Below, piece after piece: positions 1 through 64,000 of a stretch of 64,000 bases of DNA; position 1 is the stretch's first letter, and each line of letters begins with the position of its first letter. Below the pieces are notes generated by a model, which saw only the letters and a program-made list of their open reading frames with translations, did not search any database and was not told where the DNA came from. This DNA is from Geothrix sp. (GTDB lineage: Bacteria > Acidobacteriota > Holophagae > Holophagales > Holophagaceae): the NCBI RefSeq assembly GCF_030219325.1, contig NZ_CP126625.1, positions 1,600,857 through 1,664,856 on the forward strand, given 5' to 3'. The translations under genes and the position numbers were made by a program.

Positions 1-635
1 AGGCCCGGATGCGCGGCCAGCATGCGCTGGAGCCAGGGCGCCAGCTCGTCGTCCATCTGTCTCAGCTTGGTGGCGGTCTCGGCGCTGCGGGGGCCCTTCA
101 GGTGGCCCTCCTCGTCGGTTCCGGAGAGGTAGGTCATGACCAGGCCCGCGCCATCCCGGAGCGCGGCCTCGCTGAAGGCCAGGGCCTCCGAATCCGGCCG
201 GCCGAGGCGGAAGACCTCCAGGCGCCAGGGGCTCACGCCTTCCCAGGGGCCGGTGGCACCCACCCACTGGAAGACGGCGGTGCGGATGCCGCTGCGGGTG
301 GCTGCGGCCCAGAGGGGTTCCCGTTGCACGTCCTCCGCGCGGGAGGCGACCGGCACCAGGGCCTTCGTGGCAGGATCCACATAGCCATTGGCCACCACGC
401 CGTGGTGCTCCGGCCAGCAGCCCGTGGCCATGGTCACGTGGCCGTTGAAGGTGGTGGCGGGGAAGGGGGGGAGGCCCTGGCCGCGGCGGCCCTGCTCCGA
501 CAGCGCCCAGAGCTTGGGCATGGAGCGGGATGTGAACTGGTCCGCGCCCAGGCCATCCGCGCTGAGCAGGAGCACGGGCGGGGCGGCCTGGAGGGCAAGG
601 GCGACCAGCAGAGGGAAAAAGGCGGCACGACGCAT
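1..635 (-). CDS. Exported type I phosphodiesterase / nucleotide pyrophosphatase family protein, C-terminus cut by window
   Basis: The reading frame starts at the ATG at 635 and runs off the left edge, giving about 211 N-terminal residues. A hydrophobic signal peptide (MRRAAFFPLLVALALQAA) is followed by the metal-binding start of an alkaline-phosphatase-superfamily core (LLLSADGLG, Asp27). The stretch PATTFNGHVTMATG matches the NPP nucleophile region, with Thr62 the likely nucleophile. Further in, DEEGHLKGP matches the conserved D..GH..GP metal motif. Family members hydrolyse phosphodiester or pyrophosphate bonds, here probably in the periplasm. Substrate cannot be told. The gene is divergent from the methyltransferase at 666, with 30 bases between the start codons. 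Confidence 0.8.
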   Translation of the reverse strand, partial: MRRAAFFPLLVALALQAAPPVLLLSADGLGADQFTSRSMPKLWALSEQGRRGQGLPPFPATTFNGHVTMATGCWPEHHGVVANGYVDPATKALVPVASRAEDVQREPLWAAATRSGIRTAVFQWVGATGPWEGVSPWRLEVFRLGRPDSEALAFSEAALRDGAGLVMTYLSGTDEEGHLKGPRSAETATKLRQMDDELAPWLQRMLAAHPG

Positions 636-665
636 GGTCCCAGGGTAACAAGCTACCCTTGATTC

Positions 666-1856
666 ATGACCACCCCCCGTTGGCCCTATCCCCTGCTCCG
701 CCTCAAACCGGGCAAAGAGGCGTTGATCTCCAAGCGGCACCCCTGGGTGTTCTCGGGGGCGCTGGCCAAGCCCTCCGACGCGGCCCTGGTGCGGTTGGCG
801 GACGATTCCGGCTGCGTGCTGGGCATCGGCACGGCCAGTCCGACGAATCCCCTGGCGGCTCGGATCTTCCGTTTCGAGGACGCGCCCCTGGACGAGGCCT
901 TCTTCCGCGAGCGGTTCGAATCGGCCCTGGCCCTGAGGAAGGAGCTGGGCCTGTGGGATCCCGAAGGCGGCTGCCGCTGGATCTTCGGCGAGGGCGATGG
1001 CCTGCCGGGCCTGGTGGTCGATCGTTATGCCTCGGCCCTGGTGCTGCAGGTGGGCACGGCGGGCCTGGAGCTTCTGCGGGAGACCTGGTGGCCCATTCTC
1101 TTCGAGCTCGGCAAGCGCGAGGGCATCACGGCCTTCGTGGAGCGCAGCCAGTCCGGCCGCCGCGACGAGGGCCTGGATCCCGTGAACCGCCTGCTCAAGG
1201 GCAGCCTCGCGGGCCCGGTCACGGTTCGCGAAGGCGACGCCAAGCTCACCGTGGACCTGCTGCGCGGCCAGAAGACCGGCTTCTTCCTGGATCAGCGGGA
1301 GCATCGCCTGCAGCTGGGCCGGGTGTCGCAGGGCAAGCGCGTGCTCAACGCCTTCGGCTACACCGGTGGCTTCAGCATCCACGCTGGGTTGGGGGGCGCT
1401 GTGGAAGTCGCAACGCTGGACATCAGCGCCCCGGCCCTGGACCAGGCGGAGCGGGACTGGGCCGCCAACGGCCTGGATCCGGCCTCGCACATCCGCATGG
1501 AGGGTGATGCCTTCGAGCTCATGCGGCAGCTGGAGCCCCTGGGTTGGGACCGCGTCATCGTGGATCCGCCCGCCTTCGCCAAACAGCGCAAGGACGTGGA
1601 CAAGGCCTTCAAGGCCTACAAGGACGTCTTCCGCCTGGGCGCCCGCGCCACCGCGCCCGGCGGCATGCTCTGGTGCTTCTCCTGCAGCCAGCACCTGGAC
1701 CGCACCCGCTTCCAGGAAGCCGTGTGGACCGCGCTGCTCGAAGCCGGCCGCGAAGCCCGCGTGCTGGCACACCTGGGTCAGCCGTCGGATCATCCCTACG
1801 CCCTGAACCATCCCGAGGGGTTCTACCTCAAGGGGTTGTGGCTGAGCGTGGGTTAG
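666..1856 (+). CDS. Class I SAM-dependent rRNA methyltransferase (RlmI/RlmK-like, PUA + methyltransferase)
   Basis: The 396-residue protein has the layout of the RlmI 23S rRNA m5C methyltransferase family. An N-terminal PUA-like domain (about residues 1-80) is followed by an RMT-type linker and a Rossmann methyltransferase domain. Visible motifs are GQKTGFFLDQREHR, the SAM-binding segment VLNAFGYTGGFSIHAG, and the catalytic-site motif IVDPPAFAK near residue 300. A late FSCSQH motif supplies the cysteine typical of the family. It probably methylates a cytosine in large-subunit rRNA, but paralogues with other targets exist, so I give no symbol. It converges with ttcA, whose stop codon overlaps its own. 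Confidence 0.88.
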   Translation: MTTPRWPYPLLRLKPGKEALISKRHPWVFSGALAKPSDAALVRLADDSGCVLGIGTASPTNPLAARIFRFEDAPLDEAFFRERFESALALRKELGLWDPEGGCRWIFGEGDGLPGLVVDRYASALVLQVGTAGLELLRETWWPILFELGKREGITAFVERSQSGRRDEGLDPVNRLLKGSLAGPVTVREGDAKLTVDLLRGQKTGFFLDQREHRLQLGRVSQGKRVLNAFGYTGGFSIHAGLGGAVEVATLDISAPALDQAERDWAANGLDPASHIRMEGDAFELMRQLEPLGWDRVIVDPPAFAKQRKDVDKAFKAYKDVFRLGARATAPGGMLWCFSCSQHLDRTRFQEAVWTALLEAGREARVLAHLGQPSDHPYALNHPEGFYLKGLWLSVG

Positions 1857-2704
1857 CCCAAGCGCTCCACGGCCTCATCCACGCCCTTGGCATGCAGGGC
1901 GCCCAGGTTCAAGTCGAGCAGGTGGCTCAGCTTCACGTTGCCCATGGCGCCGAGCATGGAGGCCTTCAGCCGCGGGATGCTGCCTTCCATGGAGCCAATG
2001 AGTTCCTTCACCTGCTTGCGGCGGCTCTCGAGGCTGGAGCAGCCGCAGAGGGGGCAGCCGCAGGGCACGATGGGGAAGCCCCGCAGCCAGGCGTAGCGCT
2101 GCAGATCCTTCTCCTCGCAGGTGCCCAGGGGACGGATGACGGTGTTGGCGCCGTCGTCGCTCACGAGGCGCAGAGGCATGGTGCTGAGGCGCCCCTCGAA
2201 GAACAGGTTGATGAGCAGCGTCTCGATCAGGTCGTCCAGGTGGTGGCCCAGGGCGATCTTGGTGTAGCCGTGCTGCTTGGCGAAGGAGTAGAGCACCCCG
2301 CGCCGCAGCCGCGAACAGATGATGCAGGGCAGCTCCTCGGGCTTGCTGCGCACCATCTTGTCGATGGGGGCGGGGATCACGTGGTGGGGCACGCCCAGGC
2401 GTTCACAGACCTCGGCGATGGGATCGGGGTTGAACTGGGGGAAGCCCGGATCCACCGTGGCGGCTTCCACGGCGAAGGTCACGGGAGCCCGCTTCCGCAG
2501 CCGCTCCAGCACGTCCAGCAGGGCCCAGGAGTCCTTGCCGCCGCTGACGGCCACGAGGATGCGGTCGCCGTCCTCGATCAGGTTGTAGGCAGCGTTGGTT
2601 TCGCCGAGGCGCCGCGCGAGCTTCCGCTCCAGCTTGGGCAGGGTCTTGAGGTCAGCCTCGGTGGGTGGCAGGGCCAGGCTGGGCAGGGCGCAGGGATTGC
2701 TCAC
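1853..2704 (-). CDS. ttcA: tRNA 2-thiocytidine biosynthesis protein TtcA
   Basis: This 283-residue PP-loop ATPase thiolates C32 of certain tRNAs. The ATP-binding PP-loop SGGKDS lies near residue 55. The CIIC motif followed by SRLRRG near residue 130, and a second cysteine-rich patch (CGCPLCGCSS), are the cysteines that in TtcA hold the [4Fe-4S] cluster needed for activity. Its start codon overlaps the stop of the Rrf2-type regulator by 4 bases, so the two are surely co-transcribed. Pairing an Fe-S-dependent enzyme with an IscR-like regulator makes biological sense. The 3' end overlaps the convergent methyltransferase gene. Confidence 0.92.
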   Translation of the reverse strand: MSNPCALPSLALPPTEADLKTLPKLERKLARRLGETNAAYNLIEDGDRILVAVSGGKDSWALLDVLERLRKRAPVTFAVEAATVDPGFPQFNPDPIAEVCERLGVPHHVIPAPIDKMVRSKPEELPCIICSRLRRGVLYSFAKQHGYTKIALGHHLDDLIETLLINLFFEGRLSTMPLRLVSDDGANTVIRPLGTCEEKDLQRYAWLRGFPIVPCGCPLCGCSSLESRRKQVKELIGSMEGSIPRLKASMLGAMGNVKLSHLLDLNLGALHAKGVDEAVERLG

Positions 2705-3207
2705 ATCACGCCGCAGGCTTTGCGCTCACCCCGTACAATCTGGCCCTGGACGTCCTTCACGTATTCGGGGCAGGTGCAGTCGGGGCAGGTGTTGCTGGAG
2801 GTCTCGGAACACAGGTCCGCGAAGGTGACCTTCTCCATGAAGGCGGAGATGTGGTCGTTCAGCCGGTTCCAGAGCAGCTTGCTCATGCGTTCGTCGGCCA
2901 ACAGCGTCTTGTTGGCGGTCCTGGGATCTTCCTTGGCGGCGGCATAGAAGCTGCTGTCCGTGAGGCGCAGCACCTCGCCCACGCTCACCTGGTTGCAGGG
3001 CCGCGTGAGGATGTAGCCGCCCTTGGGGCCACGGACGCTGGCGACGACACCGGCCTTCTTGAGCTTGTTGAAGATCTGTTCGAGGAAGGGCAGGGAGAGC
3101 TTCTGGCGCTCGGCGATCACGTGCAGGGGCACCGGCTGGCCGTGGCTGTGGTGAGCCAGGTCGAACAGGGCCTGCATGCTGTACCTGCCTCGGGCCGAGA
3201 TCTTCAC
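2701..3207 (-). CDS. Rrf2 family (IscR-like) transcriptional regulator
   Basis: A 168-residue winged-helix regulator. I place the start at the GTG at 3207, because it is preceded by a GGAG 8 bases upstream and gives the family-typical opening KISARGRYSMQALFDLA. Residues 1-80 form the Rrf2 HTH and wing, including LPFLEQIFNKLKKAGVVASVRGPKGGY-type sequence. The C-terminal part carries cysteines at 133, 141, 144, 146 and 165, so an Fe-S cluster is likely. The spacing differs from E. coli IscR (C-X5-C-X5-C). A site resembling the IscR type 1 operator overlaps the predicted -35 box at 3235-3259, suggesting autoregulation. It is translationally coupled to ttcA by an ATGA overlap. Confidence 0.88.
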   Translation of the reverse strand: MKISARGRYSMQALFDLAHHSHGQPVPLHVIAERQKLSLPFLEQIFNKLKKAGVVASVRGPKGGYILTRPCNQVSVGEVLRLTDSSFYAAAKEDPRTANKTLLADERMSKLLWNRLNDHISAFMEKVTFADLCSETSSNTCPDCTCPEYVKDVQGQIVRGERKACGVM

Positions 3208-3226
3208 GAAGGGTGCTCCAGACTCC

Positions 3227-3255
3227 AGGCTAGTATTCCTGAGTGAATGAGTCAA
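3227..3255 (-). promoter_or_regulatory. Predicted sigma70-type promoter of the Rrf2-ttcA operon
   Basis: On the minus strand TTGACT (3255-3250) matches five of six -35 positions. With a 17-base spacer it is followed by TAGCCT (3232-3227), a weak -10 box. The GTG start at 3207 would then have a leader of roughly 12 to 14 bases, enough for its GGAG site. Confidence 0.45.
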
Positions 3256-3259
3256 GTTT
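3235..3259 (-). promoter_or_regulatory. Candidate IscR type 1-like operator
   Basis: Read on the minus strand, the first half-site AAACTTGACTC and the second half-site CACTCAGGAAT are separated by ATT. Against the published E. coli IscR type 1 consensus halves (ATASYYGACTR and YAGTCRRSTAT, spacer WWW, recalled from memory) 21 of 25 positions agree. The site covers the -35 box of the regulator gene and lies 35 bases before the divergent thioredoxin-like gene, so it could control both. Confidence 0.5.
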
Positions 3260-3293
3260 ATGAGCCTGGCTAGACTCGATTCCGGAGATCCCC

Positions 3294-3869
3294 ATGAGAG
3301 CCGTCGTTCTGGCCTTGGCCACTTCCGTTCTGCTGGCACGGCAGCCGGCCGTCGTGGCGGCTCCTCCGCCCGGGGCGCTCCCCGCGGGACCCCTGCTGGA
3401 TACCCGCGACGGCCAGCCGCTGCTGCTCGGCGAGACGACGGCCAAGGCCATCCTGGCCCACCGGGCGGCGTACCGCGACAACCTGGCCAAGGTGAAGGTG
3501 AACGCCAAGGTGAAGGCCCGCTGGCTGGCCGTCCGGCATCCTTTCACGCTGGTGGTGGCGTTCGGCTCCTGGTGCGCCGACAGCCAATACCACCTGCCGT
3601 ACCTGCTGGCCCTGGAGGCGGACCCGAACCCCTTCATCGAGGTGTGCTACCTCGGCGTGAACCGGGACAAGAAGCTGGACCCCGGCGCCTGGCCGAAGGG
3701 TGTGGAACCCCAGGCTTTGCACCGTGTGCCGACCTTCTACCTGTTCGCCACCCAGCCCGGTGGCGCCCAGAAGCTGATGGGAACCGTGGTGGAGAACCCT
3801 CCCCGCGAGGGGCAGAGCATGGCCGAGGCACTGGTGGAGCTGGTGGAGGCGGCCACAAAGGCGCTTTAG
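3294..3869 (+). CDS. Exported thioredoxin-fold protein with a single active-site cysteine
   Basis: A 191-residue protein with an N-terminal signal peptide (MRAVVLALATSVLLA, cleavage probably near AAPPP). The core has the thioredoxin-fold pattern: a beta strand VVAFGSWCADSQ with one cysteine in a WCxxS arrangement in place of CxxC, and a later cis-proline motif VPTFYLF. Because the resolving cysteine is missing, it is more likely a monothiol reductase, chaperone or binding protein than a classical dithiol oxidoreductase. A GGAG stands 9 bases before the ATG. It lies 45 bases upstream of two solute-binding protein genes and may be co-transcribed. The partner is unknown. Confidence 0.65.
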   Translation: MRAVVLALATSVLLARQPAVVAAPPPGALPAGPLLDTRDGQPLLLGETTAKAILAHRAAYRDNLAKVKVNAKVKARWLAVRHPFTLVVAFGSWCADSQYHLPYLLALEADPNPFIEVCYLGVNRDKKLDPGAWPKGVEPQALHRVPTFYLFATQPGGAQKLMGTVVENPPREGQSMAEALVELVEAATKAL

Positions 3870-3914
3870 CCCAGTATTCACGGGGAACGGCAGGCAACCG
3901 ATGAAGTGGGCACC

Positions 3915-5483
3915 ATGCGTTGGCGCTCCTTCATCCTGGCATTCAGCCTGCTCTCGGGCCTGTGGTCCGGGGACAGGGTCCTTGTGGGGGTGGACGAATG
4001 GACCACGCTGAACCCCCTGCTGGCAGGCCAGGATTCCGATTTCGAAGCGCTGGATCTCCTCTTCGATCGCCTGGTGACCATTGATGCCAAGGGGAACTAC
4101 ATACCTGAGCTGCTGGAGTCCTGGGTCATTCTCAGGGGCGGGCGGGAGGTGGTCCTCAAGCTCCGGCCCGGCATGACCTGGCACGATGGGAAACCCATCG
4201 AAGCCGCAGACGTGGTGTTCACATGGACGGCACTCCGGCTGCCCCGCGTGAGGCAGATCGCCGACACGGCCGGTGGCGTGACGAGCCTCGACAGCCTGAC
4301 CGCCGAGGGTCCATTGACGGTGAGAATCAGGCTGAAGCGCCCCCGGGGCACCCTGCTGAACGACCTGTACAACTTCATCCCTGTTCCCAGGCATCTCTAC
4401 CAGGTGGGCGCCAAGCCGAAGGATGCCCCCGTGAACTTCCAGCCGGTGGGGTCCGGGCCCTACCGGCTGGTGGGCACCGCCACGACCAAGCGGTTTGCCA
4501 TGGTGCGCTGGGACGGCTACCACGGGGTCCACCCGGGCAAGGCCCTTTCATTCGAATACTGGGATGCCCCGAGAGACAAGACGCTCCTTCCCAACTTCGA
4601 AGCGGAGAAGGTCCACTACTCGAAAGCCAGCCAGCTTCCCCACTACCTGGTGCGCAAAGGCGCCCAGGGTAGCGGCCTGGTGCAGCCGATCTCGGTGCCC
4701 TATGCCTCCATCGGCGCCTACTTCCTGAACTGCGACCCCAAGCGCAGCCTGCTCGGTGATCTGGCCCTGAGACAGGTCATCGGGGAGCTCTCACCCTGGC
4801 GGGACCTGGCGCGGGCCAGGCGCTTCTTCCCGAGCCGACTCGCCAAGGGCTTCTGGCCGCCGGAAAGCTGGGCCCACGATCCGGAGCCGCGTCCCTTGCC
4901 CCAGGTGGATCGGGCCATGGCCATCCTGGATGCGGGCGGATGGAGGCCGGGGCCGGATGGCGTCCGCCGGGATGCGAAGGGCCGGCGTCTCGACCTGGTG
5001 CTCTACGAGCCCATCTCCCCCGTCCGTCCGAGTGCGGCTCATCTGCTGGCGGCGCAGGCGGCCCGGGTGGGGATGCACATCGAGGTCCGGACCATTTCGT
5101 TCGCGGACTTGACCGACAAGGCTTCGAACCATGACGGGGACATCTGGAACTTCGGATGGACCCTGGCCCTGGACCCCGACGTGGACAGCCCCCTGTTCAC
5201 GCTCGAGGGATACCGGACCCGCGCGAACGTGAGCAGCTACCTGAACCCGGAGATCGATCGCCTGTTTGATGCCGGACGGCACACCCTCGATCCGGAGGCC
5301 CGGAAGCGCGTCTATCGGGAGATCTCACGCCTGATCGATCGGGACAAGCCCATCATCCCGATCGACTATTCGCAGACCCGGGTGCTGGTCCACCGGCGTC
5401 TCCAGGGGGTCACCTTCAACCTGCTGGGCCAGAGCTACGGCTTCTGGCCAGGACGGCGCGGCTGGATGCTGGAAGGCTCCTGA
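3915..5483 (+). CDS. Family 5 extracellular solute-binding protein (peptide/nickel-type ABC transporter), copy 1
   Basis: A 522-residue protein with a signal peptide (MRWRSFILAFSLLSGLWSG). The start is taken at the ATG at 3915; a GTG at 3906 is also in frame but offers no better ribosome site. SBP family 5 features include the N-terminal TLNPLLAGQDSDFEALDLLFDRL, then LKLRPGMTWHDGKPIEAADVVFTW near residue 90, and the C-terminal segments typical of DppA/OppA-like binders. It should bind a peptide or similar ligand in the periplasm. No permease or ATPase gene is nearby. Its stop overlaps the start of a close paralogue by one base (TGATG). Confidence 0.85.
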   Translation: MRWRSFILAFSLLSGLWSGDRVLVGVDEWTTLNPLLAGQDSDFEALDLLFDRLVTIDAKGNYIPELLESWVILRGGREVVLKLRPGMTWHDGKPIEAADVVFTWTALRLPRVRQIADTAGGVTSLDSLTAEGPLTVRIRLKRPRGTLLNDLYNFIPVPRHLYQVGAKPKDAPVNFQPVGSGPYRLVGTATTKRFAMVRWDGYHGVHPGKALSFEYWDAPRDKTLLPNFEAEKVHYSKASQLPHYLVRKGAQGSGLVQPISVPYASIGAYFLNCDPKRSLLGDLALRQVIGELSPWRDLARARRFFPSRLAKGFWPPESWAHDPEPRPLPQVDRAMAILDAGGWRPGPDGVRRDAKGRRLDLVLYEPISPVRPSAAHLLAAQAARVGMHIEVRTISFADLTDKASNHDGDIWNFGWTLALDPDVDSPLFTLEGYRTRANVSSYLNPEIDRLFDAGRHTLDPEARKRVYREISRLIDRDKPIIPIDYSQTRVLVHRRLQGVTFNLLGQSYGFWPGRRGWMLEGS

Positions 5484-7042
5484 TGCGCGGACTGCTGGCC
5501 TGTCTCTTCGCGGCGCTCTCCCTGGGGGCGCAGCCCATCTCGGTGGCGCTGGACAAGCCGGTCATGAGCCTGAATCCCCTCCTGCTCTCCCGTGAGGTCG
5601 AGGTCCAGGTGGTGGATCTGGTCTTCGACCGGCTGGTGGCCTTGGATGAACGCGGCGAGTTCGTCCCCCAGCTGCTCGAGGGGTGGGAGATCTCAAAGGA
5701 TGGGCGGAATGTCCTGCTGAAGCTCCGCCCCGGCCTGACCTGGCAGGATGGCTCTCCCATCGAGGCCGAAGACCTGGTGGCAACCTGGCGCATGCTGTCG
5801 CTGCCCCAGGTGCGGAAGGTCAACGACCTGGTCGGCGTCCGCACCCTGGATAGCCTGGTGGCCGAAGGGCCGCATCGGGTGAGGATCCGCCTGAAGGCGG
5901 CCCGCGCCTCCCTGCTGTCGGATCTGTACAACTTCCAGCCCGTTCCCCGCCGGCGCTATGCGCAGGGCTCCGAAGAGCTGAAGCACCCCTTGAACTACGC
6001 ACCCATCGGATCGGGGCCCTACCGCGTCCTGCCCGGCGCCCATGCGACGGAGATCCAGCTCCAGCTGTGGAGCGGCTACCACGGATCGCATCCTGGCCGC
6101 TGGGATGCATTCCGCTTCCGGGTCCAGCCACAGGACAAGGCCGAGTACGGAAGGCAGCTCCGGGCGCGGGAGTACCACTTCGGCGAGCTCGACTGGTTCC
6201 GCCACTACCTGCTTCGACGGGGCGCCTTTGGCGATGGCAGCCTCATCGCCCAATCCACGCCGTTGTCCTCGTTCAACACGTTCTGGTTCAACTGCAATCC
6301 CGAACGGAGCCTCCTGGGCGACGTGCGGCTGCGGAGGGCGCTCGCGGAGGCCCTGCCCTGGGAGTTCCTCAAGGCCCAGCGGAGGCTCCGGGCCGAGCGG
6401 CTGGCATCGAGCCTCTGGCCGCCCCAGAGCTGGGCCTTCGATCAGGCGGTGGCACCCCTCCCTCGGGCGGAACGGGCGGCGGCCATGCTGGAAGCGGCCG
6501 GCTGGAGGCTGGGTCCGGACGGGGTCCGCCGGGACGCCAAGGGGCGCCTGCTCCATCTCGTCATGTTCTCCGCCTGGGGCTACTCGGGACGGGACCATGC
6601 CGATGCCTTCTGCGATGCCCTCCGCAAGGTCGGAGTCGAGATCGATCTGCGGCGCACGCCCGTCGATGAGCCCTACACCATGTCCACCAAGGGGGAGGGG
6701 GACATCTGGGACTACGCCTGGAACACCGGTCTGGATCCGGACAATGAAAGCCCGCTGTTCTCGTCGGACGGCATTGCCAGCGGCAGCAATGTCACTGGAT
6801 ACCGGAACCCGGAGGTGGACCGCCTGTTCGAGAGGGGACGGCACGAACTGGACCCGGTTCGGCGACGGAGCCTCTACCTGAAGATCAACGAGCTCATCCA
6901 GAATGACCAGCCGTTGCTTCAGCTGACCTACGGCGTGGCCTACCTGGTCCTGGACCGGCGCCTGCGTGGCGTCGGATTCAATCCGCTCGGGCAGACCTAC
7001 GGCTACGTGCCCGGTCGGCGGGGCTGGTGGCTGGATGGGTGA
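5483..7042 (+). CDS. Family 5 extracellular solute-binding protein, copy 2
   Basis: A 519-residue paralogue of the preceding gene, sharing the same block order: signal peptide (MRGLLACLFAALSLGA), SLNPLLLSREVEVQVVDLVFDRL, LRPGLTWQDGSPIEAEDLVATW, SGPYRV, and the C-terminal WDYAWNTGLDPDNESPLF and GQTYGYVPGRRGWW segments that recur in copy 1 as QSYGFWPGRRGW. The pair clearly arose by tandem duplication and then diverged. It is translationally coupled to copy 1. As no transporter genes accompany it, the pair may share permeases encoded elsewhere or work as sensors or chaperones. It converges on the WYL gene with a 12-base gap. Confidence 0.85.
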   Translation: MRGLLACLFAALSLGAQPISVALDKPVMSLNPLLLSREVEVQVVDLVFDRLVALDERGEFVPQLLEGWEISKDGRNVLLKLRPGLTWQDGSPIEAEDLVATWRMLSLPQVRKVNDLVGVRTLDSLVAEGPHRVRIRLKAARASLLSDLYNFQPVPRRRYAQGSEELKHPLNYAPIGSGPYRVLPGAHATEIQLQLWSGYHGSHPGRWDAFRFRVQPQDKAEYGRQLRAREYHFGELDWFRHYLLRRGAFGDGSLIAQSTPLSSFNTFWFNCNPERSLLGDVRLRRALAEALPWEFLKAQRRLRAERLASSLWPPQSWAFDQAVAPLPRAERAAAMLEAAGWRLGPDGVRRDAKGRLLHLVMFSAWGYSGRDHADAFCDALRKVGVEIDLRRTPVDEPYTMSTKGEGDIWDYAWNTGLDPDNESPLFSSDGIASGSNVTGYRNPEVDRLFERGRHELDPVRRRSLYLKINELIQNDQPLLQLTYGVAYLVLDRRLRGVGFNPLGQTYGYVPGRRGWWLDG

Positions 7043-7054
7043 TGGCGCCCGGTG

Positions 7055-8137
7055 TCAGAGCCGGTCGAAGCGGATGATCTCCACCTTGCCGGGCTTGGAC
7101 TTGGGGGCCTCATCGCGCTCGCGTTCGGGGCGGGCTTCCCGCTCAGGACGGGCTTCCCGTTCCGGGCGGGCCTCGCGATGGGGGCGGGCCTCATGGCGGC
7201 GGGGCTGCTCGGGTGGGGGCTCCGGCCGGGGGGCGGCCTTGGGTGCTGCAGGCATGGGGGCCTGGCGTTCCCGGCCGGCCCAGACGGCACCCACCTGTTT
7301 GATGCGATCCACGAGCCGGGCCGGCTCCAGCACCTGGATGCCGTCGCCGAACTGCATGGCCCAGCGCGCGATGGCCCGGAGGTCCGTGGCGGAGAAGGTG
7401 ACCAGGGCCTGGCCATCACCCTGATCCTCCAGCTTGAAGCTGGGGAAGGCGGGAGGCGCCTGTTTCACGGCGAAGACCCACTGCTTCGCCAGGCTGGCCT
7501 TCACGGCGATGGGTTCTCCACCCAGCCAGCCACCGATCTGGTTGGCGGGCGTGCCCTCGGCGTAGGGGCCCTGGGCCGCGCGGCCGACGCCCTCGACGGC
7601 ATTGACCTCCGCCAGCAGGTCGACGCAGTGATGGCGCTCGGCGTTGTAGCGGCGGTCCCAGCCCCAGGCGTACCAGGCCTGGCTGAGGGCGTCGAAGGTG
7701 AGGTGCCGGGGTTCGAAGGTGCGGGGCGCATTGGCCTCGGCATCCGCGAAGATGAATTCCACGGCCCGGCCTTCGCAGATCGCGGTCAGGATGGCCTGGG
7801 CCAGGGGGGTCAGGACGGGAGAGGCCGGCGCCTTCACCACGGCTGGCTTGGGCTCGGGAGCAGGCTGGGCGGGGACCTCAGCGCTGGTTTCAACGGTCTT
7901 GGCCGCAGCCTTGGACGCCTTGGTTTTCGAAGGCGCCTTGGCAGCGGGCTTGGCCTTCGGCTCAGCGGCCTTGGTCTCGGCAACCTCGGTTTCGGCCACC
8001 TTGGGCTCGACGATCTTGGCTTCGGCCTTCTTGGCAGCGGCCTTTTTGGCCGGGGCGGCCTTGCTCTTGGGGACGGCTTCCTCCACCTTCTCGGTGGTGC
8101 TCACGGGCTTCTTGCGGGGGGTCTTGGTCACGGCCAT
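7055..8137 (-). CDS. WYL-domain protein with Lys/Ala/Pro-rich N-terminal tail and Arg/Glu-rich repeat C-terminus
   Basis: A 360-residue protein. Residues 1-110 are low complexity, rich in K, A, P and E ([13 protein letters not shown] and similar), much like bacterial histone H1-like tails. Residues about 115-170 contain the WYL pattern: [21 protein letters not shown], then [22 protein letters not shown], which corresponds to the WYL strand and its ligand-binding arginines. A WCX-like C-terminal piece follows ([25 protein letters not shown]). Residues about 300-345 are basic and repetitive (AR-PERE units). There is no recognisable HTH, unlike most WYL regulators. It could bind DNA or RNA through its tails. 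Function unknown. Confidence 0.7.
7122..7193. repeat. Four tandem copies of an 18-bp coding repeat
   Basis: Imperfect 18-base units begin at 7122, 7140, 7158 and 7176, each ending in a GGGC-T/C-TC core. They encode, on the minus strand, the repeated Arg-Pro-Glu/His-Arg-Glu-Ala hexads at the C-terminus of the WYL protein. Such repeats can vary in copy number by slippage. Confidence 0.75.
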
Positions 8138-8212
8138 GGGTGTCAGGCTCCTGGCCCATCATCACCCATTCCCGCCGGCAGGGTCCACCTCGCAATTCGG
8201 CCGCGGAGGTTC

Positions 8213-9148
8213 TCAGCCGCCGGAGCGCGGGTGCAGCTGGTCGTAGAGGGCGCGCAGGCGGGCCTGATGGACGTGGGTGTAGATCTGGGTCGTGCTGATG
8301 TCGGCGTGGCCGAGCATGGCCTGGACGGCGCGGAGGTCGGCGCCGTGATCCAGCAGGTGGGTGGCGAAGGCATGGCGGAGCACGTGGGGGCTCACGGCCG
8401 CGGCGCGGAGTCCTGCGGTACGCGCATAGCCTTTGAGCAGGCGCCAGAGGTGCTGGCGGGTGAGACCCTCGCCGCGCTGGCCCACGAAGAGCTCGCCACC
8501 CTTGGGCTTGAAGCCGGGCCGCAGGGTGAGCCAGGTCCGGATCCAGCGCTCCGCACCGGTGCCGAAGGGGATGAGCCGCTCCTTGCGGCCCTTGCCCGTC
8601 ACCTTCAGGAAGCCCTCATCGAGGAACACGGACAAGGCCGGAAGCCCCGCCAGCTCGGAGACGCGCAGGCCCGAGGCGTAGAGGAGCTCCAGCCAGGCAC
8701 GGTCCCGCACCCCCAGTGCCGTGGTCGTATCCGGGGCGTTGAGCAGGGCCTCGACCTGGCTTTCCCCCAGGGTGCGGGGCAGGATCCTTGGCGGTCGGGG
8801 CGGTTTCACGATGGCCTCGGGCCCCGCCCCGCCACCGCCCTCCATGCGGAGGAAGGTCAGGAAGGCCCGGAGGCTCGAACTCATCCGGGCGAGGCTGCGG
8901 GGCGCCTTGCCCGTGGCCTGCTGGGAAACGAGGAACGCCGTGAGCTGGTCGCGGGTGAGGGCCTCGGCAGGAACCTCCTGATCGCAGGCCCAGGCCGCCA
9001 GGTGGTTCAGGTCCGAGATGTAGCCCGACGTGGTATTGCCGGACAGGCCCCGCTCCACGGCCAGGTAGGTACGGAATTCCAGCAGGCTGGCGCTCCAGCC
9101 GAGGGGCCAGCCGTGTTCGGGTTCCTCGACAGTCCGGGGACGGGGCAT
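8213..9148 (-). CDS. xerD: Site-specific tyrosine recombinase XerD
   Basis: A 311-residue tyrosine recombinase. I start it at the ATG at 9148, preceded by GGAGG; a longer frame continues antisense through acpP but is not credible. The N-terminal SAM-like core-binding domain ([26 protein letters not shown]) is followed by the catalytic domain with Arg in [12 protein letters not shown], Lys in [13 protein letters not shown], the HxxR box in [29 protein letters not shown], and the nucleophile Tyr in [10 protein letters not shown]. Length and sequence fit the housekeeping XerD that resolves chromosome dimers at dif together with XerC, for which a good candidate lies at 62207. The XerC/XerD assignment between the two could be reversed. 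Confidence 0.82.
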
Positions 9149-9226
9149 GCCTCCATCCTCCATGGCTGGCAGGCAGGCGCAATCCATCTGTTCTTCAGGA
9201 TTTGGAATCGGTGCTTTACCCAGGGT

Positions 9227-9256
9227 TTGGAAAATCGGCCCGGGGTGTGTTAGGGT
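9227..9256 (+). promoter_or_regulatory. Possible promoter of acpP-fabF
   Basis: TTGGAA (9227-9232) and TAGGGT (9251-9256) are separated by 18 bases. Both are weak matches to sigma70 boxes, but position suits acpP, whose GGAGGAG ribosome site is at 9271-9277. Confidence 0.25.
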
Positions 9257-9283
9257 TTCCAGGTTCGTTTGGAGGAGCCCCCG

Positions 9284-9523
9284 ATGGCTGATGTGCGCAA
9301 GAAGGTCATTGCTATTATCGCTGAGCAGCTGGCCAAGCCCGAAGATTCCATTTCCGAATCCAGCCACTTCGTGGACGATCTCGGCGCCGACAGTCTCGAT
9401 ACCGTCGAGATCATCATGGCGATCGAGGAGGCCTTCAGCCTCGAGATCCCCGAGAGCGAGCAGGAGAAGATCCGCACCGTGGGCGATGCGATCTCCTACA
9501 TCGAGAAGCACGCGAAGGCTTGA
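9284..9523 (+). CDS. acpP: Acyl carrier protein
   Basis: A 79-residue acidic four-helix protein. The ATG at 9284 follows a strong GGAGGAG site 6 bases upstream. The phosphopantetheine attachment site is Ser37 in DDLGADSLDTVEIIMAIEEAF, the near-universal ACP motif. It carries growing acyl chains for type II fatty acid synthesis in the cytoplasm. Its neighbour fabF directly follows, as in many bacteria, with an intrinsic-terminator-like hairpin between them that may lower fabF expression relative to the abundant ACP. Confidence 0.97.
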   Translation: MADVRKKVIAIIAEQLAKPEDSISESSHFVDDLGADSLDTVEIIMAIEEAFSLEIPESEQEKIRTVGDAISYIEKHAKA

Positions 9524-9538
9524 TCCTTACGCGTATTG

Positions 9539-9581
9539 ACGTGCCGCAGCGCCCCCCATGGCCCTGCGGCACGTTTGTTTT
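9539..9581 (+). terminator. Intrinsic terminator / attenuator between acpP and fabF
   Basis: An 11-bp perfect stem (ACGTGCCGCAG at 9539-9549 with CTGCGGCACGT at 9564-9574) encloses a 14-base loop and runs into TTGTTTT. It lies 15 bases past the acpP stop and 25 before fabF, so it probably gives partial termination. Confidence 0.75.
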
Positions 9582-9605
9582 CCCGAGCCTACCCGAGGTG
9601 AACCC

Positions 9606-10859
9606 ATGACCAGGACCGTCCAACGCCGCCGCGTCGTCATCACCGGCATGGGGACCGTGAACCCCTGCGGCCTCACTGTGCCCGAGACCTGGGACAACCT
9701 GCTGGCCGGCAGGAGCGGCATCGCCACCATCGACCGCTTCGACGTCACCGATTTCGCCTGCAAGATCGCGGGCCAGGTGAAGGGTTTCAACCCCGATCTG
9801 TTCATCGACAAGAAGGAACAGAAGAAGATGGACATCTTCATCCACTACGCCCTGGGCGCGGCCCATGAGGCCTGGGTGGATGCGGGCTTCGACCAGGTCG
9901 AGCTCACCAAGGCCGAGCGCGAGGTGTTCGGCACCTACATCGGCAGCGGCATCGGCGGCCTCAGCACCATCTGGGACGAGGCCAACGGCTACCGCGGTCC
10001 CCGCCGCACCAGCCCCTTCTTCATCCCCAGCCTCATCGTGAATCTCGCCAGTGGCCAGGCCAGCATCAAGTACGGCCTGCAGGGCCCCAACAGCGCCGTG
10101 GCCACCGCCTGCGCCACGGGCGCCCACGCCATCGGCGACGCGGCGCGGCTCATCGCCTTCGGCTACGCGGACCGCATGATGGCTGGGGGCAGCGACTCCG
10201 TGGTGAACCAGCTGGGCGTGGGCGGCTTCGCCGCCATGCGCGCCCTCAGCACCCGCAATGATGAGCCCGAGCGCGCCTCCCGGCCCTTCGACGTGGATCG
10301 CGACGGCTTCGTCATGGGTGAAGGCGCAGGCATCGTGATCCTCGAAGAGTACGAACTGGCCAAGGCCCGGGGCGCCAAGATCTACGCCGAAGTGGCCGGC
10401 TACGGCATGAGTGGCGACGCCAACCACATCACGACGCCCGCCCCCGAGGGCGAGGGCGGCCAGCGCGTCATGCGCGCGGCCATCAAGGATGCGGACATCG
10501 CTCCCGAGCAGGTGGGGTACGTCAACATGCACGGCACCAGCACCCCCGTGGGCGACAAGCTGGAGTGCCTGGCCATCCAGAGGGTCTTCGGCGACCACGC
10601 GAAGCAGATCAAGGTGAGCAGCTCCAAGTCCATGCACGGCCACCTGCTGGGTGCCGCCGGCGGGCTGGAGACCATCGTGGCCGTCATGGCCGTCAAGACC
10701 GGGAAGATCCCCCCCACCATCAACGTGGACAACCAGGACCCCGAGTGCGACCTGGACGTCACGCCGAACGTGGCCGGCACCTTCGACTCCGAATACGCCA
10801 TGAACAATGGTTTCGGCTTCGGCGGCACCAATGGATGCCTGATCCTGCGAAAGGTCTGA
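9606..10859 (+). CDS. fabF: 3-oxoacyl-[acyl-carrier-protein] synthase II (KAS II)
   Basis: A 417-residue condensing enzyme that elongates acyl-ACP with malonyl-ACP. I choose the ATG at 9606, preceded by GAGG. The thiolase-fold catalytic triad is visible: Cys169 in ATACATGAHA, His in NMHGTSTPVGD, and His in KSMHGHLLGAAGG. The start RRRVVITGMGTVNPCG and the end NNGFGFGGTNGCLILRK are typical of FabF. It works with the acpP product encoded immediately upstream. The hairpin between them probably sets the expression ratio. Confidence 0.96.
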   Translation: MTRTVQRRRVVITGMGTVNPCGLTVPETWDNLLAGRSGIATIDRFDVTDFACKIAGQVKGFNPDLFIDKKEQKKMDIFIHYALGAAHEAWVDAGFDQVELTKAEREVFGTYIGSGIGGLSTIWDEANGYRGPRRTSPFFIPSLIVNLASGQASIKYGLQGPNSAVATACATGAHAIGDAARLIAFGYADRMMAGGSDSVVNQLGVGGFAAMRALSTRNDEPERASRPFDVDRDGFVMGEGAGIVILEEYELAKARGAKIYAEVAGYGMSGDANHITTPAPEGEGGQRVMRAAIKDADIAPEQVGYVNMHGTSTPVGDKLECLAIQRVFGDHAKQIKVSSSKSMHGHLLGAAGGLETIVAVMAVKTGKIPPTINVDNQDPECDLDVTPNVAGTFDSEYAMNNGFGFGGTNGCLILRKV

Positions 10860-10936
10860 GGGGTCGGCCTGGGATACGAATGAAAGGCGAAAATAGTCCT
10901 TCCTGTCCCCGGGCCTTGGTGGTTTTCTAGTCTCCC

Positions 10937-12976
10937 ATGGCCAAGGCGATTCCCTTCAAGCTCGTCGCGCCCTACTCACCTGCGGGTGACCAGCCGGAGG
11001 CCATCGCGCAGCTGGTGGAGGGGCTGCAGCGCGGGGACCGATGCCAGACCCTGCTGGGGGTGACGGGTTCGGGGAAGACCTACACCATGGCCAGCACCAT
11101 CGCGCGGGCCGGGCGGCCGGCGCTGATCTTCGCGCCCAACAAGACCCTGGCGGCCCAGCTCTTCAGCGAGTTCAAGCAGTTCTTCCCCGAGAATGCCGTC
11201 GAGTACTTCGTCAGCTACTACGACTACTACCAGCCCGAGGCCTACGTGCCCGAGCGGGACCTGTTCATCGACAAGGACGCCAAGATCAACGAGGAGCTGG
11301 AGAAGCTCCGCCTCAGCGCCACCCGATGCCTGCTGGAGCGCCGCGACACCATCGTGATCGCCTCCGTGAGCTGCATCTACGGCCTGGGCGATCCCAGCTC
11401 GTACCTGAACCTGTCCGTGACGCTGAAGCAGGGCCAGTCCATCGACCGGGCCATGCTCCTGCGGGATCTGGTGGCCATCCAGTACCAGCGCAACCACCTC
11501 AGCTTCGAGCCGGGCATCTTCCGAGTGCGGGGCGACGTGGTGGAGGTCTACCCCGCCTACGAAGACGTGGCCTACCGGATCGAGCTGTGGGGCGACGAGG
11601 TGGAGCGCCTGTCCAAGATCGACCCCCTGCGCGGCGTGGTGATCGAGAAGCTGGACGACCTCACCATCTGGCCCAAGACCCACTACGTGACCCCCGAGGA
11701 GAAGCTCAAGGCCGCCATCCGTGACATCAAGGTGGAGCTGGAGGAACAGGAGAACGAGTTCCGGGCGCAGGGCAAGATCGTCGAGCTGCAGCGGCTCCAC
11801 CAGCGCGTCATCTACGACGTGGAAATGATGAAGGAGATGGGCGTCTGCAGCGGCATCGAGAACTACAGCCGCTTCCTGGACGGCCGCCAGCCGGGCCAGC
11901 CGCCGCACACGCTGCTGGACTACTTCCCCGAGGACTTCATCGTCTTCATGGACGAGAGCCACGTGGCCACGGGCCAGCTCCACGGCATGTACAACGGGGA
12001 CCGCTCCCGGAAGACGACCCTCGTTGACTACGGGTTCCGACTCCCATCAGCGCTCGATAACCGCCCTCTCAAATTCGAAGAATTTGAGAGCAGGGTCAAA
12101 CAGGTGGTTTATGTCTCCGCCACCCCGGGCGACTACGAGCTGCAGCAGAGCGGAGGGGCTTTCGTGGAGCAGGTGGTGCGCCCCACCGGGCTGGTGGACC
12201 CGATGGTGGAGGTGCGGCCCGTGGGCACCCAGGTGGACGACCTGCTGGAGGAGATCCGGAAGGTGGTGGCCCGGGACGAGCGGGTGCTGGTGACGGTGCT
12301 CACCAAGAAGCTGGCGGAGCAGCTCACGGCCTACTACCAGGAGCTGGGCGTGAAGGCCGAGTACCTGCACAGCGAGATCGACACCCTGGAGCGGGTGGAG
12401 CTGCTGAAGAACCTGCGTCGCGGCGTGTTCGACGTGCTCGTGGGCATCAACCTCCTGCGGGAGGGACTGGACCTGCCCGAAGTGAGCCTGGTGGCCATCC
12501 TGGACGCCGACAAGGAGGGCTTCCTCCGCAACACCCGCAGCCTCATCCAGACCATCGGCCGGGCGGCCCGCAACGTCGCGGGGAAGGCCATCCTCTATGC
12601 CGACGTCATGACCGGCTCCATGAAGCAGGCCATCGGCGAGACCGAGCGGCGCCGCAACAAGCAGCTGGCCCACAATCTGGAACATGGCATCACCCCCGAA
12701 ACCGTGAAGCGCAACCTGGACGATGTCATGGGCGAGGCCCTGGCCCGGGAGTTCATCAACGTCACCAAGGAGGAGAGGGCCGCCGAGGAGCCGCTGCTCT
12801 ACCTCGAAGACAAGCACTTCGAGCGCGAAGTCGCCAAGCTCGAAAAGCGCATGAAGGAGCTGGCGTCACAGATGAAGTTTGAGGATGCGGCGGAATTACG
12901 CGACCGGATCCTGCGTGCCCGGCGCGAACGGCTGCTGGACATCTCTGGTGTGGCAGCCACGGGACCGGAAAGCTGA
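10937..12976 (+). CDS. uvrB: Excinuclease ABC subunit B
   Basis: A 679-residue nucleotide-excision-repair helicase-like protein that loads on damaged DNA with UvrA and recruits UvrC. Motifs include the Walker [13 protein letters not shown] near residue 40, the beta-hairpin [13 protein letters not shown] that clamps the damaged strand, the DESH box, the [16 protein letters not shown] segment, the helicase motif VI region TIGRAARN, and the C-terminal UVR domain ([24 protein letters not shown]) that binds UvrC. No Shine-Dalgarno sequence precedes the ATG at 10937; it may be translated from a leaderless or weakly initiated message. About 100 bases near 12020-12120 have unusual codons and contain a perfect inverted repeat. 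Confidence 0.97.
12066..12090. repeat. 11-bp perfect inverted repeat inside uvrB
   Basis: CTCTCAAATTC (12066-12076) and GAATTTGAGAG (12080-12090) are perfect complements with only GAA between them. The run sits in a short low-GC patch of the coding sequence encoding PLKFEEFES. It may be chance at a conserved protein segment, or mark an imported patch. Confidence 0.7.
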
Positions 12977-12980
12977 GGCG

Positions 12981-13005
12981 GCAGGGGACCCTGCGGCTCT
13001 TTTTT
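12981..13005 (+). terminator. Intrinsic terminator after uvrB
   Basis: A short GC-rich hairpin (GCAGG, loop GGAC, CCTGC, 12981-12994) is followed five bases later by six T residues (13000-13005). It lies right after the uvrB stop and before the convergent hydrolase gene. The short stem makes it moderate at best. Confidence 0.55.
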
Positions 13006-13013
13006 GGGTGCGC

Positions 13014-13718
13014 CTAGCGCAGGTGGCGCTCGAGCCAGAGGGCGGCCTTCGACCAGGCTTCGTCCCAATCGGCCGGGTCCATGGTGTGGCCGCCTTGGTA
13101 ATCCAGGCAGGTGAACCTGGAAGCGGAGCCGAACCGGGAAGCGAGGTCATGGGTGAAGCGCTTCATCGGCCCCGGGGGCACCACCTCATCCCCAGCCGCC
13201 ACGACCGCGAGCAGGGCCGTGCGCTCCCAGGCATCCGGGTGGAGGTGGGGCGACTCCGGGTGGTCATCCCAGTGGGGATCCGCCAGGAAGGCCAGCAAGG
13301 CGCCAACCCTGGGGTCCCGCTGGGGCGCCGCCAGGGCGGCGAAGCCCCCCATGGAGATCCCGGCGACCACGAACCGGGAGGCTCCGGATCGGCTCAGGTG
13401 GTCCACCAGGGATCGCGTTTCCCCTGCACTCTCCGCCACCAGATCGAGGAACAGGGATCGGGCCTCCGACGCCGTGGCGACGGCCATGCCATCGAGGAAC
13501 CCGTCCGCCCGGAGCCCATGATGGGGTGCCTCGGGAATCAGCACGGCATAACCGGCGCCGGCCAGGTGCACCGCCTCCGGCCACTGCACGGCCATGGTGC
13601 CGCTGAGCCCGTAATGGAGGATGACCGCAGCCTTGGCGGACGCGCAGTCGCCGAGCGTCAGGGCCGGGATCGGGCCATGCGGGCCCGGGATGGTGATGGG
13701 GAGTGGCGGGGGACGCAT
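13014..13718 (-). CDS. Alpha/beta hydrolase, dienelactone-hydrolase-like
   Basis: A 234-residue cytoplasmic hydrolase. The ATG at 13718 is chosen for the GGAGG 8 bases upstream; an ATG at 13742 lacks one. The nucleophile elbow is GISMGGFAALA, the acid residue is probably Asp in AAGDEVVPP, and the catalytic His lies in YQGGHTMDP, which complete a Ser-Asp-His triad in the right order. No signal peptide is seen. Substrate is unknown; esterases and peptidases of this group act on small esters or acyl groups. It is convergent with uvrB and divergent from the PD40 protein at 13884. Confidence 0.72.
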   Translation of the reverse strand: MRPPPLPITIPGPHGPIPALTLGDCASAKAAVILHYGLSGTMAVQWPEAVHLAGAGYAVLIPEAPHHGLRADGFLDGMAVATASEARSLFLDLVAESAGETRSLVDHLSRSGASRFVVAGISMGGFAALAAPQRDPRVGALLAFLADPHWDDHPESPHLHPDAWERTALLAVVAAGDEVVPPGPMKRFTHDLASRFGSASRFTCLDYQGGHTMDPADWDEAWSKAALWLERHLR

Positions 13719-13883
13719 GGGCCCGGCCTCCAGTCGCAACATGCGGACGATCTTGGCAGGGCCGGGTTCTGGTTGACCCATCCACGGGTCCGGGGGTTGC
13801 CCCGGTTTCCTCACGGGTGGTCCCTGATTCCCCCGTTCCATGGACGCGAAAGTGGCAACCTGGAACCCACCCCCGGAGCTGCC

Positions 13884-14891
13884 ATGTGGTTTCGAACGAT
13901 TCAGGTCGGCGTGATGTTCATCTGCCTCTGGGCAGGGCTCTCGGGGCAGACGAAAGCCGGCCCGTACCTGGGGCTGACCCTGCCGGGGTCCGAGGCCGCG
14001 CCCTTTGCGCCCGGGGTCCTGAACAGCGGCCTCGCCACGCGCGACATCACGCTGATGCCTGACGGGTCGCAGATCTATGTGGGCCTCTTCCTGCCGGGTT
14101 TCCGCAAGGCCGTGATCATCGAGACCCACCAGGAGGGGGATCGCTGGACCGCACCGGAAGTGGCCGCCTTCTCCCGGGATCCGCGCTGGCGTTGTCTGGA
14201 ACCCTGCATCAGCCCGGACGGGCGGCGCTTCTTCTTCGTGTCGGATCGCCCGGCCGATCCCAGGGCTGACAAGCCCGGGCCATTCGGGATCTGGGTGATG
14301 GACTGGACCGGTACGGGATGGTCCGAAGCCCGCCGCCTCCCCATCGGGGTGAACGGCACCGGAAACGCCTTCTACCCCTCCATCACCCGGGAGGGCGTGC
14401 TGCACTTCCTCCAGGAGGAGGGGCAGGGCGGCTGGTTGATGCGTTCCGCGTGGAAGGATGGCGCCTGGACGGTGGCGGAGAAACTGCCGCCACCCTTCAA
14501 TGCAGATCCTCGCCAGGCCAACCCGCGCGTGGACCCGGATGGCCGTTTCATCCTCGTGCCGCTGATGGGCCGCTCGGATTCCCTGGGTGGAGCCGACTAC
14601 TACGGCTACTTCCGCCGGGATGACGGCACCTGGACCGGGCCGGTCCACCTGGGGCCGACGGTGAACAGTGCCGCTGGCGATGAGTACTCCATCAGCCTCA
14701 GCCCGGACGGCAAGGTGGTGTTCTTCGGCAGCAATCGGGCCCTCCCCCGGCTGGACGGGAAACCCCTGCGTTGGGCCGACATCCTTGCCGAGCGAACGCA
14801 GCCCGGGAACGGCCAGACCACGCTCTGGTGGGTGGATGCGGGATTCCTGTGGGAGATCCGAGCCAAGGCCCTGGCGTCCCCCGCGAAGTAA
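13884..14891 (+). CDS. Exported PD40/TolB-like beta-propeller protein
   Basis: A 335-residue protein with an N-terminal signal peptide (MWFRTIQVGVMFICLWAGLSGQ). Repeated segments of the PD40 type, such as CISPDGRRFFFVSDRP, PRVDPDGRFILVPL and ISLSPDGKVVFFGSNR, indicate WD40-like propeller blades related to TolB. The last of these ends close to the C-terminus. Such proteins often bind partners or carbohydrate in the periplasm. I cannot assign a substrate. GGAG precedes the ATG by 6 bases. It is separated from the next small membrane protein gene by about 70 bases. Confidence 0.7.
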   Translation: MWFRTIQVGVMFICLWAGLSGQTKAGPYLGLTLPGSEAAPFAPGVLNSGLATRDITLMPDGSQIYVGLFLPGFRKAVIIETHQEGDRWTAPEVAAFSRDPRWRCLEPCISPDGRRFFFVSDRPADPRADKPGPFGIWVMDWTGTGWSEARRLPIGVNGTGNAFYPSITREGVLHFLQEEGQGGWLMRSAWKDGAWTVAEKLPPPFNADPRQANPRVDPDGRFILVPLMGRSDSLGGADYYGYFRRDDGTWTGPVHLGPTVNSAAGDEYSISLSPDGKVVFFGSNRALPRLDGKPLRWADILAERTQPGNGQTTLWWVDAGFLWEIRAKALASPAK

Positions 14892-14963
14892 TCAGGTGGT
14901 TCCCGCCGGGCCCGTCCCGTGAGGGAATGGACGCGATCCTTTGATCGGAGGACGGAGTCGCCC

Positions 14964-15329
14964 ATGAAACCCTGGCTGGCGTGGTTCACTGCGGCGCTCT
15001 TGGCCGTGGGTCTTCCCTGGTGGACGGCGCCCTACAACCGCTTCACCCTGGCCCACCCGCTGTCGATCCTCGGCTGCCTCGCCTTCGTCTGCATCGCGGC
15101 CTGGGTGGCCGGATGGACGCCGCTCGGGCTGAGTCGCGGCGGTCTGGTCGTGGGTGCCGCGGTGCCCTGTGCCGTGATGGCCCGGGTGGTGGTGGACGGG
15201 ATGAAGGATGCGACCTCCCACAACCTGTGGCCCTTCGAAGTGGTCTTTGCGGCGGCCTTCGGTTTCGCGCTGGCCTACGCCGCCGGACTCCTCGGCCTGC
15301 TGTGCAGACGGATGCTGCGGACGGATTGA
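14964..15329 (+). CDS. Small membrane protein, four predicted transmembrane segments
   Basis: A 121-residue hydrophobic protein. Four segments look membrane-spanning: WLAWFTAALLAVGLPWW, LSILGCLAFVCIAAWVAGW, GGLVVGAAVPCAVMARVVV, and FEVVFAAAFGFALAYAAGLLG. The tail is basic (CRRMLRTD), suggesting a cytoplasmic C-terminus. A GGAG lies about 8 bases before the ATG at 14964. I do not recognise the family. It sits between two genes for exported proteins and may be co-transcribed with the penicillin-acylase-type gene 65 bases downstream. Confidence 0.6.
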   Translation: MKPWLAWFTAALLAVGLPWWTAPYNRFTLAHPLSILGCLAFVCIAAWVAGWTPLGLSRGGLVVGAAVPCAVMARVVVDGMKDATSHNLWPFEVVFAAAFGFALAYAAGLLGLLCRRMLRTD

Positions 15330-15394
15330 CGCACGGAACCCCGGCTTCCAACCCAGGATCCTGGATAATCGGGTGACACCAAGGAAGGGCCCCG

Positions 15395-17764
15395 ATGAAA
15401 TCTCCGCTCTGCGTTCTGATGGCCCTCAGCCTCGGGGCGGCGGCACCGCCCGTCGAACAGCACCGCGTGGCCGGTCTGAATGCCCCCGTGGAGCTGCGCC
15501 TGGACCGCTGGGGCGTGCCGCACATCTATGCGAAGAGCCGGGAGGACGCCTTCTTCGCCCAGGGCTTCAATGCGGCCCGGGACCGGCTGTGGCAGATCGA
15601 CCTCTGGCGCAAGCGGGGGCTGGGTCTGTTATCCCGGGACCTGGGGCCCGAATGCCTGGAGCAGGATCGCGCCGCGCGGTTGTTCCTCTACCGCGGCGAC
15701 CTGGATGCGGAATGGAAGGCCTATGGCCCCGAGGCGCACGCCATCGTGAAGGCTTTCGTCTCGGGCATCAACGCCTACGTGGGCCTGGTCCTGGCGGGGA
15801 AGGCGCCCCTTCCCGTGGAATTCCACGTCCTGCATGCGAGGCCGTCGTACTGGGCCCCTGAAGACGTGGTCCGGGTCCGCGCGCACGGACTCTTCGGGAA
15901 CCTGGCCCAGGAAGTGGCGCGGGCACTGACCTACTGCCTTGGCGGCCCGGAGGCCGACGCCTTCCGCAAGCGGCTGTCCCCCCCCTGGGTGCCCATCGTC
16001 CCCGAGGGGCTGGACCTCTGCACCATCCCCCCGGAAGTCCTGCGGCCCTACGTTCTCGCCAAGGCGGACCCGATCTTCCCCGCGGCGGGTCGTGCCGTGG
16101 CGCGAATGGATCCCGTCGAAGCGGCCCTCGCCCTGCCCACCACCGCCAGCAACACCTTCGCGGTGTCCGGTTCGCACACCACCACCGGACGGCCCATCCT
16201 GGCCAACGATCCCCACCGGGAGCACCAGGTCCCCTCCCTGCGTTACCTGGCGCATCTGGTGGCACCGGGCCTGGACATCATCGGAGCGGGGGAGCCGGCC
16301 ATGCCCGGCGTCTCCCTGGGCCACAACCAGCGTATTGCCGTGGGCCTCACCTACCACGCCCTGGACCAGGAGGATCTCTACGTCTACGAGACGAAGCCGG
16401 GCGACGCCGGGAGCTACCGGTACGGCTCCGGCTGGGAACCCTTCAAGGTCGTCCACGAGTCGATTCCCGTGCAGGGGCAGGCGGCGCGGGTCGCCACCCT
16501 CAAGTTCACCCGGCACGGCCCCGTGTTGTTCGAGGATCCCGGTGCCCGGCGGGCCTACGCCCTGCGGGCCGCCTGGCTGGAGCCCGGCATGGTGCCCTAC
16601 CTCTCCAGCCTCCGCTACATGCGCGCCCAGACCTGGAAGGCCTTCCTGGAGGTCATGGGCCAGCACGGCCTGCCGGGGCTCAATTACCTCTACGCCGACA
16701 CCCGGGGCAACATCGGGCTCGCACCCAGTGGGCTCTTCCCCAGGCGAAGCACCTGGGACGGCCTCCTGCCGGTGCCGGGGGACGGCCGCTACGAGTGGGA
16801 GGGCTGGCGCCATGGCGACCAGCTGCCTCGCTGGTTCAACCCCGCCCAGGGCTGGCTGGGTTCTGCCAATGAGATGAACCTGCCCCCGGACTACCCCTAC
16901 CGGGAGCGCCGCCCCGGCTTCGAGTGGGGGGACCTGTTCCGGTACGACCGGATCCGGGAGGTGCTATCCGCGGACCGGAAGGTCTCCGTGCTGGACCTGC
17001 AGGCCCTGCAGACCGACAGCCTCAGCCTTCCGGCCCGGCGTCTCGTGCGCCTGCTCGACCCGGTATCCAGGGAGGCCGGCGATCGCCTCTCGGACGCCGT
17101 TCGCCGTTTGAAGGCCTGGGATGGGCGGGTGGACGTGGATTCTGTACCGGCCACCCTCTTTGAAGTCTGGCTGCACAAGCACCTGCGGCCCGCCGTCGTG
17201 GCCCGTGTGCTGCCCGAGCGGGTCCGGCGGCTGGCCGGAGACGGCGATCTGGGCCTCATCGTGGATCTTCTGGAGCATCCGGACGCCAGCCTCGGCAAAG
17301 ATCCCGAGGCCGCCCGGCGGGACCTGCTGCAGTCCAGCCTGTCGAAGGCCGTGAAGGAGTTGGAAGAACGGCTGGGTCCAGAGGCCGACACCTGGACCTG
17401 GGGGCGCTTGCACCGGGTCCACCTCCTGCACCCTCTGTCGGACAGACTGGATGCCATCCAACGGGGGCGAATGAACCCCGAGGTGCTGCCGGTTGCCGGC
17501 AGCCACGAGACCGTGGGCAGGGCCTCGTTCCGGAACAGCACCTTCGACCTGACCGCCGGGGCCTCCGTGCGCCTGGTCATGGACGTGGGGTCCTGGGACA
17601 ACTCCATGGCCACCAATGCCCCGGGTCAATCGGGCGATCCCGGCAGTCCCCACTATCAGGACCTGCTCCGGCCGTGGTCCAAGGGCCAGTACTTCCCCCT
17701 GGTGTACAGCCGGAAGGCCGTCGAGCGGGCCACCGAGCGGATCATCTGGATCCTGCCGAAGTAA
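15395..17764 (+). CDS. Penicillin acylase family protein (Ntn-hydrolase)
   Basis: A 789-residue exported precursor with a signal peptide (MKSPLCVLMALSLGAAAP). The family is S45: after export, a spacer is removed autocatalytically, exposing a new N-terminal serine. That residue is Ser252 in PTTASNTFAVSG, followed by the conserved TTTGRPILANDPHRE. The N-terminal alpha-chain part shows DRWGVPHIYAKSREDAFFAQGFNAARDRLWQID, typical of the family, and the beta chain ends with GQYFPLVYSR. Members cleave amides of penicillins, cephalosporins or acyl-homoserine lactones. The real substrate is unknown, but quorum quenching is possible. Confidence 0.88.
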   Translation: MKSPLCVLMALSLGAAAPPVEQHRVAGLNAPVELRLDRWGVPHIYAKSREDAFFAQGFNAARDRLWQIDLWRKRGLGLLSRDLGPECLEQDRAARLFLYRGDLDAEWKAYGPEAHAIVKAFVSGINAYVGLVLAGKAPLPVEFHVLHARPSYWAPEDVVRVRAHGLFGNLAQEVARALTYCLGGPEADAFRKRLSPPWVPIVPEGLDLCTIPPEVLRPYVLAKADPIFPAAGRAVARMDPVEAALALPTTASNTFAVSGSHTTTGRPILANDPHREHQVPSLRYLAHLVAPGLDIIGAGEPAMPGVSLGHNQRIAVGLTYHALDQEDLYVYETKPGDAGSYRYGSGWEPFKVVHESIPVQGQAARVATLKFTRHGPVLFEDPGARRAYALRAAWLEPGMVPYLSSLRYMRAQTWKAFLEVMGQHGLPGLNYLYADTRGNIGLAPSGLFPRRSTWDGLLPVPGDGRYEWEGWRHGDQLPRWFNPAQGWLGSANEMNLPPDYPYRERRPGFEWGDLFRYDRIREVLSADRKVSVLDLQALQTDSLSLPARRLVRLLDPVSREAGDRLSDAVRRLKAWDGRVDVDSVPATLFEVWLHKHLRPAVVARVLPERVRRLAGDGDLGLIVDLLEHPDASLGKDPEAARRDLLQSSLSKAVKELEERLGPEADTWTWGRLHRVHLLHPLSDRLDAIQRGRMNPEVLPVAGSHETVGRASFRNSTFDLTAGASVRLVMDVGSWDNSMATNAPGQSGDPGSPHYQDLLRPWSKGQYFPLVYSRKAVERATERIIWILPK

Positions 17765-17915
17765 GGCAAGCCACCGGTAGCGCAGGACCTCTCCCAGGCC
17801 CATGCTTCACTACCCCTGGTAAACGGGGGAGGAGCTGGGCCGTAGACCCGCCAACCCCGTCCTTCCTTTCGTCGTTCTGCTATGGCCCCGTGCGGGCCCC
17901 TTGACCCAGGCTCCC

Positions 17916-19646
17916 ATGGACACCCAGACCGAACCGGATCTGCCGACCCTTCCCGCCGAATCCCTCGCCCCTCTGCGCGAGGAGGAGCGCATCCAGGCCC
18001 TCGACGTGGTGCGCGGCTTCGCGCTCATCGGGATCTTCCTGATGAACGTCGAGTGGTTCAACCGGGCCTCAGGGGAAATGAACCTGGGACTGCCCACGGG
18101 ACTGACCGGGGCGAACTGGTGGGCCAGCCGGCTCATCTACGTGTTCGTGCAGGGCAAGTTCTGGACGATGTTCTCTCTGCTGTTCGGCATGGGCTTCGCC
18201 GTGATGCTGATGCGGGCGGAGCGGGCCGGGCGCAACTTCGTGCGGCCCTACCTGCGCCGGATCGCGGCCCTGGCGGTGTTCGGGGCGGCGCACCACATCC
18301 TCCTCTGGAGCGGGGACATCCTCTTCAGCTATGCCGTGGCCGCCCTGGCCCTCCTCGTGCTGCTCTATGGAAACTGGAAATACGTCATCGGCGGACTGGT
18401 GGTCTTCACGGGGCTGGGGTTCATCCCCAAGTGCAGCCCACTCTGGGCCGTGGCCGGAAGCCTGGCCTACGTGGGCGTGGTGGCGCTGTTCCTGCGCGGG
18501 GAGAAGCGCCTGACCATCCGGGGGCGGAGCCTGCCGCTGTTCTCCTTCATCCTCCTGGTGCTGGGGGGCCTGGCTGCGGTGGCGGCGGGGGTCTTCTGGG
18601 CGCTGCCCCATGGGCCAAAGGAGCCGCGGATTCCCGTGACCATCATCAGCCTGGCGGTTCTGACCCTGGGCGTCCTGTCCGCCCGGTTCCACCAGCCTGT
18701 GGAGGCGCGCATGCGCCGGCTGGGGATGACGATCTACCTGCTGCCGTTCCTGATGACGGTGGTCTTCGGCGTGGTGCAGCGCTTCACGCCGCCGCCTCCC
18801 CCCCTTGTGGCCTCTCCTTCGGTGGCGCAGGAGCAGCCGGCCGCCGCGAAGCCCGGGGAGAAGAAGGCCAGGAAGTCCGAGGCGGAGAAGCGCGCCGAGG
18901 AGGAGGTGGAGCGTGCCAAGCGGATCAGGGAATTCCGCGCGGAGATCCAGGAGGAGACCCGGGTCCACGCGAAGGGTCGGTACTGGGAGGCCGTCAAGTT
19001 CCGGGCCGCGCAGTTCGCCAAGAACGCCCCGGGCGAGGCGGGCTTCGCCACCATCGTCATCGGCATGTTCCTGCTGGGCGCCTGGTTCGTCCGGTCCGGC
19101 GTGATGACGGATACCCGCGGGCACCTGCCGCTGTTCCGGAAGCTGGCCCTGATCGCCCTGCCGGTGGGGGTGGGGCTGGGGCTCCTGGGCAGCGCCATCG
19201 CGACCTCCCATACCCCCGGTGACCAGCGGGACGGCTTCCAGCTGGCCATCGGTCTCCAGATGATCGGCAACCTGCCGGCCTGCCTGGGCTACGTGGGGGC
19301 CCTCGTGCTGATGCTCCACAGCGACACGGCCTTTTCGAAGATCAGGATTCTGGCCCCGGTGGGCCGGATGGCCCTCACCAACTACCTCATGCAGTCCGTC
19401 ATCAGCACCACGTTCTTCTTCGGCCATGGATTCGGCCGGTGGGGCATGGGTCGCGCCTGGCAGGTGGTGTTCGTGGCGATGGTGTTCTCCCTTCAGATCG
19501 CCTGGTCCCACTGGTGGCTGGGCCGGTTCCGCTTCGGACCCATGGAATGGCTCTGGCGCGCCATCACCTACTGGCAGATCCCACCCATGCGCCTGGCACC
19601 AGCCGGTACGGAGGGCCCCTTGCGGCCCATCCAGGCGCCGATGTGA
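17916..19646 (+). CDS. DUF418/YeiB-like polytopic membrane protein with a charged insert
   Basis: A 576-residue protein with about ten hydrophobic segments. The opening ALDVVRGFALIGIFLMNVEWFN is the hallmark of the YeiB/DUF418 family, and the C-terminal half contains the matching DUF418 core (PVGRMALTNYLMQS, then WSHWWLGRFRFGPMEWLWR). I start at the ATG at 17916 rather than the TTG at 17901. Unusually, a highly charged K/E/R-rich segment of about 60 residues (roughly 305-365, with AEKRAEEEVERAKR) is inserted between transmembrane segments; it probably forms a coiled coil on one face of the membrane. Function of the family is unknown; transport is suspected. Confidence 0.75.
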   Translation: MDTQTEPDLPTLPAESLAPLREEERIQALDVVRGFALIGIFLMNVEWFNRASGEMNLGLPTGLTGANWWASRLIYVFVQGKFWTMFSLLFGMGFAVMLMRAERAGRNFVRPYLRRIAALAVFGAAHHILLWSGDILFSYAVAALALLVLLYGNWKYVIGGLVVFTGLGFIPKCSPLWAVAGSLAYVGVVALFLRGEKRLTIRGRSLPLFSFILLVLGGLAAVAAGVFWALPHGPKEPRIPVTIISLAVLTLGVLSARFHQPVEARMRRLGMTIYLLPFLMTVVFGVVQRFTPPPPPLVASPSVAQEQPAAAKPGEKKARKSEAEKRAEEEVERAKRIREFRAEIQEETRVHAKGRYWEAVKFRAAQFAKNAPGEAGFATIVIGMFLLGAWFVRSGVMTDTRGHLPLFRKLALIALPVGVGLGLLGSAIATSHTPGDQRDGFQLAIGLQMIGNLPACLGYVGALVLMLHSDTAFSKIRILAPVGRMALTNYLMQSVISTTFFFGHGFGRWGMGRAWQVVFVAMVFSLQIAWSHWWLGRFRFGPMEWLWRAITYWQIPPMRLAPAGTEGPLRPIQAPM

Positions 19647-19670
19647 CCGGCCTCGGCGCGGGCCCAGGGC

Positions 19671-21053
19671 CTACTTCGCGTACTGCCGGATCACCCGTTC
19701 GATGGCGGCCCGGCAGGCGGCGCAGAAGCCCGCATCGTTCCGGGTGAACATGAGGCAGTCCTCCTGGCTGCGGAAGTAGCCTTTGGCTTCGTAGTTGGCG
19801 CCCTCGAAGGCGCCCACCTTGCCGCTGTGGGCATCGGTGCCCAGCAGCTTCGTCTCGAAGACCTTCTCGCGGGCGAAGAGGGCATCCATCTCGGCTTCCG
19901 GCTTGTTCGCGGCGCGGATGGCGCGGCGCTCCTTCTGGTACGCGTGGCTGTGGGCCTCGAACTCATCCTTCTTCCAGGGGGTGGGCAGGGGCGTGCCGGG
20001 GCTCAGCAGGCTCGCCCATTTGGGATGCTTGGGGTCCACCGTGGCGTTGGGTTCCCAGGGTTCGGGCCGGGCGGCGCTGTTGGTGACGGCCACGTCGGAC
20101 GTGTAGTACTCGTCGGCCAGGCCCGCGAAGTGGTGGCCGAACTCGTGCACGAAGAGGTACCCGATGGTGCTGTTGCCCGCGGATGCGGTGCTGTAGAGGT
20201 TGTGGATGCCGCCGCCGCCATAGGTCTCGGAGTTCGTGAGGATCTCCACGAACTCGTAGGGCGCCTGGGCGGCAATGTCCCGGAAGGCGCGGTTGTCGAA
20301 GGTGAGCACGTAGCGCTCGCTGCCGAAGGCGTCGTAGGTGGTGCCCAGGGGCGTGCGCTTGTGGACGCCGGTGGAGGGTCGGGAGATGCCGCTCTCCTTT
20401 GAGGGTGGGCAGAGGGCCCAGACATTGAAGTCCTTCCGGTGCTCCTTGAAGGGCGTCTGTTCGAAGAGCAGCTCCATGACCCTGCGGGCCTGGGCTTCGA
20501 ACTTGCCCCGCTCGGCGGCGGTGTACCCATCGCCGAGGATGAGGAAGTCCACCTTCTCGGCGGAGTCGCCGCTCTTCTGCAGCGCGATGAGGCCGCCGAC
20601 CTCCGGGGCGGGGGTCTGCTCGATGAGCGGGTCCTTGGGATCGAGCTCGAAGGTCCAGACGGCCTGGAAGGCGTTCTGCGCGTCCCGCTTCTTCACGGTG
20701 ATGCGGACGGGCGCGTCGGGTCGGGGGAAGCGCAGGGATTCGCTGAAGCTGCGGCTCAGATCCCTGGCCTCGTCGGTGGTTTCCCACTCACCGTAGATGC
20801 TGGCGAAGCCCCGGGAATAGAGCAGCTTGCCGGTGGCCTTGTCCGCCACCTCGAAACAGTACTTCCCGAGGTTGCTGGTGTCGATGGCCTTCGAGAGGTC
20901 CCCGGGCCAGGGCAGCGGTTCCAGCACGACCCGGTCGACGCCGAAGCGTTCCGCGGCGGCGTTTCCGGTATGGCCGTAGTCCACCCGCAGGGTGCGGGGC
21001 GGCGCGGCGAGACAGGCCAGGGTGGTGAAAGCGAGCAGCAGGGGGCGGATCAT
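19671..21053 (-). CDS. Peptidase M64 family metalloprotease (IgA-peptidase-like), exported
   Basis: A 460-residue protein with a signal peptide (MIRPLLLAFTTLACLA). The N-terminal M64-type beta domain (about residues 20-150) leads into a catalytic domain with the zinc site HEFGHHFAGLADEY (HExxHxxGxxD type). A substrate-loop region DFLILGDGYTAAERGKF precedes it, as is typical of M64. The C-terminal part has three cysteines (CLMF...CAAC) that may form disulfides. It probably digests extracellular or periplasmic proteins. The frame upstream of 21053 is open but antisense to yhbY and not credible. Confidence 0.86.
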   Translation of the reverse strand: MIRPLLLAFTTLACLAAPPRTLRVDYGHTGNAAAERFGVDRVVLEPLPWPGDLSKAIDTSNLGKYCFEVADKATGKLLYSRGFASIYGEWETTDEARDLSRSFSESLRFPRPDAPVRITVKKRDAQNAFQAVWTFELDPKDPLIEQTPAPEVGGLIALQKSGDSAEKVDFLILGDGYTAAERGKFEAQARRVMELLFEQTPFKEHRKDFNVWALCPPSKESGISRPSTGVHKRTPLGTTYDAFGSERYVLTFDNRAFRDIAAQAPYEFVEILTNSETYGGGGIHNLYSTASAGNSTIGYLFVHEFGHHFAGLADEYYTSDVAVTNSAARPEPWEPNATVDPKHPKWASLLSPGTPLPTPWKKDEFEAHSHAYQKERRAIRAANKPEAEMDALFAREKVFETKLLGTDAHSGKVGAFEGANYEAKGYFRSQEDCLMFTRNDAGFCAACRAAIERVIRQYAK

Positions 21054-21099
21054 GGGGCACCTCGCCAACGAGGATAAACTGGTCGGATACGGAGATCCG

Positions 21100-21399
21100 A
21101 TGCTCACCTCGAAACAGCGCCAATTTCTCAAAGCCCAGGCCCACAAGCTCAAACCCGTCATGCACGTGGGGAAGGGGGGCGTCACGCCCGCCCAGGCCGC
21201 CGAGCTGGATGTGATGGTGGACAGCCTGGAACTTGTGAAGGTCAAGATCAACCCCAACAGCTTCGAGGACGAGGACACGGCCGCCAAGGCGCTGTGTGCC
21301 TCCGTTTCCGGCCTGGAGCATGTCTGGACCATCGGCCACACCATGCTCTTCTTCCGGCCCAGCCGGACCCACGACACGCGGTATCCTTTGCCGGTCTGA
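21100..21399 (+). CDS. yhbY: YhbY/CRS1 (CRM-domain) RNA-binding protein
   Basis: A 99-residue CRM-domain protein. The start ATG at 21100 follows GGAG by 5 bases and gives LTSKQRQFLKAQAHKLKPV. The GxxG RNA-binding loop is in VGKGGVT, and ELVKVKIN is the typical central strand. In E. coli YhbY associates with pre-50S subunits and is thought to help ribosome assembly. The 46 bases separating it from the divergent M64 gene must hold promoters for both. Confidence 0.88.
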   Translation: MLTSKQRQFLKAQAHKLKPVMHVGKGGVTPAQAAELDVMVDSLELVKVKINPNSFEDEDTAAKALCASVSGLEHVWTIGHTMLFFRPSRTHDTRYPLPV

Positions 21400-21445
21400 T
21401 TCAACACCAGCCGACATCTGCCGAAACGGTGTGGGTGGAGGTCCG

Positions 21446-23548
21446 ATGGCGTATTTGTCCTGGCTGGAGGGGACTCAGCTCATGCGGCATGCCGTTCATG
21501 AGGCATGCCAGCTGGGACGCGACCCCCTTGCCTGTGCGGTGGCCCAGCCGACGCTGAACGGGGTGTCCCGGGTGCATGCGAGCATCGACCGCATCGGCGG
21601 CATCTGGTGGGTGAAGGACCTGGAATCGCTCAATGGCACCTTCCTGAATGGGGCCCCCCTGAACCAACCCAGCGGGACCGCGCTCCAGGACGGAGACGAA
21701 CTGGCGCTGGGGGACTGGCGCCTCACCTTCACGGAGGGTTTCCCGGGACTGGACGGGATCACCTTCGCAGAGCGGGTCGGAGACCTCTTCTATGAGGTCA
21801 GGCCCGAACCGGCCCAGGCGATGGTGCTGATCCGCTGCATGGAACTGCTGCAGCGGTCCACGGAGAAGCTCCTGCGCCAGGTCGACTCGGACGCCATGGT
21901 CAAGGGCCTGCTGGAGGAATCGCTGCATCTGCTGCACGGGGACCGGGGCTTCCTGGTCATGACGGCCAAGGAAGGCGGGTGGCGCACGGCCCACCGGGTG
22001 GGTGACGTGCAGGAGGGCATCGGCCTCTCACGGTCGGTCCTGGACTACGTGGCGCGGGAACACACGGCGGTGTTGTCCAACAGTCCCCTCGGCGATCCCC
22101 GCTTCGGCGGCATGAGCCTCGTGGAATTGCACCGGGGCTCGCTGCTCTGCGCGCCCATGGAGGACGAGGGCGACATCCATGGAGCTCTGTACCTGGACCG
22201 GGAGTCCGAGGGCCGTCCCTTCAGCCGCTTCGATCTGGCCGTGTTCCAGGCCTTCGTGCGCCTGGGTTCCATGGCCCTCCGCCAGGCCACGCTCAACCGG
22301 CGGGCCCTGAGCCAGGCCGAGCAGCAGGGTGAGCTCCTGCGGCTGCGAACCGGGTTCCAGCGCGAGGCGGACCGTCATGGTGAGCTGCTGGCGGCCATGG
22401 CAGCCCCGATCCGCAGGCTGCAGAGCTGGGCGGAAGACCTGCCGCACGCGGCTGGGGCCGCCATCCGCACGCAGCTGGACCAGCTGACGGCGCTGCTCGA
22501 TTCCGGAAGCCGGGAGGACATGCCCGACCATGCTCCGCTGGCGGGCCATCCCCTGACCCTGGCGGCCCTCCAGGACGAACTGGTCATCCGCTGGGAGTCC
22601 CTGCTGAACCTCCGCAAGGCCCGCCTGTGTGTGGCGGAGGTGCCCTCTGCATCGATCTGGATGTCCGGCGGCCCCCTCGTGGTGGCGCTGGCCGGGCTGG
22701 TCGAACCCATGCTCATGCAGCTGGCAGCGGGGACCGTGGTCTCCACCCGCTGGGACCAGGAGCGCAGCTTCCGGATCCTGCGTCTGAGCCTCCCCGCGGG
22801 CCTGCATGCGCCCATACCGGATCCCTGGACCCAGCGGATGCTGCAGGATGCCGGCGTGCGGTGGCACTGGGCGGACCAGGCCCTGGACCTGTTCCTGCCG
22901 GAAGGCCCGGACGCCATGCCCGAGGAGCCCGCCCGCCCCCTGCTGGGGCTGGTGAGCGACGAACTCGACCTGCTGGGGCTCTTCCAGACCGTGGCCGAGG
23001 CGGGCAACTTGTGGCTGCACCCCCTGGAGCAGGAACCGCCGCCGCCGCCGGTTCCCAAGTTCCGCTTCCTGGTGGTGGATGCCCGCGGCACCAAGGACCT
23101 GGAAGGCTGCATCCGCGCCTATCGCCACCACCCCTCCTTCGCCACCACGCCCATCCTGGTGGTGCGCTCCACGGAGGAGGAGACGCCCCGGCTCATCGAG
23201 GCCGGCGCCACGGACTGGCTGGCCGAGGGCTTCCGCTGGGAGGCGCTCCACCACCGCCTTCAGGTGCTGCGCGGCCACACGGAGCTGCAGCAGCGGGCCC
23301 TGGCGGCCGAGCGGCTGGATTCCTTCCGGCAGATGGCCGGCACGCTCAAGCACGAGATCAACAATCCCCTGGCGATCATCTCGATGCAGGTGGAGATGCT
23401 GCAGCGGAAGTACCCCGAGGAGGTCAAGCTCGGCAAGATCGGCGAGATGGTGGACCGCATCCGGGCCCTGGTCCAGGTGCTCCAGAAGATGCGCGAGACG
23501 CCGACCGAGGACTATGCGGACGGCTCGAGCATCCTGAAGCTGGGCTGA
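21446..23548 (+). CDS. FHA-GAF multidomain signalling protein with pseudo-receiver and terminal DHp histidine domain
   Basis: A 700-residue cytoplasmic protein. Residues 1-105 form an FHA domain (SRVHASIDR and LESLNGTFLNG match its phosphothreonine-binding loops). Residues about 140-300 are GAF-like (LHGDRGFLVMTA, SRSVLDYVAREH, LLCAPMEDEGDIHGALYLDRE). A middle region (about 310-470) resembles a decayed DHp/ATPase pair. Residues about 540-640 resemble a receiver (Asp545 in FLVVDARG; TTPILVVRST; EAGATDWL). The end is an H-box, His636 in LKHEINNPLAIISMQVEML, but the protein stops about 65 residues later, with no ATPase domain after it. It may be a phosphotransfer or scaffold protein. GGAGG precedes the ATG. 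Confidence 0.7.
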   Translation: MAYLSWLEGTQLMRHAVHEACQLGRDPLACAVAQPTLNGVSRVHASIDRIGGIWWVKDLESLNGTFLNGAPLNQPSGTALQDGDELALGDWRLTFTEGFPGLDGITFAERVGDLFYEVRPEPAQAMVLIRCMELLQRSTEKLLRQVDSDAMVKGLLEESLHLLHGDRGFLVMTAKEGGWRTAHRVGDVQEGIGLSRSVLDYVAREHTAVLSNSPLGDPRFGGMSLVELHRGSLLCAPMEDEGDIHGALYLDRESEGRPFSRFDLAVFQAFVRLGSMALRQATLNRRALSQAEQQGELLRLRTGFQREADRHGELLAAMAAPIRRLQSWAEDLPHAAGAAIRTQLDQLTALLDSGSREDMPDHAPLAGHPLTLAALQDELVIRWESLLNLRKARLCVAEVPSASIWMSGGPLVVALAGLVEPMLMQLAAGTVVSTRWDQERSFRILRLSLPAGLHAPIPDPWTQRMLQDAGVRWHWADQALDLFLPEGPDAMPEEPARPLLGLVSDELDLLGLFQTVAEAGNLWLHPLEQEPPPPPVPKFRFLVVDARGTKDLEGCIRAYRHHPSFATTPILVVRSTEEETPRLIEAGATDWLAEGFRWEALHHRLQVLRGHTELQQRALAAERLDSFRQMAGTLKHEINNPLAIISMQVEMLQRKYPEEVKLGKIGEMVDRIRALVQVLQKMRETPTEDYADGSSILKLG

Positions 23549-23557
23549 AGGAAGGCT

Positions 23558-24115
23558 TCAGGCTTCAGGCCTCAGGAAACGAAGACCACGCTCGCTCAGG
23601 AGGGCCTGGACGGGCCAGTCGTGGGGCTCTACGGGTACGGGCAGGTGCATCTGGGTTTCAAAACCCAGGCCCACGGTGAGCACATCTTCCGGGAGCTTCG
23701 CCAGCAGGGCATCGTAGAAGCCCCGGCCGTAGCCGATGCGGTAGCCCTCCTCGTCGAAGGCGAGGCCGGGCACCAGCAGCACCTGCACCGGCGGGAGGAA
23801 GTGCTGTGCCAGGGCGGGCTCCATGAGTCCCCACTGGCCCTTTTCCAGGGGCTCGGTGCCCCAGGCCAATCGGGGGGGATGGGTCGAGGCCACCCTGGGG
23901 AAGAACCAGAGCCAGGCCGGGTGGGCGGCAATGGCTGGACGCAGGTCCACCTCCGAGCCGAAGGGCCAGAAGGCGCCGATGCGGGTGTAGTGGCGGTCCC
24001 GGCAGAGGCGGTCGAGATGGGTGCCGATGGCCGTCGACGACGCCTCGCGGGTGGGTGCGGGTAGCGCATCCCGGCGGGCCTTCAGGTGGGCGCGGAACTC
24101 GGCCTTGGTGTCCAT
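23558..24115 (-). CDS. 5-formyltetrahydrofolate cyclo-ligase
   Basis: A 185-residue enzyme that converts 5-formyl-THF to 5,10-methenyl-THF with ATP. The diagnostic C-terminal motif is present: LVPGLAFDEEGYRIGYGRGFYDALLA. The N-terminal basic RARR-like helix (EFRAHLKARRDALP) also fits the MTHFS family. It converges with the FHA protein gene (9 bases apart) and is divergent from the PLD-family gene, with 65 bases between starts. It is cytoplasmic and part of one-carbon metabolism. Confidence 0.92.
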   Translation of the reverse strand: MDTKAEFRAHLKARRDALPAPTREASSTAIGTHLDRLCRDRHYTRIGAFWPFGSEVDLRPAIAAHPAWLWFFPRVASTHPPRLAWGTEPLEKGQWGLMEPALAQHFLPPVQVLLVPGLAFDEEGYRIGYGRGFYDALLAKLPEDVLTVGLGFETQMHLPVPVEPHDWPVQALLSERGLRFLRPEA

Positions 24116-24180
24116 GCGATCAGATCAACAGGGGAGGCGGGGTGGCGTCAACGGAGTATCCTCGCGGGTGGAGTGACCCC

Positions 24181-25347
24181 ATGAACCTGCGTTTCCCGCT
24201 GCTGATCCTGATGGCCTGCGCGAGCCTCGGCGCCCAATCCCCGGTCACCCGCCTGGTGCAGTCCATCCCAGCGGAGACTGACCTTGCGGACCCCGAGCTG
24301 CCCTTCGCCAAGGATGTGTGGGTGGAGATGATCCAGGGGGCGAAGGCATCGATCGACGCCGCGGAATTCTACGTCACCAGCCGACCGGGGAGTGCCCTGG
24401 AGCCGGTGCTGTCCGAACTGGAGAAGGCTGGCGCCAGGGGCGTGAAGGTGCGCTTCCTGCTTTCGTCGAAGATGCTCGACCAGGATCCGGTCTCCGTGGC
24501 GCGGCTCAGGCGCATTCCCGGGGCCGACGTGCGCGCCTTCGATCTGACGGGTGTCTCGAAGGGCATCCTCCACGCCAAGTACTTCGTGGTGGATGGTCGC
24601 GAAGCCTTCCTGGGCAGCCAGAACTTCGACTGGCGGGCCCTGGAGCACATCCACGAGCTGGGTGTGCGCACCACCGAGCCCGTGATCGTCTCCAGGCTCG
24701 CGAGGCTCTTCACCCTCGACTGGGCCTTCGTGGAGGGTCGCAAGCTGCCTGACTTTCCACCCCAACCACCCATGTCCGCGCGCTCGCAGGTGGAGCTGGT
24801 GGCCAGCCCTCCCTTCCTGACGCCCAGGGACGTCCGGCCCTCCATCGAGGCCCTGGTGGACCTCCTGGAGCAGGCGAAGCAGACCGTGCGCGTGCAGCTG
24901 CTCACCTACTCGCCCATCTCGGGGCAGGACCACTATTGGCCGAGGCTGGACAACGCCCTGCGCGCCGCGGCGGTACGGGGCGTGAAGGTGAAGCTGCTGG
25001 TATCGGATTGGGTGCTGGGGGGCCGGGCCCTGCCACACCTGAAGGCCCTGGCACTCATCCCGAACCTGGAAGTGAAGGTGGCGTCCATTCCGGAAGCCAA
25101 GGAAGGGCACATCCCCTTCTCCCGCACCGTCCACAGCAAATACCTGGTGGTGGACGAGGCCCATCTGGCCCTGGGCACCAGCAACTGGGAGGAGAGCTAC
25201 TTCACGGAGTCGCGCAACATCGAGCTGATCTTCCGCGACTCGCCCCTGGCGGCCCAGGCAACGGGCATCTTCGAACGCTTGTGGGGCAGTCGGTACGCCT
25301 TCGCGCTCGACCCTGCCAAGGTCTACGAAAGGCGCAAGGTGGATTAG
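24181..25347 (+). CDS. Exported phospholipase D-like domain protein (two HKD motifs)
   Basis: A 388-residue protein with a signal peptide (MNLRFPLLILMACASLGAQ). Two PLD active-site motifs are visible: HAKYFVVDG followed by FLGSQNFDWRAL, and HSKYLVVDE followed by LALGTSNWEESYF, the usual HxKxxxxD pairs with downstream GS/TxN. The family includes phospholipases, cardiolipin synthases and endonucleases. Secretion and length suggest a periplasmic phospholipase or nuclease. It lacks the transmembrane anchors of cardiolipin synthase. Its stop overlaps that of mqnE by 4 bases on the opposite strand. Confidence 0.82.
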   Translation: MNLRFPLLILMACASLGAQSPVTRLVQSIPAETDLADPELPFAKDVWVEMIQGAKASIDAAEFYVTSRPGSALEPVLSELEKAGARGVKVRFLLSSKMLDQDPVSVARLRRIPGADVRAFDLTGVSKGILHAKYFVVDGREAFLGSQNFDWRALEHIHELGVRTTEPVIVSRLARLFTLDWAFVEGRKLPDFPPQPPMSARSQVELVASPPFLTPRDVRPSIEALVDLLEQAKQTVRVQLLTYSPISGQDHYWPRLDNALRAAAVRGVKVKLLVSDWVLGGRALPHLKALALIPNLEVKVASIPEAKEGHIPFSRTVHSKYLVVDEAHLALGTSNWEESYFTESRNIELIFRDSPLAAQATGIFERLWGSRYAFALDPAKVYERRKVD

Positions 25348-26471
25348 ACCGCGGCGTAGACGTTGTAGAGGTTGTCCCGCTCCAGGGCCTCGAAGCCGGC
25401 CTCGCGGATGAGGCGGACCAGCTCGTCCTGCTGCAGGCCCTGGGGGCTCTTGGCGCCGGCCAGGTGGGCGATCTCCTCGGCGATGACGGTGCCGTCCAGG
25501 TCGTCGGCGCCGTAGCTCAGGCCCGCCTGCGCGAGACCCGGCGAGATCATCACCCAGTAGGCCTTGATGTGCGGGATGTTGTCGAGCAGCAGGCGGGCCA
25601 CGGCGATCTCCCGCAGGTCCTGCGTGCCCGTGGTCTCGTGGATCACGTGCGTGGCGCTCAGCTCGTTGTCCTCGTTCTGGTAGGCCAGGGGGATGTAGGC
25701 GAGAAAGCCCGTGTAGCCCGCGGCCAGGGATTCATCCTGCAGCTTGCGCAGGCGGAGCAGGTGGTCCACCCGGTGCTTCGCCTCTTCGATGTGGCCGTAG
25801 AGCATGGTGCAGTTGGTGGGCAGCCCCTTGCGATGGCAGATGGCCGCAGTATCCAGCCAGACCTGGGCGTCCTTCTTGCCGATGCAGATCTTCTCGCGCA
25901 GCGCTTCGTCGAAGATCTCCGCGCCGCCGCCGGGGCAGCTCTCCAGGCCCGCGGCCATGCAGCGGTCCAGGAAGGCGTCGGTGCTGAGGCCGGAGATCCG
26001 GGCATAGTAGTCCATCTCGATCATGGTGAAGACCTTGAGGTGGATGGTCGGGAAGCGGGTCTTGATCTTCGTGAACAGATCCACGAAGTAGTCGACCTTC
26101 AGCTTGGGGTTGTGCCCCGAGGTCATGTGCAGCTCGCGGACCCCTGCGTTCTCTGGCTTTTCCAGCTCCCTGATGATGTCCTCGGCCGACAGGGAATAGG
26201 CCCGGGGATCGCCGGGCTTGGCCTGGAAGGCGCAGAACTGGCAGTGGGTGTAGCAGACGTTCGTGTACGAGAGGCGGCGGCTCACCACGTAGTAGGCGGC
26301 GTGGCCATGCTTCCGGAGCCGTACCTGGTGGGCCATGGCGCCCACGCCGTTGAGGTCGGGCGTCTCATAGAGCAGCAGGCCGTCCTCGAAGCTCAGGCGT
26401 TCGCCGCGTAGCACCTTGTCCGCCAGGGGCAGCAGGCGCGGGTCGCGGATCCTCGATTGCAGTGACAACAT
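25344..26471 (-). CDS. mqnE: Aminodeoxyfutalosine synthase (radical SAM, menaquinone biosynthesis)
   Basis: A 375-residue radical SAM enzyme. The cluster-binding motif CYTHCQFC follows SRRLSYTNV near residue 70, and ESCPGGGAEIFDE fits MqnE, which joins enolpyruvyl-benzoate to SAM in the futalosine route to menaquinone. The start at 26471 has a GAGG site upstream. MqnC, the other radical SAM enzyme of this route, has similar motifs, but the C-terminal part here (ISPGLAQAGLSYGADDLDGTVIAEEI) is closer to the MqnE type. The rest of the pathway is not in the window. It is the last gene of a minus-strand run starting at 30425. Confidence 0.88.
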   Translation of the reverse strand: MLSLQSRIRDPRLLPLADKVLRGERLSFEDGLLLYETPDLNGVGAMAHQVRLRKHGHAAYYVVSRRLSYTNVCYTHCQFCAFQAKPGDPRAYSLSAEDIIRELEKPENAGVRELHMTSGHNPKLKVDYFVDLFTKIKTRFPTIHLKVFTMIEMDYYARISGLSTDAFLDRCMAAGLESCPGGGAEIFDEALREKICIGKKDAQVWLDTAAICHRKGLPTNCTMLYGHIEEAKHRVDHLLRLRKLQDESLAAGYTGFLAYIPLAYQNEDNELSATHVIHETTGTQDLREIAVARLLLDNIPHIKAYWVMISPGLAQAGLSYGADDLDGTVIAEEIAHLAGAKSPQGLQQDELVRLIREAGFEALERDNLYNVYAAV

Positions 26472-26557
26472 CGATACCTCGGTCCACCAGTGTAACGCCC
26501 CCGGAAGGGCCACCAGAAGTCGTCGGAAACCAGCACTTGCCCGCCAGCTCCGGGACG

Positions 26558-28300
26558 TCAGGTGTCCTCGGCGGCATAGGGCAGCCGGACCTGGAAGGTG
26601 GTTCCCCGGCCGGCGCGGCTGACGAACCGGATGGAGCCTCCGGCCTTCTCCAGCAGGGATTTCACGGAGGCGAGGCCAAGCCCGGTTCCGATGCCGGGGG
26701 CCTTGGTGGTGAAGAAGGGCTTGAATACCTGGGCCTGCAACTCCTCGGGGATGCCGGTGCCGGTGTCCTCGATCTCGAGGAGGGGACCCACCGGGCCCTC
26801 CTCGGGGCTGGGAGCACGGCCCCTAAGCATGATGACGCCCCCGGAGGGCATGGCGTCCCGGGCATTGCCGACGAGGTTCACCAGGATCTGCTCCAGCATG
26901 CCGCGTGTGCCATGGAAGGGCATGGGGCCGGAGCCGTCCAGGCGGAGGGTCAGGCCCCGGGGCAGCAGCACCTGGAGCAGGGGCTGGATCGCCCGCAGTT
27001 CCTCGCCCAGATCCAGGAGGCGCGGGGGTTCGGAGTCCTGGCGGCCCAGGGCCATCAACCGGCCGCTCAGGGCAGCCGCCAGCTGGGTGGCCTCCTGGAC
27101 CCGGAGCATGTCCTTGCGGTTCGGAAGTTTGCCCTCATCCAGGTCCATGATGACGAGCTCCGCCCGGCTCTGGATGGCGCTCAACATGTTGTTCATGTCG
27201 TGGGCCAGCCCTGCGCCGAGCGTGGCGAGCGAGTTCATGCGCTCCGTGCGCAGGAGCAGGGCCTGGGCCTGCTCCAGGGCTCGGGTCCGCTCGGCGACCC
27301 GGCTCTCGAGCTGCTGGGAGAGGGTGAGGAAATCCTTGAGCGCCAGGTATTGCCGGATGAGCAGGACCAGGACGAGGCCAAGGGCGAGCCAGACCAGGAC
27401 GAGCCGGTGCCCGGGGCCCGTTCCGGTGACCAGGAGCCAGATGCCCAGCACCGTCGCTCCCAGGACCGGGACATAGGGCAGGATGTGGACCGCCGGTGCC
27501 TGATCCGGGGGCCGCGTGGCGGGGCCCACTGGCGCGGGCGACAGAACTGCACCGAGGTAGACCAGGGGAATGAGGAAGATGAAGGGTCCTGCGGGGAAAT
27601 GGAACACGGGGTTCCCGGAAAGCACATCCAGCAGCCACTTGAAGTTGTGCAGGGCGGCCAGGAGGAAGGCCACCGCCAGCCAGCCCAGGGGGCCCCGGAA
27701 GCGGGAGGGATCGGTGAGGCCGAAGAACACGGCCAGGCCGAGCAGCAGGTCATAGACGAGAAAGGTCGTCAGCCAGATGAAACGGTCCGCGATCGGGAAC
27801 CGGTCACCCAGGAAGACCGGCCCCAGCACCAGCCCCCACAGGATGAAGAAGACCGCGATGGCGAACAGGAGGCCATCCAGGCCGTGGCGGATGCGATCGA
27901 AGCGCGTCTTGGGGGACAGGTGCCAGCTCAGCAGGGTCCAGAAGAGGAGGAGCGACCCGACCACCTGCAGGAGGATGGACACGTTCTGCATCACCTTGGG
28001 CAGGGGATGGCCGGTGAAGCTGAGGATCCGGACCGCCTGGATGAGCGTGTTGCTGAGCAGGGAAAGCGACAGCAGCCTCCAGCCCAGGGCTTCGTGCCCC
28101 CCTCTCCTGGCGCGCAGGGCGGACAGGGTGAGGGCCAGGATGGAGAGGACCACCAGGCAGGTCTGGAAGAGGACGGTCCGGGCATTGCCGGAAAGCCCGA
28201 ATTGGCCCACCGCACCGAGGAGCAGGGAGGCTCCGATCGCGGATCCCAGAATGGTTCTTCGCCATTCGAGGAGGGTGCCTTGCGCCTTGCTTGCCGTCAT
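26558..28300 (-). CDS. Membrane-bound sensor histidine kinase
   Basis: A 580-residue protein. Residues 1-320 contain about nine hydrophobic helices, so the sensor is membrane-embedded. A coiled-coil linker (QQLESRVAERTRALEQAQALLLRTERM) leads to a DHp domain with the phosphorylatable His in LAHDMNNMLSAIQ. The ATPase domain has an N box (NLVGNARDAM), G1 (EDTGTGIP), F (FKPFFTTK) and G2 (GIGTGLGLA). No response regulator is adjacent, so its partner is encoded elsewhere. It may be co-transcribed with pyrD upstream and mqnE downstream. Confidence 0.87.
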   Translation of the reverse strand: MTASKAQGTLLEWRRTILGSAIGASLLLGAVGQFGLSGNARTVLFQTCLVVLSILALTLSALRARRGGHEALGWRLLSLSLLSNTLIQAVRILSFTGHPLPKVMQNVSILLQVVGSLLLFWTLLSWHLSPKTRFDRIRHGLDGLLFAIAVFFILWGLVLGPVFLGDRFPIADRFIWLTTFLVYDLLLGLAVFFGLTDPSRFRGPLGWLAVAFLLAALHNFKWLLDVLSGNPVFHFPAGPFIFLIPLVYLGAVLSPAPVGPATRPPDQAPAVHILPYVPVLGATVLGIWLLVTGTGPGHRLVLVWLALGLVLVLLIRQYLALKDFLTLSQQLESRVAERTRALEQAQALLLRTERMNSLATLGAGLAHDMNNMLSAIQSRAELVIMDLDEGKLPNRKDMLRVQEATQLAAALSGRLMALGRQDSEPPRLLDLGEELRAIQPLLQVLLPRGLTLRLDGSGPMPFHGTRGMLEQILVNLVGNARDAMPSGGVIMLRGRAPSPEEGPVGPLLEIEDTGTGIPEELQAQVFKPFFTTKAPGIGTGLGLASVKSLLEKAGGSIRFVSRAGRGTTFQVRLPYAAEDT

Positions 28301-28364
28301 GGGAGCCAGTATAGGGTGCGGTTGGGAGGGAAAGGCAGGATCCGCAGGGAGGGCCCGTGAAGGG

Positions 28365-29399
28365 TCAGCGGCTGATGGCGCTCCGGATCAGGCCGGCGTG
28401 GATGCGGTCCACCAGGGCCGGTCCCTCGAAGATCAGGGCGCTGTACACCTGGGCCAGGGCAGCGCCATCGTCCAGGGCGCCGCGCACGTCCTCGGCGGAG
28501 CCCAGGCCGCCGCAGGCCACCAGGGGCATGCGTCCGCGCAGGGCCGCGAGGATCCGGCGGCGCACCTCGCGGGCCTTGGGCTTGAGCGGGACGCCACTGA
28601 GTCCGCCGGCGCCCTTGGACTCCACGAGGGGCCGCAGAGATTCCGCCACCACACCCCGATCCAGGGTCGTGTTGGTGGCGATGAGGCCCGAGATGCCCGA
28701 GGCCACGGCCACCTCCACGATGGCGTCGAGGTCCTCGGTGGCCAGGTCCGGGGCCAGTTTCAGCAGCAGGGGCTGGCGCTCCAGGCCCATCTCCTTGCGC
28801 AGGTCCAGCATGCCCGCCAGCAGGGGCTTGAGGGCCTCGGGCGCCTGCAGGTTTCGCAGGCCCGGCGTGTTCGGGCTGCTCACGTTCAGGGCCGTGTAGT
28901 CCACCTGCGGGGCGATGAGGCGATAGGCGGCGCGGTAGTCGTCCAGGGCGGCGGCCTCGGGCGTCTCCTTGTTCTTGCCGAGGTTGCCGCCGACGATGAG
29001 GCCCGCGGGGCGGCGCCGCAGCCGGGTCGCGACGACCTCGGCGCCCTCGCTGTTGAAGCCCATGCGGTTGAGGATCAGGCCCGCCTCGGGAAAGCGGAAC
29101 AGGCGGGGCCTCGGATTCCCTGGCTGGGGCCGCGGCGTCACCGTGCCGATCTCCACGTGGCCGAAGCCCAGGGACTTCCACAGCGGCAGCAGGGTGGCGC
29201 CCTTGTCCAGGCCGGCGGCCAGGCCCAGAGGCGTGGGGAAGTCCAGGCCGAGGACGTTCCTGCGCAGGGCCGGAGCGTGATCCGGCTCGGGCAGGTTGGG
29301 CCAGGCTGCGGCCCGGGCGCCCAGCCAGAAGGCCAGGTTGTGGGCGGTTTCGGGATCGAGGCGGAAGATCAGCGGGCGCAGGGCGCCGTACAGATCCAT
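28365..29399 (-). CDS. pyrD: Dihydroorotate dehydrogenase (quinone), class 2
   Basis: A 344-residue enzyme that oxidises dihydroorotate to orotate with quinone as acceptor. The class 2 N-terminal membrane-associating helices (FRLDPETAHNLAFWL) are present. FMN and substrate motifs include LAAGLDKGATLLP, RMGFNSEGA, VGGNLGKNKE, ALNVSSPNTPGLR with the catalytic serine, and LIATNTTLDR. The late part VACGGLGSAEDVRGAL binds FMN phosphate. Its start codon overlaps the stop of the small Ig-like lipoprotein gene by one base (TGATG), so they are translationally coupled. Confidence 0.95.
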   Translation of the reverse strand: MDLYGALRPLIFRLDPETAHNLAFWLGARAAAWPNLPEPDHAPALRRNVLGLDFPTPLGLAAGLDKGATLLPLWKSLGFGHVEIGTVTPRPQPGNPRPRLFRFPEAGLILNRMGFNSEGAEVVATRLRRRPAGLIVGGNLGKNKETPEAAALDDYRAAYRLIAPQVDYTALNVSSPNTPGLRNLQAPEALKPLLAGMLDLRKEMGLERQPLLLKLAPDLATEDLDAIVEVAVASGISGLIATNTTLDRGVVAESLRPLVESKGAGGLSGVPLKPKAREVRRRILAALRGRMPLVACGGLGSAEDVRGALDDGAALAQVYSALIFEGPALVDRIHAGLIRSAISR

Positions 29400-29755
29400 C
29401 ACTTCACCGTCACGGTGGCCGTGGCGGTGACTCCCGGGAAATCCTCGCGCCGCACTTCCACGTGGAAGGTGCCGGGCACCTCGGGGGCTGTGTAGAGGCC
29501 GGTGGCGGTGATGGTGCCGCCTTCGGGCTCCACCACGCGCCAACCGACGGGCTGCCGCAGGTAGCGCATGCCCTCGGGGTAGTTGATCTCCGCCTGGAAA
29601 CCCTGGGTGGCGCCGCGGGCGAGGCTCACGGCCACGGGACGGAGGGCCAGCCTGGCGACGAAGGGTTCGGCGGGCTTGGGCGGCACGGTGGTCCCGGGAG
29701 CAGTGCAGGCGAAGGCCAGCAGAAGAGAGGCGGCGGACAGCGTTCGGATCAGCAT
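29399..29755 (-). CDS. Small putative lipoprotein with a single Ig-like (GLYTAP) domain
   Basis: A 118-residue protein. The hydrophobic start MLIRTLSAASLLLAFAC is followed by TAPGTTVPPKPAEP, suggesting lipoprotein processing at Cys17, although the lipobox (LAFAC) is not perfect. Residues about 35-118 form one Ig-like domain of the type common in Acidobacteria: VAVSLARGATQGFQAEI, GWRVVEPEGGTITATGLYTAPEVPGTF, and a C-terminal TATVTV strand. It is squeezed between the CoA-transferase gene (7 bases) and pyrD (1-base overlap), an odd place for a surface protein. Role unknown. Confidence 0.65.
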   Translation of the reverse strand: MLIRTLSAASLLLAFACTAPGTTVPPKPAEPFVARLALRPVAVSLARGATQGFQAEINYPEGMRYLRQPVGWRVVEPEGGTITATGLYTAPEVPGTFHVEVRREDFPGVTATATVTVK

Positions 29756-29762
29756 GGCACCC

Positions 29763-30425
29763 TCAGACCCCCACCATCTCGGTCACGCGGTCCATCACCA
29801 GCGGGGGTTCCGTCCTGGCCTGGACGTCTTCGCGGGTCACGCCCGGTGCCACCTCCACCAGCCGCAGGCCCTCGCGGCCCGGCACCACGTCGATGACGGC
29901 CAGGTCCGTGATGATGCGGTGCACGCAGCGCTGGCCCGTGAGGGGCAGGTTGCACTCGCGCAGGATCTTGAACTCGCCGTCCTTGTTGGTGTGCTCCATG
30001 ACCACCACCACGCGCTTGGCGGCGGCGACCAGGTCCATGGCGCCGCCCATGCCCTTCACCATCTTGCCGGGGATCATCCAGTTGGCGAGGTTGCCCTCCA
30101 TGTCCACCTGCATGGCGCCCAGGAAGCACAGGTCGATCTTGCCCCCGCGGATCATGCCGAAGCTGTCGGCGCTGCTGAAGAAGCTGGCCCCGGGCGCCGC
30201 GGTGACGGTCTGCTTGCCCGCGTTGATGAGGTCCGGATCCACCTCTTCGTCCGTGGGGAAGGGGCCGATGCCCAGCAGGCCGTTCTCGCTCTGCAGGATC
30301 ACGTCCATCCCCGCGGGGATGGCGTTGGCGATGAGGGTGGGGATGCCGATGCCCAGGTTCACGTAGAAGCCGTCGCGCAGTTCCTGCGCCGCGCGGCGGA
30401 CCAGCTGATCTCGGGACAGCGCCAT
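29763..30425 (-). CDS. 3-oxoacid (acetoacetate-type) CoA-transferase, subunit B
   Basis: A 220-residue protein of the SCOT/AtoA family B subunit. [15 protein letters not shown] is the conserved N-terminal glycine-rich motif, and the catalytic glutamate is in [59 protein letters not shown]-type sequence is also diagnostic. The A subunit usually lies immediately upstream, but here the upstream neighbour is a divergent gene of a different family. This B subunit is therefore an orphan in the window. It starts an apparent operon with a lipoprotein gene and pyrD. Confidence 0.88.
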
Positions 30426-30558
30426 TCGGACCTCGTCAGGGAGTTCCAGGATAGCGCAGGCCGGAGGCCCCCCGTTCGCCCCGCATCCCGCGCGCTTCGC
30501 CCCTCGCGGGGGGACGCCTCCGGATGGAGCAGGCAGCATGGCGGGATCCGAGGTCCCC

Positions 30559-31044
30559 ATGCGCCGTGTCCTTCCCCTCCTCCTTCCGGTCATGCTGGGG
30601 GCCATGTCCCCCGCCGATCGCACCCCAGAGCAGCGCCAGTTCGATTTCTGGGTGGGCGACTGGGAAGTGCGGGACGCCAAGGGGCAGCGCCTTGGCCACA
30701 ACCGCGTGGTGGCCCTGCTGGACGGGGCTGTGCTGCAGGAGCACTGGCAGGGCAGCCAGGGGGGATCGGGCACGAGCCTCAACGCCTACCTGCCGGCCCG
30801 CAAGGCCTGGCGGCAGTGCTGGGTTGATGCCAAGGGGGGAAGCCTGGACCTCATGGGCGGCCTGGAGGGCGCCTCCATGGTGCTTCGGGGCACGACGGAG
30901 GGTCCCAAGGGCCGCCTGCTGGAGCGCATCACCTGGACCCCGCTGCCGGATGGCCGCGTGCGCCAGCTCTGGGAGCAGAGTCCGGACAGCGGCGCCACCT
31001 GGACCGTCTCCTTCGATGGCTACTACAGCCGCGTGAAGCCTTAG
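30559..31044 (+). CDS. DUF1579-like exported protein
   Basis: A 161-residue protein; the start is placed at the ATG at 30559 with GAGG upstream. A short signal peptide ([16 protein letters not shown]) is followed by [39 protein letters not shown] and later [25 protein letters not shown]. This pattern matches a common beta-barrel-like domain in proteins annotated DUF1579 or calycin-like. No catalytic residues are known. It overlaps the convergent Wzi-like gene by 4 bases. Confidence 0.55.
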
Positions 31045-32453
31045 AACACCCGGAAGGCCTGGAAGGCGGCCAAGCTCCAGCCCCAGCGGGCCGGCGCGCC
31101 GGGCCACTCATTGCACCGCGTGGCGATGGCAGCGCCGGCCCGGCCCGTGGGCGTGCGCCACTGGGCCTCGCCCTGGAGAAACCAGGAGGCCGCACCCGAG
31201 GGCTGATCCAGAGGGGCCGTGGCCCGCACGGCCCGGAGGCGGCCCTGGCCCTCCAGGAAGAGCGGCAGACCCAGCTCCACGGTGCGGGTGGTGGTTTCGC
31301 GTCCGAAGGCGGGGCCCAGCGGATCGCCGTGGGTCGAGAACCCGGCGAGGTGGCTGAGTTCGGTGGTCGAGACGGTAGCCCGGGGCGCCGCGCCCGCGTA
31401 TTCCAGACCCAGGTCCCAGCCCTCCCACACCAGTTGCAGTCCGCCAAGGTTCCGGGCCGGCGTCCACGCGAGGGACCGGCCCTCCGGCGCGGCACTGCGG
31501 CTGAGGGTGGCCGAGGCGCCCCGGGCCCGCAGGAGCCGTGCGAGCTCCGGGAGCCGCAGCCGCAACTCCGCCAGCGTCATGGTGCGGGCCGCAGTGGAAG
31601 GGGCGGTGTGGCCCTCGGCATCACGGCCGCCCTCCATGGTCACGGCCCCGAAGCCCGTCTCCACCCGGGAGCCAAAGGCGGTCCGCACCAGGCCACCCCA
31701 GAGGAGGGGCCGCTGCAGGTCGAGACCCGCGGCCCGGGCCTCGAGGCGCGCGTCACGATCTGGCAGCCAAGCGGGAATCATGCGGTCCCGCTCCAGGCGC
31801 CCCGCGAAGGCCTCCAGGCGCCAGCGGCCCAGGGGCAGGGCGGCCTCCGGCGTGGCCAGGGAGAGGCGCGGAAAGCTCCTGGACGCGTCACCCAGCAGGT
31901 CACCGCCGTTCAGACCCGCGCCCCAGGCGAAGGGGGCCTGCTCCAGGGCCACGCGCCAGCCGGATTCCGTCTGGTAGGCGAGGGCCGTCCGCTGGAGCAC
32001 GCCGAGGGTGTGGCCCTGGTCGCGCAGGGCCAGGGCCGTGGCGGAAAAGGACCAGCCGTTGCGCACGTAGCGGCCCTGCATGCCCAGCCCCCAGCCCCGG
32101 GTGCCCTGGCCGAGGCCTTCGCCGCCCACCAGCGGCGCATAGGCACCTTCGGACGAAGCGCCGCCCCAGCCCACCTCGAAGGAGGGCATGGAGGAGGGTC
32201 CCAGCGGCTCCTGCCCCAGCGTCCAGTCCAGCCGCGCCTGCCGCAGGGCCGCGGCCCCGTCCTGCAGCATGGGGGCCTGGGCTGAGGCGAAGGGAGCCGC
32301 GAATAAGATGAAAAACAGGAACCGCGAATGACGCGAATGGGCGCGAATGAGAAGGGAGTATGGGCCTGCGGGTTTGGAAGCGGAGGTTCGGCCTTGTATC
32401 CATTCGCGCGCCCGCAGGGCGATTCGCGTCATTCGCGGTTCGGGGCTTTTCAC
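31041..32453 (-). CDS. Wzi-like outer-membrane beta-barrel protein (capsule assembly type)
   Basis: A protein of up to 470 residues. The mature part has the alternating pattern and aromatic end (FQAFRVF) of an outer-membrane barrel, and WGAGLNGGDLLGDASRSFPRLSLATPEAALPLGRWRLEAFAGRLE resembles Wzi capsule-assembly proteins. The start is doubtful. The GTG at 32453 overlaps the stop of the cyclophilin gene (GTGA) and would give a 45-residue leader encoded by a palindromic repeat (32319-32441). The real signal peptide is FLFFILFAAPFASAQA. No ATG nearer to it exists, so the repeat may have been inserted into the 5' end and is now translated. Confidence 0.6.
   Translation of the reverse strand: MKSPEPRMTRIALRAREWIQGRTSASKPAGPYSLLIRAHSRHSRFLFFILFAAPFASAQAPMLQDGAAALRQARLDWTLGQEPLGPSSMPSFEVGWGGASSEGAYAPLVGGEGLGQGTRGWGLGMQGRYVRNGWSFSATALALRDQGHTLGVLQRTALAYQTESGWRVALEQAPFAWGAGLNGGDLLGDASRSFPRLSLATPEAALPLGRWRLEAFAGRLERDRMIPAWLPDRDARLEARAAGLDLQRPLLWGGLVRTAFGSRVETGFGAVTMEGGRDAEGHTAPSTAARTMTLAELRLRLPELARLLRARGASATLSRSAAPEGRSLAWTPARNLGGLQLVWEGWDLGLEYAGAAPRATVSTTELSHLAGFSTHGDPLGPAFGRETTTRTVELGLPLFLEGQGRLRAVRATAPLDQPSGAASWFLQGEAQWRTPTGRAGAAIATRCNEWPGAPARWGWSLAAFQAFRVF
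32319..32441. repeat. Palindromic repeat element, GCGAATG type
   Basis: Outer arms GAACCGCGAATGACGCGAAT (32319-32338) and its exact complement (32422-32441) are 20 bases long. Inner arms GCGCGAATG (32341-32349) and CATTCGCGC (32401-32409) nest inside. The spaced ATG-containing heptamers parallel those in the two repeats at 49 and 50 kb, where GCAGATG replaces GCGAATG. It lies at the 5' end of the Wzi-like reading frame. Confidence 0.85.
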
Positions 32454-34231
32454 GGTTCGAGCACCTTGATGGATTCGATCTTCGCGCCCAGTTCCAGGTC
32501 ATCGAGGATCTTCATGGCGCGGTCCAGGTCCTCCACCTCACCCATGCGCGTGTACTTGCCCGTGAGGTGGGGCGTGGCGTTGGTGGTGATGAAGAACTGG
32601 CTGCCGCCCGTGTCCTTGCCCGACAGCGCCATGCCCACGCTGCCCGGGCCGTACCAGGTCAGCGAGTTCTCGCAGCGCACCGTGTAGCCCGGCCCGCCGT
32701 CCATGGTGTCGTAGGGCGAGCCCATCTGAACCACGAAGTCCGGCACCACGCGGGGCACCAGCCGCCCGTTGAAGTAGCCCTTCTTTGTGAGCAGCACCAG
32801 GTTGGCGACGTTCATGGGGGCCAGCGTGGGATCGAGCCGCAGTGTCACGCTGCGCGTGCCGCTGAAGGAAATACGCACCCGCACCGGCTTGCCGAGCTCC
32901 GCCAGCCGCGTGGCCTCCTTCAAGATGGCCGCATCCGTCTTCGTGGGTTTCGGCGCCCCGGGCCAGGCGGTCGCCGGATCCAGCTTCACCAGGGCCTGGT
33001 AGGCCTCCCAGCGGCAGGCCCAGTCCGGGTGCTGCAGCCAGGGTCGCAGTTGGGCCTTCTGGTCTTCCGGCGTCATCTTCCAGCGGGCGTAGCTCTGGAT
33101 GAGCGTTTGCTGCGCTTCGAACTGCGTATCAGCCCAGGTACGCTGGGTGAGGGTGGCGAGGTCGGCGGGGGCGGAGGGCAGGTCTTCGATGGCGGCGGCG
33201 CGGGCTGTGGCATCGTCTCCAGCGAGGAGACGAGACCGAAGCAAGTCAGCCCGTTCGGGGGCCTGGTGCCGGAGGGCGGGGAGCAGCGAGCCAAGTAGCA
33301 GGGGATTCGATACGCCAAGGGGTGACTCCTGCTTCAAAGCTGGCTCGAGGAAGGGCAGAGGCGTCTCCATTTTGGCCAGGGCCTGAAATCCGTACCACTG
33401 GACCAGGGGTTGGGTCGCGCAGGGCCAAGGGGCACCGCCCACCTGGAAGGCCTCGGCCGGAGCAGGGCTGGGCACGCCCTCTGCCAGCCGGGAGAGGATG
33501 CCCACACAGGCCTGCTCGAGGGTCTGCGGCCCTGGGCGCTGGAGACCCAGGCTGGGCCAGGCCGGGGATTCGGGCTTGAGCGCCTGGAAGGCGCCGAGGG
33601 CCAGGTCCCGTCGCCGGGCCCATGGCGCCCGGTTCCACGCATCCATCAACGCCAGCACGCTTCCCGGCGTGGCCGGCACCAGCGGCAGCAGCTCCTTCTC
33701 CTTCCCCGCCATCACCAGCCGCAGCCGCGCGGCCTGGGCTCGGACGGGATCGACCTTGCCGGCCTTCTGTCGCGCGTCGAGGAAGGATTGCAGGGCAGGG
33801 GACACCTCGGCGCCGTTCAGTCGCGCCGCGGCGATCGACGCTTCCAGCTGCAGGTGCTTCGGCCAGGTGGCGGCGTCGGTGGCGGAAAGGCCGTCCAGCG
33901 CCGTGAGGGCCTTCGGGCTTTTCAGGCGGTTCAGCATGAACAAGGCGGTGAAGCGCTCCTGGGGGGTGTGGGCCTCCTTGGCCTTGGCCTCCCAGATCTC
34001 CAGCGTGGGCTTCTCCAGCTCCGGCGGCAGCAGGGCGGGGGCCCCCGGCGCCCCGATCCGCATGAGGGTCCGCTCCAGCCGCGCCCGGTCCGCAGGGGGG
34101 AGGGCGGCCTTCTGGGCCTCGGTCCAGGTCATCGGCTGGCGGGCCCACTCGGCTTGGATGGCGTCGCGGACCGTGAAGTGGGGGCCCTGGCCCAGCAGAG
34201 GAAGGCTCAGGAGCAGGAGGAGGCGGCGCAT
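32450..34231 (-). CDS. Exported protein with helical (HEAT-like) N-terminus and cyclophilin-type peptidyl-prolyl isomerase domain
   Basis: A 593-residue protein. The ATG at 34231, with GAGG upstream, gives a signal peptide (MRRLLLLLSLPLLGQG). Residues about 30-420 are alpha-helical and Leu/Ala-rich, with pairs of helices resembling HEAT or TPR-like repeats. Residues about 430-593 are a cyclophilin: VTLRLDPTLAPMNVANLVLLTKKGYFNG, VVPDFVVQMG, SVGMALSGKDTGGSQFFITTNATPHLTGKYT. The active-site FxxQ/SQFF region is intact, though the usual Arg of the FHRV motif is replaced (LVPRVVPDF). It probably assists protein folding in the periplasm. Confidence 0.8.
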   Translation of the reverse strand: MRRLLLLLSLPLLGQGPHFTVRDAIQAEWARQPMTWTEAQKAALPPADRARLERTLMRIGAPGAPALLPPELEKPTLEIWEAKAKEAHTPQERFTALFMLNRLKSPKALTALDGLSATDAATWPKHLQLEASIAAARLNGAEVSPALQSFLDARQKAGKVDPVRAQAARLRLVMAGKEKELLPLVPATPGSVLALMDAWNRAPWARRRDLALGAFQALKPESPAWPSLGLQRPGPQTLEQACVGILSRLAEGVPSPAPAEAFQVGGAPWPCATQPLVQWYGFQALAKMETPLPFLEPALKQESPLGVSNPLLLGSLLPALRHQAPERADLLRSRLLAGDDATARAAAIEDLPSAPADLATLTQRTWADTQFEAQQTLIQSYARWKMTPEDQKAQLRPWLQHPDWACRWEAYQALVKLDPATAWPGAPKPTKTDAAILKEATRLAELGKPVRVRISFSGTRSVTLRLDPTLAPMNVANLVLLTKKGYFNGRLVPRVVPDFVVQMGSPYDTMDGGPGYTVRCENSLTWYGPGSVGMALSGKDTGGSQFFITTNATPHLTGKYTRMGEVEDLDRAMKILDDLELGAKIESIKVLEP

Positions 34232-34306
34232 GGGGACCTCGGGATGCTTCATGCTAGCCCATGCCATCAGGGCGCTTCGGGCACAATGGGGCGTGGAGGT
34301 GCGGTG

Positions 34307-35455
34307 GTGGGTCAGGTGAAGCCGGGGCATGAGCGCTTGCGGGAGCTGCTCCCGGCCTTCGAGCAACCCGAGGTCTGGATCCGCTTTCCGCGCCAGCTGG
34401 GGGACGTGATCTTCTCGATTCCCTTCTTCTTCGCCCTGCAGCGCAGCTGGAACGCCGTGGCCGAGGCCCAGGGCAAGAAGATCCGCTGGGTGGCCGTGGG
34501 CCACGCCATCGGCGCCGCCATCTTCAGCGAGGCCCACCCCGACTTCATCGCCGAGAGCGTCATCGAGGCGGGCCGGGACCAGAAGCCTGATCCCTGGGCC
34601 CTCGTGGCCCGCTGGCGCACCCGCCCCCCGGTGGCCTTCGTGAACCTGAGCCAGTCCGCGCGCCTGGCCTTCGCCGCCTGGCTGGCCCGGGTGCCGATCC
34701 GCGCCGGCGACACCGACAACCACCTGGGTTTCCTCTACCACCACACCTTCACCTACCGGGACCTTCCCATCCACATCGTGCGGCGCTACGAGCCGCTGCT
34801 GGCCCAGCTCACGGGCAGCTCGCGCCTCGAATGGACGCCCATGCGGCCCGCGCAGTTCGGCGGCCAGGGCGGCTTTGAGTTGCTGCGCCAGGCCGGGTGG
34901 AAAGGTGGCCCCTACGTCACGCTCTCCTTCGGCACCCGCGGCTACAACAAGCGCTGGTTCCCGGAGCTCCCCCAGTGGACCGGCTTCGCGCGCCTGGCCC
35001 AGGCGGCCGGTCTCGAGGTGGTGTGGCTCGGCGGGCCTGACGAGGTGGAGCTGGGGGGCCAGCTGGCCGCCCAGGTGTCCGGCAGCCTGAACCTCACGGG
35101 ACGCACCTCCATTCCCCAGGCCTGCGCCATCCAGAGCGAGGCCTGGGGCAACGTGGCCGTGGACACGGGCCTGGCCCACACGGCGGCCGGCACGGGACGG
35201 CCCACGCTCACCGTCAACGGCGCCTCCCCCGAGGAGCTCATCAATCCCCTGGGTCCCTTTGCGCTCTCGGTGCGTGGCCCTTGCATCGACGCCGGTGAAT
35301 CCCGCACCACGGGCCTGAAGGTGGAACTGGACAGCACGGCCTTCCGGGTCTCGCCGCTGCGCGTCTGGAACCTGCTCCAGGGCCTGGTCGCCGAGCACGA
35401 CGGGGGCCGGAAGCTCCCCGCAGAACTGCCGGAGGCCCTTCGTGAGCGTGCCTGA
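34307..35455 (+). CDS. Glycosyltransferase family 9 (heptosyltransferase-like), gene 1
   Basis: About 382 residues; several in-frame starts are possible. I choose the GTG at 34307, 6 bases after GGAGGT; an ATG at 34286 has no ribosome site. The GT9 N-terminal motif IRFPRQLGDVIFSIPFF (cf. VRxxxxGDxxxxxP) is followed by the donor-binding half with YVTLSFGTRGYNKRWFPE, WLGGPDE, and AVDTGLAHTAAGTGRPTLTVNGA. Such enzymes add heptose or related sugars to the LPS core. The gene overlaps the next GT9 gene by 14 bases, so they are coupled. Confidence 0.8.
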   Translation: MGQVKPGHERLRELLPAFEQPEVWIRFPRQLGDVIFSIPFFFALQRSWNAVAEAQGKKIRWVAVGHAIGAAIFSEAHPDFIAESVIEAGRDQKPDPWALVARWRTRPPVAFVNLSQSARLAFAAWLARVPIRAGDTDNHLGFLYHHTFTYRDLPIHIVRRYEPLLAQLTGSSRLEWTPMRPAQFGGQGGFELLRQAGWKGGPYVTLSFGTRGYNKRWFPELPQWTGFARLAQAAGLEVVWLGGPDEVELGGQLAAQVSGSLNLTGRTSIPQACAIQSEAWGNVAVDTGLAHTAAGTGRPTLTVNGASPEELINPLGPFALSVRGPCIDAGESRTTGLKVELDSTAFRVSPLRVWNLLQGLVAEHDGGRKLPAELPEALRERA

Positions 35456-36452
35456 GGGGGCCCTCTGGGTCCGCCTGCCACGCTTCATCGGCGACGCGGT
35501 GATGATCACCCAGGCCGTGGCGCCCCTGCAGGCCCTGGGCCACGGGCTGGTGGCCTGGGGACCGGCCCCGGTGGTGGAGCTCTTCGAGGGCGCCGCTCCC
35601 TATGCCTCTGTGGTGGCCGACCCGGTCGGTAAGCAGGGCGCCTCCGCCATGGCCGGCCTGCTGAAGGGGCACCAGGCCGCGGGCGTGGTGAACCTGCCCC
35701 GGAGCCTGCGGGCCACCCTGGCCGCGCGGCAGGCCGGCCTGCCGCTGCGGGTGGGCTGGTCGCCCTGGCTGACGGGCTTCCTGGCCACGCACCGCCTGGA
35801 CTACGGGCGCCTCGAGGGCCATCAGCTGGACCGCTACCAGAAGCTGCTGAGGATGGCCTTCCCGGCGCTGGACACCTCGGGGCACCTGTCCTTCCGCCCG
35901 AGGGCCGCCGCGCAGCTGCAGGCGCAGGAGCTGCTCAAGGCGAGCCTCGGTTCCCGACCCTACGCCGTGCTGGCGTTGGGGGCCATGAGCTGGAACAAGA
36001 AGCTGGGCGCCGGGCCCTTCGCCGCGGCGGCCTGCCACCTGCAGGGTCTGGGGCTCCAGGTGGTGCTCCTGGGGGCTCCGGGCGAGGACCAGGTCCACGC
36101 CGCCCTGGTGGCGGCCCAGGCCCCGGGCGTGGTGGATCTGTCCGGTCAGGCGCCCCTCTCGGTGGCGGCGGGCATCCTGGCGGGGGCACGCGTCGCCCTG
36201 GGCAACGACTCGGCCCTGAGCCACCTGGCGGCGGCCTGCGGTGTGCCCGTGGTCGTGGCTTTCGGCCCCACGGATCCCGCCCTGACCTGTCCCCGCGGAC
36301 CCTGGGTGCGCGCGGTGCGCGATGAGCGCCTGTCCTGCCTGGTCTGCCAGCGGGGGGACTGCAGGACGGAGGGCCATCCCTGCATGCAAAGCCTGGACGC
36401 TGGGCTGATCTGCCGCGCCCTGGACGAAGGACTCGCCGCTTCTCATGCGTGA
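35442..36452 (+). CDS. Glycosyltransferase family 9 (heptosyltransferase-like), gene 2
   Basis: A 336-residue enzyme beginning at a GTG inside the end of the previous gene. It carries VRLPRFIGDAVMITQAVAPLQAL, then AVLALGAMSWNKKLG, VLLGAPGE, and ALGNDSALSHLAAACGVPVVVAFGPTDP, all GT9 hallmarks. The C-terminal CLVCQRGDCRTEGHPCMQSL resembles the cysteine-rich tail seen in heptosyltransferase II (WaaF). It probably acts with gene 1 in LPS core assembly on the inner membrane's cytoplasmic face. It converges with fcl, 18 bases away. Confidence 0.83.
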   Translation: MSVPEGALWVRLPRFIGDAVMITQAVAPLQALGHGLVAWGPAPVVELFEGAAPYASVVADPVGKQGASAMAGLLKGHQAAGVVNLPRSLRATLAARQAGLPLRVGWSPWLTGFLATHRLDYGRLEGHQLDRYQKLLRMAFPALDTSGHLSFRPRAAAQLQAQELLKASLGSRPYAVLALGAMSWNKKLGAGPFAAAACHLQGLGLQVVLLGAPGEDQVHAALVAAQAPGVVDLSGQAPLSVAAGILAGARVALGNDSALSHLAAACGVPVVVAFGPTDPALTCPRGPWVRAVRDERLSCLVCQRGDCRTEGHPCMQSLDAGLICRALDEGLAASHA

Positions 36453-36470
36453 GGGGCGGGCTGTGGCGGA

Positions 36471-37436
36471 CTAGCCCTTGCTGGCAGAAGCCAGGGCGCC
36501 CTGCATCCATGCCACGGTCCGCCGCAGGCCCTCATCGAGCCGGGTGGGGGCCTGCCAGCCGAAGCGCTCCAGGGCCCGGGAGGTATCCAGCTGGCGCCGG
36601 GGCTGGCCATCCGGGTAGGCGGGGTTGAATCGGAGCTCCCCTTCGAAGCCCGTGAGGGTCTGGATCTTCAGGGCCAGGTCGCGGATCGTGATCTCCTCGC
36701 CGGTGCCGAGGTTGACCGGGTCCCCGCCTTCGTAGCGCGACAGACCCTCGACGATGCCGTGGGCGGCGTCCTCGACGAAGAGGAACTCTCGGCTGGGGCT
36801 CCCGGTGCCCCAGAGCTCGACATGATCGTGGCCCTGGGTTTTGGCCTCGATGAACTTGCGGATGAGGGCGGGGATGACGTGGTTGGTGGCCAGGTCCAGA
36901 TGGTCGCCGGGGCCGTAGAGGTTCACGGGGATGAGGAAGATCCCCCGGGTGCCGTACTCCTGGCGGTAGGCCTGCAGCTGCACCAGCAGGGCCTTCTTGG
37001 CGACGCCGTACGGCGCGTTGGTCTCCTCGGGGTAGCCGTTCCAGATGTCGTCCTCGTGGAAGGGCACGGGGCAGAACTTCGGATAGGCGCAGACGGTGCC
37101 GAGCACCAGCACCTTCTCGATGGCCTCGGCGCGGCAGGCCTCGATGAGGTGCAGGCCCATGGCCATGTTGGCGAAGAAGAAGGAACCCGGGTGGGCGCGG
37201 TTGGCACCGATCCCCCCGACCCGGGCGGCCAGATGCACGACGCCCGAGGGGCGGTGCTCCCGGATGAAGCGGGTCGCGGCGACGGGATCCAGCAAGTCCA
37301 GCTCGCTGGAGCGGGGGGCGAGGACCTCGGCACCACGCTCCCGGAGCTCAGCCACGACATGGCGACCCAGGAAGCCGTTGCCGCCGGTCACCCAGATGCG
37401 CTTGCCGGGCAGGGGGAAGGTGGTGGGGAGTGTCAT
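36471..37436 (-). CDS. fcl: GDP-L-fucose synthase
   Basis: A 321-residue SDR enzyme that epimerises and reduces GDP-4-keto-6-deoxy-mannose to GDP-L-fucose. NADP-binding GxxGxxG is VTGGNGFLG; the catalytic YxxxK is in NAPYGVAKKALL; the serine-equivalent region is LVLGTVCAYP. NLYGPGDHLDLATNHVIPALIRKFIEAK and REFLFVEDAAHGI match Fcl closely. It uses the product of gmd, encoded two genes upstream in the same direction. In place of the usual SSxC there is GTVC. Confidence 0.88.
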   Translation of the reverse strand: MTLPTTFPLPGKRIWVTGGNGFLGRHVVAELRERGAEVLAPRSSELDLLDPVAATRFIREHRPSGVVHLAARVGGIGANRAHPGSFFFANMAMGLHLIEACRAEAIEKVLVLGTVCAYPKFCPVPFHEDDIWNGYPEETNAPYGVAKKALLVQLQAYRQEYGTRGIFLIPVNLYGPGDHLDLATNHVIPALIRKFIEAKTQGHDHVELWGTGSPSREFLFVEDAAHGIVEGLSRYEGGDPVNLGTGEEITIRDLALKIQTLTGFEGELRFNPAYPDGQPRRQLDTSRALERFGWQAPTRLDEGLRRTVAWMQGALASASKG

Positions 37437-37572
37437 GCGGGTGGACCTCGGGGGCAGGAGCGCCGGTCCGCCTGGCTCAGGCAGGACCGTCGGGCGCGAT
37501 TCCAATAGGATGCCAGACCTCCCGCAGTCCCAGGCCCCCAAGTGTCGAGTGCCGCGGCGCCCGGCCTTCGGC

Positions 37573-38442
37573 CTAGCGGGGCTCCCGCACGGCGTGGCGC
37601 TCGGCCCGGGTGGTCTTTCGGCGGTGGGGCAGGAACGCCATGAGGCGGTCGCGCCAGCGCTGGCCGGGCGTGACTTCGCCAGCCCGGCGCGCCACGACGA
37701 ACTGGTCGTACCAGAAAATCGCCTTGGTGATCGCGGTGACTTCGAAGCCGGCCCGCGCCAGGATTTCGCGGATGGCGCCCGCGGTGTAGAGGTAAAGGTG
37801 GTCTCCGGGCAGGAACATGGGCCAGTCCACCCCCTCCCCCCGGTAGCAGGGGAGCTGGAGGAGGAGCGCCCCGCCCGGTGCGAGGGCGCCGAGCATGGCC
37901 TGGGCCGTGGCCAAGGGTGTGCTGAGGTGCTCGAAGAGATCGAAGGCCGCGATGACGTCGTAGCTCCAGCGCGGCAGGTCCACGGCCGGGAAGAAGCCCG
38001 GCTGCACATGGGGCAGGTCGAAGCGTTCCCGGGCAAAAGCGCAGGTCTCCGGGCTCACCTCCACGCCGACCACTTCCGCGATCCCATGGCTGCGGCAGTA
38101 GGCGAGGAAGCCGCCGTGCGAGCAGCCGATTTCCAGGACCGACTGGCAGGTGGGCTGGTAGCGCCGGAGAATGCGGTACCACACGGGAATGCGGTCGCCG
38201 AAATCCTGGCGGGCGCGAACCTCGATGGGGGGCAGGTTCAGCTGGCGGGCCCGGTCATGCCAGTAGGCGTCGAGGTGGTAGTGATCCTGGAGGCCCTCCG
38301 TGCTGAGGATCTCCTGCGCGACCTGGGTGCCGCAGCGGAGGCAGCTGAAGTAGGCGGGATGGGGCGAGGGGCCCAGCGCGCCGCCGCACCAGCAGGTGGC
38401 CGCGGAGGTGCTCTCCTGCTTCTCAGCAGGTCCGCTGGCCAC
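37573..38442 (-). CDS. Class I SAM-dependent methyltransferase with N-terminal zinc-ribbon-like cysteines
   Basis: A 289-residue protein starting at a GTG at 38442, after GAGGAAG. The N-terminus holds CWC and CLRC pairs (a possible zinc ribbon, as in sugar C-methyltransferases). The SAM site is VLEIGCSHGGFLAYCRSHG, and AAFDLFEHLSTP is the post-II motif with D/E-H of Methyltransf_23 enzymes. It lies 9 bases after gmd in a polysaccharide operon, so it most likely methylates a sugar or the growing glycan. Its exact target cannot be told. Confidence 0.72.
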   Translation of the reverse strand: MASGPAEKQESTSAATCWCGGALGPSPHPAYFSCLRCGTQVAQEILSTEGLQDHYHLDAYWHDRARQLNLPPIEVRARQDFGDRIPVWYRILRRYQPTCQSVLEIGCSHGGFLAYCRSHGIAEVVGVEVSPETCAFARERFDLPHVQPGFFPAVDLPRWSYDVIAAFDLFEHLSTPLATAQAMLGALAPGGALLLQLPCYRGEGVDWPMFLPGDHLYLYTAGAIREILARAGFEVTAITKAIFWYDQFVVARRAGEVTPGQRWRDRLMAFLPHRRKTTRAERHAVREPR

Positions 38443-38451
38443 GGGTCTTCC

Positions 38452-39501
38452 TCACCGGTAGCCTCCGCGGGGGGCCTCTTCGTGGCCCGCCTTCCGGAGC
38501 ACCAGCTCCCGCTCGGCCAGGCGGAGGTCGCATTCCACCATCATCCGGGCCAGGGTGGCGACATCGGTGCGGGGCTCCCAGCCGAGCAGCTTGCGGGCCT
38601 TGGCGGGGTCACCCTCGAGGTGATCGACCTCGGCGGGCCGGAAGTAGCGGGGATCGGTCTCCACATACTGCTTCCAGTCCAGGTCGAGCTGTTCGAAGAC
38701 CAGGGCCAGGAAGTCCTGGATGGAGATGGACACGCCCGTGGCCACCACGTAGTCATCGGGCCGCTCCTGCTGGAGCATCCGCCACATGGCTTCCACGTAG
38801 TCGCCGGCGAAGCCCCAGTCCCGCTTGGCCTGGGTGTTGCCCAGGAAGAGCTTGTCCTGCAGGCCCAGCTTGATGCGGGTGGCGGCCCGGGTGATCTTGC
38901 GGGTGACGAAGGTCTCGCCGCGGCGGGGGCTCTCGTGGTTGAAGAGGATGCCGTTGGCCACGAACATGCCGTAGCTCTCGCGGTGGTTCACGCCCTGGTA
39001 GTGGGCATAGACCTTGGCGCAGGCGTAGGGGCTGCGGGGCTCGAAGCGAGTGCCTTCATGCTGGCGGGGCTTGGCGGAGCCGAACATCTCAGAGCTGCCC
39101 GCCTGGTAGAGGCGCACCTGGTTCCCGGTGGCGTCCTGGTAGGCCCGCACGGCCTCCAGCAGGCGCAGCACGCCGAGGCCCACGACATCGGCCGTGAACT
39201 CCGGCTGGTCGAAGCTCACCCGCACGTGGCTCTGGGCCCCCAGGTTGTAGACCTCGGTGGGCTTGACCTGGTCGAGGAGACGGCGCAGGGCGCCGCCATC
39301 CGTGAGGTCGCCGTAGTGAAGATGCAGCTTCGGGGACTGGTGGGGGTCGATGTAGAGGTGGTCAATGCGGTCGGTGTTGAAGTTGGAGGCCCGGCGGATG
39401 ACGCCGTGGACTTCGTAGCCCTTGGCGAGCAGGAGCTCGGCTAGGTAGCTGCCGTCCTGCCCGGTGATGCCGGTGATGAGGGCGATGGGGGATTGGGGCA
39501 A
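38452..39501 (-). CDS. gmd: GDP-mannose 4,6-dehydratase
   Basis: A 349-residue SDR enzyme starting at a TTG at 39501; no ATG or GTG is better placed. NADP-binding [32 protein letters not shown], and [16 protein letters not shown] are the usual Gmd blocks. The catalytic triad is in [16 protein letters not shown] and [32 protein letters not shown] is nearly invariant in the family. It makes GDP-4-keto-6-deoxy-D-mannose, a branch point to GDP-L-fucose (fcl) and GDP-perosamine (the aminotransferase upstream). Confidence 0.95.
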
Positions 39502-39565
39502 GGGGCACCTGGAAGGTAGAAGGGTCGCGGGTTTGTGTGTAGCGGCCCCAGTATGCCATGGGCCT

Positions 39566-40210
39566 TCAGGAGGCCGGCCGGGGGACTGCCGGCACTCCTA
39601 CGAGTGTCGCGGAACCCGGGTGGTCCGCCACGATTGCCGCGCCGGCCCCAACGCGCGTGTCCGGGCCGAGGGTCACCCTCGGACGCACGCAGCTACCTAC
39701 GCCGAGATCACACCTGTTCCCCAGGGTCACCCAGCCAGCTAGCCGTACGCCAGGGCCCAGGCTGCAGCAGGCACCGAGGCTGCCGTTGTGGGCGATGGAA
39801 CTCCCCACGTTGAGCAGTGCGTGCTCGCCGACTTTCACATGAGTCTCCAAGACTGCCTGGGCCATGAGGACTGAGCCCTCGCCCACGCTGCAGGCCGGGC
39901 CGATGATGGCGCTGGGATGGATCAGGGTGGCGAACCGGAACCCCTTCGAGGCATAGACCTGGGCCACCTTTTCGCGAAGAGATGGCTCGCCGAGGCCCAG
40001 TACGATCAGGGCTGACGAGGCGGGTGGAGCCGCGAGGAAGGTCGATTCGTCCTGAACCTCCAGACCCTCTGGATTGAACTCAAGACTTCCGTTGATCACC
40101 AGGAAGCCGCGGACCTTCCAGGGCTGCGGACCGGCCGCCTCCATGGCCCGGGCCACCGCCCAGACCTCGAGGGCCGCCCCGCTGCCGCCGACGATCCAGA
40201 GATCCTGCAT
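39566..40210 (-). CDS. NeuD/PglD/PerB-type sugar O- or N-acyltransferase (left-handed beta-helix)
   Basis: A 214-residue protein. The N-terminal half is a Rossmann-like nucleotide-sugar domain ([19 protein letters not shown]). The C-terminal half has hexapeptide repeats of a left-handed beta helix ([20 protein letters not shown] and onward), with a candidate catalytic His in [11 protein letters not shown] and the family ending GVPAVPR. Its start overlaps the stop of the aminotransferase gene by one base, so it probably acetylates the amino sugar that enzyme makes, as PerB does for GDP-perosamine. Confidence 0.82.
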
Positions 40211-41331
40211 CAGCGTTCCAGGCCTGACGTGATCGCCTGGCAAATGCGGTCGAGGTCCGCGTCCCCCAGGGCGGTGTAGGTGGGCAGGTTGATGCCGGTG
40301 TCCCCCAGCTCTTCGGCCACGGGTAGCGGCCGGTCCTGCCGGAAGGACGGATCGGAGTACATCGGAAGCCGGTGCATGGGCGGGAAGAAGGGGCGGGTCT
40401 CGATGTGATGTTCTGCCAGGAAGGCCATCAGGGGATCCCGCTTGACCGCGGGAACCCGGATGCAGGAGAGCCAGTGGACGGAACTGGCCCAGGGGGCCTC
40501 GCTGGCGAGCTGGAGGCCCAGATGCTCGGCGTGCGGCGCCAGGCGTTCGCGGTAGCCCTGGGCGATCCGCAGGCGGTGCGCGATCAGTTCCTCCGCGCGT
40601 TCCAGCTGGGCGCAGCCCAGGGCCGCGGCGAGGTTGGTCAGGCGGTAGTTGTAGCCCACCATTGGGAACCAGTAGCGGCGCTCGGGATCCATGCCCTGGC
40701 CGCGGAGCTGGCGGAGGCGGGCGGCCAGGGCATCGTCATCCGTCGTGACCATGCCGCCCTCGCCGGTGGTGAGGATCTTGTTGCCGTAGAAGCTGAAGGT
40801 GGCCGCCAGGCCGAGGCCGCCGACCGTCTTCCCCTCTACCTTGGCGCCGTGGGCCTCGGCGGCGTCCTCGATGACCGGGATGCCGTGGCGGCGGCCGATC
40901 TCAAGCAGTCTCGCCATGGGGGCGGGGTGCCCGTACAGGTGGACGGCCATGATGGCCTTGGTGCGCGGGGTGATGGCCGCTTCCACCTTGGCCGGGTCCA
41001 GGTTCCACGTGATGGCTTCCGAATCCACGAGGACCGGGCGGGCGCCGGTGTAGGTCACGGCATTGGCGGAGGCCACATAGGTGAAGGAGGGGACGATGAC
41101 CTCGTCCCCGGGGCCGATGCCCATGCCGAGGAGCAGGAGGTGGATGGCCACGGTGCCGTTGGCGCAGGCCAGGGCGTGGCGGACGCCGCAGAACCGGGCG
41201 AAGTCGGCCTCGAAGCGGGTGAGGAAGCGGCCGGTGGAGGAGATCCAGCCCTCCTGGATGGCCTGGGAGACATAGGCGAGCTCGTTGCCGCCAAGGTCCG
41301 GCTGGGCCACGGGGAGGTGGGGGTGGGTCAC
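40210..41331 (-). CDS. DegT/DnrJ/EryC1/StrS-type sugar aminotransferase, probably GDP-perosamine synthase
   Basis: A 373-residue PLP enzyme. The start is the GTG at 41331, preceded by AGGAG, giving VTHPHLPVAQPDLGGNE. The PLP lysine is in FSFYGNKILTTGEGG; other family motifs are ACANGTVAIHLLLLG, VPSFTYVASANAV and VIEDAAEAHGA. With gmd in the same operon, the natural substrate is GDP-4-keto-6-deoxymannose, giving GDP-perosamine, as with PerA/RfbE. Related enzymes act on UDP-sugars, so the assignment is contextual. It is coupled to the acyltransferase gene downstream. Confidence 0.82.
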   Translation of the reverse strand: MTHPHLPVAQPDLGGNELAYVSQAIQEGWISSTGRFLTRFEADFARFCGVRHALACANGTVAIHLLLLGMGIGPGDEVIVPSFTYVASANAVTYTGARPVLVDSEAITWNLDPAKVEAAITPRTKAIMAVHLYGHPAPMARLLEIGRRHGIPVIEDAAEAHGAKVEGKTVGGLGLAATFSFYGNKILTTGEGGMVTTDDDALAARLRQLRGQGMDPERRYWFPMVGYNYRLTNLAAALGCAQLERAEELIAHRLRIAQGYRERLAPHAEHLGLQLASEAPWASSVHWLSCIRVPAVKRDPLMAFLAEHHIETRPFFPPMHRLPMYSDPSFRQDRPLPVAEELGDTGINLPTYTALGDADLDRICQAITSGLER

Positions 41332-41383
41332 GGTGCCGCTCCTGGTTTCAAGGAATGCACGAGGATACGGCCCCCGGCGCCCT

Positions 41384-41400
41384 CCCGGCAAGCCGCCGGG
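41384..41400 (-). other. GC-rich hairpin downstream of the GT1 gene
   Basis: CCCGGC (41384-41389) and GCCGGG (41395-41400) pair around AAGCC. It lies just after the GT1 stop and before the aminotransferase start. There is no T run, so it may only pause transcription or stabilise the message. Confidence 0.35.
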
Positions 41401-41406
41401 CTCTGG

Positions 41407-42660
41407 CTAGAACAGGGGTGGAGCCGCCAGGAGCTGCTGGTCCTCCGCGCTCAGGGCGCGCCCAGCCGTACGGCGGTAGTGGGCCCGGAACAGCTTTGCC
41501 GTGCGATCCCAGGAGAATCGGGCCACATTCTCCGTCCCCCGGGCCACCAGCCCCGTCCGCAATTCCGCATCAGTCCAGAGCCGCTTGATGGCCTCTGCCA
41601 GGGCGGGCACATCCTCGGCGGGGAAGAGCAGGGCCGCATCGCCGGCCTGGGCCGGGAGTGACGTGGTGGTGGCACAGGCGGCGGCACGGCCCGCCTGGAA
41701 GGCCTCCCACAGGGGGAAGCTCGCCGCTTCGAAGCGGCTGGGGATCACGACGCAGCGGCACAGCGCATACAGCGCCTGCAGCGTTTCGTGGTTCACGAAG
41801 CCCAGGAACTGGACCTGCCCGGCCAGTCCCAGCTCCCGGATCCGCCGCTCCAGGATCGGGAAATAGTCCCCTTTGCGGCCGGAGGAGACGAAGGGGACGC
41901 GGAGCCCGTCCCGGTCCCGCAGCAGGGCCAGCGCCTCCAGCAAGGCGAGGTGGTTCTTGTGCGGCCAGGTCTGCGCGGCGTAGAACACGAAGCCTTCGGG
42001 GGGAAGTCCCAGTTCCCGGGCCAGCACCTCCCGGCGGCCGGGGGCCAGGGGCGCGATGGCCGCATTGAAGGGTGCGAGGTTCACCACGGGCACCTTCTCG
42101 GGCGGAAGGCCGAACTGCGCCTCCAGGTCCCGCTGCACCCACTCGGAGGCCACCGGCACGAGGGCCGCCTGCCCGCAGAAGGTGCGGTAGAGGGTCTCCC
42201 GCCGGTGGATCTCGCTGGCGGTGAAGAGCTCCGGGAGGTGGACGTGCTGGAGGTCGTGGGGGTGGTAGAGACTCGGCACCTTCGTGAGGAAGGCGCTCTG
42301 GAGCGGGAAATGGACCAGGTCCATGCCGGCGGCCTCGAGGGTGCCGTCGGATCGCGGAACCTTCACCTCGGCTCGATCCTTGGACGGGAACCAGGACCGG
42401 AGCCGATGCCGGAGGGCCCGCTCGAAGGCCTTCAGGGGCGAGGGCTGCTTCACGGCCTGCGTGCTCTGCAGCAGGCGGCAGGCCCCGCCGAGATGGGGTT
42501 CCAGCCAGGGCTGCGGGCCGGCGAAGATGAGGAAGTGGTAGACCTCGTCGCCGGGGTCGAGCCGGCTGAGCCCATGGGCCAGACCCAGGATCACGGACTC
42601 CACGCCACCGGCCTTGCCGGGATCCAGACGGGCATCGATGGCGATGTTCAGCGTCCCCAT
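41407..42660 (-). CDS. Glycosyltransferase family 1 (GT4/GT1 type)
   Basis: A 417-residue GT-B enzyme starting at 42660, after GGAG. N-terminal NIAIDARLDPGKAGGVESVILGLAHGL is a typical acceptor-domain opening; the donor half shows FVFYAAQTWPHKNHLALLEAL, VQFLGFVNHETLQALYALCRCVVIPSRFEAASFPLWEAFQAG, with the EX7E-like motif in EAASFPLWEAFQAG. It likely transfers a mannose-type or amino sugar to the O-polysaccharide at the cytoplasmic membrane. It is probably the first gene of the minus-strand polysaccharide operon (42660 to 36471). Confidence 0.85.
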   Translation of the reverse strand: MGTLNIAIDARLDPGKAGGVESVILGLAHGLSRLDPGDEVYHFLIFAGPQPWLEPHLGGACRLLQSTQAVKQPSPLKAFERALRHRLRSWFPSKDRAEVKVPRSDGTLEAAGMDLVHFPLQSAFLTKVPSLYHPHDLQHVHLPELFTASEIHRRETLYRTFCGQAALVPVASEWVQRDLEAQFGLPPEKVPVVNLAPFNAAIAPLAPGRREVLARELGLPPEGFVFYAAQTWPHKNHLALLEALALLRDRDGLRVPFVSSGRKGDYFPILERRIRELGLAGQVQFLGFVNHETLQALYALCRCVVIPSRFEAASFPLWEAFQAGRAAACATTTSLPAQAGDAALLFPAEDVPALAEAIKRLWTDAELRTGLVARGTENVARFSWDRTAKLFRAHYRRTAGRALSAEDQQLLAAPPLF

Positions 42661-42746
42661 GGGCCTCTCCAATCTGCGTGAGGACGCTATCATCCCATGT
42701 CCTCAGCCCCGCCACCGATGCTCCGATTCCGGGAAACCAGCCGCCC

Positions 42747-44021
42747 ATGCCCGTTCCGTTCCAGCTCCTGATGCCCTCCTACAACCAGGCCCACTTCATC
42801 CGCGAAGCGGTGGAGAGCGTGCTGAAGCAGGAGGACCCCGACTGGGAGCTCTGGATCCTCGACAACTCATCGGATGAGACGCCACAGGTGATGGAGGCCT
42901 TCACCGATCCCCGGATCCACTTCATCCACGAGCCGCGGCGCATGGACCCCGGCACCTGCCTGAACCTGATGCTGGACAAGGCCAAGGGCAGGGGACGGGA
43001 CTTCTCCTACATCCACACCGACAACCGGCTGCTGCCCTGTTTCGTCGGGGATCATCGCCTGGCGCTGGCCCAGCACCCCTTGAGCCTGGCGGCCTGCGAC
43101 TACTGGGAGATGGACGAGCAGGGCCGGCGGACCAAGGTGCGGCGTCGGCCCGAGCCCTTCCCCCTGGGGCGCCTGTTCAGCGTGGATTCCATCGGCGTGC
43201 CCTTCGCCGCGACCCTCGAGTTGGCGGAGCGACTGGGCGGGTTCTCCTCCGATGACCTCGCCGACGACGTGCTGTTCGTGTTGCGGGCGGATGCCATCGG
43301 CCCGAGGGTCCATCTGCACAAGCCGCAGATGGAGTACCGCGTGCATGGGGGGTCGAGGTTCCTCTCGGGTGGGCACCTCCGCGTCCACCGCGCCATCCAC
43401 AAGAGCGTGCTCAAGGCCTATGCCGAGCGCCCGGCGGGCGTGGCTGATCCCTTCGCAGGGGGCTTCGAGCGCGCCCGGGCCTTCACCGACCGGGCCGCCC
43501 GCATGGCCCAGACCCACCTGGCCCTCGGGACGGACCCCGAACCCGGCGTCTGGATCGAAGGCACCGGACCGGCCTCCTTCTGGCTCGCCTGGGCCTTCGG
43601 GGACGCCGGCGCCCCCGTCGCCGGGTTCATCGGGCAGGAGTTTGAATCCCTGTTGGGGGTCCCCGTCCAGCCCGCGGCGCCTGAGGGGGCGCGGTTGGTC
43701 CGGCCGAGGCTGAGGGGCGCCGCGGGTCTGGAGCAGGCCGTCCGCTGGCTGCTCCAGGGCCTGCCGCCGCTCGACCATGCCCTGAAGCGGCTGCCCGGGG
43801 ACGTGATGGCGGGTCTCCTCGTGCCCTTCCAGCTGCAGGAACCCGGGGCCACCCGCGTGAAGATCCGGGGTGAGGGCCCCCTGGCCGCCTACCTCGCCTA
43901 TGCGGCCGAGTATCTGGGCGCCCTGCAGGTGGCGGGCTTCGCTGGGCCCAGTCCCTGGCCGCAGCTGCCCTCCTTCTCGACGGAGGACGTCACCACCTGG
44001 GATCTGGACCGGCCCGCCTGA
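42747..44021 (+). CDS. Glycosyltransferase family 2 with C-terminal extension
   Basis: A 424-residue protein. The ATG at 42747 gives MPVPFQLLMPSYNQAHFIREAVESVLKQ, a GT-A (GT2) beginning. LWILDNSSDETPQVM and the metal-binding region SYIHTDNRLLP (DxN rather than DxD) follow. Residues about 250-424 form an unrecognised second domain with FWLAWAFGDAGAPVAGFIG, resembling a nucleotide-binding or SIR2-like sheet, perhaps a sugar-binding part. The gene is divergent from the GT1 gene with 86 bases between starts. It is followed by aroC, so it may start that operon. Confidence 0.78.
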   Translation: MPVPFQLLMPSYNQAHFIREAVESVLKQEDPDWELWILDNSSDETPQVMEAFTDPRIHFIHEPRRMDPGTCLNLMLDKAKGRGRDFSYIHTDNRLLPCFVGDHRLALAQHPLSLAACDYWEMDEQGRRTKVRRRPEPFPLGRLFSVDSIGVPFAATLELAERLGGFSSDDLADDVLFVLRADAIGPRVHLHKPQMEYRVHGGSRFLSGGHLRVHRAIHKSVLKAYAERPAGVADPFAGGFERARAFTDRAARMAQTHLALGTDPEPGVWIEGTGPASFWLAWAFGDAGAPVAGFIGQEFESLLGVPVQPAAPEGARLVRPRLRGAAGLEQAVRWLLQGLPPLDHALKRLPGDVMAGLLVPFQLQEPGATRVKIRGEGPLAAYLAYAAEYLGALQVAGFAGPSPWPQLPSFSTEDVTTWDLDRPA

Positions 44022-44076
44022 GCTTCCGTCGGAAAAGTCGATGACGGCCGAGGGCGGTCCAGGCCACCATGGCTGG

Positions 44077-45219
44077 ATGCTCTTCGATTCACCCTCCTCC
44101 TTCGGCCGGGCCTTCCGCATCGTCACCTTCGGCGAGAGCCACGGGGCCGCCGTGGGCGTCGTCATGGATGGCGTGAAGCCCGGGCTGCCCTTCGATCTGG
44201 CGGCCATCCAGCAGGAGATGGACCGGCGGCGGCCAGGGCAGTCGGACCTGGTGACCCCCCGCAGCGAGGGGGACCGGGTGCAGGTCCTGAGCGGCGTCTT
44301 CGAGGGGCGGACCACGGGCCACCCCATCGCGATGGTGGTCTTCAACGAGAACCAGAAGAGCGGCGACTACAAGGCCATCTCTGACCTGTTCCGGCCGGGC
44401 CACGCGGACCTGACCTACGACCGCAAGTACGGCATCCGCGATCCCCGGGGAGGGGGGCGCAGCAGCGGGCGGGAAACGCTCTCCCGCGTGGCCGCTGGCG
44501 CCTGGGCCAAGCAGCAGCTGGCGACTTTGGGCGTGACCGTGCGCGGCTTCAACCGGGAGATCGCGGGCATCGAAGGAAGGACCATTGACTGGAGCTTCGT
44601 GGAGAAGAATCCCCTGCGGGTGGCGGACCCATCCGCCTTCGAGGCCCAGAAGGCGGCCGTGGAGGCCGCCCGGGCCGAGGGCGACAGCGTGGGCGGCGTC
44701 TGCGAGGTGTGGCTCGAGGGGCTGCCCATCGGGTTGGGTGATCCGGCTTTCGGCAAGCTGGATGGCCTGCTGGCCCTGGCCTGCATGTCCATCGGGGCGG
44801 TGAAGGGCGTCGAGCTGGGCGCAGGCTTCGCCAGCGCGCGGCGGCGGGGCAGCGAGAACAACGACCCGCTGGGGCCGGAAGGCCCGGAGAAGAACGACGC
44901 CGGGGGCACCCTGGGTGGCATCAGCACCGGGGCGCCGGTGGTGGTGCGCCTGGCCGTGAAGCCCACCAGCTCCATCTCGAAGAGCCAGCGCACCATCGAC
45001 CGCGAAGGCCACGCGGCGGACATCATCACCCACGGGCGCCACGACCCCTGCATCGCGCCCCGCATCGTACCCGTGGCCGAGGCCATGTGCGCCCTGGTGG
45101 TCTATGACGCCTGGCTGACCCAGCAGGAACTGCGGGAGGACAACCTGCCCGGCCTGGGGGAATGGGACTGGGAGGCCATCGAGGCTCTGGTTCAGCCCCT
45201 GCGCGGAAATCGGATGTGA
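44077..45219 (+). CDS. aroC: Chorismate synthase
   Basis: A 380-residue enzyme that makes chorismate from EPSP with reduced FMN. The ATG at 44077 gives MLFDSPSSFGRAFRIVTFGESHG, the usual compact start; an upstream ATG at 44041 is in frame. Conserved motifs include GESHGAAVGVVMDG, DRRRPGQSDLVTPRSEGD, RPGHADLTYDRKYGIRDPRGGGRSSGRETLSRVAAG and TDREGHAADI-type sequence (IDREGHAADIITHGRHDPC). Two histidines involved in catalysis are present. It precedes hemA by 33 bases. Confidence 0.96.
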   Translation: MLFDSPSSFGRAFRIVTFGESHGAAVGVVMDGVKPGLPFDLAAIQQEMDRRRPGQSDLVTPRSEGDRVQVLSGVFEGRTTGHPIAMVVFNENQKSGDYKAISDLFRPGHADLTYDRKYGIRDPRGGGRSSGRETLSRVAAGAWAKQQLATLGVTVRGFNREIAGIEGRTIDWSFVEKNPLRVADPSAFEAQKAAVEAARAEGDSVGGVCEVWLEGLPIGLGDPAFGKLDGLLALACMSIGAVKGVELGAGFASARRRGSENNDPLGPEGPEKNDAGGTLGGISTGAPVVVRLAVKPTSSISKSQRTIDREGHAADIITHGRHDPCIAPRIVPVAEAMCALVVYDAWLTQQELREDNLPGLGEWDWEAIEALVQPLRGNRM

Positions 45220-45252
45220 TGACCGCCACTTTCGCGGGGGCATGACGAAGCG

Positions 45253-46458
45253 ATGACGGAGCCGCCCCATCCCGAACCGATGATGAGATCCGATATGGAA
45301 CCCGTCCTCATCAGCTTTCATGCGCCTGTCCACGACCTGGACCTGGTGGCGCAGCATGTGGTCAGGGACGGTCTTCCGACCCACCTGAGGGACTGGCAGA
45401 AGCGTTCCGGCGCCCGGGAGATCGTCTACCTAGCCACCTGCCAGCGGGTGCTCTGGATGGTGTGGGGGGGCGAGGCCGGGGCCATCGATCCCGGTCCCGG
45501 GTTCCGCCGCTACGAGGGCGAAGAGGCCTGGGCGCACCTGCTGGCCATGTCGGCCGGCCTGGAATCCGCCAACCTGGGGGATCGCGAGATCCCGGGCCAG
45601 CTGAAGGATGCCCTGGTGCAGGCCCGGCAGGTGGGCGTGGCCGGAGACGAGGCCCAGACAGTCGTGGAGGACATCATCCGCGAAGGGCAGCGCCTGCGCG
45701 CGCGACTCGGGCTCGCGGACGGCAATGTCAGCGTCGCCACGGTGGCCCTGAAGCACCTGACCGAGGGGCTGCCCCCGGATGCCTCCGTGGCCCTCGTGGG
45801 TGTGGGCCCCATGACCCAGTACCTGGCGGAGCGTCTGCCGGAACGCGGCTTCCGGGTGGCCGTGGCCAACCGGACCCGCAGCAAGGCCCACGATCTGGCG
45901 GATCCCCTGGGCCTTCCCATCGTGGATCTGGCGCAGCTCCAGCATGATCCGGCGGGCTTCGATGCCATCGTCACGGCCACCGCCGCCCCGGAACCCCTGT
46001 TCACCCTGGATGCCTGGCAGTCCCTGAAGCGGCCCATCCTGCGGATTCTGGACCTGGCCCTGCCGCCGGACTCCGAGCCCGGACTGGAGCAGCTCCCCTG
46101 GGTGCATCGGATCGACCTCAACGCCTTCCTGGCCCAGACCACCACGGCCCGGGCCCAGCGGGCCGAGGCGGCCCTCAAGGCGGAACCCTACCTGGTGGGC
46201 GCCGCTGGCCGGCTGCGGCACCGGGCCGTGGCCCGGGCCCGCAAGCGCCACCTGGTCTCAGCCCAGGAACGGCTGGATGCGGCCTGGGGCGCCCTGGAAG
46301 AGGAAGTGAAGACCCTCGAGGATTCCATGGCGGGCCTGGACGAGGCCCAGCGCGAGGCCCTCAAGGAGATCCTGAATCGGGGCCGCACGCTGGCCTTCCG
46401 GGCCCTCATCCAGACCCAACCCAAGCCCAATGCAGACGGAGAGGCGGTCAATCCATGA
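45253..46458 (+). CDS. hemA: Glutamyl-tRNA reductase (divergent)
   Basis: A 401-residue enzyme (or 387 if the ATG at 45295 is used) that reduces glutamyl-tRNA to glutamate-1-semialdehyde. The catalytic Cys is in YLATCQRVLWM, where the family normally has STCNR; GDREIPGQLKDALVQAR corresponds to GE.QILGQVK.A. The NADPH domain contains ALVGVGPMTQYLAERLPERGFRVAVANRTRSKAHDLA. The C-terminal dimerisation helix is rich in E and R. It is more divergent than usual, but position at the head of hemC-D-B-L-E-N confirms its role. It overlaps hemC by 4 bases. Confidence 0.9.
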   Translation: MTEPPHPEPMMRSDMEPVLISFHAPVHDLDLVAQHVVRDGLPTHLRDWQKRSGAREIVYLATCQRVLWMVWGGEAGAIDPGPGFRRYEGEEAWAHLLAMSAGLESANLGDREIPGQLKDALVQARQVGVAGDEAQTVVEDIIREGQRLRARLGLADGNVSVATVALKHLTEGLPPDASVALVGVGPMTQYLAERLPERGFRVAVANRTRSKAHDLADPLGLPIVDLAQLQHDPAGFDAIVTATAAPEPLFTLDAWQSLKRPILRILDLALPPDSEPGLEQLPWVHRIDLNAFLAQTTTARAQRAEAALKAEPYLVGAAGRLRHRAVARARKRHLVSAQERLDAAWGALEEEVKTLEDSMAGLDEAQREALKEILNRGRTLAFRALIQTQPKPNADGEAVNP

Positions 46459-47339
46459 GCAGGAAGCACGTCACAGTCGCCACGCGGGGATCCGCTCTGG
46501 CCGTGGGTCAGGCCGAGCCCATGGTGCGGTTCCTCGAGGCCCGGGGCTATGAAGTCTCCTGGCGCAAGTTCTCCACCTCCGGCGACCAGTGGCTGCAGGG
46601 CCCCCTCGACAAGCAGGTGGGCGGCGGCTTCTTCACCAAGGAACTGGAGGACGCCATGGCCGCGGGCGCCGCGGACCTGCTCATCCACAGCCTCAAGGAC
46701 GTGTCCCTGGAGCGCCCGGCGGGCATTGTCCCGGCCTGCATCCCCCTCCGCGAGGACCCCTCGGACTGGATGGTGATCCGTCCGGATGCCCCCGAGGATC
46801 TGGTCATCGGCACCAGCGCCGTGCGCCGCGAGCGTGTGCTCAGCCAGCTCTTCCCCAGGGCCCGCTTCACCTGGATCCGCGGCAACGTGCAGACGCGCCT
46901 GCAGCGCGTGCGGGACGGCGTCCTCCGGGACGAGCCCGTGCACGCCACCCTGCTGGCGGCCGCGGGCCTGAAGCGGCTCGGGCTGGATCTCTCGGGGCTC
47001 ACTGTGCGTCCGCTGACGCCGGAGGAGCTGCCCTCCGCGCCGGGGCAGGGGGCCCTGCTGGCCGAGGCGAGGGCGGACCGTCCAGACCTCATCGAGGCGC
47101 TCTCGGACATGCATGACGCCATGACGGCCCGCTGCGTCACCCTGGAGCGCCAGGTACTGGCCGGCATCGGGGGCGGATGTCAGCAGCCCCTGGGTGCCCT
47201 GGCCACACCCCAGGCCGACGGGACCCTGCTGCTCCAGGCGGCCTATGCCCCGGACGGCGACCTCCGCCGGGCCGAGGCTCGCGGCACGGACGACAAGGTC
47301 CTGCTGGCGGCGGTCCTCAAGGGCATCGGCCTGTCATGA
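46455..47339 (+). CDS. hemC: Hydroxymethylbilane synthase (porphobilinogen deaminase)
   Basis: A 294-residue enzyme that links four porphobilinogens into hydroxymethylbilane. The N-terminus VTVATRGSALAVGQAE, the conserved VGGGFFTKELEDAM (canonical K-G-FTKE), HSLKDVSLE with the catalytic Asp, GTSAVRRERVL, and RGNVQTRLQRV are visible. The dipyrromethane cofactor attaches to Cys242 in GGGCQQPLGA, the same number as in E. coli. Overlaps of 4 bases (ATGA) with hemA before and hemD after indicate translational coupling. Confidence 0.95.
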   Translation: MSRKHVTVATRGSALAVGQAEPMVRFLEARGYEVSWRKFSTSGDQWLQGPLDKQVGGGFFTKELEDAMAAGAADLLIHSLKDVSLERPAGIVPACIPLREDPSDWMVIRPDAPEDLVIGTSAVRRERVLSQLFPRARFTWIRGNVQTRLQRVRDGVLRDEPVHATLLAAAGLKRLGLDLSGLTVRPLTPEELPSAPGQGALLAEARADRPDLIEALSDMHDAMTARCVTLERQVLAGIGGGCQQPLGALATPQADGTLLLQAAYAPDGDLRRAEARGTDDKVLLAAVLKGIGLS

Positions 47340-48043
47340 CACCCGCCTCCCACCATCCCCGCTTGGCGCTCGCCCGGCCCGCCCAGCATCCGCTGGCGGA
47401 CATCGTGCGCAAGGCCGGTTGGCGGCCGGTCCCCTATTCCTTCACCTCCCTGCGCGTCACCGGCGCGGCCCCACCCATGCTGCTGAACCGTGTCCAGGCT
47501 CTGCTGATCCTGAGCCCTTCCGGGGCCAAGGTGGCGGCACCGGTCCTTCCCGCGGGGATGACCTGCCTGGTTCAGGGGGCCGGCACGGCCGACGCCCTGG
47601 GGCGCGAGGACCTGGATGTCCAGCTTCCCGTCGAGGCCCGGGCCGAGGCCTTGTGGGAGCTGTTGCAGAGGCGCTTCCCGCAGGGTGGAGAGTTCATCCT
47701 GGTCCGCGGCGAGCGCAGCCGTGAATACCTGGAAGTGGCCGCGCGGGGCTCCGCCTGGCGCCTCCACCCCTGGGTCACCCACCGCGAGGCGGCCCGGGAA
47801 CCCTTCCCGGCCCTGCCGAAGGTGGAGGGTGTCCTGGCCCTGAGCCCCACCCAGGCCGAGATCCTCGCACCGCTCTCGCAGGGCGTGCAGCGCTTCGCCT
47901 GGGGCGAGGCCACGGCCGAGGCCTTCGCCCGGGCCGGCGCCCCGGTCGACGCGTACTGTGAACCGAAGCCCAGCCTTCTGTGGGCCATGCTCGCCCAGCA
48001 CCTGGCATCTCAAGAGAACCCGAAGGAGGAGTCCCCATGCTGA
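47336..48043 (+). CDS. hemD: Uroporphyrinogen-III synthase (divergent)
   Basis: A 235-residue protein with the two-lobed layout of HemD: LALARPAQHPLADIVRKAGWRPVPYSF, ALLILSPSGAKVAAP, GAGTADALGREDLD, GEFILVRGERSREYLEVAARGSAW, and VLALSPTQAEILAPL. HemD sequences are very variable, and this one has few strict matches. The assignment rests on its place between hemC and hemB, its 4-base overlap with hemC, its 7-base overlap with hemB, and its length. It closes the linear tetrapyrrole with inversion of ring D. Confidence 0.82.
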   Translation: MTPASHHPRLALARPAQHPLADIVRKAGWRPVPYSFTSLRVTGAAPPMLLNRVQALLILSPSGAKVAAPVLPAGMTCLVQGAGTADALGREDLDVQLPVEARAEALWELLQRRFPQGGEFILVRGERSREYLEVAARGSAWRLHPWVTHREAAREPFPALPKVEGVLALSPTQAEILAPLSQGVQRFAWGEATAEAFARAGAPVDAYCEPKPSLLWAMLAQHLASQENPKEESPC

Positions 48044-49014
48044 ACCGCTCCCGCCGCCTCCGCACCAGCGCCGCCATGCGCAACCTGGTGGCCGAGACCG
48101 ATCTCCGGCCCCGGCATCTCATCCAGCCCTACTTCGTGCAGCCCCAGGCGGGTCGAAGCGAGATCTCCAGCCTGCCGGGCATCGACCGGGCCGGCGTCGA
48201 GGAGACCGTCCGCCAGGTGGAGAAGGACCTGAAGAAGGGCCTCGCCAGCGTGCTGCTCTTCGGCGTGCCCGATGCTGAATCCAAGACTCCGGACGGCCGC
48301 TACGCCTGCGACCACACCGGCGTGGTGCCCGTGGCCGTGCGGGCCCTGAAGAAGGCCTTCGGCTCCGACCTCATCGTCATGACCGACGTCTGCCTCTGCG
48401 GCTGCACCAGCCATGGCCACTGCGGCGTGGTGGACGAGAACGGCGTGGTGAGGAACGACGAGACCCTGCCCATCCTCGCCGAGATGGCCCTGCGCCACGC
48501 CGAGGCCGGCGCGGACGTGGCCGCCCCCAGCGACATGATGGACGGCCGCGTGTCGGCCATCCGCGACGTGCTCGATGCGAACGGTTTCACCCAGACCAGC
48601 ATCCTGAGCTACGCCATCAAGCATGCGGGCGCCTACTACGGGCCCTTCCGCGAGGCTGCCGACAGCAGCCCCAAATTCGGTGACCGCAAGACCTACCAGA
48701 TGGATCCCCGCAATGCCCGCGAGGGCCTGAACGATGCGCTGCTCGACGTGGACGAGGGTGCGGACATGCTCATGGTGAAGCCGGCCCTGCCGAACCTCGA
48801 CCTCATCTGGCGTCTCCGCGAAGCCCAGTTGGCGCCCATCTGCGCCTACCATGTGTCCAGCGAGTTCAGCAGCGTGAAGGCGGCGGATCGCCTGGGCTGG
48901 GTGAACGGCGACCAGCTGATGTACGAGCACCTCATCGCCATCCGGCGCGCCGGCGCCGACATGATCGTCACCTACGCCGGTCGCGAGGCCGTCGAAAAGG
49001 GTTGGATCTCCTGA
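48037..49014 (+). CDS. hemB: Delta-aminolevulinic acid dehydratase (porphobilinogen synthase)
   Basis: A 325-residue enzyme condensing two ALA into porphobilinogen. The start at 48037 follows GGAGGAG and overlaps hemD by 7 bases. [32 protein letters not shown] (three Zn-binding cysteines, so a zinc-dependent type), DMMDGRVSAIRD, and the Schiff-base lysine 248 in MVKPALPNLD are clear. A second active-site lysine is in LSYAIKHAGAYYGPFR. A palindromic repeat follows its stop. Confidence 0.97.
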   Translation: MLNRSRRLRTSAAMRNLVAETDLRPRHLIQPYFVQPQAGRSEISSLPGIDRAGVEETVRQVEKDLKKGLASVLLFGVPDAESKTPDGRYACDHTGVVPVAVRALKKAFGSDLIVMTDVCLCGCTSHGHCGVVDENGVVRNDETLPILAEMALRHAEAGADVAAPSDMMDGRVSAIRDVLDANGFTQTSILSYAIKHAGAYYGPFREAADSSPKFGDRKTYQMDPRNAREGLNDALLDVDEGADMLMVKPALPNLDLIWRLREAQLAPICAYHVSSEFSSVKAADRLGWVNGDQLMYEHLIAIRRAGADMIVTYAGREAVEKGWIS

Positions 49015-49020
49015 ATTTGA

Positions 49021-49091
49021 AACCGCAGATGACGCAGATGGCGCAGATAAATCAGCCATCTTCATCTGCGAAATCGGCGTCATCTGCGGTT
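49021..49091. repeat. Palindromic repeat, GCAGATG type, copy A (hemB-hemL gap)
   Basis: Left arm starts AACCGCAGATGACGC (49021-49035) and its complement ends at 49091, with the interior arms also pairing with few mismatches (about 31 bases per arm, 10-base loop 49051-49060). Spaced GCAGATG heptamers give it a tandem look. It begins 6 bases after the hemB stop and ends 18 before the hemL start. It could form a strong hairpin in the operon transcript. Confidence 0.85.
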
Positions 49092-49109
49092 AATCCTTTT
49101 GAGGTTTTC

Positions 49110-50366
49110 ATGAGCAACGAATCCATGTTTCAAGAAGCGCTCACCCACTTCCCCGGAGGCGTCTCCAGCCCGGTGCGGGCCTTCCGGGCGGTGGGCGGCA
49201 CGCCGAAGTTCTTCAAGAAGGCCAGTGGCGCCTGGTTCGAAGACGAGGACGGCCAGCGCTTCCTCGACCTCTGCATGTCCTGGGGCCCCCTCATCCTGGG
49301 GCACGCCCACCCTGACATCCTGGCCGCGGTGAACGAGGCCATGCAGGAGGGCCTCACCTTCGGCGCCCCCAGCCGCCGCGAGCTGGCGCTGGCCCGTCGC
49401 ATCAAGGAGATGGTGCCCTTCATCGAGAAGATGCGCTTCGTGTCTTCGGGTACCGAAGCCGTCATGTCGGCCCTGCGTGCCGCCCGCGGCTTCACGGGCC
49501 GCGAGCGCATTCTGAAGTTCGAAGGCTGCTACCACGGCCACAGTGATGGACTGCTGGTGAAGGCCGGCTCCGGCCTCGTCACCTTCGGCGCCCCCACCAG
49601 CGCCGGCGTGCCCAAGGCCATCGCCGAGCTGACTTCCGTCGTGACGCTCGATGACCTGGAGACCCTGGAGCGCACCTTTGCCGAGATCGGGAACGAGCTC
49701 GCCGCGGCCATCATCGAACCCATCCCCGCCAACAACGGCCTGCTGCTGCAGCGTCCCGAGTTCCTCAAGCGGCTCCGCGAGCTCTGCACGAAGCACGGCG
49801 TGGTCCTCATCTTCGACGAAGTCATCAGCGGTTTCCGCGTGGCTCCGGGCGGTGCGGCCGAGCGCCTGGGCATCACGCCGGACATGGGCACCTACGGCAA
49901 GATCATCGGCGGCGGCATGCCCGTGGGCCTCTACGGCGGCCGCAAGGACATCATGGGCGTGGTCGCGCCCGACGGCCCGGTCTACCAGGCCGGCACGCTG
50001 TCCGGCAATCCCGTGGCCATGGCCGCGGGTCTCGCCACCATGGAAAAGCTCACCCCGGCCTTCTACGCGGGCCTGGAAGCCAATGCCGAGAAGTGGGCCG
50101 CGGCCTTCGAGACCATCCCCGGCCTCCACTGCCCCCGCTACGGCAGCCTGCTCTGGCCCCTGTTCCAGGATGGCGTCCGCCGCAGTGATGCCGTGAAGGG
50201 CGAGGCCATCGGCACCTTCAACCGCCTCCACAAGGCGCTGCTGGGCCAGGGCGTCTATCTGCCCCCCAGTGGCTACGAAGTGGCCTTCCTCGGTTCCGCC
50301 CACGGCGAGCCCGAGCTGGCCCACTTCAAGCAGGCCGTGGCTGCTGTGGCCAAGGACTTTGTTTGA
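49110..50366 (+). CDS. hemL: Glutamate-1-semialdehyde 2,1-aminomutase
   Basis: A 418-residue PLP enzyme that turns glutamate-1-semialdehyde into ALA, following HemA. A GAGG precedes the ATG at 49110 by 5 bases. FPGGVSSPVRAF, SWGPLILGHAHPDI, VSSGTEAVMSALRAARGFTGR, KFEGCYHGHSDGLLVKAGSG, and the PLP lysine 264 in MGTYGKIIGGGMPVG are diagnostic. VYQAGTLSGNPVAMAAG is also conserved. It is flanked on both sides by copies of the same palindromic repeat, as if inserted in, or bracketed within, the operon. Confidence 0.97.
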   Translation: MSNESMFQEALTHFPGGVSSPVRAFRAVGGTPKFFKKASGAWFEDEDGQRFLDLCMSWGPLILGHAHPDILAAVNEAMQEGLTFGAPSRRELALARRIKEMVPFIEKMRFVSSGTEAVMSALRAARGFTGRERILKFEGCYHGHSDGLLVKAGSGLVTFGAPTSAGVPKAIAELTSVVTLDDLETLERTFAEIGNELAAAIIEPIPANNGLLLQRPEFLKRLRELCTKHGVVLIFDEVISGFRVAPGGAAERLGITPDMGTYGKIIGGGMPVGLYGGRKDIMGVVAPDGPVYQAGTLSGNPVAMAAGLATMEKLTPAFYAGLEANAEKWAAAFETIPGLHCPRYGSLLWPLFQDGVRRSDAVKGEAIGTFNRLHKALLGQGVYLPPSGYEVAFLGSAHGEPELAHFKQAVAAVAKDFV

Positions 50367-50440
50367 AACCGCAGATGGCGCAGATGCTGACGCGCCAACC
50401 TTGATTCCTTTCATCTGCGAAATCTGCGCCATCTGCGGTT
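50367..50440. repeat. Palindromic repeat, GCAGATG type, copy B (hemL-hemE gap)
   Basis: Arms AACCGCAGATGGCGCAGAT (50367-50385) and its exact complement (50422-50440) pair over 19 bases. It starts directly after the hemL stop codon and ends 17 bases before the hemE start. It shares its right half (CATCTGCGAAATC, ATCTGCGGTTAA) with copy A, so both derive from one family. Confidence 0.85.
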
Positions 50441-50457
50441 AAAGATCTGGAGTTCCC

Positions 50458-51444
50458 ATGCAGCCCCTTCTTCATGTGCTCAACGGCAACACCCTCGACA
50501 AGCCCCCGGTCTGGTTCATGCGCCAGGCGGGGCGCTTCCTGCCGGAGTACCGCGAGGTGCGGGCCAAGGTCACCTTCGAGCAGCTGCTCAACGACTCAGA
50601 CCTGGCGGCGGAAGTGACGCTGCAGCCCATCCGCCGCTTTCCGCAGATCGACGGCGCCATCATCTTCAGCGACATCCTCGTGATCCTGGATGCGCTGGGT
50701 TGCGAAGTCACCATTCCCGAAGGCGGGCCCCGCATCGGCAAGACGCTGGACCAGATCGACATCAACCGGCCCCTCGACGAGAAGGTCTTCGAGCCGGTCT
50801 GCAACGCCATCCGCAAGGTGAAGGCGGCTCTGCCGCCCAAGGTGACCATGCTGGGCTTCGCGGGCGCGCCCTGGACCCTTCTGGCCTACGGCATCGAAGG
50901 GAAGGGCAGCAAGAGCTGGGCGAAGGCGAAGGCCTTCATCCACCAGAATCCCGTACTGGCCCAGAAGTGGATGGACAAGCTGGCGGACGCCGCCGCCCGC
51001 CTGCTGAATCTGCACATCGAGGCCGGTGCCCAGGGCGTGCAGCTCTTCGACACCTGGGCGGGCGAATTGGATGCGGACGACTACGCGACCTTCGCGCTGC
51101 CCTCCGTGAAGCGCACCCTGTCTCAGGTGACCGCGGCACCGACCCTCTTCTTCGCCCGCACAGGCTACCTGCCGGATTCCTTGAACGATCTGCCCTGCAA
51201 GGGGCTGGCGGTGCCCTGGCAGGTGCCCATCTCCGAGGCCCGGCGCCGCTTTCCCAAGATGGTGCTCCAGGGCAACCTCGATCCCGTCGCATTGTTGGCC
51301 GGCAAGGAAACCGCCACCCGGAAGGCCCGCGCCATCGTGGACGCCATGAAGGGGCACCCCCACGTCTTCAACCTCGGCCACGGCCTGACGCCCGAAACCG
51401 ACCCCGCCGTGGTGGGGGCTGTGCTTGATGAGGTGAAGGCATGA
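50458..51444 (+). CDS. hemE: Uroporphyrinogen decarboxylase
   Basis: A 328-residue enzyme that decarboxylates the four acetate side chains of uroporphyrinogen III to give coproporphyrinogen III. The N-terminal PPVWFMRQAGRFLPEYR is the signature, with the conserved Arg residues; IIFSDILVILDALG contains the key Asp. GFAGAPWTLLAYGIEG and LQGNLDPVALL, plus HVFNLGHGLTPETDP, are other invariant blocks. A GGAG lies before the ATG at 50458. It overlaps hemN by 4 bases. Confidence 0.97.
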   Translation: MQPLLHVLNGNTLDKPPVWFMRQAGRFLPEYREVRAKVTFEQLLNDSDLAAEVTLQPIRRFPQIDGAIIFSDILVILDALGCEVTIPEGGPRIGKTLDQIDINRPLDEKVFEPVCNAIRKVKAALPPKVTMLGFAGAPWTLLAYGIEGKGSKSWAKAKAFIHQNPVLAQKWMDKLADAAARLLNLHIEAGAQGVQLFDTWAGELDADDYATFALPSVKRTLSQVTAAPTLFFARTGYLPDSLNDLPCKGLAVPWQVPISEARRRFPKMVLQGNLDPVALLAGKETATRKARAIVDAMKGHPHVFNLGHGLTPETDPAVVGAVLDEVKA

Positions 51445-52811
51445 ACCAGCTCGCCGATCTCATCCGCCGCTATGACCGGCCCGGGCCCCGCTACACGGGC
51501 TACCCCATGCCGCCGGCCTGGAGCGACGACTTCCCGGAGCCCGAGATCCTCGCGGCCCTGGATCGTGCCGACGCCCGCAAGGACGAGGCCCTGTCGCTCT
51601 ACCTGCACATCCCCTTCTGCCCCCGGCGCTGCGCCTATTGCGGCTGCAACGTGGTGGTGAGCCCCCAGTACGACCCCGTGGAGGCCTACCTCGAGGCCGT
51701 CACCAAGGAACTCGATCTGGTCTGCTCCCACCTGAAGGACCGCCGCAAGGCCCTGCAGCTGCACTGGGGCGGCGGCACGCCCACCTACCTGAACGCGGCC
51801 GATCTCAAGCGCACCTTCCAGCTCTTCAAGGACCGCTTCGAGTTCCTGCCGGGCGCGGAGATCGCCATCGAGGTGGATCCCACGTATCTGGAACCGGATC
51901 AGCTGCCCGCGCTGCGCGAGCTGGGCTTCAACCGCGTCTCCTTCGGCGTGCAGGACCTGGACGAGAACGTGCAGGCCCTCATCACCCGGGGCCAGACCTG
52001 GGAGCACACCCTCACGGCCATGCGCCAGTGCCGGGAGCTGGGCTTCGAGGGCGTGAACCTGGACCTGGTCTACGGCCTGCCGGGCCAGACCATGGACACC
52101 TTCCGCCGCACGCTGGAATCCACCCTGGAGCTGTCGCCGGACCGCATGGCCATCTACGGCTTCGCCTACCTGCCCAGCATCATGCCCTTCCAGCGCAGCA
52201 TCCCCGCCGAGACCCTGCCCTCGCCGGAGTTACGGCTGGACCTGCTGCTCATGGCCTCCGACATCCTCGAGAAATCCGGCTACGTGCCCATCGGCATGGA
52301 TCACTTCGCCCATCCCGATGACCCCATGGCCAAGGCCGTGCAGGAGGGGAAGCTCATCCGCAACTTCATGGGCTACGCCGTGAAGGCGGGCTCGGACCTG
52401 CTGGGCTTCGGCCCCAGCGCCATCTCCAACGTGGCGGGTGTCTACGCCCAGAACGAGAAGATCCTCTCCAAGTGGGAACACAGCATCCGGGATGGCCATC
52501 TGGCCATCCACAAGGGGCACCGCCTCTCAGAGGACGACGAGCTGCGCCGCTGGGTGATCCATCACCTCATGGGGCACTTCGAGCTGCGCTGGTCGGAGCT
52601 GCAGGAGAAGTTCGGCGTGGACGGGCCCGTCCTCTTCGCGGATGCGGTCGTGCAGCTGCTGGAGGAAGTCCCCCAGGGCACCGTGGAGGTGCGCCCCGAG
52701 GGCATCTTCATCACCCACCTGGGCCGGCGCTTCGTGCGCAACCTGGTGCAGCCCTTCGACGCCTACCTGGCCAAGCTCAGCGCCAAGACGCCTTTTTCCA
52801 GGACCGTATAA
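51441..52811 (+). CDS. hemN: Oxygen-independent coproporphyrinogen III dehydrogenase
   Basis: A 456-residue radical SAM enzyme. The motif LYLHIPFCPRRCAYCGCN carries the CxxxCxxC cluster-binding cysteines plus the extra Cys-Asn that marks true HemN rather than HemW. RYTGYPMPP at the start, HWGGGTPTYL, and DLVYGLPGQTMDTFRRTLE fit well. It converts coproporphyrinogen III to protoporphyrinogen IX without oxygen, which suits an anaerobic or microaerobic organism. No protoporphyrinogen oxidase or ferrochelatase gene follows in this window. Confidence 0.95.
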   Translation: MNQLADLIRRYDRPGPRYTGYPMPPAWSDDFPEPEILAALDRADARKDEALSLYLHIPFCPRRCAYCGCNVVVSPQYDPVEAYLEAVTKELDLVCSHLKDRRKALQLHWGGGTPTYLNAADLKRTFQLFKDRFEFLPGAEIAIEVDPTYLEPDQLPALRELGFNRVSFGVQDLDENVQALITRGQTWEHTLTAMRQCRELGFEGVNLDLVYGLPGQTMDTFRRTLESTLELSPDRMAIYGFAYLPSIMPFQRSIPAETLPSPELRLDLLLMASDILEKSGYVPIGMDHFAHPDDPMAKAVQEGKLIRNFMGYAVKAGSDLLGFGPSAISNVAGVYAQNEKILSKWEHSIRDGHLAIHKGHRLSEDDELRRWVIHHLMGHFELRWSELQEKFGVDGPVLFADAVVQLLEEVPQGTVEVRPEGIFITHLGRRFVRNLVQPFDAYLAKLSAKTPFSRTV

Positions 52812-52819
52812 GCCGGTCC
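52801..52819 (+). terminator. Weak hairpin at the end of the hem operon
   Basis: GGACCG (52801-52806) and CGGTCC (52814-52819) form a 6-bp stem around the hemN stop codon. It lacks a T run, so it is at most a weak terminator or a message 3' end stabiliser. Confidence 0.35.
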
Positions 52820-52820
52820 A

Positions 52821-52848
52821 TTGAATAGCTGACCCAAAGGCCTACATT
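52821..52848 (+). promoter_or_regulatory. Predicted sigma70-type promoter for the exported phosphatase gene
   Basis: TTGAAT (52821-52826) and TACATT (52843-52848) each match four of six consensus positions and are 16 bases apart. Transcription would start near 52855, leaving a leader of about 100 bases before the ATG at 52954. Confidence 0.5.
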
Positions 52849-52854
52849 GGAGGT

Positions 52855-52953
52855 GTGGAGACCCGCCCGTTGGGACCAGGGCTCCCAGCTGCGGCCCCAT
52901 CGGTGGTCTCCGCGAACCAGCCTGGCGAGCCAGGCGATGTCGCGGAGGGTTCC
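52855..52953 (+). promoter_or_regulatory. Structured 5' leader that may sequester the ribosome binding site
   Basis: CTCCGCGA (52908-52915) pairs exactly with TCGCGGAG (52940-52947), whose GGAG is the ribosome site. Between them GCCTGG (52920-52925) pairs with CCAGGC (52930-52935) around CGAG. The first arm is part of GGTCTCC (52905-52911), which could instead pair with GGAGACC (52857-52863) at the very 5' end. TGGGA (52871-52875) and TCCCA (52883-52887) add another stem. The two states are mutually exclusive, as in a translational switch. Confidence 0.55.
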
Positions 52954-53460
52954 ATGTCTCGGACTCTGTTCCTCCTGCTTCCGGCCCTGGTGCTCACGGC
53001 CCAGGATTCGGCCGTCCCGGGCGCCACGGAGGTGCGCCCCGGGGTCTTTGTGCTGCGCGGCGCCCCTGACAGTCAGACCTGTGCAGCCATCAAGAAACAG
53101 CACATCACGCACGTGATCGACCTGCGCCGGGACGGGGAAACCAACCTGAACTGCGAATCGGAGTCGGTCCGCATGCAGGAGCTGGGCGTGCAGTACGTGC
53201 GGTACGCCATCGGGAAGGCACCGCCGGCAGGAGACTTCGACTTCCTGCGGACCCTCCTCCGGGATCTGCCTCGGGGGGCCAAGGTGCTGCTCCACTGCAG
53301 CAACGGCAACCGGGCCGCGGCCGCGATCTGCCCCTGGCTGGTCCTCGACAAGGGCATGCCCGTGGAAGAGGCGCTGCGGATCGCGAAACTCGCGGGCCTG
53401 CAACTGCCCGAGACCGAGGCGGCCGTGCGTGGCTACATCGGGAGCAGGGCGAAGGCCTAG
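52954..53460 (+). CDS. Exported dual-specificity / tyrosine-phosphatase-like protein (HCX5R)
   Basis: A 168-residue protein with a signal peptide (MSRTLFLLLPALVLTAQ). The P-loop is LLHCSNGNRAAA, with nucleophile Cys115 and Arg121, and the general-acid region may be in the YVRYAIGKAPPAGDFDF loop. THVIDLRRDGETN is the usual DSP strand-loop. It resembles small bacterial phosphatases of the DUF442/BLH group. Being exported, it may act on periplasmic phosphate esters. Its stop overlaps by 4 bases that of the convergent membrane-protein gene of the NosL-type operon. The leader looks regulatory. Confidence 0.75.
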   Translation: MSRTLFLLLPALVLTAQDSAVPGATEVRPGVFVLRGAPDSQTCAAIKKQHITHVIDLRRDGETNLNCESESVRMQELGVQYVRYAIGKAPPAGDFDFLRTLLRDLPRGAKVLLHCSNGNRAAAAICPWLVLDKGMPVEEALRIAKLAGLQLPETEAAVRGYIGSRAKA

Positions 53461-54449
53461 AGTTTCAAGGGGGACAGGACCATCCAGACCCCCACGACCA
53501 GTGTGAAGGCCAGGGCCAGGACCAGGCTCATCCACACAAGGCGGGCCTGGATCCCCGGCAGGCTCGAGGCGAGGCTCCGGCATCGGCGGAACGGGGCGAG
53601 GGCTCCCACGCCGAGGCCGGCGATGGTGCCGCCGAGCAGCGTTCCATAGATCGGGTAGCCCACGAACCCGTATTCCCGCTGGAGCAGGCAGAAGGGGCAG
53701 TGGTGGGTCGGCAGCTCGTAGATGTAGAGGCAGAAGAAGGAGAGCAGGGCGGCCACCGCCACACCGAGGAAGGCGAGGCTGAACAGGGAGAAGGCGGCCG
53801 CGCCTCGCCTCGTGCGCAGGAAGGCCCCCCCGCCCGCCAGCAGGGCCGCGAAGGTGGCCCAGAAGACCGGCCGCATGAGGCCGGGAGACAGGCTCGCCAG
53901 CTCGGAGGCGAAGCCCTGGCGCCCCTGGCCGAAGAGGCTCCCGCAGCACGAGGTCATCACATCGGCTTTCAGGCCCAGGAGGTAGCTGGTCTGGAGCCAG
54001 GTCTCCGCCAGGACCAGCGGCACGATGACCAGGAGCAGCGCGTACTTGGGGCGGATGAGGGGATAGTCGTGCCCCTGGGTGTCCGCCCGCTGGAGGATCA
54101 GCCAGACCCCGGCGACCAGGCAGGTGGCGATCTTCACCAGAAGGGTCGGATAGCCGTAGCCGTTCACCGCCAGGGAACCGGCCGCGCACATGGCCCCCAC
54201 GAACTGGGTATGCAGGCCGTCCGCCGTGTAGATGAAGAGGAAGAGCGAGAGGATCTGGATCGCGAGGGCGGTGGTGACCAGGGTCGAGACCAGGTAGGTC
54301 CTGCGTTCCAGGTCGAGCTGACCCTCGCTGCCGCTCTGCAGGTCCCACCCGCGGAGGATCCGCAGGCCCTGCCAGCCTGCGGCCACGAGCAGCAGGCTGA
54401 CCATGCCCGAGGCGAGCAGGAGCGCGAGGATGCCCGGGTGCTGGATCAT
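53457..54449 (-). CDS. Polytopic membrane protein with CC and HHCPFC motifs, NosL-cluster associated
   Basis: A 330-residue protein with about nine hydrophobic helices. Cysteines stand out: Cys88, a Cys168-Cys169 pair in MTSCCGSLFG, and Cys251 and Cys254 in THHCPFCLLQREYGF. The CPFC pair next to two histidines suggests thiol redox chemistry or metal binding near the membrane surface. It is the last gene of a minus-strand operon and its start overlaps the ABC ATPase stop by 4 bases. I do not recognise a named family. It could be a redox partner or metal-handling component for the transporter. Confidence 0.6.
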   Translation of the reverse strand: MIQHPGILALLLASGMVSLLLVAAGWQGLRILRGWDLQSGSEGQLDLERRTYLVSTLVTTALAIQILSLFLFIYTADGLHTQFVGAMCAAGSLAVNGYGYPTLLVKIATCLVAGVWLILQRADTQGHDYPLIRPKYALLLVIVPLVLAETWLQTSYLLGLKADVMTSCCGSLFGQGRQGFASELASLSPGLMRPVFWATFAALLAGGGAFLRTRRGAAAFSLFSLAFLGVAVAALLSFFCLYIYELPTHHCPFCLLQREYGFVGYPIYGTLLGGTIAGLGVGALAPFRRCRSLASSLPGIQARLVWMSLVLALAFTLVVGVWMVLSPLKL

Positions 54450-55165
54450 GCGCGGGCCACGATCCGCCCATCGCGCATCTCCACCACGCGGTCCGCCAGG
54501 GGGGAGTCGTACACGATCGGATCGTGGCTGGTGATGAGGAGGGTCTTGCCCGCGGCCTTGAACTGGCCCATGAGGGCCATGAAGTCCTCCGAGAGGCGGG
54601 AGTCGAGGTGGGCGGTGGGTTCGTCGGCGATGATCACGAGGGGATCGTTGATGAGGGCCCGGGCGATGGCCACGCGCTGGGCCTCGCCTCCGGAGAGACG
54701 ATCGACGGAGGCGCGCAGGTGCCGGGCCAGTCCCAGGCCCTCCAGCCGCTGGATGGCGCGGGCCTCCAGCTGGTCGTGGTCACCACCCGCGGGATAGGTC
54801 GGGAGCAGGACGTTCTCGAGCACGGAGATGCCGCGGATCAGGTTGAACTGCTGGAAGATGAACCCGAAGGTCCGCCGGCGGATGGCCGTGAGGAAGCGCT
54901 CGGGAAGGCTGGTGATCTCGAGGGAGTCTCCTTCGGAGTGGCCGGGCAGCGTCCCGGCCGGAAGACCATGGAGGTGGATGCGTCCGGAAGTGGGGCGGGC
55001 CATGCAGCCGATCAGGGTCAGGAGGGTCGTCTTGCCGGACCCGCTGGGGCCCTTGAGCACGGTGAGCCCACCCCCGGAGATGGTGAGGCTGACGTCGTCC
55101 ACCGCGGTGAACGGCGTGGCCAATCCGGCCGCGTAGGTCTTGGTGACGCCCGACAGCTCGATCAT
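54446..55165 (-). CDS. ABC transporter ATP-binding protein (MacB/LolD type)
   Basis: A 239-residue ATPase. Walker A is GPSGSGKTTLL, the Q-loop is FQQFNLIRG, the signature is LSGGEAQRVAIARAL, Walker B is LVIIADEPTAHLD, and the H-loop is in LLITSHDP. The pattern is of the LolD/MacB/FtsE group, which act with FtsX-like permeases. Its start shares a base with the stop of the permease gene and its stop overlaps the next gene, so all are translated together. Substrate is unknown; NosF-like or mechanotransmission roles are possible. Confidence 0.9.
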   Translation of the reverse strand: MIELSGVTKTYAAGLATPFTAVDDVSLTISGGGLTVLKGPSGSGKTTLLTLIGCMARPTSGRIHLHGLPAGTLPGHSEGDSLEITSLPERFLTAIRRRTFGFIFQQFNLIRGISVLENVLLPTYPAGGDHDQLEARAIQRLEGLGLARHLRASVDRLSGGEAQRVAIARALINDPLVIIADEPTAHLDSRLSEDFMALMGQFKAAGKTLLITSHDPIVYDSPLADRVVEMRDGRIVARA

Positions 55166-56301
55166 CAGGACCTCATCGCCGCGTCCGGGTCCACCGTGGC
55201 GGCCCGCCAGATGGGCACCAGGGTGGCCGCGGTGTAGGGCAGCACGGTGAGGAAGAACAGGACCGTGAGCTGGTAGGCGTCGAGGGCGGGCAGCAGCCGG
55301 TAGCGCGGGAAGAGCACGGACCAGCCCTTCAGCGCGTGCTCAAAGAGGGAGGCGGAGAAGAAGAAGACGTGGGCATAGCCCAGCAGGACGCCGCTCAGGA
55401 AAGCGGTCAGCGAAATCACGGCCCCCTCCCAGACCTTCAAGAGCAGCACGTCAGCGCTCTCCCAGCCGATGGATTTGAGGATGCCGATCTCCCTGCGTTC
55501 TTCGGCCGAGAGGCCCGTGGCCTTGTCCCAGGCGAAGATGATGAAAGCCAGGATCGCCGAAGCCAGCACCACGACCATGAGGCCGCCCCGCCAGTCGAAG
55601 ATGGCCTCGTAGGTCCGGAGGATCTCGGATTTCAGGATGGGTCGCGTATCGGGGAACCGCTCGACGATCTTGGCGGCGATGGTGGGCAGCTCCCGCGGAT
55701 TTCCCGCGGTGATCGCGAGGTCGGTGGCGAGGCCCTCGGGGAAGTTGAAGAGGGCCCGGACATCCCCGGGTGACATGAGGACCAGGTCCGAGGACACCAG
55801 CTCCGAGTCTTCCGGCAGGACCTTCTGGACCGCATAGAGGCTCGGCAGCCCTGCGTAGCTGCGCAGGCTGATGAGGTCGCCCTCCTTCACCCTCATGCTG
55901 CGGGCGACGCCCTGGCCGATCCACACCGCGTCGGCCGCCAGGGCCGGGTCCCCGGTGGCCATGACCGTGAGGTTCCCGCCGTAGACCGGATCATAGTAGT
56001 AGCCCCACAGCCTGGGCTGGACTTCCTCAACGCCGCGGATGGCGCGGATGGCCTCGGCCTGGATCACGGGGATGGGGTCGTGGCGGCCGGCGACCATGCG
56101 CTGCACCACCATGTCCGGTGCCTGCACCAGGAGCTCCCGCGCCTCGCGCTTGAGGGCCTGGACGAAGAAGATCAGCGAGGCGATGACGAACACGACCAGC
56201 GTGTAGACGCCAAGCAGGGCCAGATTCCGTCCCTTCCGCCGCAACAGCGAGGAGAGGGCGAAATCAAGGATGTTCCGATACCGCTGGAGAGGTGCGCGCA
56301 T
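55165..56301 (-). CDS. ABC transporter permease, FtsX/MacB type
   Basis: A 378-residue permease starting at 56301. It has one N-terminal helix (LALLGVYTLVVFVIASLIFFV), a large periplasmic domain of the MacB_PCD kind (about residues 45-235), and three C-terminal helices, LMVVVLASAILAFIIFAW, AVISLTAFLSGVLLGYAHVFF and LFFLTVLPYTAATLVPIW, the FtsX arrangement. EERREIGILKSIGW is the typical coupling loop. Its start lies inside the end of the preceding small-protein gene, so expression is coupled. It pairs with the ATPase encoded next. Confidence 0.85.
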   Translation of the reverse strand: MRAPLQRYRNILDFALSSLLRRKGRNLALLGVYTLVVFVIASLIFFVQALKREARELLVQAPDMVVQRMVAGRHDPIPVIQAEAIRAIRGVEEVQPRLWGYYYDPVYGGNLTVMATGDPALAADAVWIGQGVARSMRVKEGDLISLRSYAGLPSLYAVQKVLPEDSELVSSDLVLMSPGDVRALFNFPEGLATDLAITAGNPRELPTIAAKIVERFPDTRPILKSEILRTYEAIFDWRGGLMVVVLASAILAFIIFAWDKATGLSAEERREIGILKSIGWESADVLLLKVWEGAVISLTAFLSGVLLGYAHVFFFSASLFEHALKGWSVLFPRYRLLPALDAYQLTVLFFLTVLPYTAATLVPIWRAATVDPDAAMRS

Positions 56302-56605
56302 GGGGACTCGGGAAGGTCGGCGGAGCCACGAGGGAACCGGAGGGGAAGTGGTCCAGCCCCATGGGGTGGTCCTGGAAGGCGGCATGCCGGTCGGCCATGG
56401 CGGGATGCCGGGTATAGCGGGCTTCGGTGAAGAGGCAGAGATCCGTGAGGCCGAGGCTGCGCACCAGGACGGCGCTGGCCTGGCGCTGCCGCGCGGCGGG
56501 ACCGGCCTGGGCCTTCGCATGGAGGAGCATGCCGAGGAACAACGCCGCTTGGACGCCGATCAGGGACAGGCAAAGGGTGGATTTGCGCATGGGCGGTAGG
56601 GCCAT
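56264..56605 (-). CDS. Small membrane-anchored protein of the NosL-type cluster
   Basis: A 113-residue protein. The ATG at 56605, with GAGGG about 10 bases upstream, is preferred; an ATG at 56590 is possible. One hydrophobic helix (TLCLSLIGVQAALFLGMLL) anchors the rest in the periplasm. The middle, LTDLCLFTEARYTRHPAMADRHAAFQDHPMGLDHFPSGSLV, is rich in His, Asp and Met, could bind metal, and reads like a constrained, conserved block. The end (APPTFPSPHARTSP) is disordered and overlaps the permease start. I know no named family. Confidence 0.6.
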   Translation of the reverse strand: MALPPMRKSTLCLSLIGVQAALFLGMLLHAKAQAGPAARQRQASAVLVRSLGLTDLCLFTEARYTRHPAMADRHAAFQDHPMGLDHFPSGSLVAPPTFPSPHARTSPAVSEHP

Positions 56606-56632
56606 CGGGAACGGTCCCTCACAGGATAGCCG

Positions 56633-57124
56633 TCACTCCAGGGATTTCAGGGTGTCGGGCGTGACCTCCCGGAAGGTCAGGACCCTCACGCCGTGGTGGT
56701 CCCTGAGGAAGTCCCGCGCCGCGGACTCGGTGCCGAAGGGGACCAGTTCCCTGCCCATGGGGCCCATGACGTCACTGCCGATCACGAAGAAGGCCTGGCG
56801 CCCGTCGACGTGCTTCAGGCCGTAGTAGTCCTTCACCAGGATGAGGGTGATGTCCCCGACATTCCGCTTCGCCGCGTAGCGCTTCAGATCGAGCAGGTAG
56901 GTGAAAAGGTCCTTGGGGCCATCGAACCAGGCCTGGGCCCCATCCTTGAAGGAGATGACCGCGGCCCAGTCGGGGAAATTGGCCACATACATGCCGCAGA
57001 CGGCGCAGTTCCCCTTGGGGACCGGTCCCTTGGCTTTCTGCGTGGGCTTGGGTCCCGCCCATAGCCCCAAGGGCAGTCCGGTCAGCAGGAGGGCCAGAAG
57101 CGTGCACCTGAGTCGGATCTTCAT
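56633..57124 (-). CDS. NosL-like protein, exported
   Basis: A 163-residue protein with a signal sequence (MKIRLRCTLLALLLTGLPLGLWAG). The NosL core is clear: CAVCGMYVANFPDWAAVISFKDGAQAWFDGPKDLFTYLL, with Cys40, Cys43 and Met45, the residues that in NosL-type proteins bind Cu(I). Unlike typical NosL, no proper lipobox follows the signal, so it may be soluble or anchored by an uncleaved helix. NosL normally delivers copper to nitrous oxide reductase; no nosZ is in the window. It is the first gene of a five-gene overlapping operon. Confidence 0.85.
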   Translation of the reverse strand: MKIRLRCTLLALLLTGLPLGLWAGPKPTQKAKGPVPKGNCAVCGMYVANFPDWAAVISFKDGAQAWFDGPKDLFTYLLDLKRYAAKRNVGDITLILVKDYYGLKHVDGRQAFFVIGSDVMGPMGRELVPFGTESAARDFLRDHHGVRVLTFREVTPDTLKSLE

Positions 57125-57241
57125 GGGTTCCTTTGGGCGTTCCCATGGATTCTATCCAGCTCCGGGGGCGCAGCGGGCGTGAGACGGGAGGCAGGAGCCG
57201 GGAGGAATCCGCTCTGATCAGGGCTTTCACCTACTCGCTGC

Positions 57242-57265
57242 GAGGGGAACCCTGTATTTCCCCTC
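57242..57265. promoter_or_regulatory. Dyad element upstream of the NosL-type operon
   Basis: GAGGGGAA (57242-57249) and TTCCCCTC (57258-57265) are perfect 8-base complements separated by 8 bases. On the minus strand TTGACT (57283-57278), a good -35 box, lies just upstream, so the dyad would cover the -10 region of the NosL-type operon. It suits an operator for a dimeric regulator, perhaps the NarL-type regulator encoded next door. Confidence 0.5.
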
Positions 57266-57339
57266 CTGAAAGACCCTAGTCAAGACCTGCCCATCATCGT
57301 TAGGCTGTGACCTCAAGCTCACTCGGACCGAGGAAGACC

Positions 57340-58002
57340 ATGGCCGCGGAACAGAAACACAGGCTGGTCATCGCGGAGGACCACACGATCCTCCGTGAGG
57401 GGCTGAAAGCGCTGCTGGCTGCCCGGCCGGAACTGGAAGTGGTCGGGGAGGCCACGGATGGCCGGGACGCGATCCGCTGCGCCGAGGAACTGACGCCCGA
57501 CCTGATGCTGCTGGATCTCTCCATGCCCCGCTCCAACGGGCTGGAGGCCTTGAAGGAGATCAAGCGGCTCAGCCCGAACACGAAGGTCCTGGTGCTCACG
57601 GTCCACAAGACCGAGGACTACGTCTTCACCGCCCTTCAGAACGGCGCGGATGGTTACGTGCTGAAGGACTCCTCCTCTTCCGAGCTGACCATGGCCGTGC
57701 GCAGCGTCCTGAACGGAGAGCGCTACCTCAGCCCCGCGATCGCCACCACGGTGGTGTCCGGCTACCTCAGCTCCAAGGACGGCATCTCCCTGAAACCCGG
57801 CTTCGACGATCTGTCGAGCCGAGAGCGGGAGGTGCTGAAGCTCATTGCGGAGGGCTACCGCACCAAGGACATCGCCGAGTACCTCTGCATCAGTCCGAAG
57901 ACGGTGGAGAAGCACCGCGCGAACCTGATGGACCGGCTCAACCTGCACTCCGTGTCCGCCCTGACGGCCTATGCCATCGAAAAGGGCTTGGTCACGAAGT
58001 AG
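57340..58002 (+). CDS. NarL/FixJ family response regulator
   Basis: A 220-residue regulator; GAGGAAG lies 5 bases before the ATG. The receiver domain (1-120) has acidic residues in VIAEDHTIL, the phosphoacceptor Asp in LMLLDLSMPRSNG, the switch Thr in VLVLTVHK, and the conserved Lys in GYVLKDS. The C-terminal LuxR-type HTH includes LSSREREVLKLIAEGYRTKDIAEYLCISPKTVEKHRANLMDRLN. The cognate kinase is encoded convergently, with an 11-base overlap of the 3' ends. The neighbouring NosL-type operon is divergent from it, so it may be a target. Confidence 0.93.
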   Translation: MAAEQKHRLVIAEDHTILREGLKALLAARPELEVVGEATDGRDAIRCAEELTPDLMLLDLSMPRSNGLEALKEIKRLSPNTKVLVLTVHKTEDYVFTALQNGADGYVLKDSSSSELTMAVRSVLNGERYLSPAIATTVVSGYLSSKDGISLKPGFDDLSSREREVLKLIAEGYRTKDIAEYLCISPKTVEKHRANLMDRLNLHSVSALTAYAIEKGLVTK

Positions 58003-59818
58003 ATTCCTCCGGCAGGGGCCACCGGGCGATGACCATCGTGCCCTCGCCCGGGGACGACGTGAGGATGAGGGAGCCGCCGAAGAGTTCGGCCCGCTCCCGC
58101 ATGGAGGCGAGTCCGAACCCGCCGGCGGAAGTGTGCCGGCGCACTTCTCCCGGATTGAAGCCCACGCCGTTGTCCCCCACCACGAGCTGGAGGTCGCCCA
58201 GCACTTGCCGCAAGGCCACGGTGACCCTCGTGGCCTGGCTGTACTTGGCCGCGTTGTTCATGGCCTCCTGCATGATCCGGAAGATGTTCGTCTTGAGGAT
58301 CTCGGGAACTTCGAACTCCTCGACCTCGATCAGGCGCTCCACGTCCATGTGGGGATAGGTGGTCTGGAATTCCCGGGTGAACCAGGCGATGGTGGCGAGG
58401 AGCCCGAGATCATCGAGGGTCGTCGGCCGCAGGGCCATGGAAATGCGCCGGACCTCTTCCACCGAGGACTGGATCACGGGGACCACGGCCCGGAGGCTCC
58501 TGGTCTGCGGGCTTTCGGGGCCGGAGGCGGCCTGCTCGTCGAGGGCCCGTTCCACCATGAACTTCACGGCGCTCAGGGACTGGCCGATGCTGTCGTGGAG
58601 TTCCCGCGCCACGCGCTGGCGCTCGCTTTCCTGCGCGGACATGAGCCGGGCGGAGAGGCGGTGCAGGGTCTCGCGGGAATCCCTCAGGGCCTGTTCGGCC
58701 TTGTGGCGCTCTGTGATGTCCTGGATGTTCCCGAGGAGGGCGAACTCCCCCCCGTACCGGATCAGAGCCGTCCTGCCGCTGATCCAGCGGGTTTCGCCGC
58801 CCGAGTGGAGGATGCGGCATTCGTAGTCCTGGGAGGCGCCGGTGCCGGCCAGGCGCCGCCGCCACATCTCCCGCACCATGGCCCAGTCCTCGGGGTGGAT
58901 GATGTCGGCCACGTCCATGGCCGCGAGGTCGGGCTGGGACCGGCCCACCATCTGGAAGAACCGCTGGTTGGCGAACTCCAGGCGTCCGTTCCGGTAGATG
59001 AAGATCCCCGTGGGCGAGTTCTCGACGACGGTGCTGTACTTCTCCTCGGAATCCCTGATGGCGGCCTCGGCCGATTTCCGTTCTGTGATGTCCATGAAGG
59101 TGTAGACGAACCCGGCCACGGATCCGTCGCCGCGCCAGATGGTCGAGCAGGTCAGGTAGGCGGGAAAGGAGGAGCCATCGCGGCGGATCGCCTTCACCTC
59201 GCCGGTCCAGCCCTTCACCGCCCCGAACCCGGAGAGCCCGCTGCGGGCCGCCTCCGACGTGAATCCGGTCACTTTGGCGAGCGTCTGGTTCCGGACTTCA
59301 TCCTCGGTCCAGCCGAACATCCACTCGGCGAACCGGTTCCAGTAGAGGATGACCCCGCCCTTGCCGGTGGCGACCACGGCCTGCTGGACCACGGCGAGGA
59401 TTCGCGCCTGGAACTGGATGCGCGCATCGGCCTTGGTGCGCTCGAGGGCCTCGGCCCGGATCCGCTCTTCCGCATCCAGGCGGAGGAACTCGTTGGAGGC
59501 CCGGACTTCAGTCAGCGCCCGTTCGGCCTCGGCCTTGGCGAAGAGGTCGCGGACCATGGGCTTGATGAGGAGGAAGTAGATGGACGGGAAGCAGACGAGG
59601 ATGAGCGTCGCTGAATCCACGAAGGCCATGGTCAGGTGGTCCTCCCCGAAGACGGGTTCCAGCAGGACCATGATCGTGAGCTCGGTGATGACGATGATCG
59701 CGCAGACCGTCAGGAAGGCACGCAGCAGCTTCCCAGGGCGGAAGGAGGCCGGCGGGTCCCGCTCCGGCGCAAGGGGCCGGATGGGGATCGGGGCCTTCGA
59801 TGGGCGAGGGGCGGTCAG
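57992..59818 (-). CDS. Membrane PAS-PAS-HisKA_3 sensor histidine kinase, apparently starting at CTG
   Basis: The frame is open to a stop at 59824. The segment before the first ATG (59671) encodes a convincing transmembrane helix (LRAFLTVCAIIVITELTIM), so that ATG is too late. The only well-placed initiator is CTG at 59818, 6 bases after GAGG in GAGGTGAT, giving 608 residues. Order: two helices, coiled coil, two PAS domains (about 170-290 and 300-410), then HisKA_3 with His in ARELHDSIGQSLSAV, then a HATPase (NIFRIMQEAMNNAAKYSQA, VGDNGVGF). It fits the NarX type and pairs with the NarL-type regulator. Confidence 0.82.
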   Translation of the reverse strand: MTAPRPSKAPIPIRPLAPERDPPASFRPGKLLRAFLTVCAIIVITELTIMVLLEPVFGEDHLTMAFVDSATLILVCFPSIYFLLIKPMVRDLFAKAEAERALTEVRASNEFLRLDAEERIRAEALERTKADARIQFQARILAVVQQAVVATGKGGVILYWNRFAEWMFGWTEDEVRNQTLAKVTGFTSEAARSGLSGFGAVKGWTGEVKAIRRDGSSFPAYLTCSTIWRGDGSVAGFVYTFMDITERKSAEAAIRDSEEKYSTVVENSPTGIFIYRNGRLEFANQRFFQMVGRSQPDLAAMDVADIIHPEDWAMVREMWRRRLAGTGASQDYECRILHSGGETRWISGRTALIRYGGEFALLGNIQDITERHKAEQALRDSRETLHRLSARLMSAQESERQRVARELHDSIGQSLSAVKFMVERALDEQAASGPESPQTRSLRAVVPVIQSSVEEVRRISMALRPTTLDDLGLLATIAWFTREFQTTYPHMDVERLIEVEEFEVPEILKTNIFRIMQEAMNNAAKYSQATRVTVALRQVLGDLQLVVGDNGVGFNPGEVRRHTSAGGFGLASMRERAELFGGSLILTSSPGEGTMVIARWPLPEESTS

Positions 59819-59849
59819 GGATCACCTCGAGGGTCTGGGGACCCGCGGA

Positions 59850-60284
59850 CTATCGGATGTCGAGGAGTTCCAGCTCGAAAATCAGGGTGGACCCGGGGGG
59901 GATGTCCTGGCCCAGTTCCCGGGGGGAATAGCCGAGGCTGGGGGGGACCCGGAGCAACCTCCTGCCGCCCTTCTTCATGGTGGCCAGTCCTTCCTCCCAG
60001 CCCTTGATCACCCGCCCGCCACCCAGCGGGAAGGTGTCGGGGAAGCCCCGTTTCCGCGTATCCAGGAAGGACCTGCCCTTGGCGCCGCCCTCCTCGATCC
60101 AGCCCTGGGCCTCCACGTTGCAGGTCTGGCCGATTCTGGGAGAAGGCCCCTGTCCCGGTGCGAGATCCAGCACGCCGAGCCCACTGGGAAGGGTGGTCCA
60201 GGCCGCGGCGCCGGTCTGAGGGGACCTGCAGCCGAAACCAAGGAAGGAGATCAGGACGATGGAAAGGGCTGCACGGAAGCGCAA
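59850..60284 (-). CDS. FKBP-type peptidyl-prolyl isomerase, exported
   Basis: A 144-residue protein. I start at the TTG at 60284, 6 bases after GGAGG, giving MRFRAALSIVLISFLGFGC, a signal sequence ending in a lipobox-like Cys. The FKBP domain (about 45-144) shows WIEEGGAKGRSFLDTRKRGFPDTFPLGGGRVIKGWEEGLATMKKGGRR and the terminal LGYSPRELGQDIPPGSTLIFELELLDI. It likely helps protein folding outside the cytoplasm. A TTG at 60317 is in frame but has no ribosome site. The histidine kinase gene begins 31 bases downstream. Confidence 0.85.
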   Translation of the reverse strand: MRFRAALSIVLISFLGFGCRSPQTGAAAWTTLPSGLGVLDLAPGQGPSPRIGQTCNVEAQGWIEEGGAKGRSFLDTRKRGFPDTFPLGGGRVIKGWEEGLATMKKGGRRLLRVPPSLGYSPRELGQDIPPGSTLIFELELLDIR

Positions 60285-60351
60285 GGCGGTCCTCCATATG
60301 ACTTGATGGACCGTCAAGGCTACCAGAATCTGAGTTTGGCGGGGACTGGGA

Positions 60352-62190
60352 TCAGCCCTTGGGTTCGCCGTACATCGCCTCGATCCGGTCGGCGTACATC
60401 TGGTTCACCACGCGGCGCTTCACCTTCAGGGAAGGGGTCAGCTGCCCCCCCTCGAGGGTCATCTCGTGGTCCAGCAGGATGAACTTCTTGATGCGTTCAT
60501 AGTTCGACAGGTGCTCGTTGACGCGCTCCAGGCGGCTGCCGACCTTGGCGAGGACCATCGGATCCTGGATGAGCTCCGAATGGGACGCGAAGTGGAGCTT
60601 CTTGTAGCCCGCCCAGCGCACCAGGCTGTCGAAATTCGGCACGATCAGCGCGCTGATGAAGTTCCGCTGGTCGCCGATGAGGACGGCCTGGGAGATGTAC
60701 TTGTCGCCCTTGAGCAGGTTTTCGATGGGCTGGGGGGCGACCTTCTTCCCGCCGCTGGTGACGATGAGCTCCTTCTTGCGGTCCGTGATGTAGAGACGGC
60801 CCTGGTCATCCTGGTGGCCGATGTCGCCCGTGTGGAAATACCCATCCGAATCGATGGCCTCACGGGTGGCCTGCTCATTGTTCCAGTAGCCCGCCATGAT
60901 GTTCGGGCCCTGGCAGAGGATCTCGCCATCCTCGGCGATCTTCACGAAGGGGCGGCCGTTGCATTCCCTGTAGAGGGGCCGCCCGACGCAGCCCGGAAGC
61001 ACCTCGCCGGGCCGGTTGATGGTGATGACGGGGCTGGTTTCCGTGAGGCCGTAGCCTTCGAGGATCGGCACGCCCACGATCCAGAAGAACTCCATGATCT
61101 TGCCCCCCAGGGGCGCGCCGCCGCTGACGGCCAGGCGCAGCCGCCCGCCGAGTCGGGCTGAGATCTTGTCGAAGACCAGCTTGCGCGCGATGCCATAGCA
61201 GAAGCCGTTCCATCCGCCTGGGGTCCTGCCCTGGTAGAGCTGGGACACGATCCGCCGGCCCGCCACCATGGACCAGTGGAAGATCAGGCGCTTGACGAGG
61301 CTGGCTGAGGCCACGCCATCGTAGATGCGGCCATACACCTTCTCGTAGATCCGGGGCACCGAGGCCAGGACTGTGGGCCGTACCTCCAGGAGATCGGCAG
61401 GGACTGTGTTGACGCTCTCGGCGTAGTAGATCGAGGCGCCGATGTGGAGCATGAGGAACTGGCCGGCCATGCGCTCGAAGATGTGCGTGAGGGGCAGGAA
61501 GCTGAGGCAGCGATGACCTTCCTCCATCTTCACGGCCTCGAGGGAGGCCACGACGTTCGATGCCAGGTTGCCATGCGTGAGCACCGCGCCCTTGGGGTCG
61601 CCCGTCGTCCCGGAGGTGTAGATGAGCGTCAGGGTGTCCGAGGGCTTCCGCTGATCGGCCCACCCTCTCACCTCGGGCCGGCGGGCCTCCATGGCCTGGC
61701 CCTCCTCCATCAGGGTGGCCCAGCTCACGAGGCTGCGGCTGGTTCCTTCAGGCAGGTCGCCATCGAAGAGCACGGCCGCCTCAAGCAGCGGCAGCTGGTC
61801 CCACTGGGCCAGGACCTTGTCCAGCTGGGCCCGGTCGGAGCAGAGCACCCAGCGGGACTGGCTGTCCTTCAGGATGAAGCCTGCCTGCGGAGCGTTCAGG
61901 GTGGCATAGATGGTGACGTCCGGAAGGCCCTGGAGGGCGCAGGCGAAGTCGGCGATGGCCCATTCCGGACGGTTCTCGGAGAGGATGGCCACCCGGTCGC
62001 CAGCCTTGAGCCCGCGGGCGGCCATGGCCAGGGAGATGCGCTCGACCTGGGCCACCAGTTCGGCATGGGAAACAGGTACATAGCTCCCATTCCGCTTGAA
62101 TGCCAGCGCGTCGGGCAGGTCCCGCTGGACTGCCTGATAGAAAAGCTGGGCAATCGTTTCGATGGGCTGCGCCACAATGACTCCGGACAT
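60352..62190 (-). CDS. Long-chain acyl-CoA synthetase (AMP-forming)
   Basis: A 612-residue adenylate-forming enzyme. The P-loop is LIYTSGTTGDPKGAVLTHGN, A5 is EGYGLTETSPVITIN, A7/A8 is YFHTGDIGHQDDQGRLYITDRKKELIVTSGGKKVAPQPIE. This layout matches FadD15-like long-chain acyl-CoA synthetases. It activates fatty acids for beta-oxidation or lipid synthesis at the membrane. The start at 62190 has no clear ribosome site; ATG 62205 is another candidate, which would sit only 1 base from the divergent xerC start. Confidence 0.9.
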   Translation of the reverse strand: MSGVIVAQPIETIAQLFYQAVQRDLPDALAFKRNGSYVPVSHAELVAQVERISLAMAARGLKAGDRVAILSENRPEWAIADFACALQGLPDVTIYATLNAPQAGFILKDSQSRWVLCSDRAQLDKVLAQWDQLPLLEAAVLFDGDLPEGTSRSLVSWATLMEEGQAMEARRPEVRGWADQRKPSDTLTLIYTSGTTGDPKGAVLTHGNLASNVVASLEAVKMEEGHRCLSFLPLTHIFERMAGQFLMLHIGASIYYAESVNTVPADLLEVRPTVLASVPRIYEKVYGRIYDGVASASLVKRLIFHWSMVAGRRIVSQLYQGRTPGGWNGFCYGIARKLVFDKISARLGGRLRLAVSGGAPLGGKIMEFFWIVGVPILEGYGLTETSPVITINRPGEVLPGCVGRPLYRECNGRPFVKIAEDGEILCQGPNIMAGYWNNEQATREAIDSDGYFHTGDIGHQDDQGRLYITDRKKELIVTSGGKKVAPQPIENLLKGDKYISQAVLIGDQRNFISALIVPNFDSLVRWAGYKKLHFASHSELIQDPMVLAKVGSRLERVNEHLSNYERIKKFILLDHEMTLEGGQLTPSLKVKRRVVNQMYADRIEAMYGEPKG

Positions 62191-62206
62191 GAGGGGATGT
62201 GACGGC

Positions 62207-63127
62207 ATGGTAGCAGGGAAGGGAGTCGCGACGCTGAGCGGGGAGGTCCGGGCGTTCCACCTCGAACAGCGCGCGAGGGGGGTTTCGCCGCACACAGCCC
62301 GGGCTCAGCAGGGTGACCTGGAGAAGCTTCTCGAGCACGCGGCACGGGCCCGCTGGGACGCATGGGACGTGACCCCACGGACGCTGCGGGGCTTCGCCCT
62401 GGAGCTGGGCGATCGCGGCCTGGATCCGGCGAGCCAGGCGCGCATCCTCTCGACCATCCGCGGCTTCTTCAAGTGGCTGTGGGAGACCCGACGGATCGAG
62501 AAGAACCCCGCCTCCGGCCTTCGGAACCCCAAGCAGCCGAAGCGGCTGCCGGCCTTCCTCACGGAGGGCGAGAGCCGGGCACTCCTGGACCTTCCCCCGT
62601 CGGCGGATTTCCCCAGCGCGCGCCTCGCCTGCCTGCTGGAGCTGCTCTACGCTTCGGGTCTACGCGTGTCCGAGCTGGTGGGACTGGATCTGCAGGACAT
62701 TCTTTCAGACCAGCGCACCCTGCGAGTGCTGGGCAAGGGCCGCAAGGAACGGCTGGTCCCCTATCACCTCCAGGCAGCCGAAGTGCTCGAGGCCTACCTG
62801 GGCTTCCGCTCGGGTCTCCTGGTGGCGAAGGCCCTGCCACCCAGTCCGGCCCTGTTCCTGAACCTGCGCGGGGGGCGTCTCACGCCCACCAGCGTGCGGG
62901 CCATGCTCCGCGGAGCTCTGGAGGCGGCCGCGGTCCGGTCCAGGGTGAGCCCCCACGCGCTTCGGCACAGCTTCGCCACCCACCTGCTCAACCGCGGCAT
63001 GGACCTCCGGGCCATCCAGGAGCTGCTGGGCCATGCGAGCCTGAGCACGACCCAGCGCTACACTCACCTGGGGCTGGAGGAACTGGCCCGGACCTACGAG
63101 AAGGCCCATCCGCGGGCCAAGAGCTGA
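62207..63127 (+). CDS. xerC: Site-specific tyrosine recombinase XerC
   Basis: A 306-residue recombinase. GAGGGGAT precedes the ATG at 62207. The N-terminal core-binding domain (VRAFHLEQRARGVSPHTARAQQGDLEKLLEHA) is followed by the catalytic residues Arg in [14 protein letters not shown], Lys in [12 protein letters not shown], HxxR in SPHALRHSFATHLLNRGMDLRAIQELLGH, and Tyr in STTQRYTHLGLEEL. With XerD at 8213 it would form the chromosome-dimer resolution pair. It is only 16 bases from the start of the divergent acyl-CoA ligase gene, so promoters must lie within coding sequence. Confidence 0.87.
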   Translation: MVAGKGVATLSGEVRAFHLEQRARGVSPHTARAQQGDLEKLLEHAARARWDAWDVTPRTLRGFALELGDRGLDPASQARILSTIRGFFKWLWETRRIEKNPASGLRNPKQPKRLPAFLTEGESRALLDLPPSADFPSARLACLLELLYASGLRVSELVGLDLQDILSDQRTLRVLGKGRKERLVPYHLQAAEVLEAYLGFRSGLLVAKALPPSPALFLNLRGGRLTPTSVRAMLRGALEAAAVRSRVSPHALRHSFATHLLNRGMDLRAIQELLGHASLSTTQRYTHLGLEELARTYEKAHPRAKS

Positions 63128-63150
63128 ACCCAGACCCACAGGAGTGCCCC

Positions 63151-63837
63151 ATGGATGCGGTCGTTCCCGTTCCCGCAGTGCCCGCCCTTCCCATCGAGGG
63201 GACTGGCCAGGTCTTTCCGGTGCGCCGGATCTACTGCATCGGACGCAACTACGCGGACCATGCCCGCGAAATGGGCATGGATCCCGAACGCGAACCGCCG
63301 TTCTTCTTCGGCAAGCCCCACGACACGGTGGTTCCAGGCGGAGGTGACATCGCCTATCCGCCCGCCACATCGAATCTCCACTACGAGGTCGAGCTGGTGG
63401 TGGCCCTGGCGAAGGGTGGCCGGGACATCCCGGCTTCCGAGGCCCTCGGCCACGTCTACGGGCATGCCGTGGGCATCGACCTGACCCGCCGGGACCTGCA
63501 GGCGAAGGCGAAGGACAAGGGCCAGCCCTGGGACACGGCCAAGGGTTTCGACCAGTCGGCGCCGATCTCCCGGATCCTCCCCGTGGCGGCCGGAGGGCAC
63601 TTCGGCCGTGGTGCGATCTGGCTGTCGGTGAACGGCGTGGAGAAGCAGCGGGGCGACCTGTCCCAGATGATCTGGTCGGTTCCCGAGATCATCGCCCACG
63701 TCTCCAGGTTCGTGGCGCTCGCGCCGGGCGATCTCATCTTCACCGGCACCCCCGCCGGAGTGGGCCCCATCGTCCGCGGCGACCGGGTCCGCTGTGGGAT
63801 CGAGGGGCTGGGCGAGCTGGAGATCGTGCTGGTGTAG
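63151..63837 (+). CDS. Fumarylacetoacetate hydrolase (FAH) family protein
   Basis: A 228-residue protein. The C-terminal FAH fold is almost whole: RIYCIGRNYADHAREMGMDPEREPPFFFGKPHDTVV, then metal ligands in LHYEVELVVALAKGG and AVGIDLTRRDLQAKAKDKGQPWDTAKGFDQSAPIS, and VSRFVALAPGDLIFTGTPAGVGPI. Close relatives are FAHD1-like acylpyruvases or oxaloacetate decarboxylases, so C-C bond cleavage of a small keto acid is likely. GGAG lies 7 bases before the ATG. It follows xerC by 23 bases. Confidence 0.88.
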   Translation: MDAVVPVPAVPALPIEGTGQVFPVRRIYCIGRNYADHAREMGMDPEREPPFFFGKPHDTVVPGGGDIAYPPATSNLHYEVELVVALAKGGRDIPASEALGHVYGHAVGIDLTRRDLQAKAKDKGQPWDTAKGFDQSAPISRILPVAAGGHFGRGAIWLSVNGVEKQRGDLSQMIWSVPEIIAHVSRFVALAPGDLIFTGTPAGVGPIVRGDRVRCGIEGLGELEIVLV

Positions 63838-63846
63838 AAGCGGGAC

Positions 63847-64000
63847 TCAGCTCCCGCCAGCCAGCTTGAACTGGGCGATGATGTCGTCGACGCTGTCCTT
63901 GCGGCTGTCGGCCTCCAGGCTGGTATCGAAGATGCGGTCCTGGGTGGCGACCTTCCGCTCCGAGAAGCCCTGGCCATCTCCCAGCGCCGCGGTGTGGATG
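63847..64000 (-). CDS. C-terminal end of an unidentified gene, cut by window
   Basis: A minus-strand reading frame ends with a TGA at 63849-63847. The visible 50 residues include FSERKVATQDRIFDTSLEADSRKDSVDDIIAQFKLAGGS. They look hydrophilic and helical, with acidic and basic residues alternating, but I recognise no family. Codon use is like that of neighbouring genes, which supports a real gene. It converges with the FAH-family gene. Confidence 0.45.
   Translation of the reverse strand, partial: IHTAALGDGQGFSERKVATQDRIFDTSLEADSRKDSVDDIIAQFKLAGGS

Follow-up and report, generated by a model that had tools for sequence, protein, structure and literature searches.

A gene for a NosL-family protein stands, in Geothrix sp., in a closely packed set of five genes that includes an ABC permease and its ATPase. 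NosL has been assigned the role of a Cu(I) chaperone in the available text of PMC6530538 and PMC7558416, and the question that this locus raises is what such a protein could serve, together with an ABC pair, away from nitrous oxide reductase. The window, as the whole 64,000-nucleotide stretch of DNA analysed is called here, had been said in the first-pass annotation to hold neither nosZ nor nosD. As regards nosZ this statement could be extended, the organism's own genome giving just a 61-position match in the CuA region with the NosZ clade II model TIGR04246; as regards nosD, it stands for the six window proteins scanned, none of which was matched by NosD.

The five genes and their products

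The five packed minus-strand reading frames were confirmed in the order and at the place first proposed, and three further genes are listed for context only:

56633..57124, minus strand: NosL-family exported protein with a CAVCGM motif (PF05573)
56264..56605, minus strand: small one-helix anchored protein of an unnamed family (59-row alignment)
55165..56301, minus strand: type VII ABC permease, FtsX/LolC-like, predicted from sequence, ATG start (PF02687)
54446..55165, minus strand: ABC ATPase (PF00005 and five motifs)
53457..54449, minus strand: CPFC protein, an eight-helix membrane protein of an unnamed family (AF2 model, alignment)
57307..58002, plus strand: LuxR-type response regulator, divergent from the cassette, context only (PF00072, PF00196)
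57992..59671, minus strand: PAS histidine kinase, context only (PAS, HisKA_3, HATPase_c)
59850..60317, minus strand: FKBP-type peptidyl-prolyl isomerase, context only (PF00254, 83.6 bits)

A gap of 27 bases separates the NosL gene from that of the small protein, and the other three cassette junctions overlap by 38, 1 and 4 bases. A possible sixth member, a phosphatase-like gene (52855-53460), was discarded, since it occurs in only 17 of 86 related loci, all from the organism's own family. The PAS histidine kinase is the probable partner of the LuxR-type regulator, and the FKBP isomerase, judged by eye, is probably a lipoprotein. The regulator keeps its position in locus L230 and adjoins an oxidase in L229; the kinase and the isomerase are retained in both.

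The protein first described as NosL-like is a true member of PF05573 (97.9 bits against a cut-off of 24), and the solved NosL chains 7og7 and 7osf match it at E 8e-9 and 2e-8. Its CAVCGM fits the CXM / CXXCXM motif given for NosL in the accessible part of PMC6530538, and C40, C43, G44, M45, D68, D142 and H143 are kept in all 68 aligned cassette NosLs; these proteins would bind Cu(I). The window protein has no lipobox, and a lipobox-like string ahead of CxxCGM was found in just four of the 68, so that the earlier idea of a metal-loaded lipoprotein receives little support. In a NosL tree that took 57 of these 68 proteins, all 57 fall inside one 66-row clade (support 0.98). The nine remaining rows comprise three cassette NosLs that carry different identifiers (L041, L131, L136), five proteins from genomes with the cassette (L132-L135, L140) and one (L020) from a genome in which no CPFC match was found.

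The small protein consists of a single N-terminal membrane helix and a tail of about 45 residues that is strongly conserved (LTDLCLFTEARYTRHP...FQDHP...HFPSGSL). It had been called a His/Asp-rich anchored protein; the membrane helix was found, but the richness in His is mostly not conserved, only H67 (53/59) and H86 (56/59) reaching about 90% in an alignment of 59 rows with seven invariant columns. No Pfam or NCBIfam family matches it at E 1, a search of PDB sequences with its profile gave nothing usable, and in the AF2 model (pLDDT 75.9, pTM 0.44) the tail is unfolded when modelled alone.

The permease, proposed as FtsX/MacB-type, passes the FtsX model PF02687 (34.7 bits, cut-off 25.5) but fails MacB_PCD (19.6 bits, cut-off 27). 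Its nearest solved chain is LolC (E 1e-4), and its hydropathy profile shows a single segment at the N terminus and a group at the C terminus, a topology from which a large periplasmic domain is predicted. The ATPase passes ABC_tran (PF00005, 96.6 bits), with Walker A, Q loop, signature, Walker B and H loop all found, and its top NCBIfam rows are MacB, FtsE, DevA and LolD, each under its own cut-off. Against the specific Lol models the permease reaches 42 bits of the 362.45 required for lolCE, and the ATPase 151.6 of 307.75 for LolD. Judged from their sequences, the two are a type VII (FtsX/LolC-like) ABC pair. According to the text available from PMC12646458, systems of this type typically perform work in the periplasm without passage of a substrate through the membrane, their function is set by the partner protein, and such partners serve to classify the type VII systems. 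Taking into account this typical mode, the suggested transport across the envelope is not supported.

In the polytopic CPFC protein, the CC and HHCPFC motifs were found as noted before; GAMC, TSCC and HHCPFC lie in three outward loops of the predicted eight-helix fold (AF2, pLDDT 91.1, pTM 0.90). C88, C168, C169 and C251 are present in 72 of 72 members and C254 in 70. The invariance at HHCPFC and GAMC is partly selected, because the peptides used for the genome scan, P[TLG]HHCPFC and [QVL][FL][VAP]GAMCA[AV], cover these sites; C168 and C169 were not selected. The window protein has no family assignment and no credible Pfam match, PF02600 is absent among the 18 families listed for the 72 members at E 1, and a profile search of PDB sequences yielded nothing usable. 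With Foldseek against the PDB, the best match of the model had E 0.09, none reaching E 0.001. The top VIA-align rows are four-helix bundles on one half, with Z up to 13.5, about the level that the tool gives as common for helical models. The fold-search matches listed comprise helical bundles, GPCRs and further proteins made of helices; that neither VKOR nor DsbB is among them proves nothing. CcmF (6zmq) was not accepted as a match (201 residues, Z 10.7, but rmsd 5.3), and an internal duplication suggested by the helix pattern found no sequence support (hhalign 0.3%).

Recurrence of the cassette and its copper-related company

Of 448 relatives the best 80 were kept; the locus set comprises 86 loci, 84 of them distinct (L009 = L051, L010 = L054). 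The five genes were found to co-occur completely in 67 of the 86, colinear and on one strand in 63 of these 67; NosL is absent beside 18 cassettes, some of which lie at contig ends. Since the identical gene order is repeated in several phyla, far beyond the organism's own genus, the cassette is not a product of chance.

Genome-level tests covered the window genome and 48 loci that we selected from the 66 of L057-L122, mostly on longer contigs. NosL is present in 49 of these 49 cassette genomes, compared with 27 of the 199 genomes sampled from the phylum, and a full-length NosZ (clade II model only) in one, on another contig and under the cut-off (473 bits of 625). The NosL from the NosZ contig of that sole genome is left out of the 66-row clade. 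The cassette is thus linked to copper and not to N2O, and maturation of N2O reductase was rejected as its role. Confinement of the members to ordinary nos or macAB clusters, named beforehand as the outcome that would speak against a separate machine, was not seen.

Copper-type genes were counted in the 66 loci within a fetched flank of at most 8 kb, by similarity to one example each, with Pfam checks on the examples only. CusA was found in 18 loci, a multicopper oxidase in nine, SCO in seven, a cytochrome c/binding protein in four and a TlpA-like protein in ten, at least one of them in 35 of the 66; two loci, L063 and L087, belong to the organism's own family, and without both the same numbers hold out of 64. 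No oxidase lies in the fetched flank of 57 loci. The 18 CusAs are 48-94% identical to that of L069, some being ended by contig ends. Among 48 genomes, CusA stands beside the cassette in 12 loci against 0.37 expected, an expectation that ignores kinship, and all 12 coincide with above-cut-off TIGR00914 matches; 15 of 16 cluster members retain three Met positions that make up the CusA metal site. In L148, an oxidase, a second NosL, SCO, a cytochrome/binding protein and the cassette share one strand. The haem-copper sulfite reductase MccA, which works with a NosL-like helper, was also considered and set aside; multihaem neighbours are few (8/66 loci).

Seven of the 66 loci, and also two genomes of the organism's own family, carry a giant and probably exported multicopper oxidase near the cassette; these cases span two phyla. 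All 13 giant frames fetched from the family resemble it, with about 45-55% identity. In the own genus it occurs in 18 of 20 cassette genomes versus 4 of 27 without the cassette. Corrected for the tree, the association holds in the genus (LR 18.3, p 0.001, 45 tips) and in the family (LR 34.0, p 7e-7, 72 tips), both by chi-square approximation, on a tree of one gene with several incomplete genomes; the 2x2 tables are independent of the tree. One genome (G255) was scored as cassette-positive from a stretch of 38 residues where its contig ends. Beyond the own genus, the association does not reach significance (1/5 vs 1/25, p 0.31), and in another genus of the same family (g2) a multicopper oxidase was found in none of four cassette genomes and in one of two without it. 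In the window genome, the giant oxidase lies 1.66 Mb from the cassette.

Proposed copper loading and the alternatives

The first-pass annotation had imagined an undescribed machine that moves a metal. By the conservation, the neighbours and the co-occurrence, a dedicated copper-handling machine outside nos clusters is well supported; movement across the envelope and a metal-loaded lipoprotein are not supported. On balance, the cassette may well be a periplasm-facing copper-loading machine for exported cuproenzymes, comparable to NosDFY-NosL and built on another ABC class. More specifically, and more tentatively, it could be a type VII ABC copper-insertion complex, made with NosL, an adaptor and the eight-helix Cys/His protein, that serves exported multicopper oxidases of giant size, along with other cuproproteins, in several phyla. 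What we infer here is Cu(I) binding by the cassette NosLs, complex formation, direction of transfer and client. Thus, NosL would take Cu(I) in the periplasm, and the small anchored protein would probably be the docking arm that brings it to the two type VII ABC proteins. In the cytoplasm, ATP would be bound and hydrolysed, which would shift the periplasmic domain by mechanotransmission and lead to the release of copper from NosL. The CPFC protein may receive, supply or keep reduced Cu(I) or thiols through its five outward cysteines, and the copper would reach exported cuproproteins, above all the giant multicopper oxidase and SCO/cytochrome c partners.

The main rival, which we regard as unlikely though deserving attention, is copper/silver detoxification, in which the cassette would remove Cu(I) from periplasm or membrane to pass it on to CusBA or an outer membrane exit, the oxidase being a Cu(I)-oxidising detoxifier. 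CusA, the commonest neighbour, fits detoxification equally, and CusA, CusB and the cassette form one run in nine loci (L061, L064, L067, L069, L072, L075, L099, L107, L112); a heavy-metal P-type ATPase lies in L083, and NosL domains fused to an outer-membrane-barrel-type domain were found beside three cassettes. However, 48 of the 66 loci have no CusA in the fetched flank, and the SCO, TlpA/DsbD-like and cytochrome c neighbours are of the delivery type. Copper resistance genes are often carried on plasmids, but among 72,556 plasmid records none matches the CPFC protein, which gives plasmid-borne resistance no support.

Thiol chemistry by the CPFC protein is possible. That this chemistry would be the main function, with a DsbB-like, quinone-linked oxidoreductase keeping the CxxC of NosL and the cysteines of the clients in the proper state and copper being secondary, is improbable. 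The CPFC motif, placed where a membrane helix begins, resembles the CPLC of DsbB (13 aligned columns, 22%), TlpA-like neighbours occur in ten of the 66 loci and DsbD_2 in L083; however, hhalign against DsbB gives 0.2% over the whole length, equal to the reversed control, with just three close DsbB rows, and H249, H250, M87 and C88 equally fit metal binding. Assembly of haem-copper oxidases (CuA/CuB) is quite improbable as the role: COX1 is present in 38 of the 49 cassette genomes and SCO genes are neighbours, but 11, some of them drafts, have no COX1 match. That the cassette is a LolCDE- or MacB-like system which transports lipoproteins or some other cargo of the envelope, NosL being an incidental passenger, is very improbable, for in spite of LolC being the nearest solved chain and of LolCE appearing in NCBIfam, far under cut-off, 64 of 68 cassette NosLs have no lipobox-like string, NosL accompanies the cassette in every one of the 49 genomes, copper genes are neighbours, and LolCDE lacks the two extra proteins.

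Relation to known systems

The copper-loading reading finds its closest parallel in NosDFY-NosL, the copper insertion complex of nitrous oxide reductase, reportedly described by cryo-EM. Both place a NosL-family chaperone beside an ABC ATPase and permease, with putative work in the periplasm. NosY is of the ABC-2 type, whereas the cassette permease is FtsX/LolC-like; moreover, the cassette brings two unnamed proteins and, among the six proteins scanned, no NosD, it is rarely accompanied by NosZ, and its NosL has no lipobox. Nos-type copper genes without NosZ are found in Parageobacillus thermoglucosidasius (NosL-NosDFY), with another copper recipient being proposed, and Haloferax volcanii (nosFY), according to the passages available from PMC13068155 and PMC9240420; those, however, are NosDFY/NosFY sets. 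The maturation of CutO, a multicopper oxidase of Rhodobacter capsulatus, is likewise the copper loading of an exported enzyme, but depends, according to the title of PMC8456105, on CopA and CutF, with no ABC protein named in its accessible text.

With LolCDE, FtsEX-EnvC, MacAB-TolC and YbbAP-TesA, the cassette shares the ABC class and would share a presumed mechanotransmission and a function set by the partner (PMC12646458, as far as its available text goes), whereas its partner would be a copper chaperone with two membrane proteins. Unlike in MacAB-TolC, the ATPase is a separate gene, not fused, and MacB_PCD stays under cut-off. The word copper is absent from the main text of PMC12646458, and in the incomplete lists from a search of open-licence papers, none of the titles and abstract openings describes the cassette; in the literature searched, the type VII class has not been described for copper delivery.

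If the copper-loading reading is true, ATP-driven copper insertion, known for N2O reductase, would be a wider principle that extends to a second class of ABC protein, and the type VII ABC systems would include a partner of a new sort, a copper chaperone. Two unnamed protein families would acquire a role, and the copper loading of multicopper oxidases would become directly testable in Geothrix- and Geobacter-type bacteria.

A conserved five-gene unit

The five-gene minus-strand run claimed in the first-pass annotation is present in this Geothrix genome (3.73 Mb, a single contig, with a single NosL), and three of the four junctions between its genes overlap. The window features considered here are:

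53457-57124, minus strand: the cassette, encoding NosL, a small anchored protein, an FtsX-type permease, an ABC ATPase and a predicted eight-helix protein with CC and HHCPFC motifs (the CPFC protein)
52855-53460, plus strand: gene convergent to the cassette, weakly similar to dual-specificity phosphatase / TIGR01244
45253-52811, plus strand: haem biosynthesis genes adjoining the cassette (glutamyl-tRNA reductase and porphobilinogen deaminase, both identified with Pfam)
15395-17764, plus strand: penicillin amidase family protein, 789 residues, 665.5 bits

Among the haem genes, hemL, hemE and hemN were recognised only by eye. Next to the cassette, the phosphatase-like gene is kept in 17/86 loci, every one of them from Holophagaceae.

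These 86 loci comprise the best 80 of 448 relatives, found with a seven-protein CPFC alignment in a scan that took one genome from each species, and six additional fetched loci. Among the best 80, the closest named relatives are Geothrix and other Holophagaceae, and record titles cover Holophagaceae, Geobacter-type and other Deltaproteobacteria, Nitrospirae, Methylococcales and a Marinimicrobia bin. A locus labelled Bacillota (L063) is probably a mislabelled bin from Holophagaceae. Genes accompanying the CPFC gene are the ATPase (85 loci), the permease (83), the small gene (78) and NosL (68), several absences being contig ends. The complete set is present in 67/86 loci, with identical order and strand in 63 of those 67; the four genes without NosL are complete in 78/86 and colinear in 76 of those. 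In a phylum sample of 199 genomes, the CPFC gene was found in seven, all with NosL (27/199 overall), and the 14 Geothrix genomes of this sample have either both (five) or neither (nine). The cassette is a conserved unit.

Predicted properties of the components

The CPFC protein has no credible Pfam family match, and a fold search with its model (pLDDT 91.1, pTM 0.90) returned no solved fold matching the entire protein. Eight membrane helices are predicted from the long helices of the model. Loops 1-2, 3-4, 5-6 and 7-8 contain 1.9, 3.2, 2.0 and 4.0 basic residues per protein, and the three Cys loops 0.2, 1.4 and 0.8; thus, by the positive-inside rule, the Cys loops should face outward. Residues M87, C88, C168, C169, H249 and C251 are present in 72/72 members, H250 in 71/72 and C254 in 70/72.

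Cassette NosL matches a solved NosL chain (E 8e-9), and CxxCGM is kept in 68/68 cassette NosLs; CXXCXM is the form reported for clade II NosLs (PMC6530538). A lipobox-like string appears in only 4/68, which argues against the earlier idea of a metal-loaded lipoprotein. In the tree, 57 cassette NosLs share one clade of 66 rows (support 0.98). Three cassettes without adjacent NosL (L076, L083, L093) come from genomes in which a NosL from the same clade lies on a different contig (L134, L135, L140). A second NosL type (CxxCGMDR...CSLHC) occurs in 32/86 cassette loci and L148 (e.g., L069:4822-5337), often upstream of the cassette NosL, and the 20/20 placed in the tree fall together in one clade of 22. 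In two Methylococcales records and one Geobacteraceae bin, a fusion of NosL with an outer-membrane-barrel-type domain (Phenol_MetA_deg) adjoins the cassette, perhaps as a copper chaperone tied to the outer membrane:

L122:10031-11464
L088:9547-11022 (Phenol_MetA_deg score just under cut-off)
L094:2458-3879

Taking into account that the nearest match of the permease is LolC and that the ATPase has every expected motif, their sequences identify them as a predicted type VII ABC pair, a class described in PMC12646458 as acting in the periplasm and as being characterised by the partner protein. In the small protein, a single membrane helix is accompanied by a conserved tail, for which, taken alone, AF2 modelled no fold; this would fit a docking peptide.

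A probable link to copper, not nitrous oxide

By its gene neighbours and co-occurrence, the cassette is linked to copper and not to N2O. NosL was found in 49/49 cassette genomes. The NosZ model TIGR04246 hits 20/49, the match being full-length in one (473 bits, cut-off 625) and covering the C-terminal CuA part in the others, so members are not confined to nos clusters; in the sole genome with the full-length match, the NosL on the NosZ contig falls outside the cassette clade. COX1 occurs in 38/49 cassette genomes, and oxidases are therefore not required as clients.

Of 66 loci (L057-L122; neighbour identities Pfam-checked on examples), 18 have CusA in the flank, nine multicopper oxidase, seven SCO, four cytochrome c/periplasmic-binding protein and 10 TlpA-like protein, with at least one of these in 35/66. 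A protein combining cytochrome c with a periplasmic binding protein domain (L117:2773-4368, L102:4143-5840, L229:6033-7928, L144:843-2747) is found repeatedly next to SCO and multicopper oxidase genes, in Holophagaceae and elsewhere. Near the cassette, L083 has a heavy-metal P-type ATPase and a DsbD-like protein.

CusA stands beside the cassette in 12 of 48 loci against 0.37 expected by chance, an expectation that ignores kinship, and each of the 12 corresponds to a TIGR00914 hit above cut-off. For the L069 pump, the best alignment is with E. coli CusA (979 bits; ZneA, 507), and three Met positions of the CusA metal site are kept in 15/16 CusA cluster members.

A giant multicopper oxidase is the likely client of the cassette. 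It lies in the fetched flank of 7/66 loci (L067, L069, L072, L076, L084, L105, L107), and the Geothrix genome itself encodes a relative:

L142:3327-8192, minus strand: giant multicopper oxidase, 1621 residues, repeat domains, probably exported

This protein combines multicopper oxidase and carboxypeptidase-regulatory-like repeat domains, has CotA laccase as closest solved chain, and shares 46-48% identity with three of the seven flank oxidases across about 950-1000 residues; 13/13 giant frames fetched from Holophagaceae match its group. With giant taken to mean an open frame of at least 1000 residues containing a PF07731 hit, a cut chosen after seeing the data, it occurs in 18/20 Geothrix genomes with the cassette and 4/27 without (47 genomes; Fisher 2.3e-7), and in 19/25 and 5/52, respectively, across the family (77 genomes). 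Outside Geothrix the difference (1/5 vs. 1/25) is not significant, and sister genus g2 opposes the trend. Any PF07731 hit gives 19/20 and 5/27 in Geothrix. On the UvrB tree, the dependent model beats the independent one (LR 18.3, p 0.001, 45 tips; LR 34.0, p 7e-7, 72 tips), also for any PF07731 hit (p 7e-4 and 2e-4, respectively). Genome G268 has the cassette divergent from a group of SCO, cytochrome c/binding protein and giant oxidase genes (oxidase 4.8 kb from NosL), and this group is followed by the regulator, kinase and FKBP genes also found flanking the window cassette. A single strand of G252 carries the giant oxidase (at 9.9 kb from NosL), a second NosL, SCO, the cytochrome protein and the cassette.

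A proposed copper-delivery mechanism

Since Nos-type copper genes without NosZ have already been noted (PMC13068155 and PMC9240420), the absence of NosZ is not new; for a NosL combined with type VII ABC proteins and with the small-protein and CPFC families, both unnamed, no description was found in the literature searched. From the established genes, conservation, predicted structure, context and co-occurrence, we infer metal binding, contacts, direction and client. In the most likely mechanism, NosL would carry Cu(I), the small protein would dock NosL, ATP would drive, through the ABC pair, a periplasmic movement that frees copper, and the CPFC protein would retain, transfer or reduce copper or thiols. 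The best rival explanation is copper detoxification by way of CusBA. In PMC6530538 and PMC7558416, NosL is described as working with an ABC protein to assemble the copper sites of N2O reductase. By analogy with this NosDFY-NosL system, the cassette may be a NosL and ABC machine for copper-site assembly, although with another ABC class and another client.
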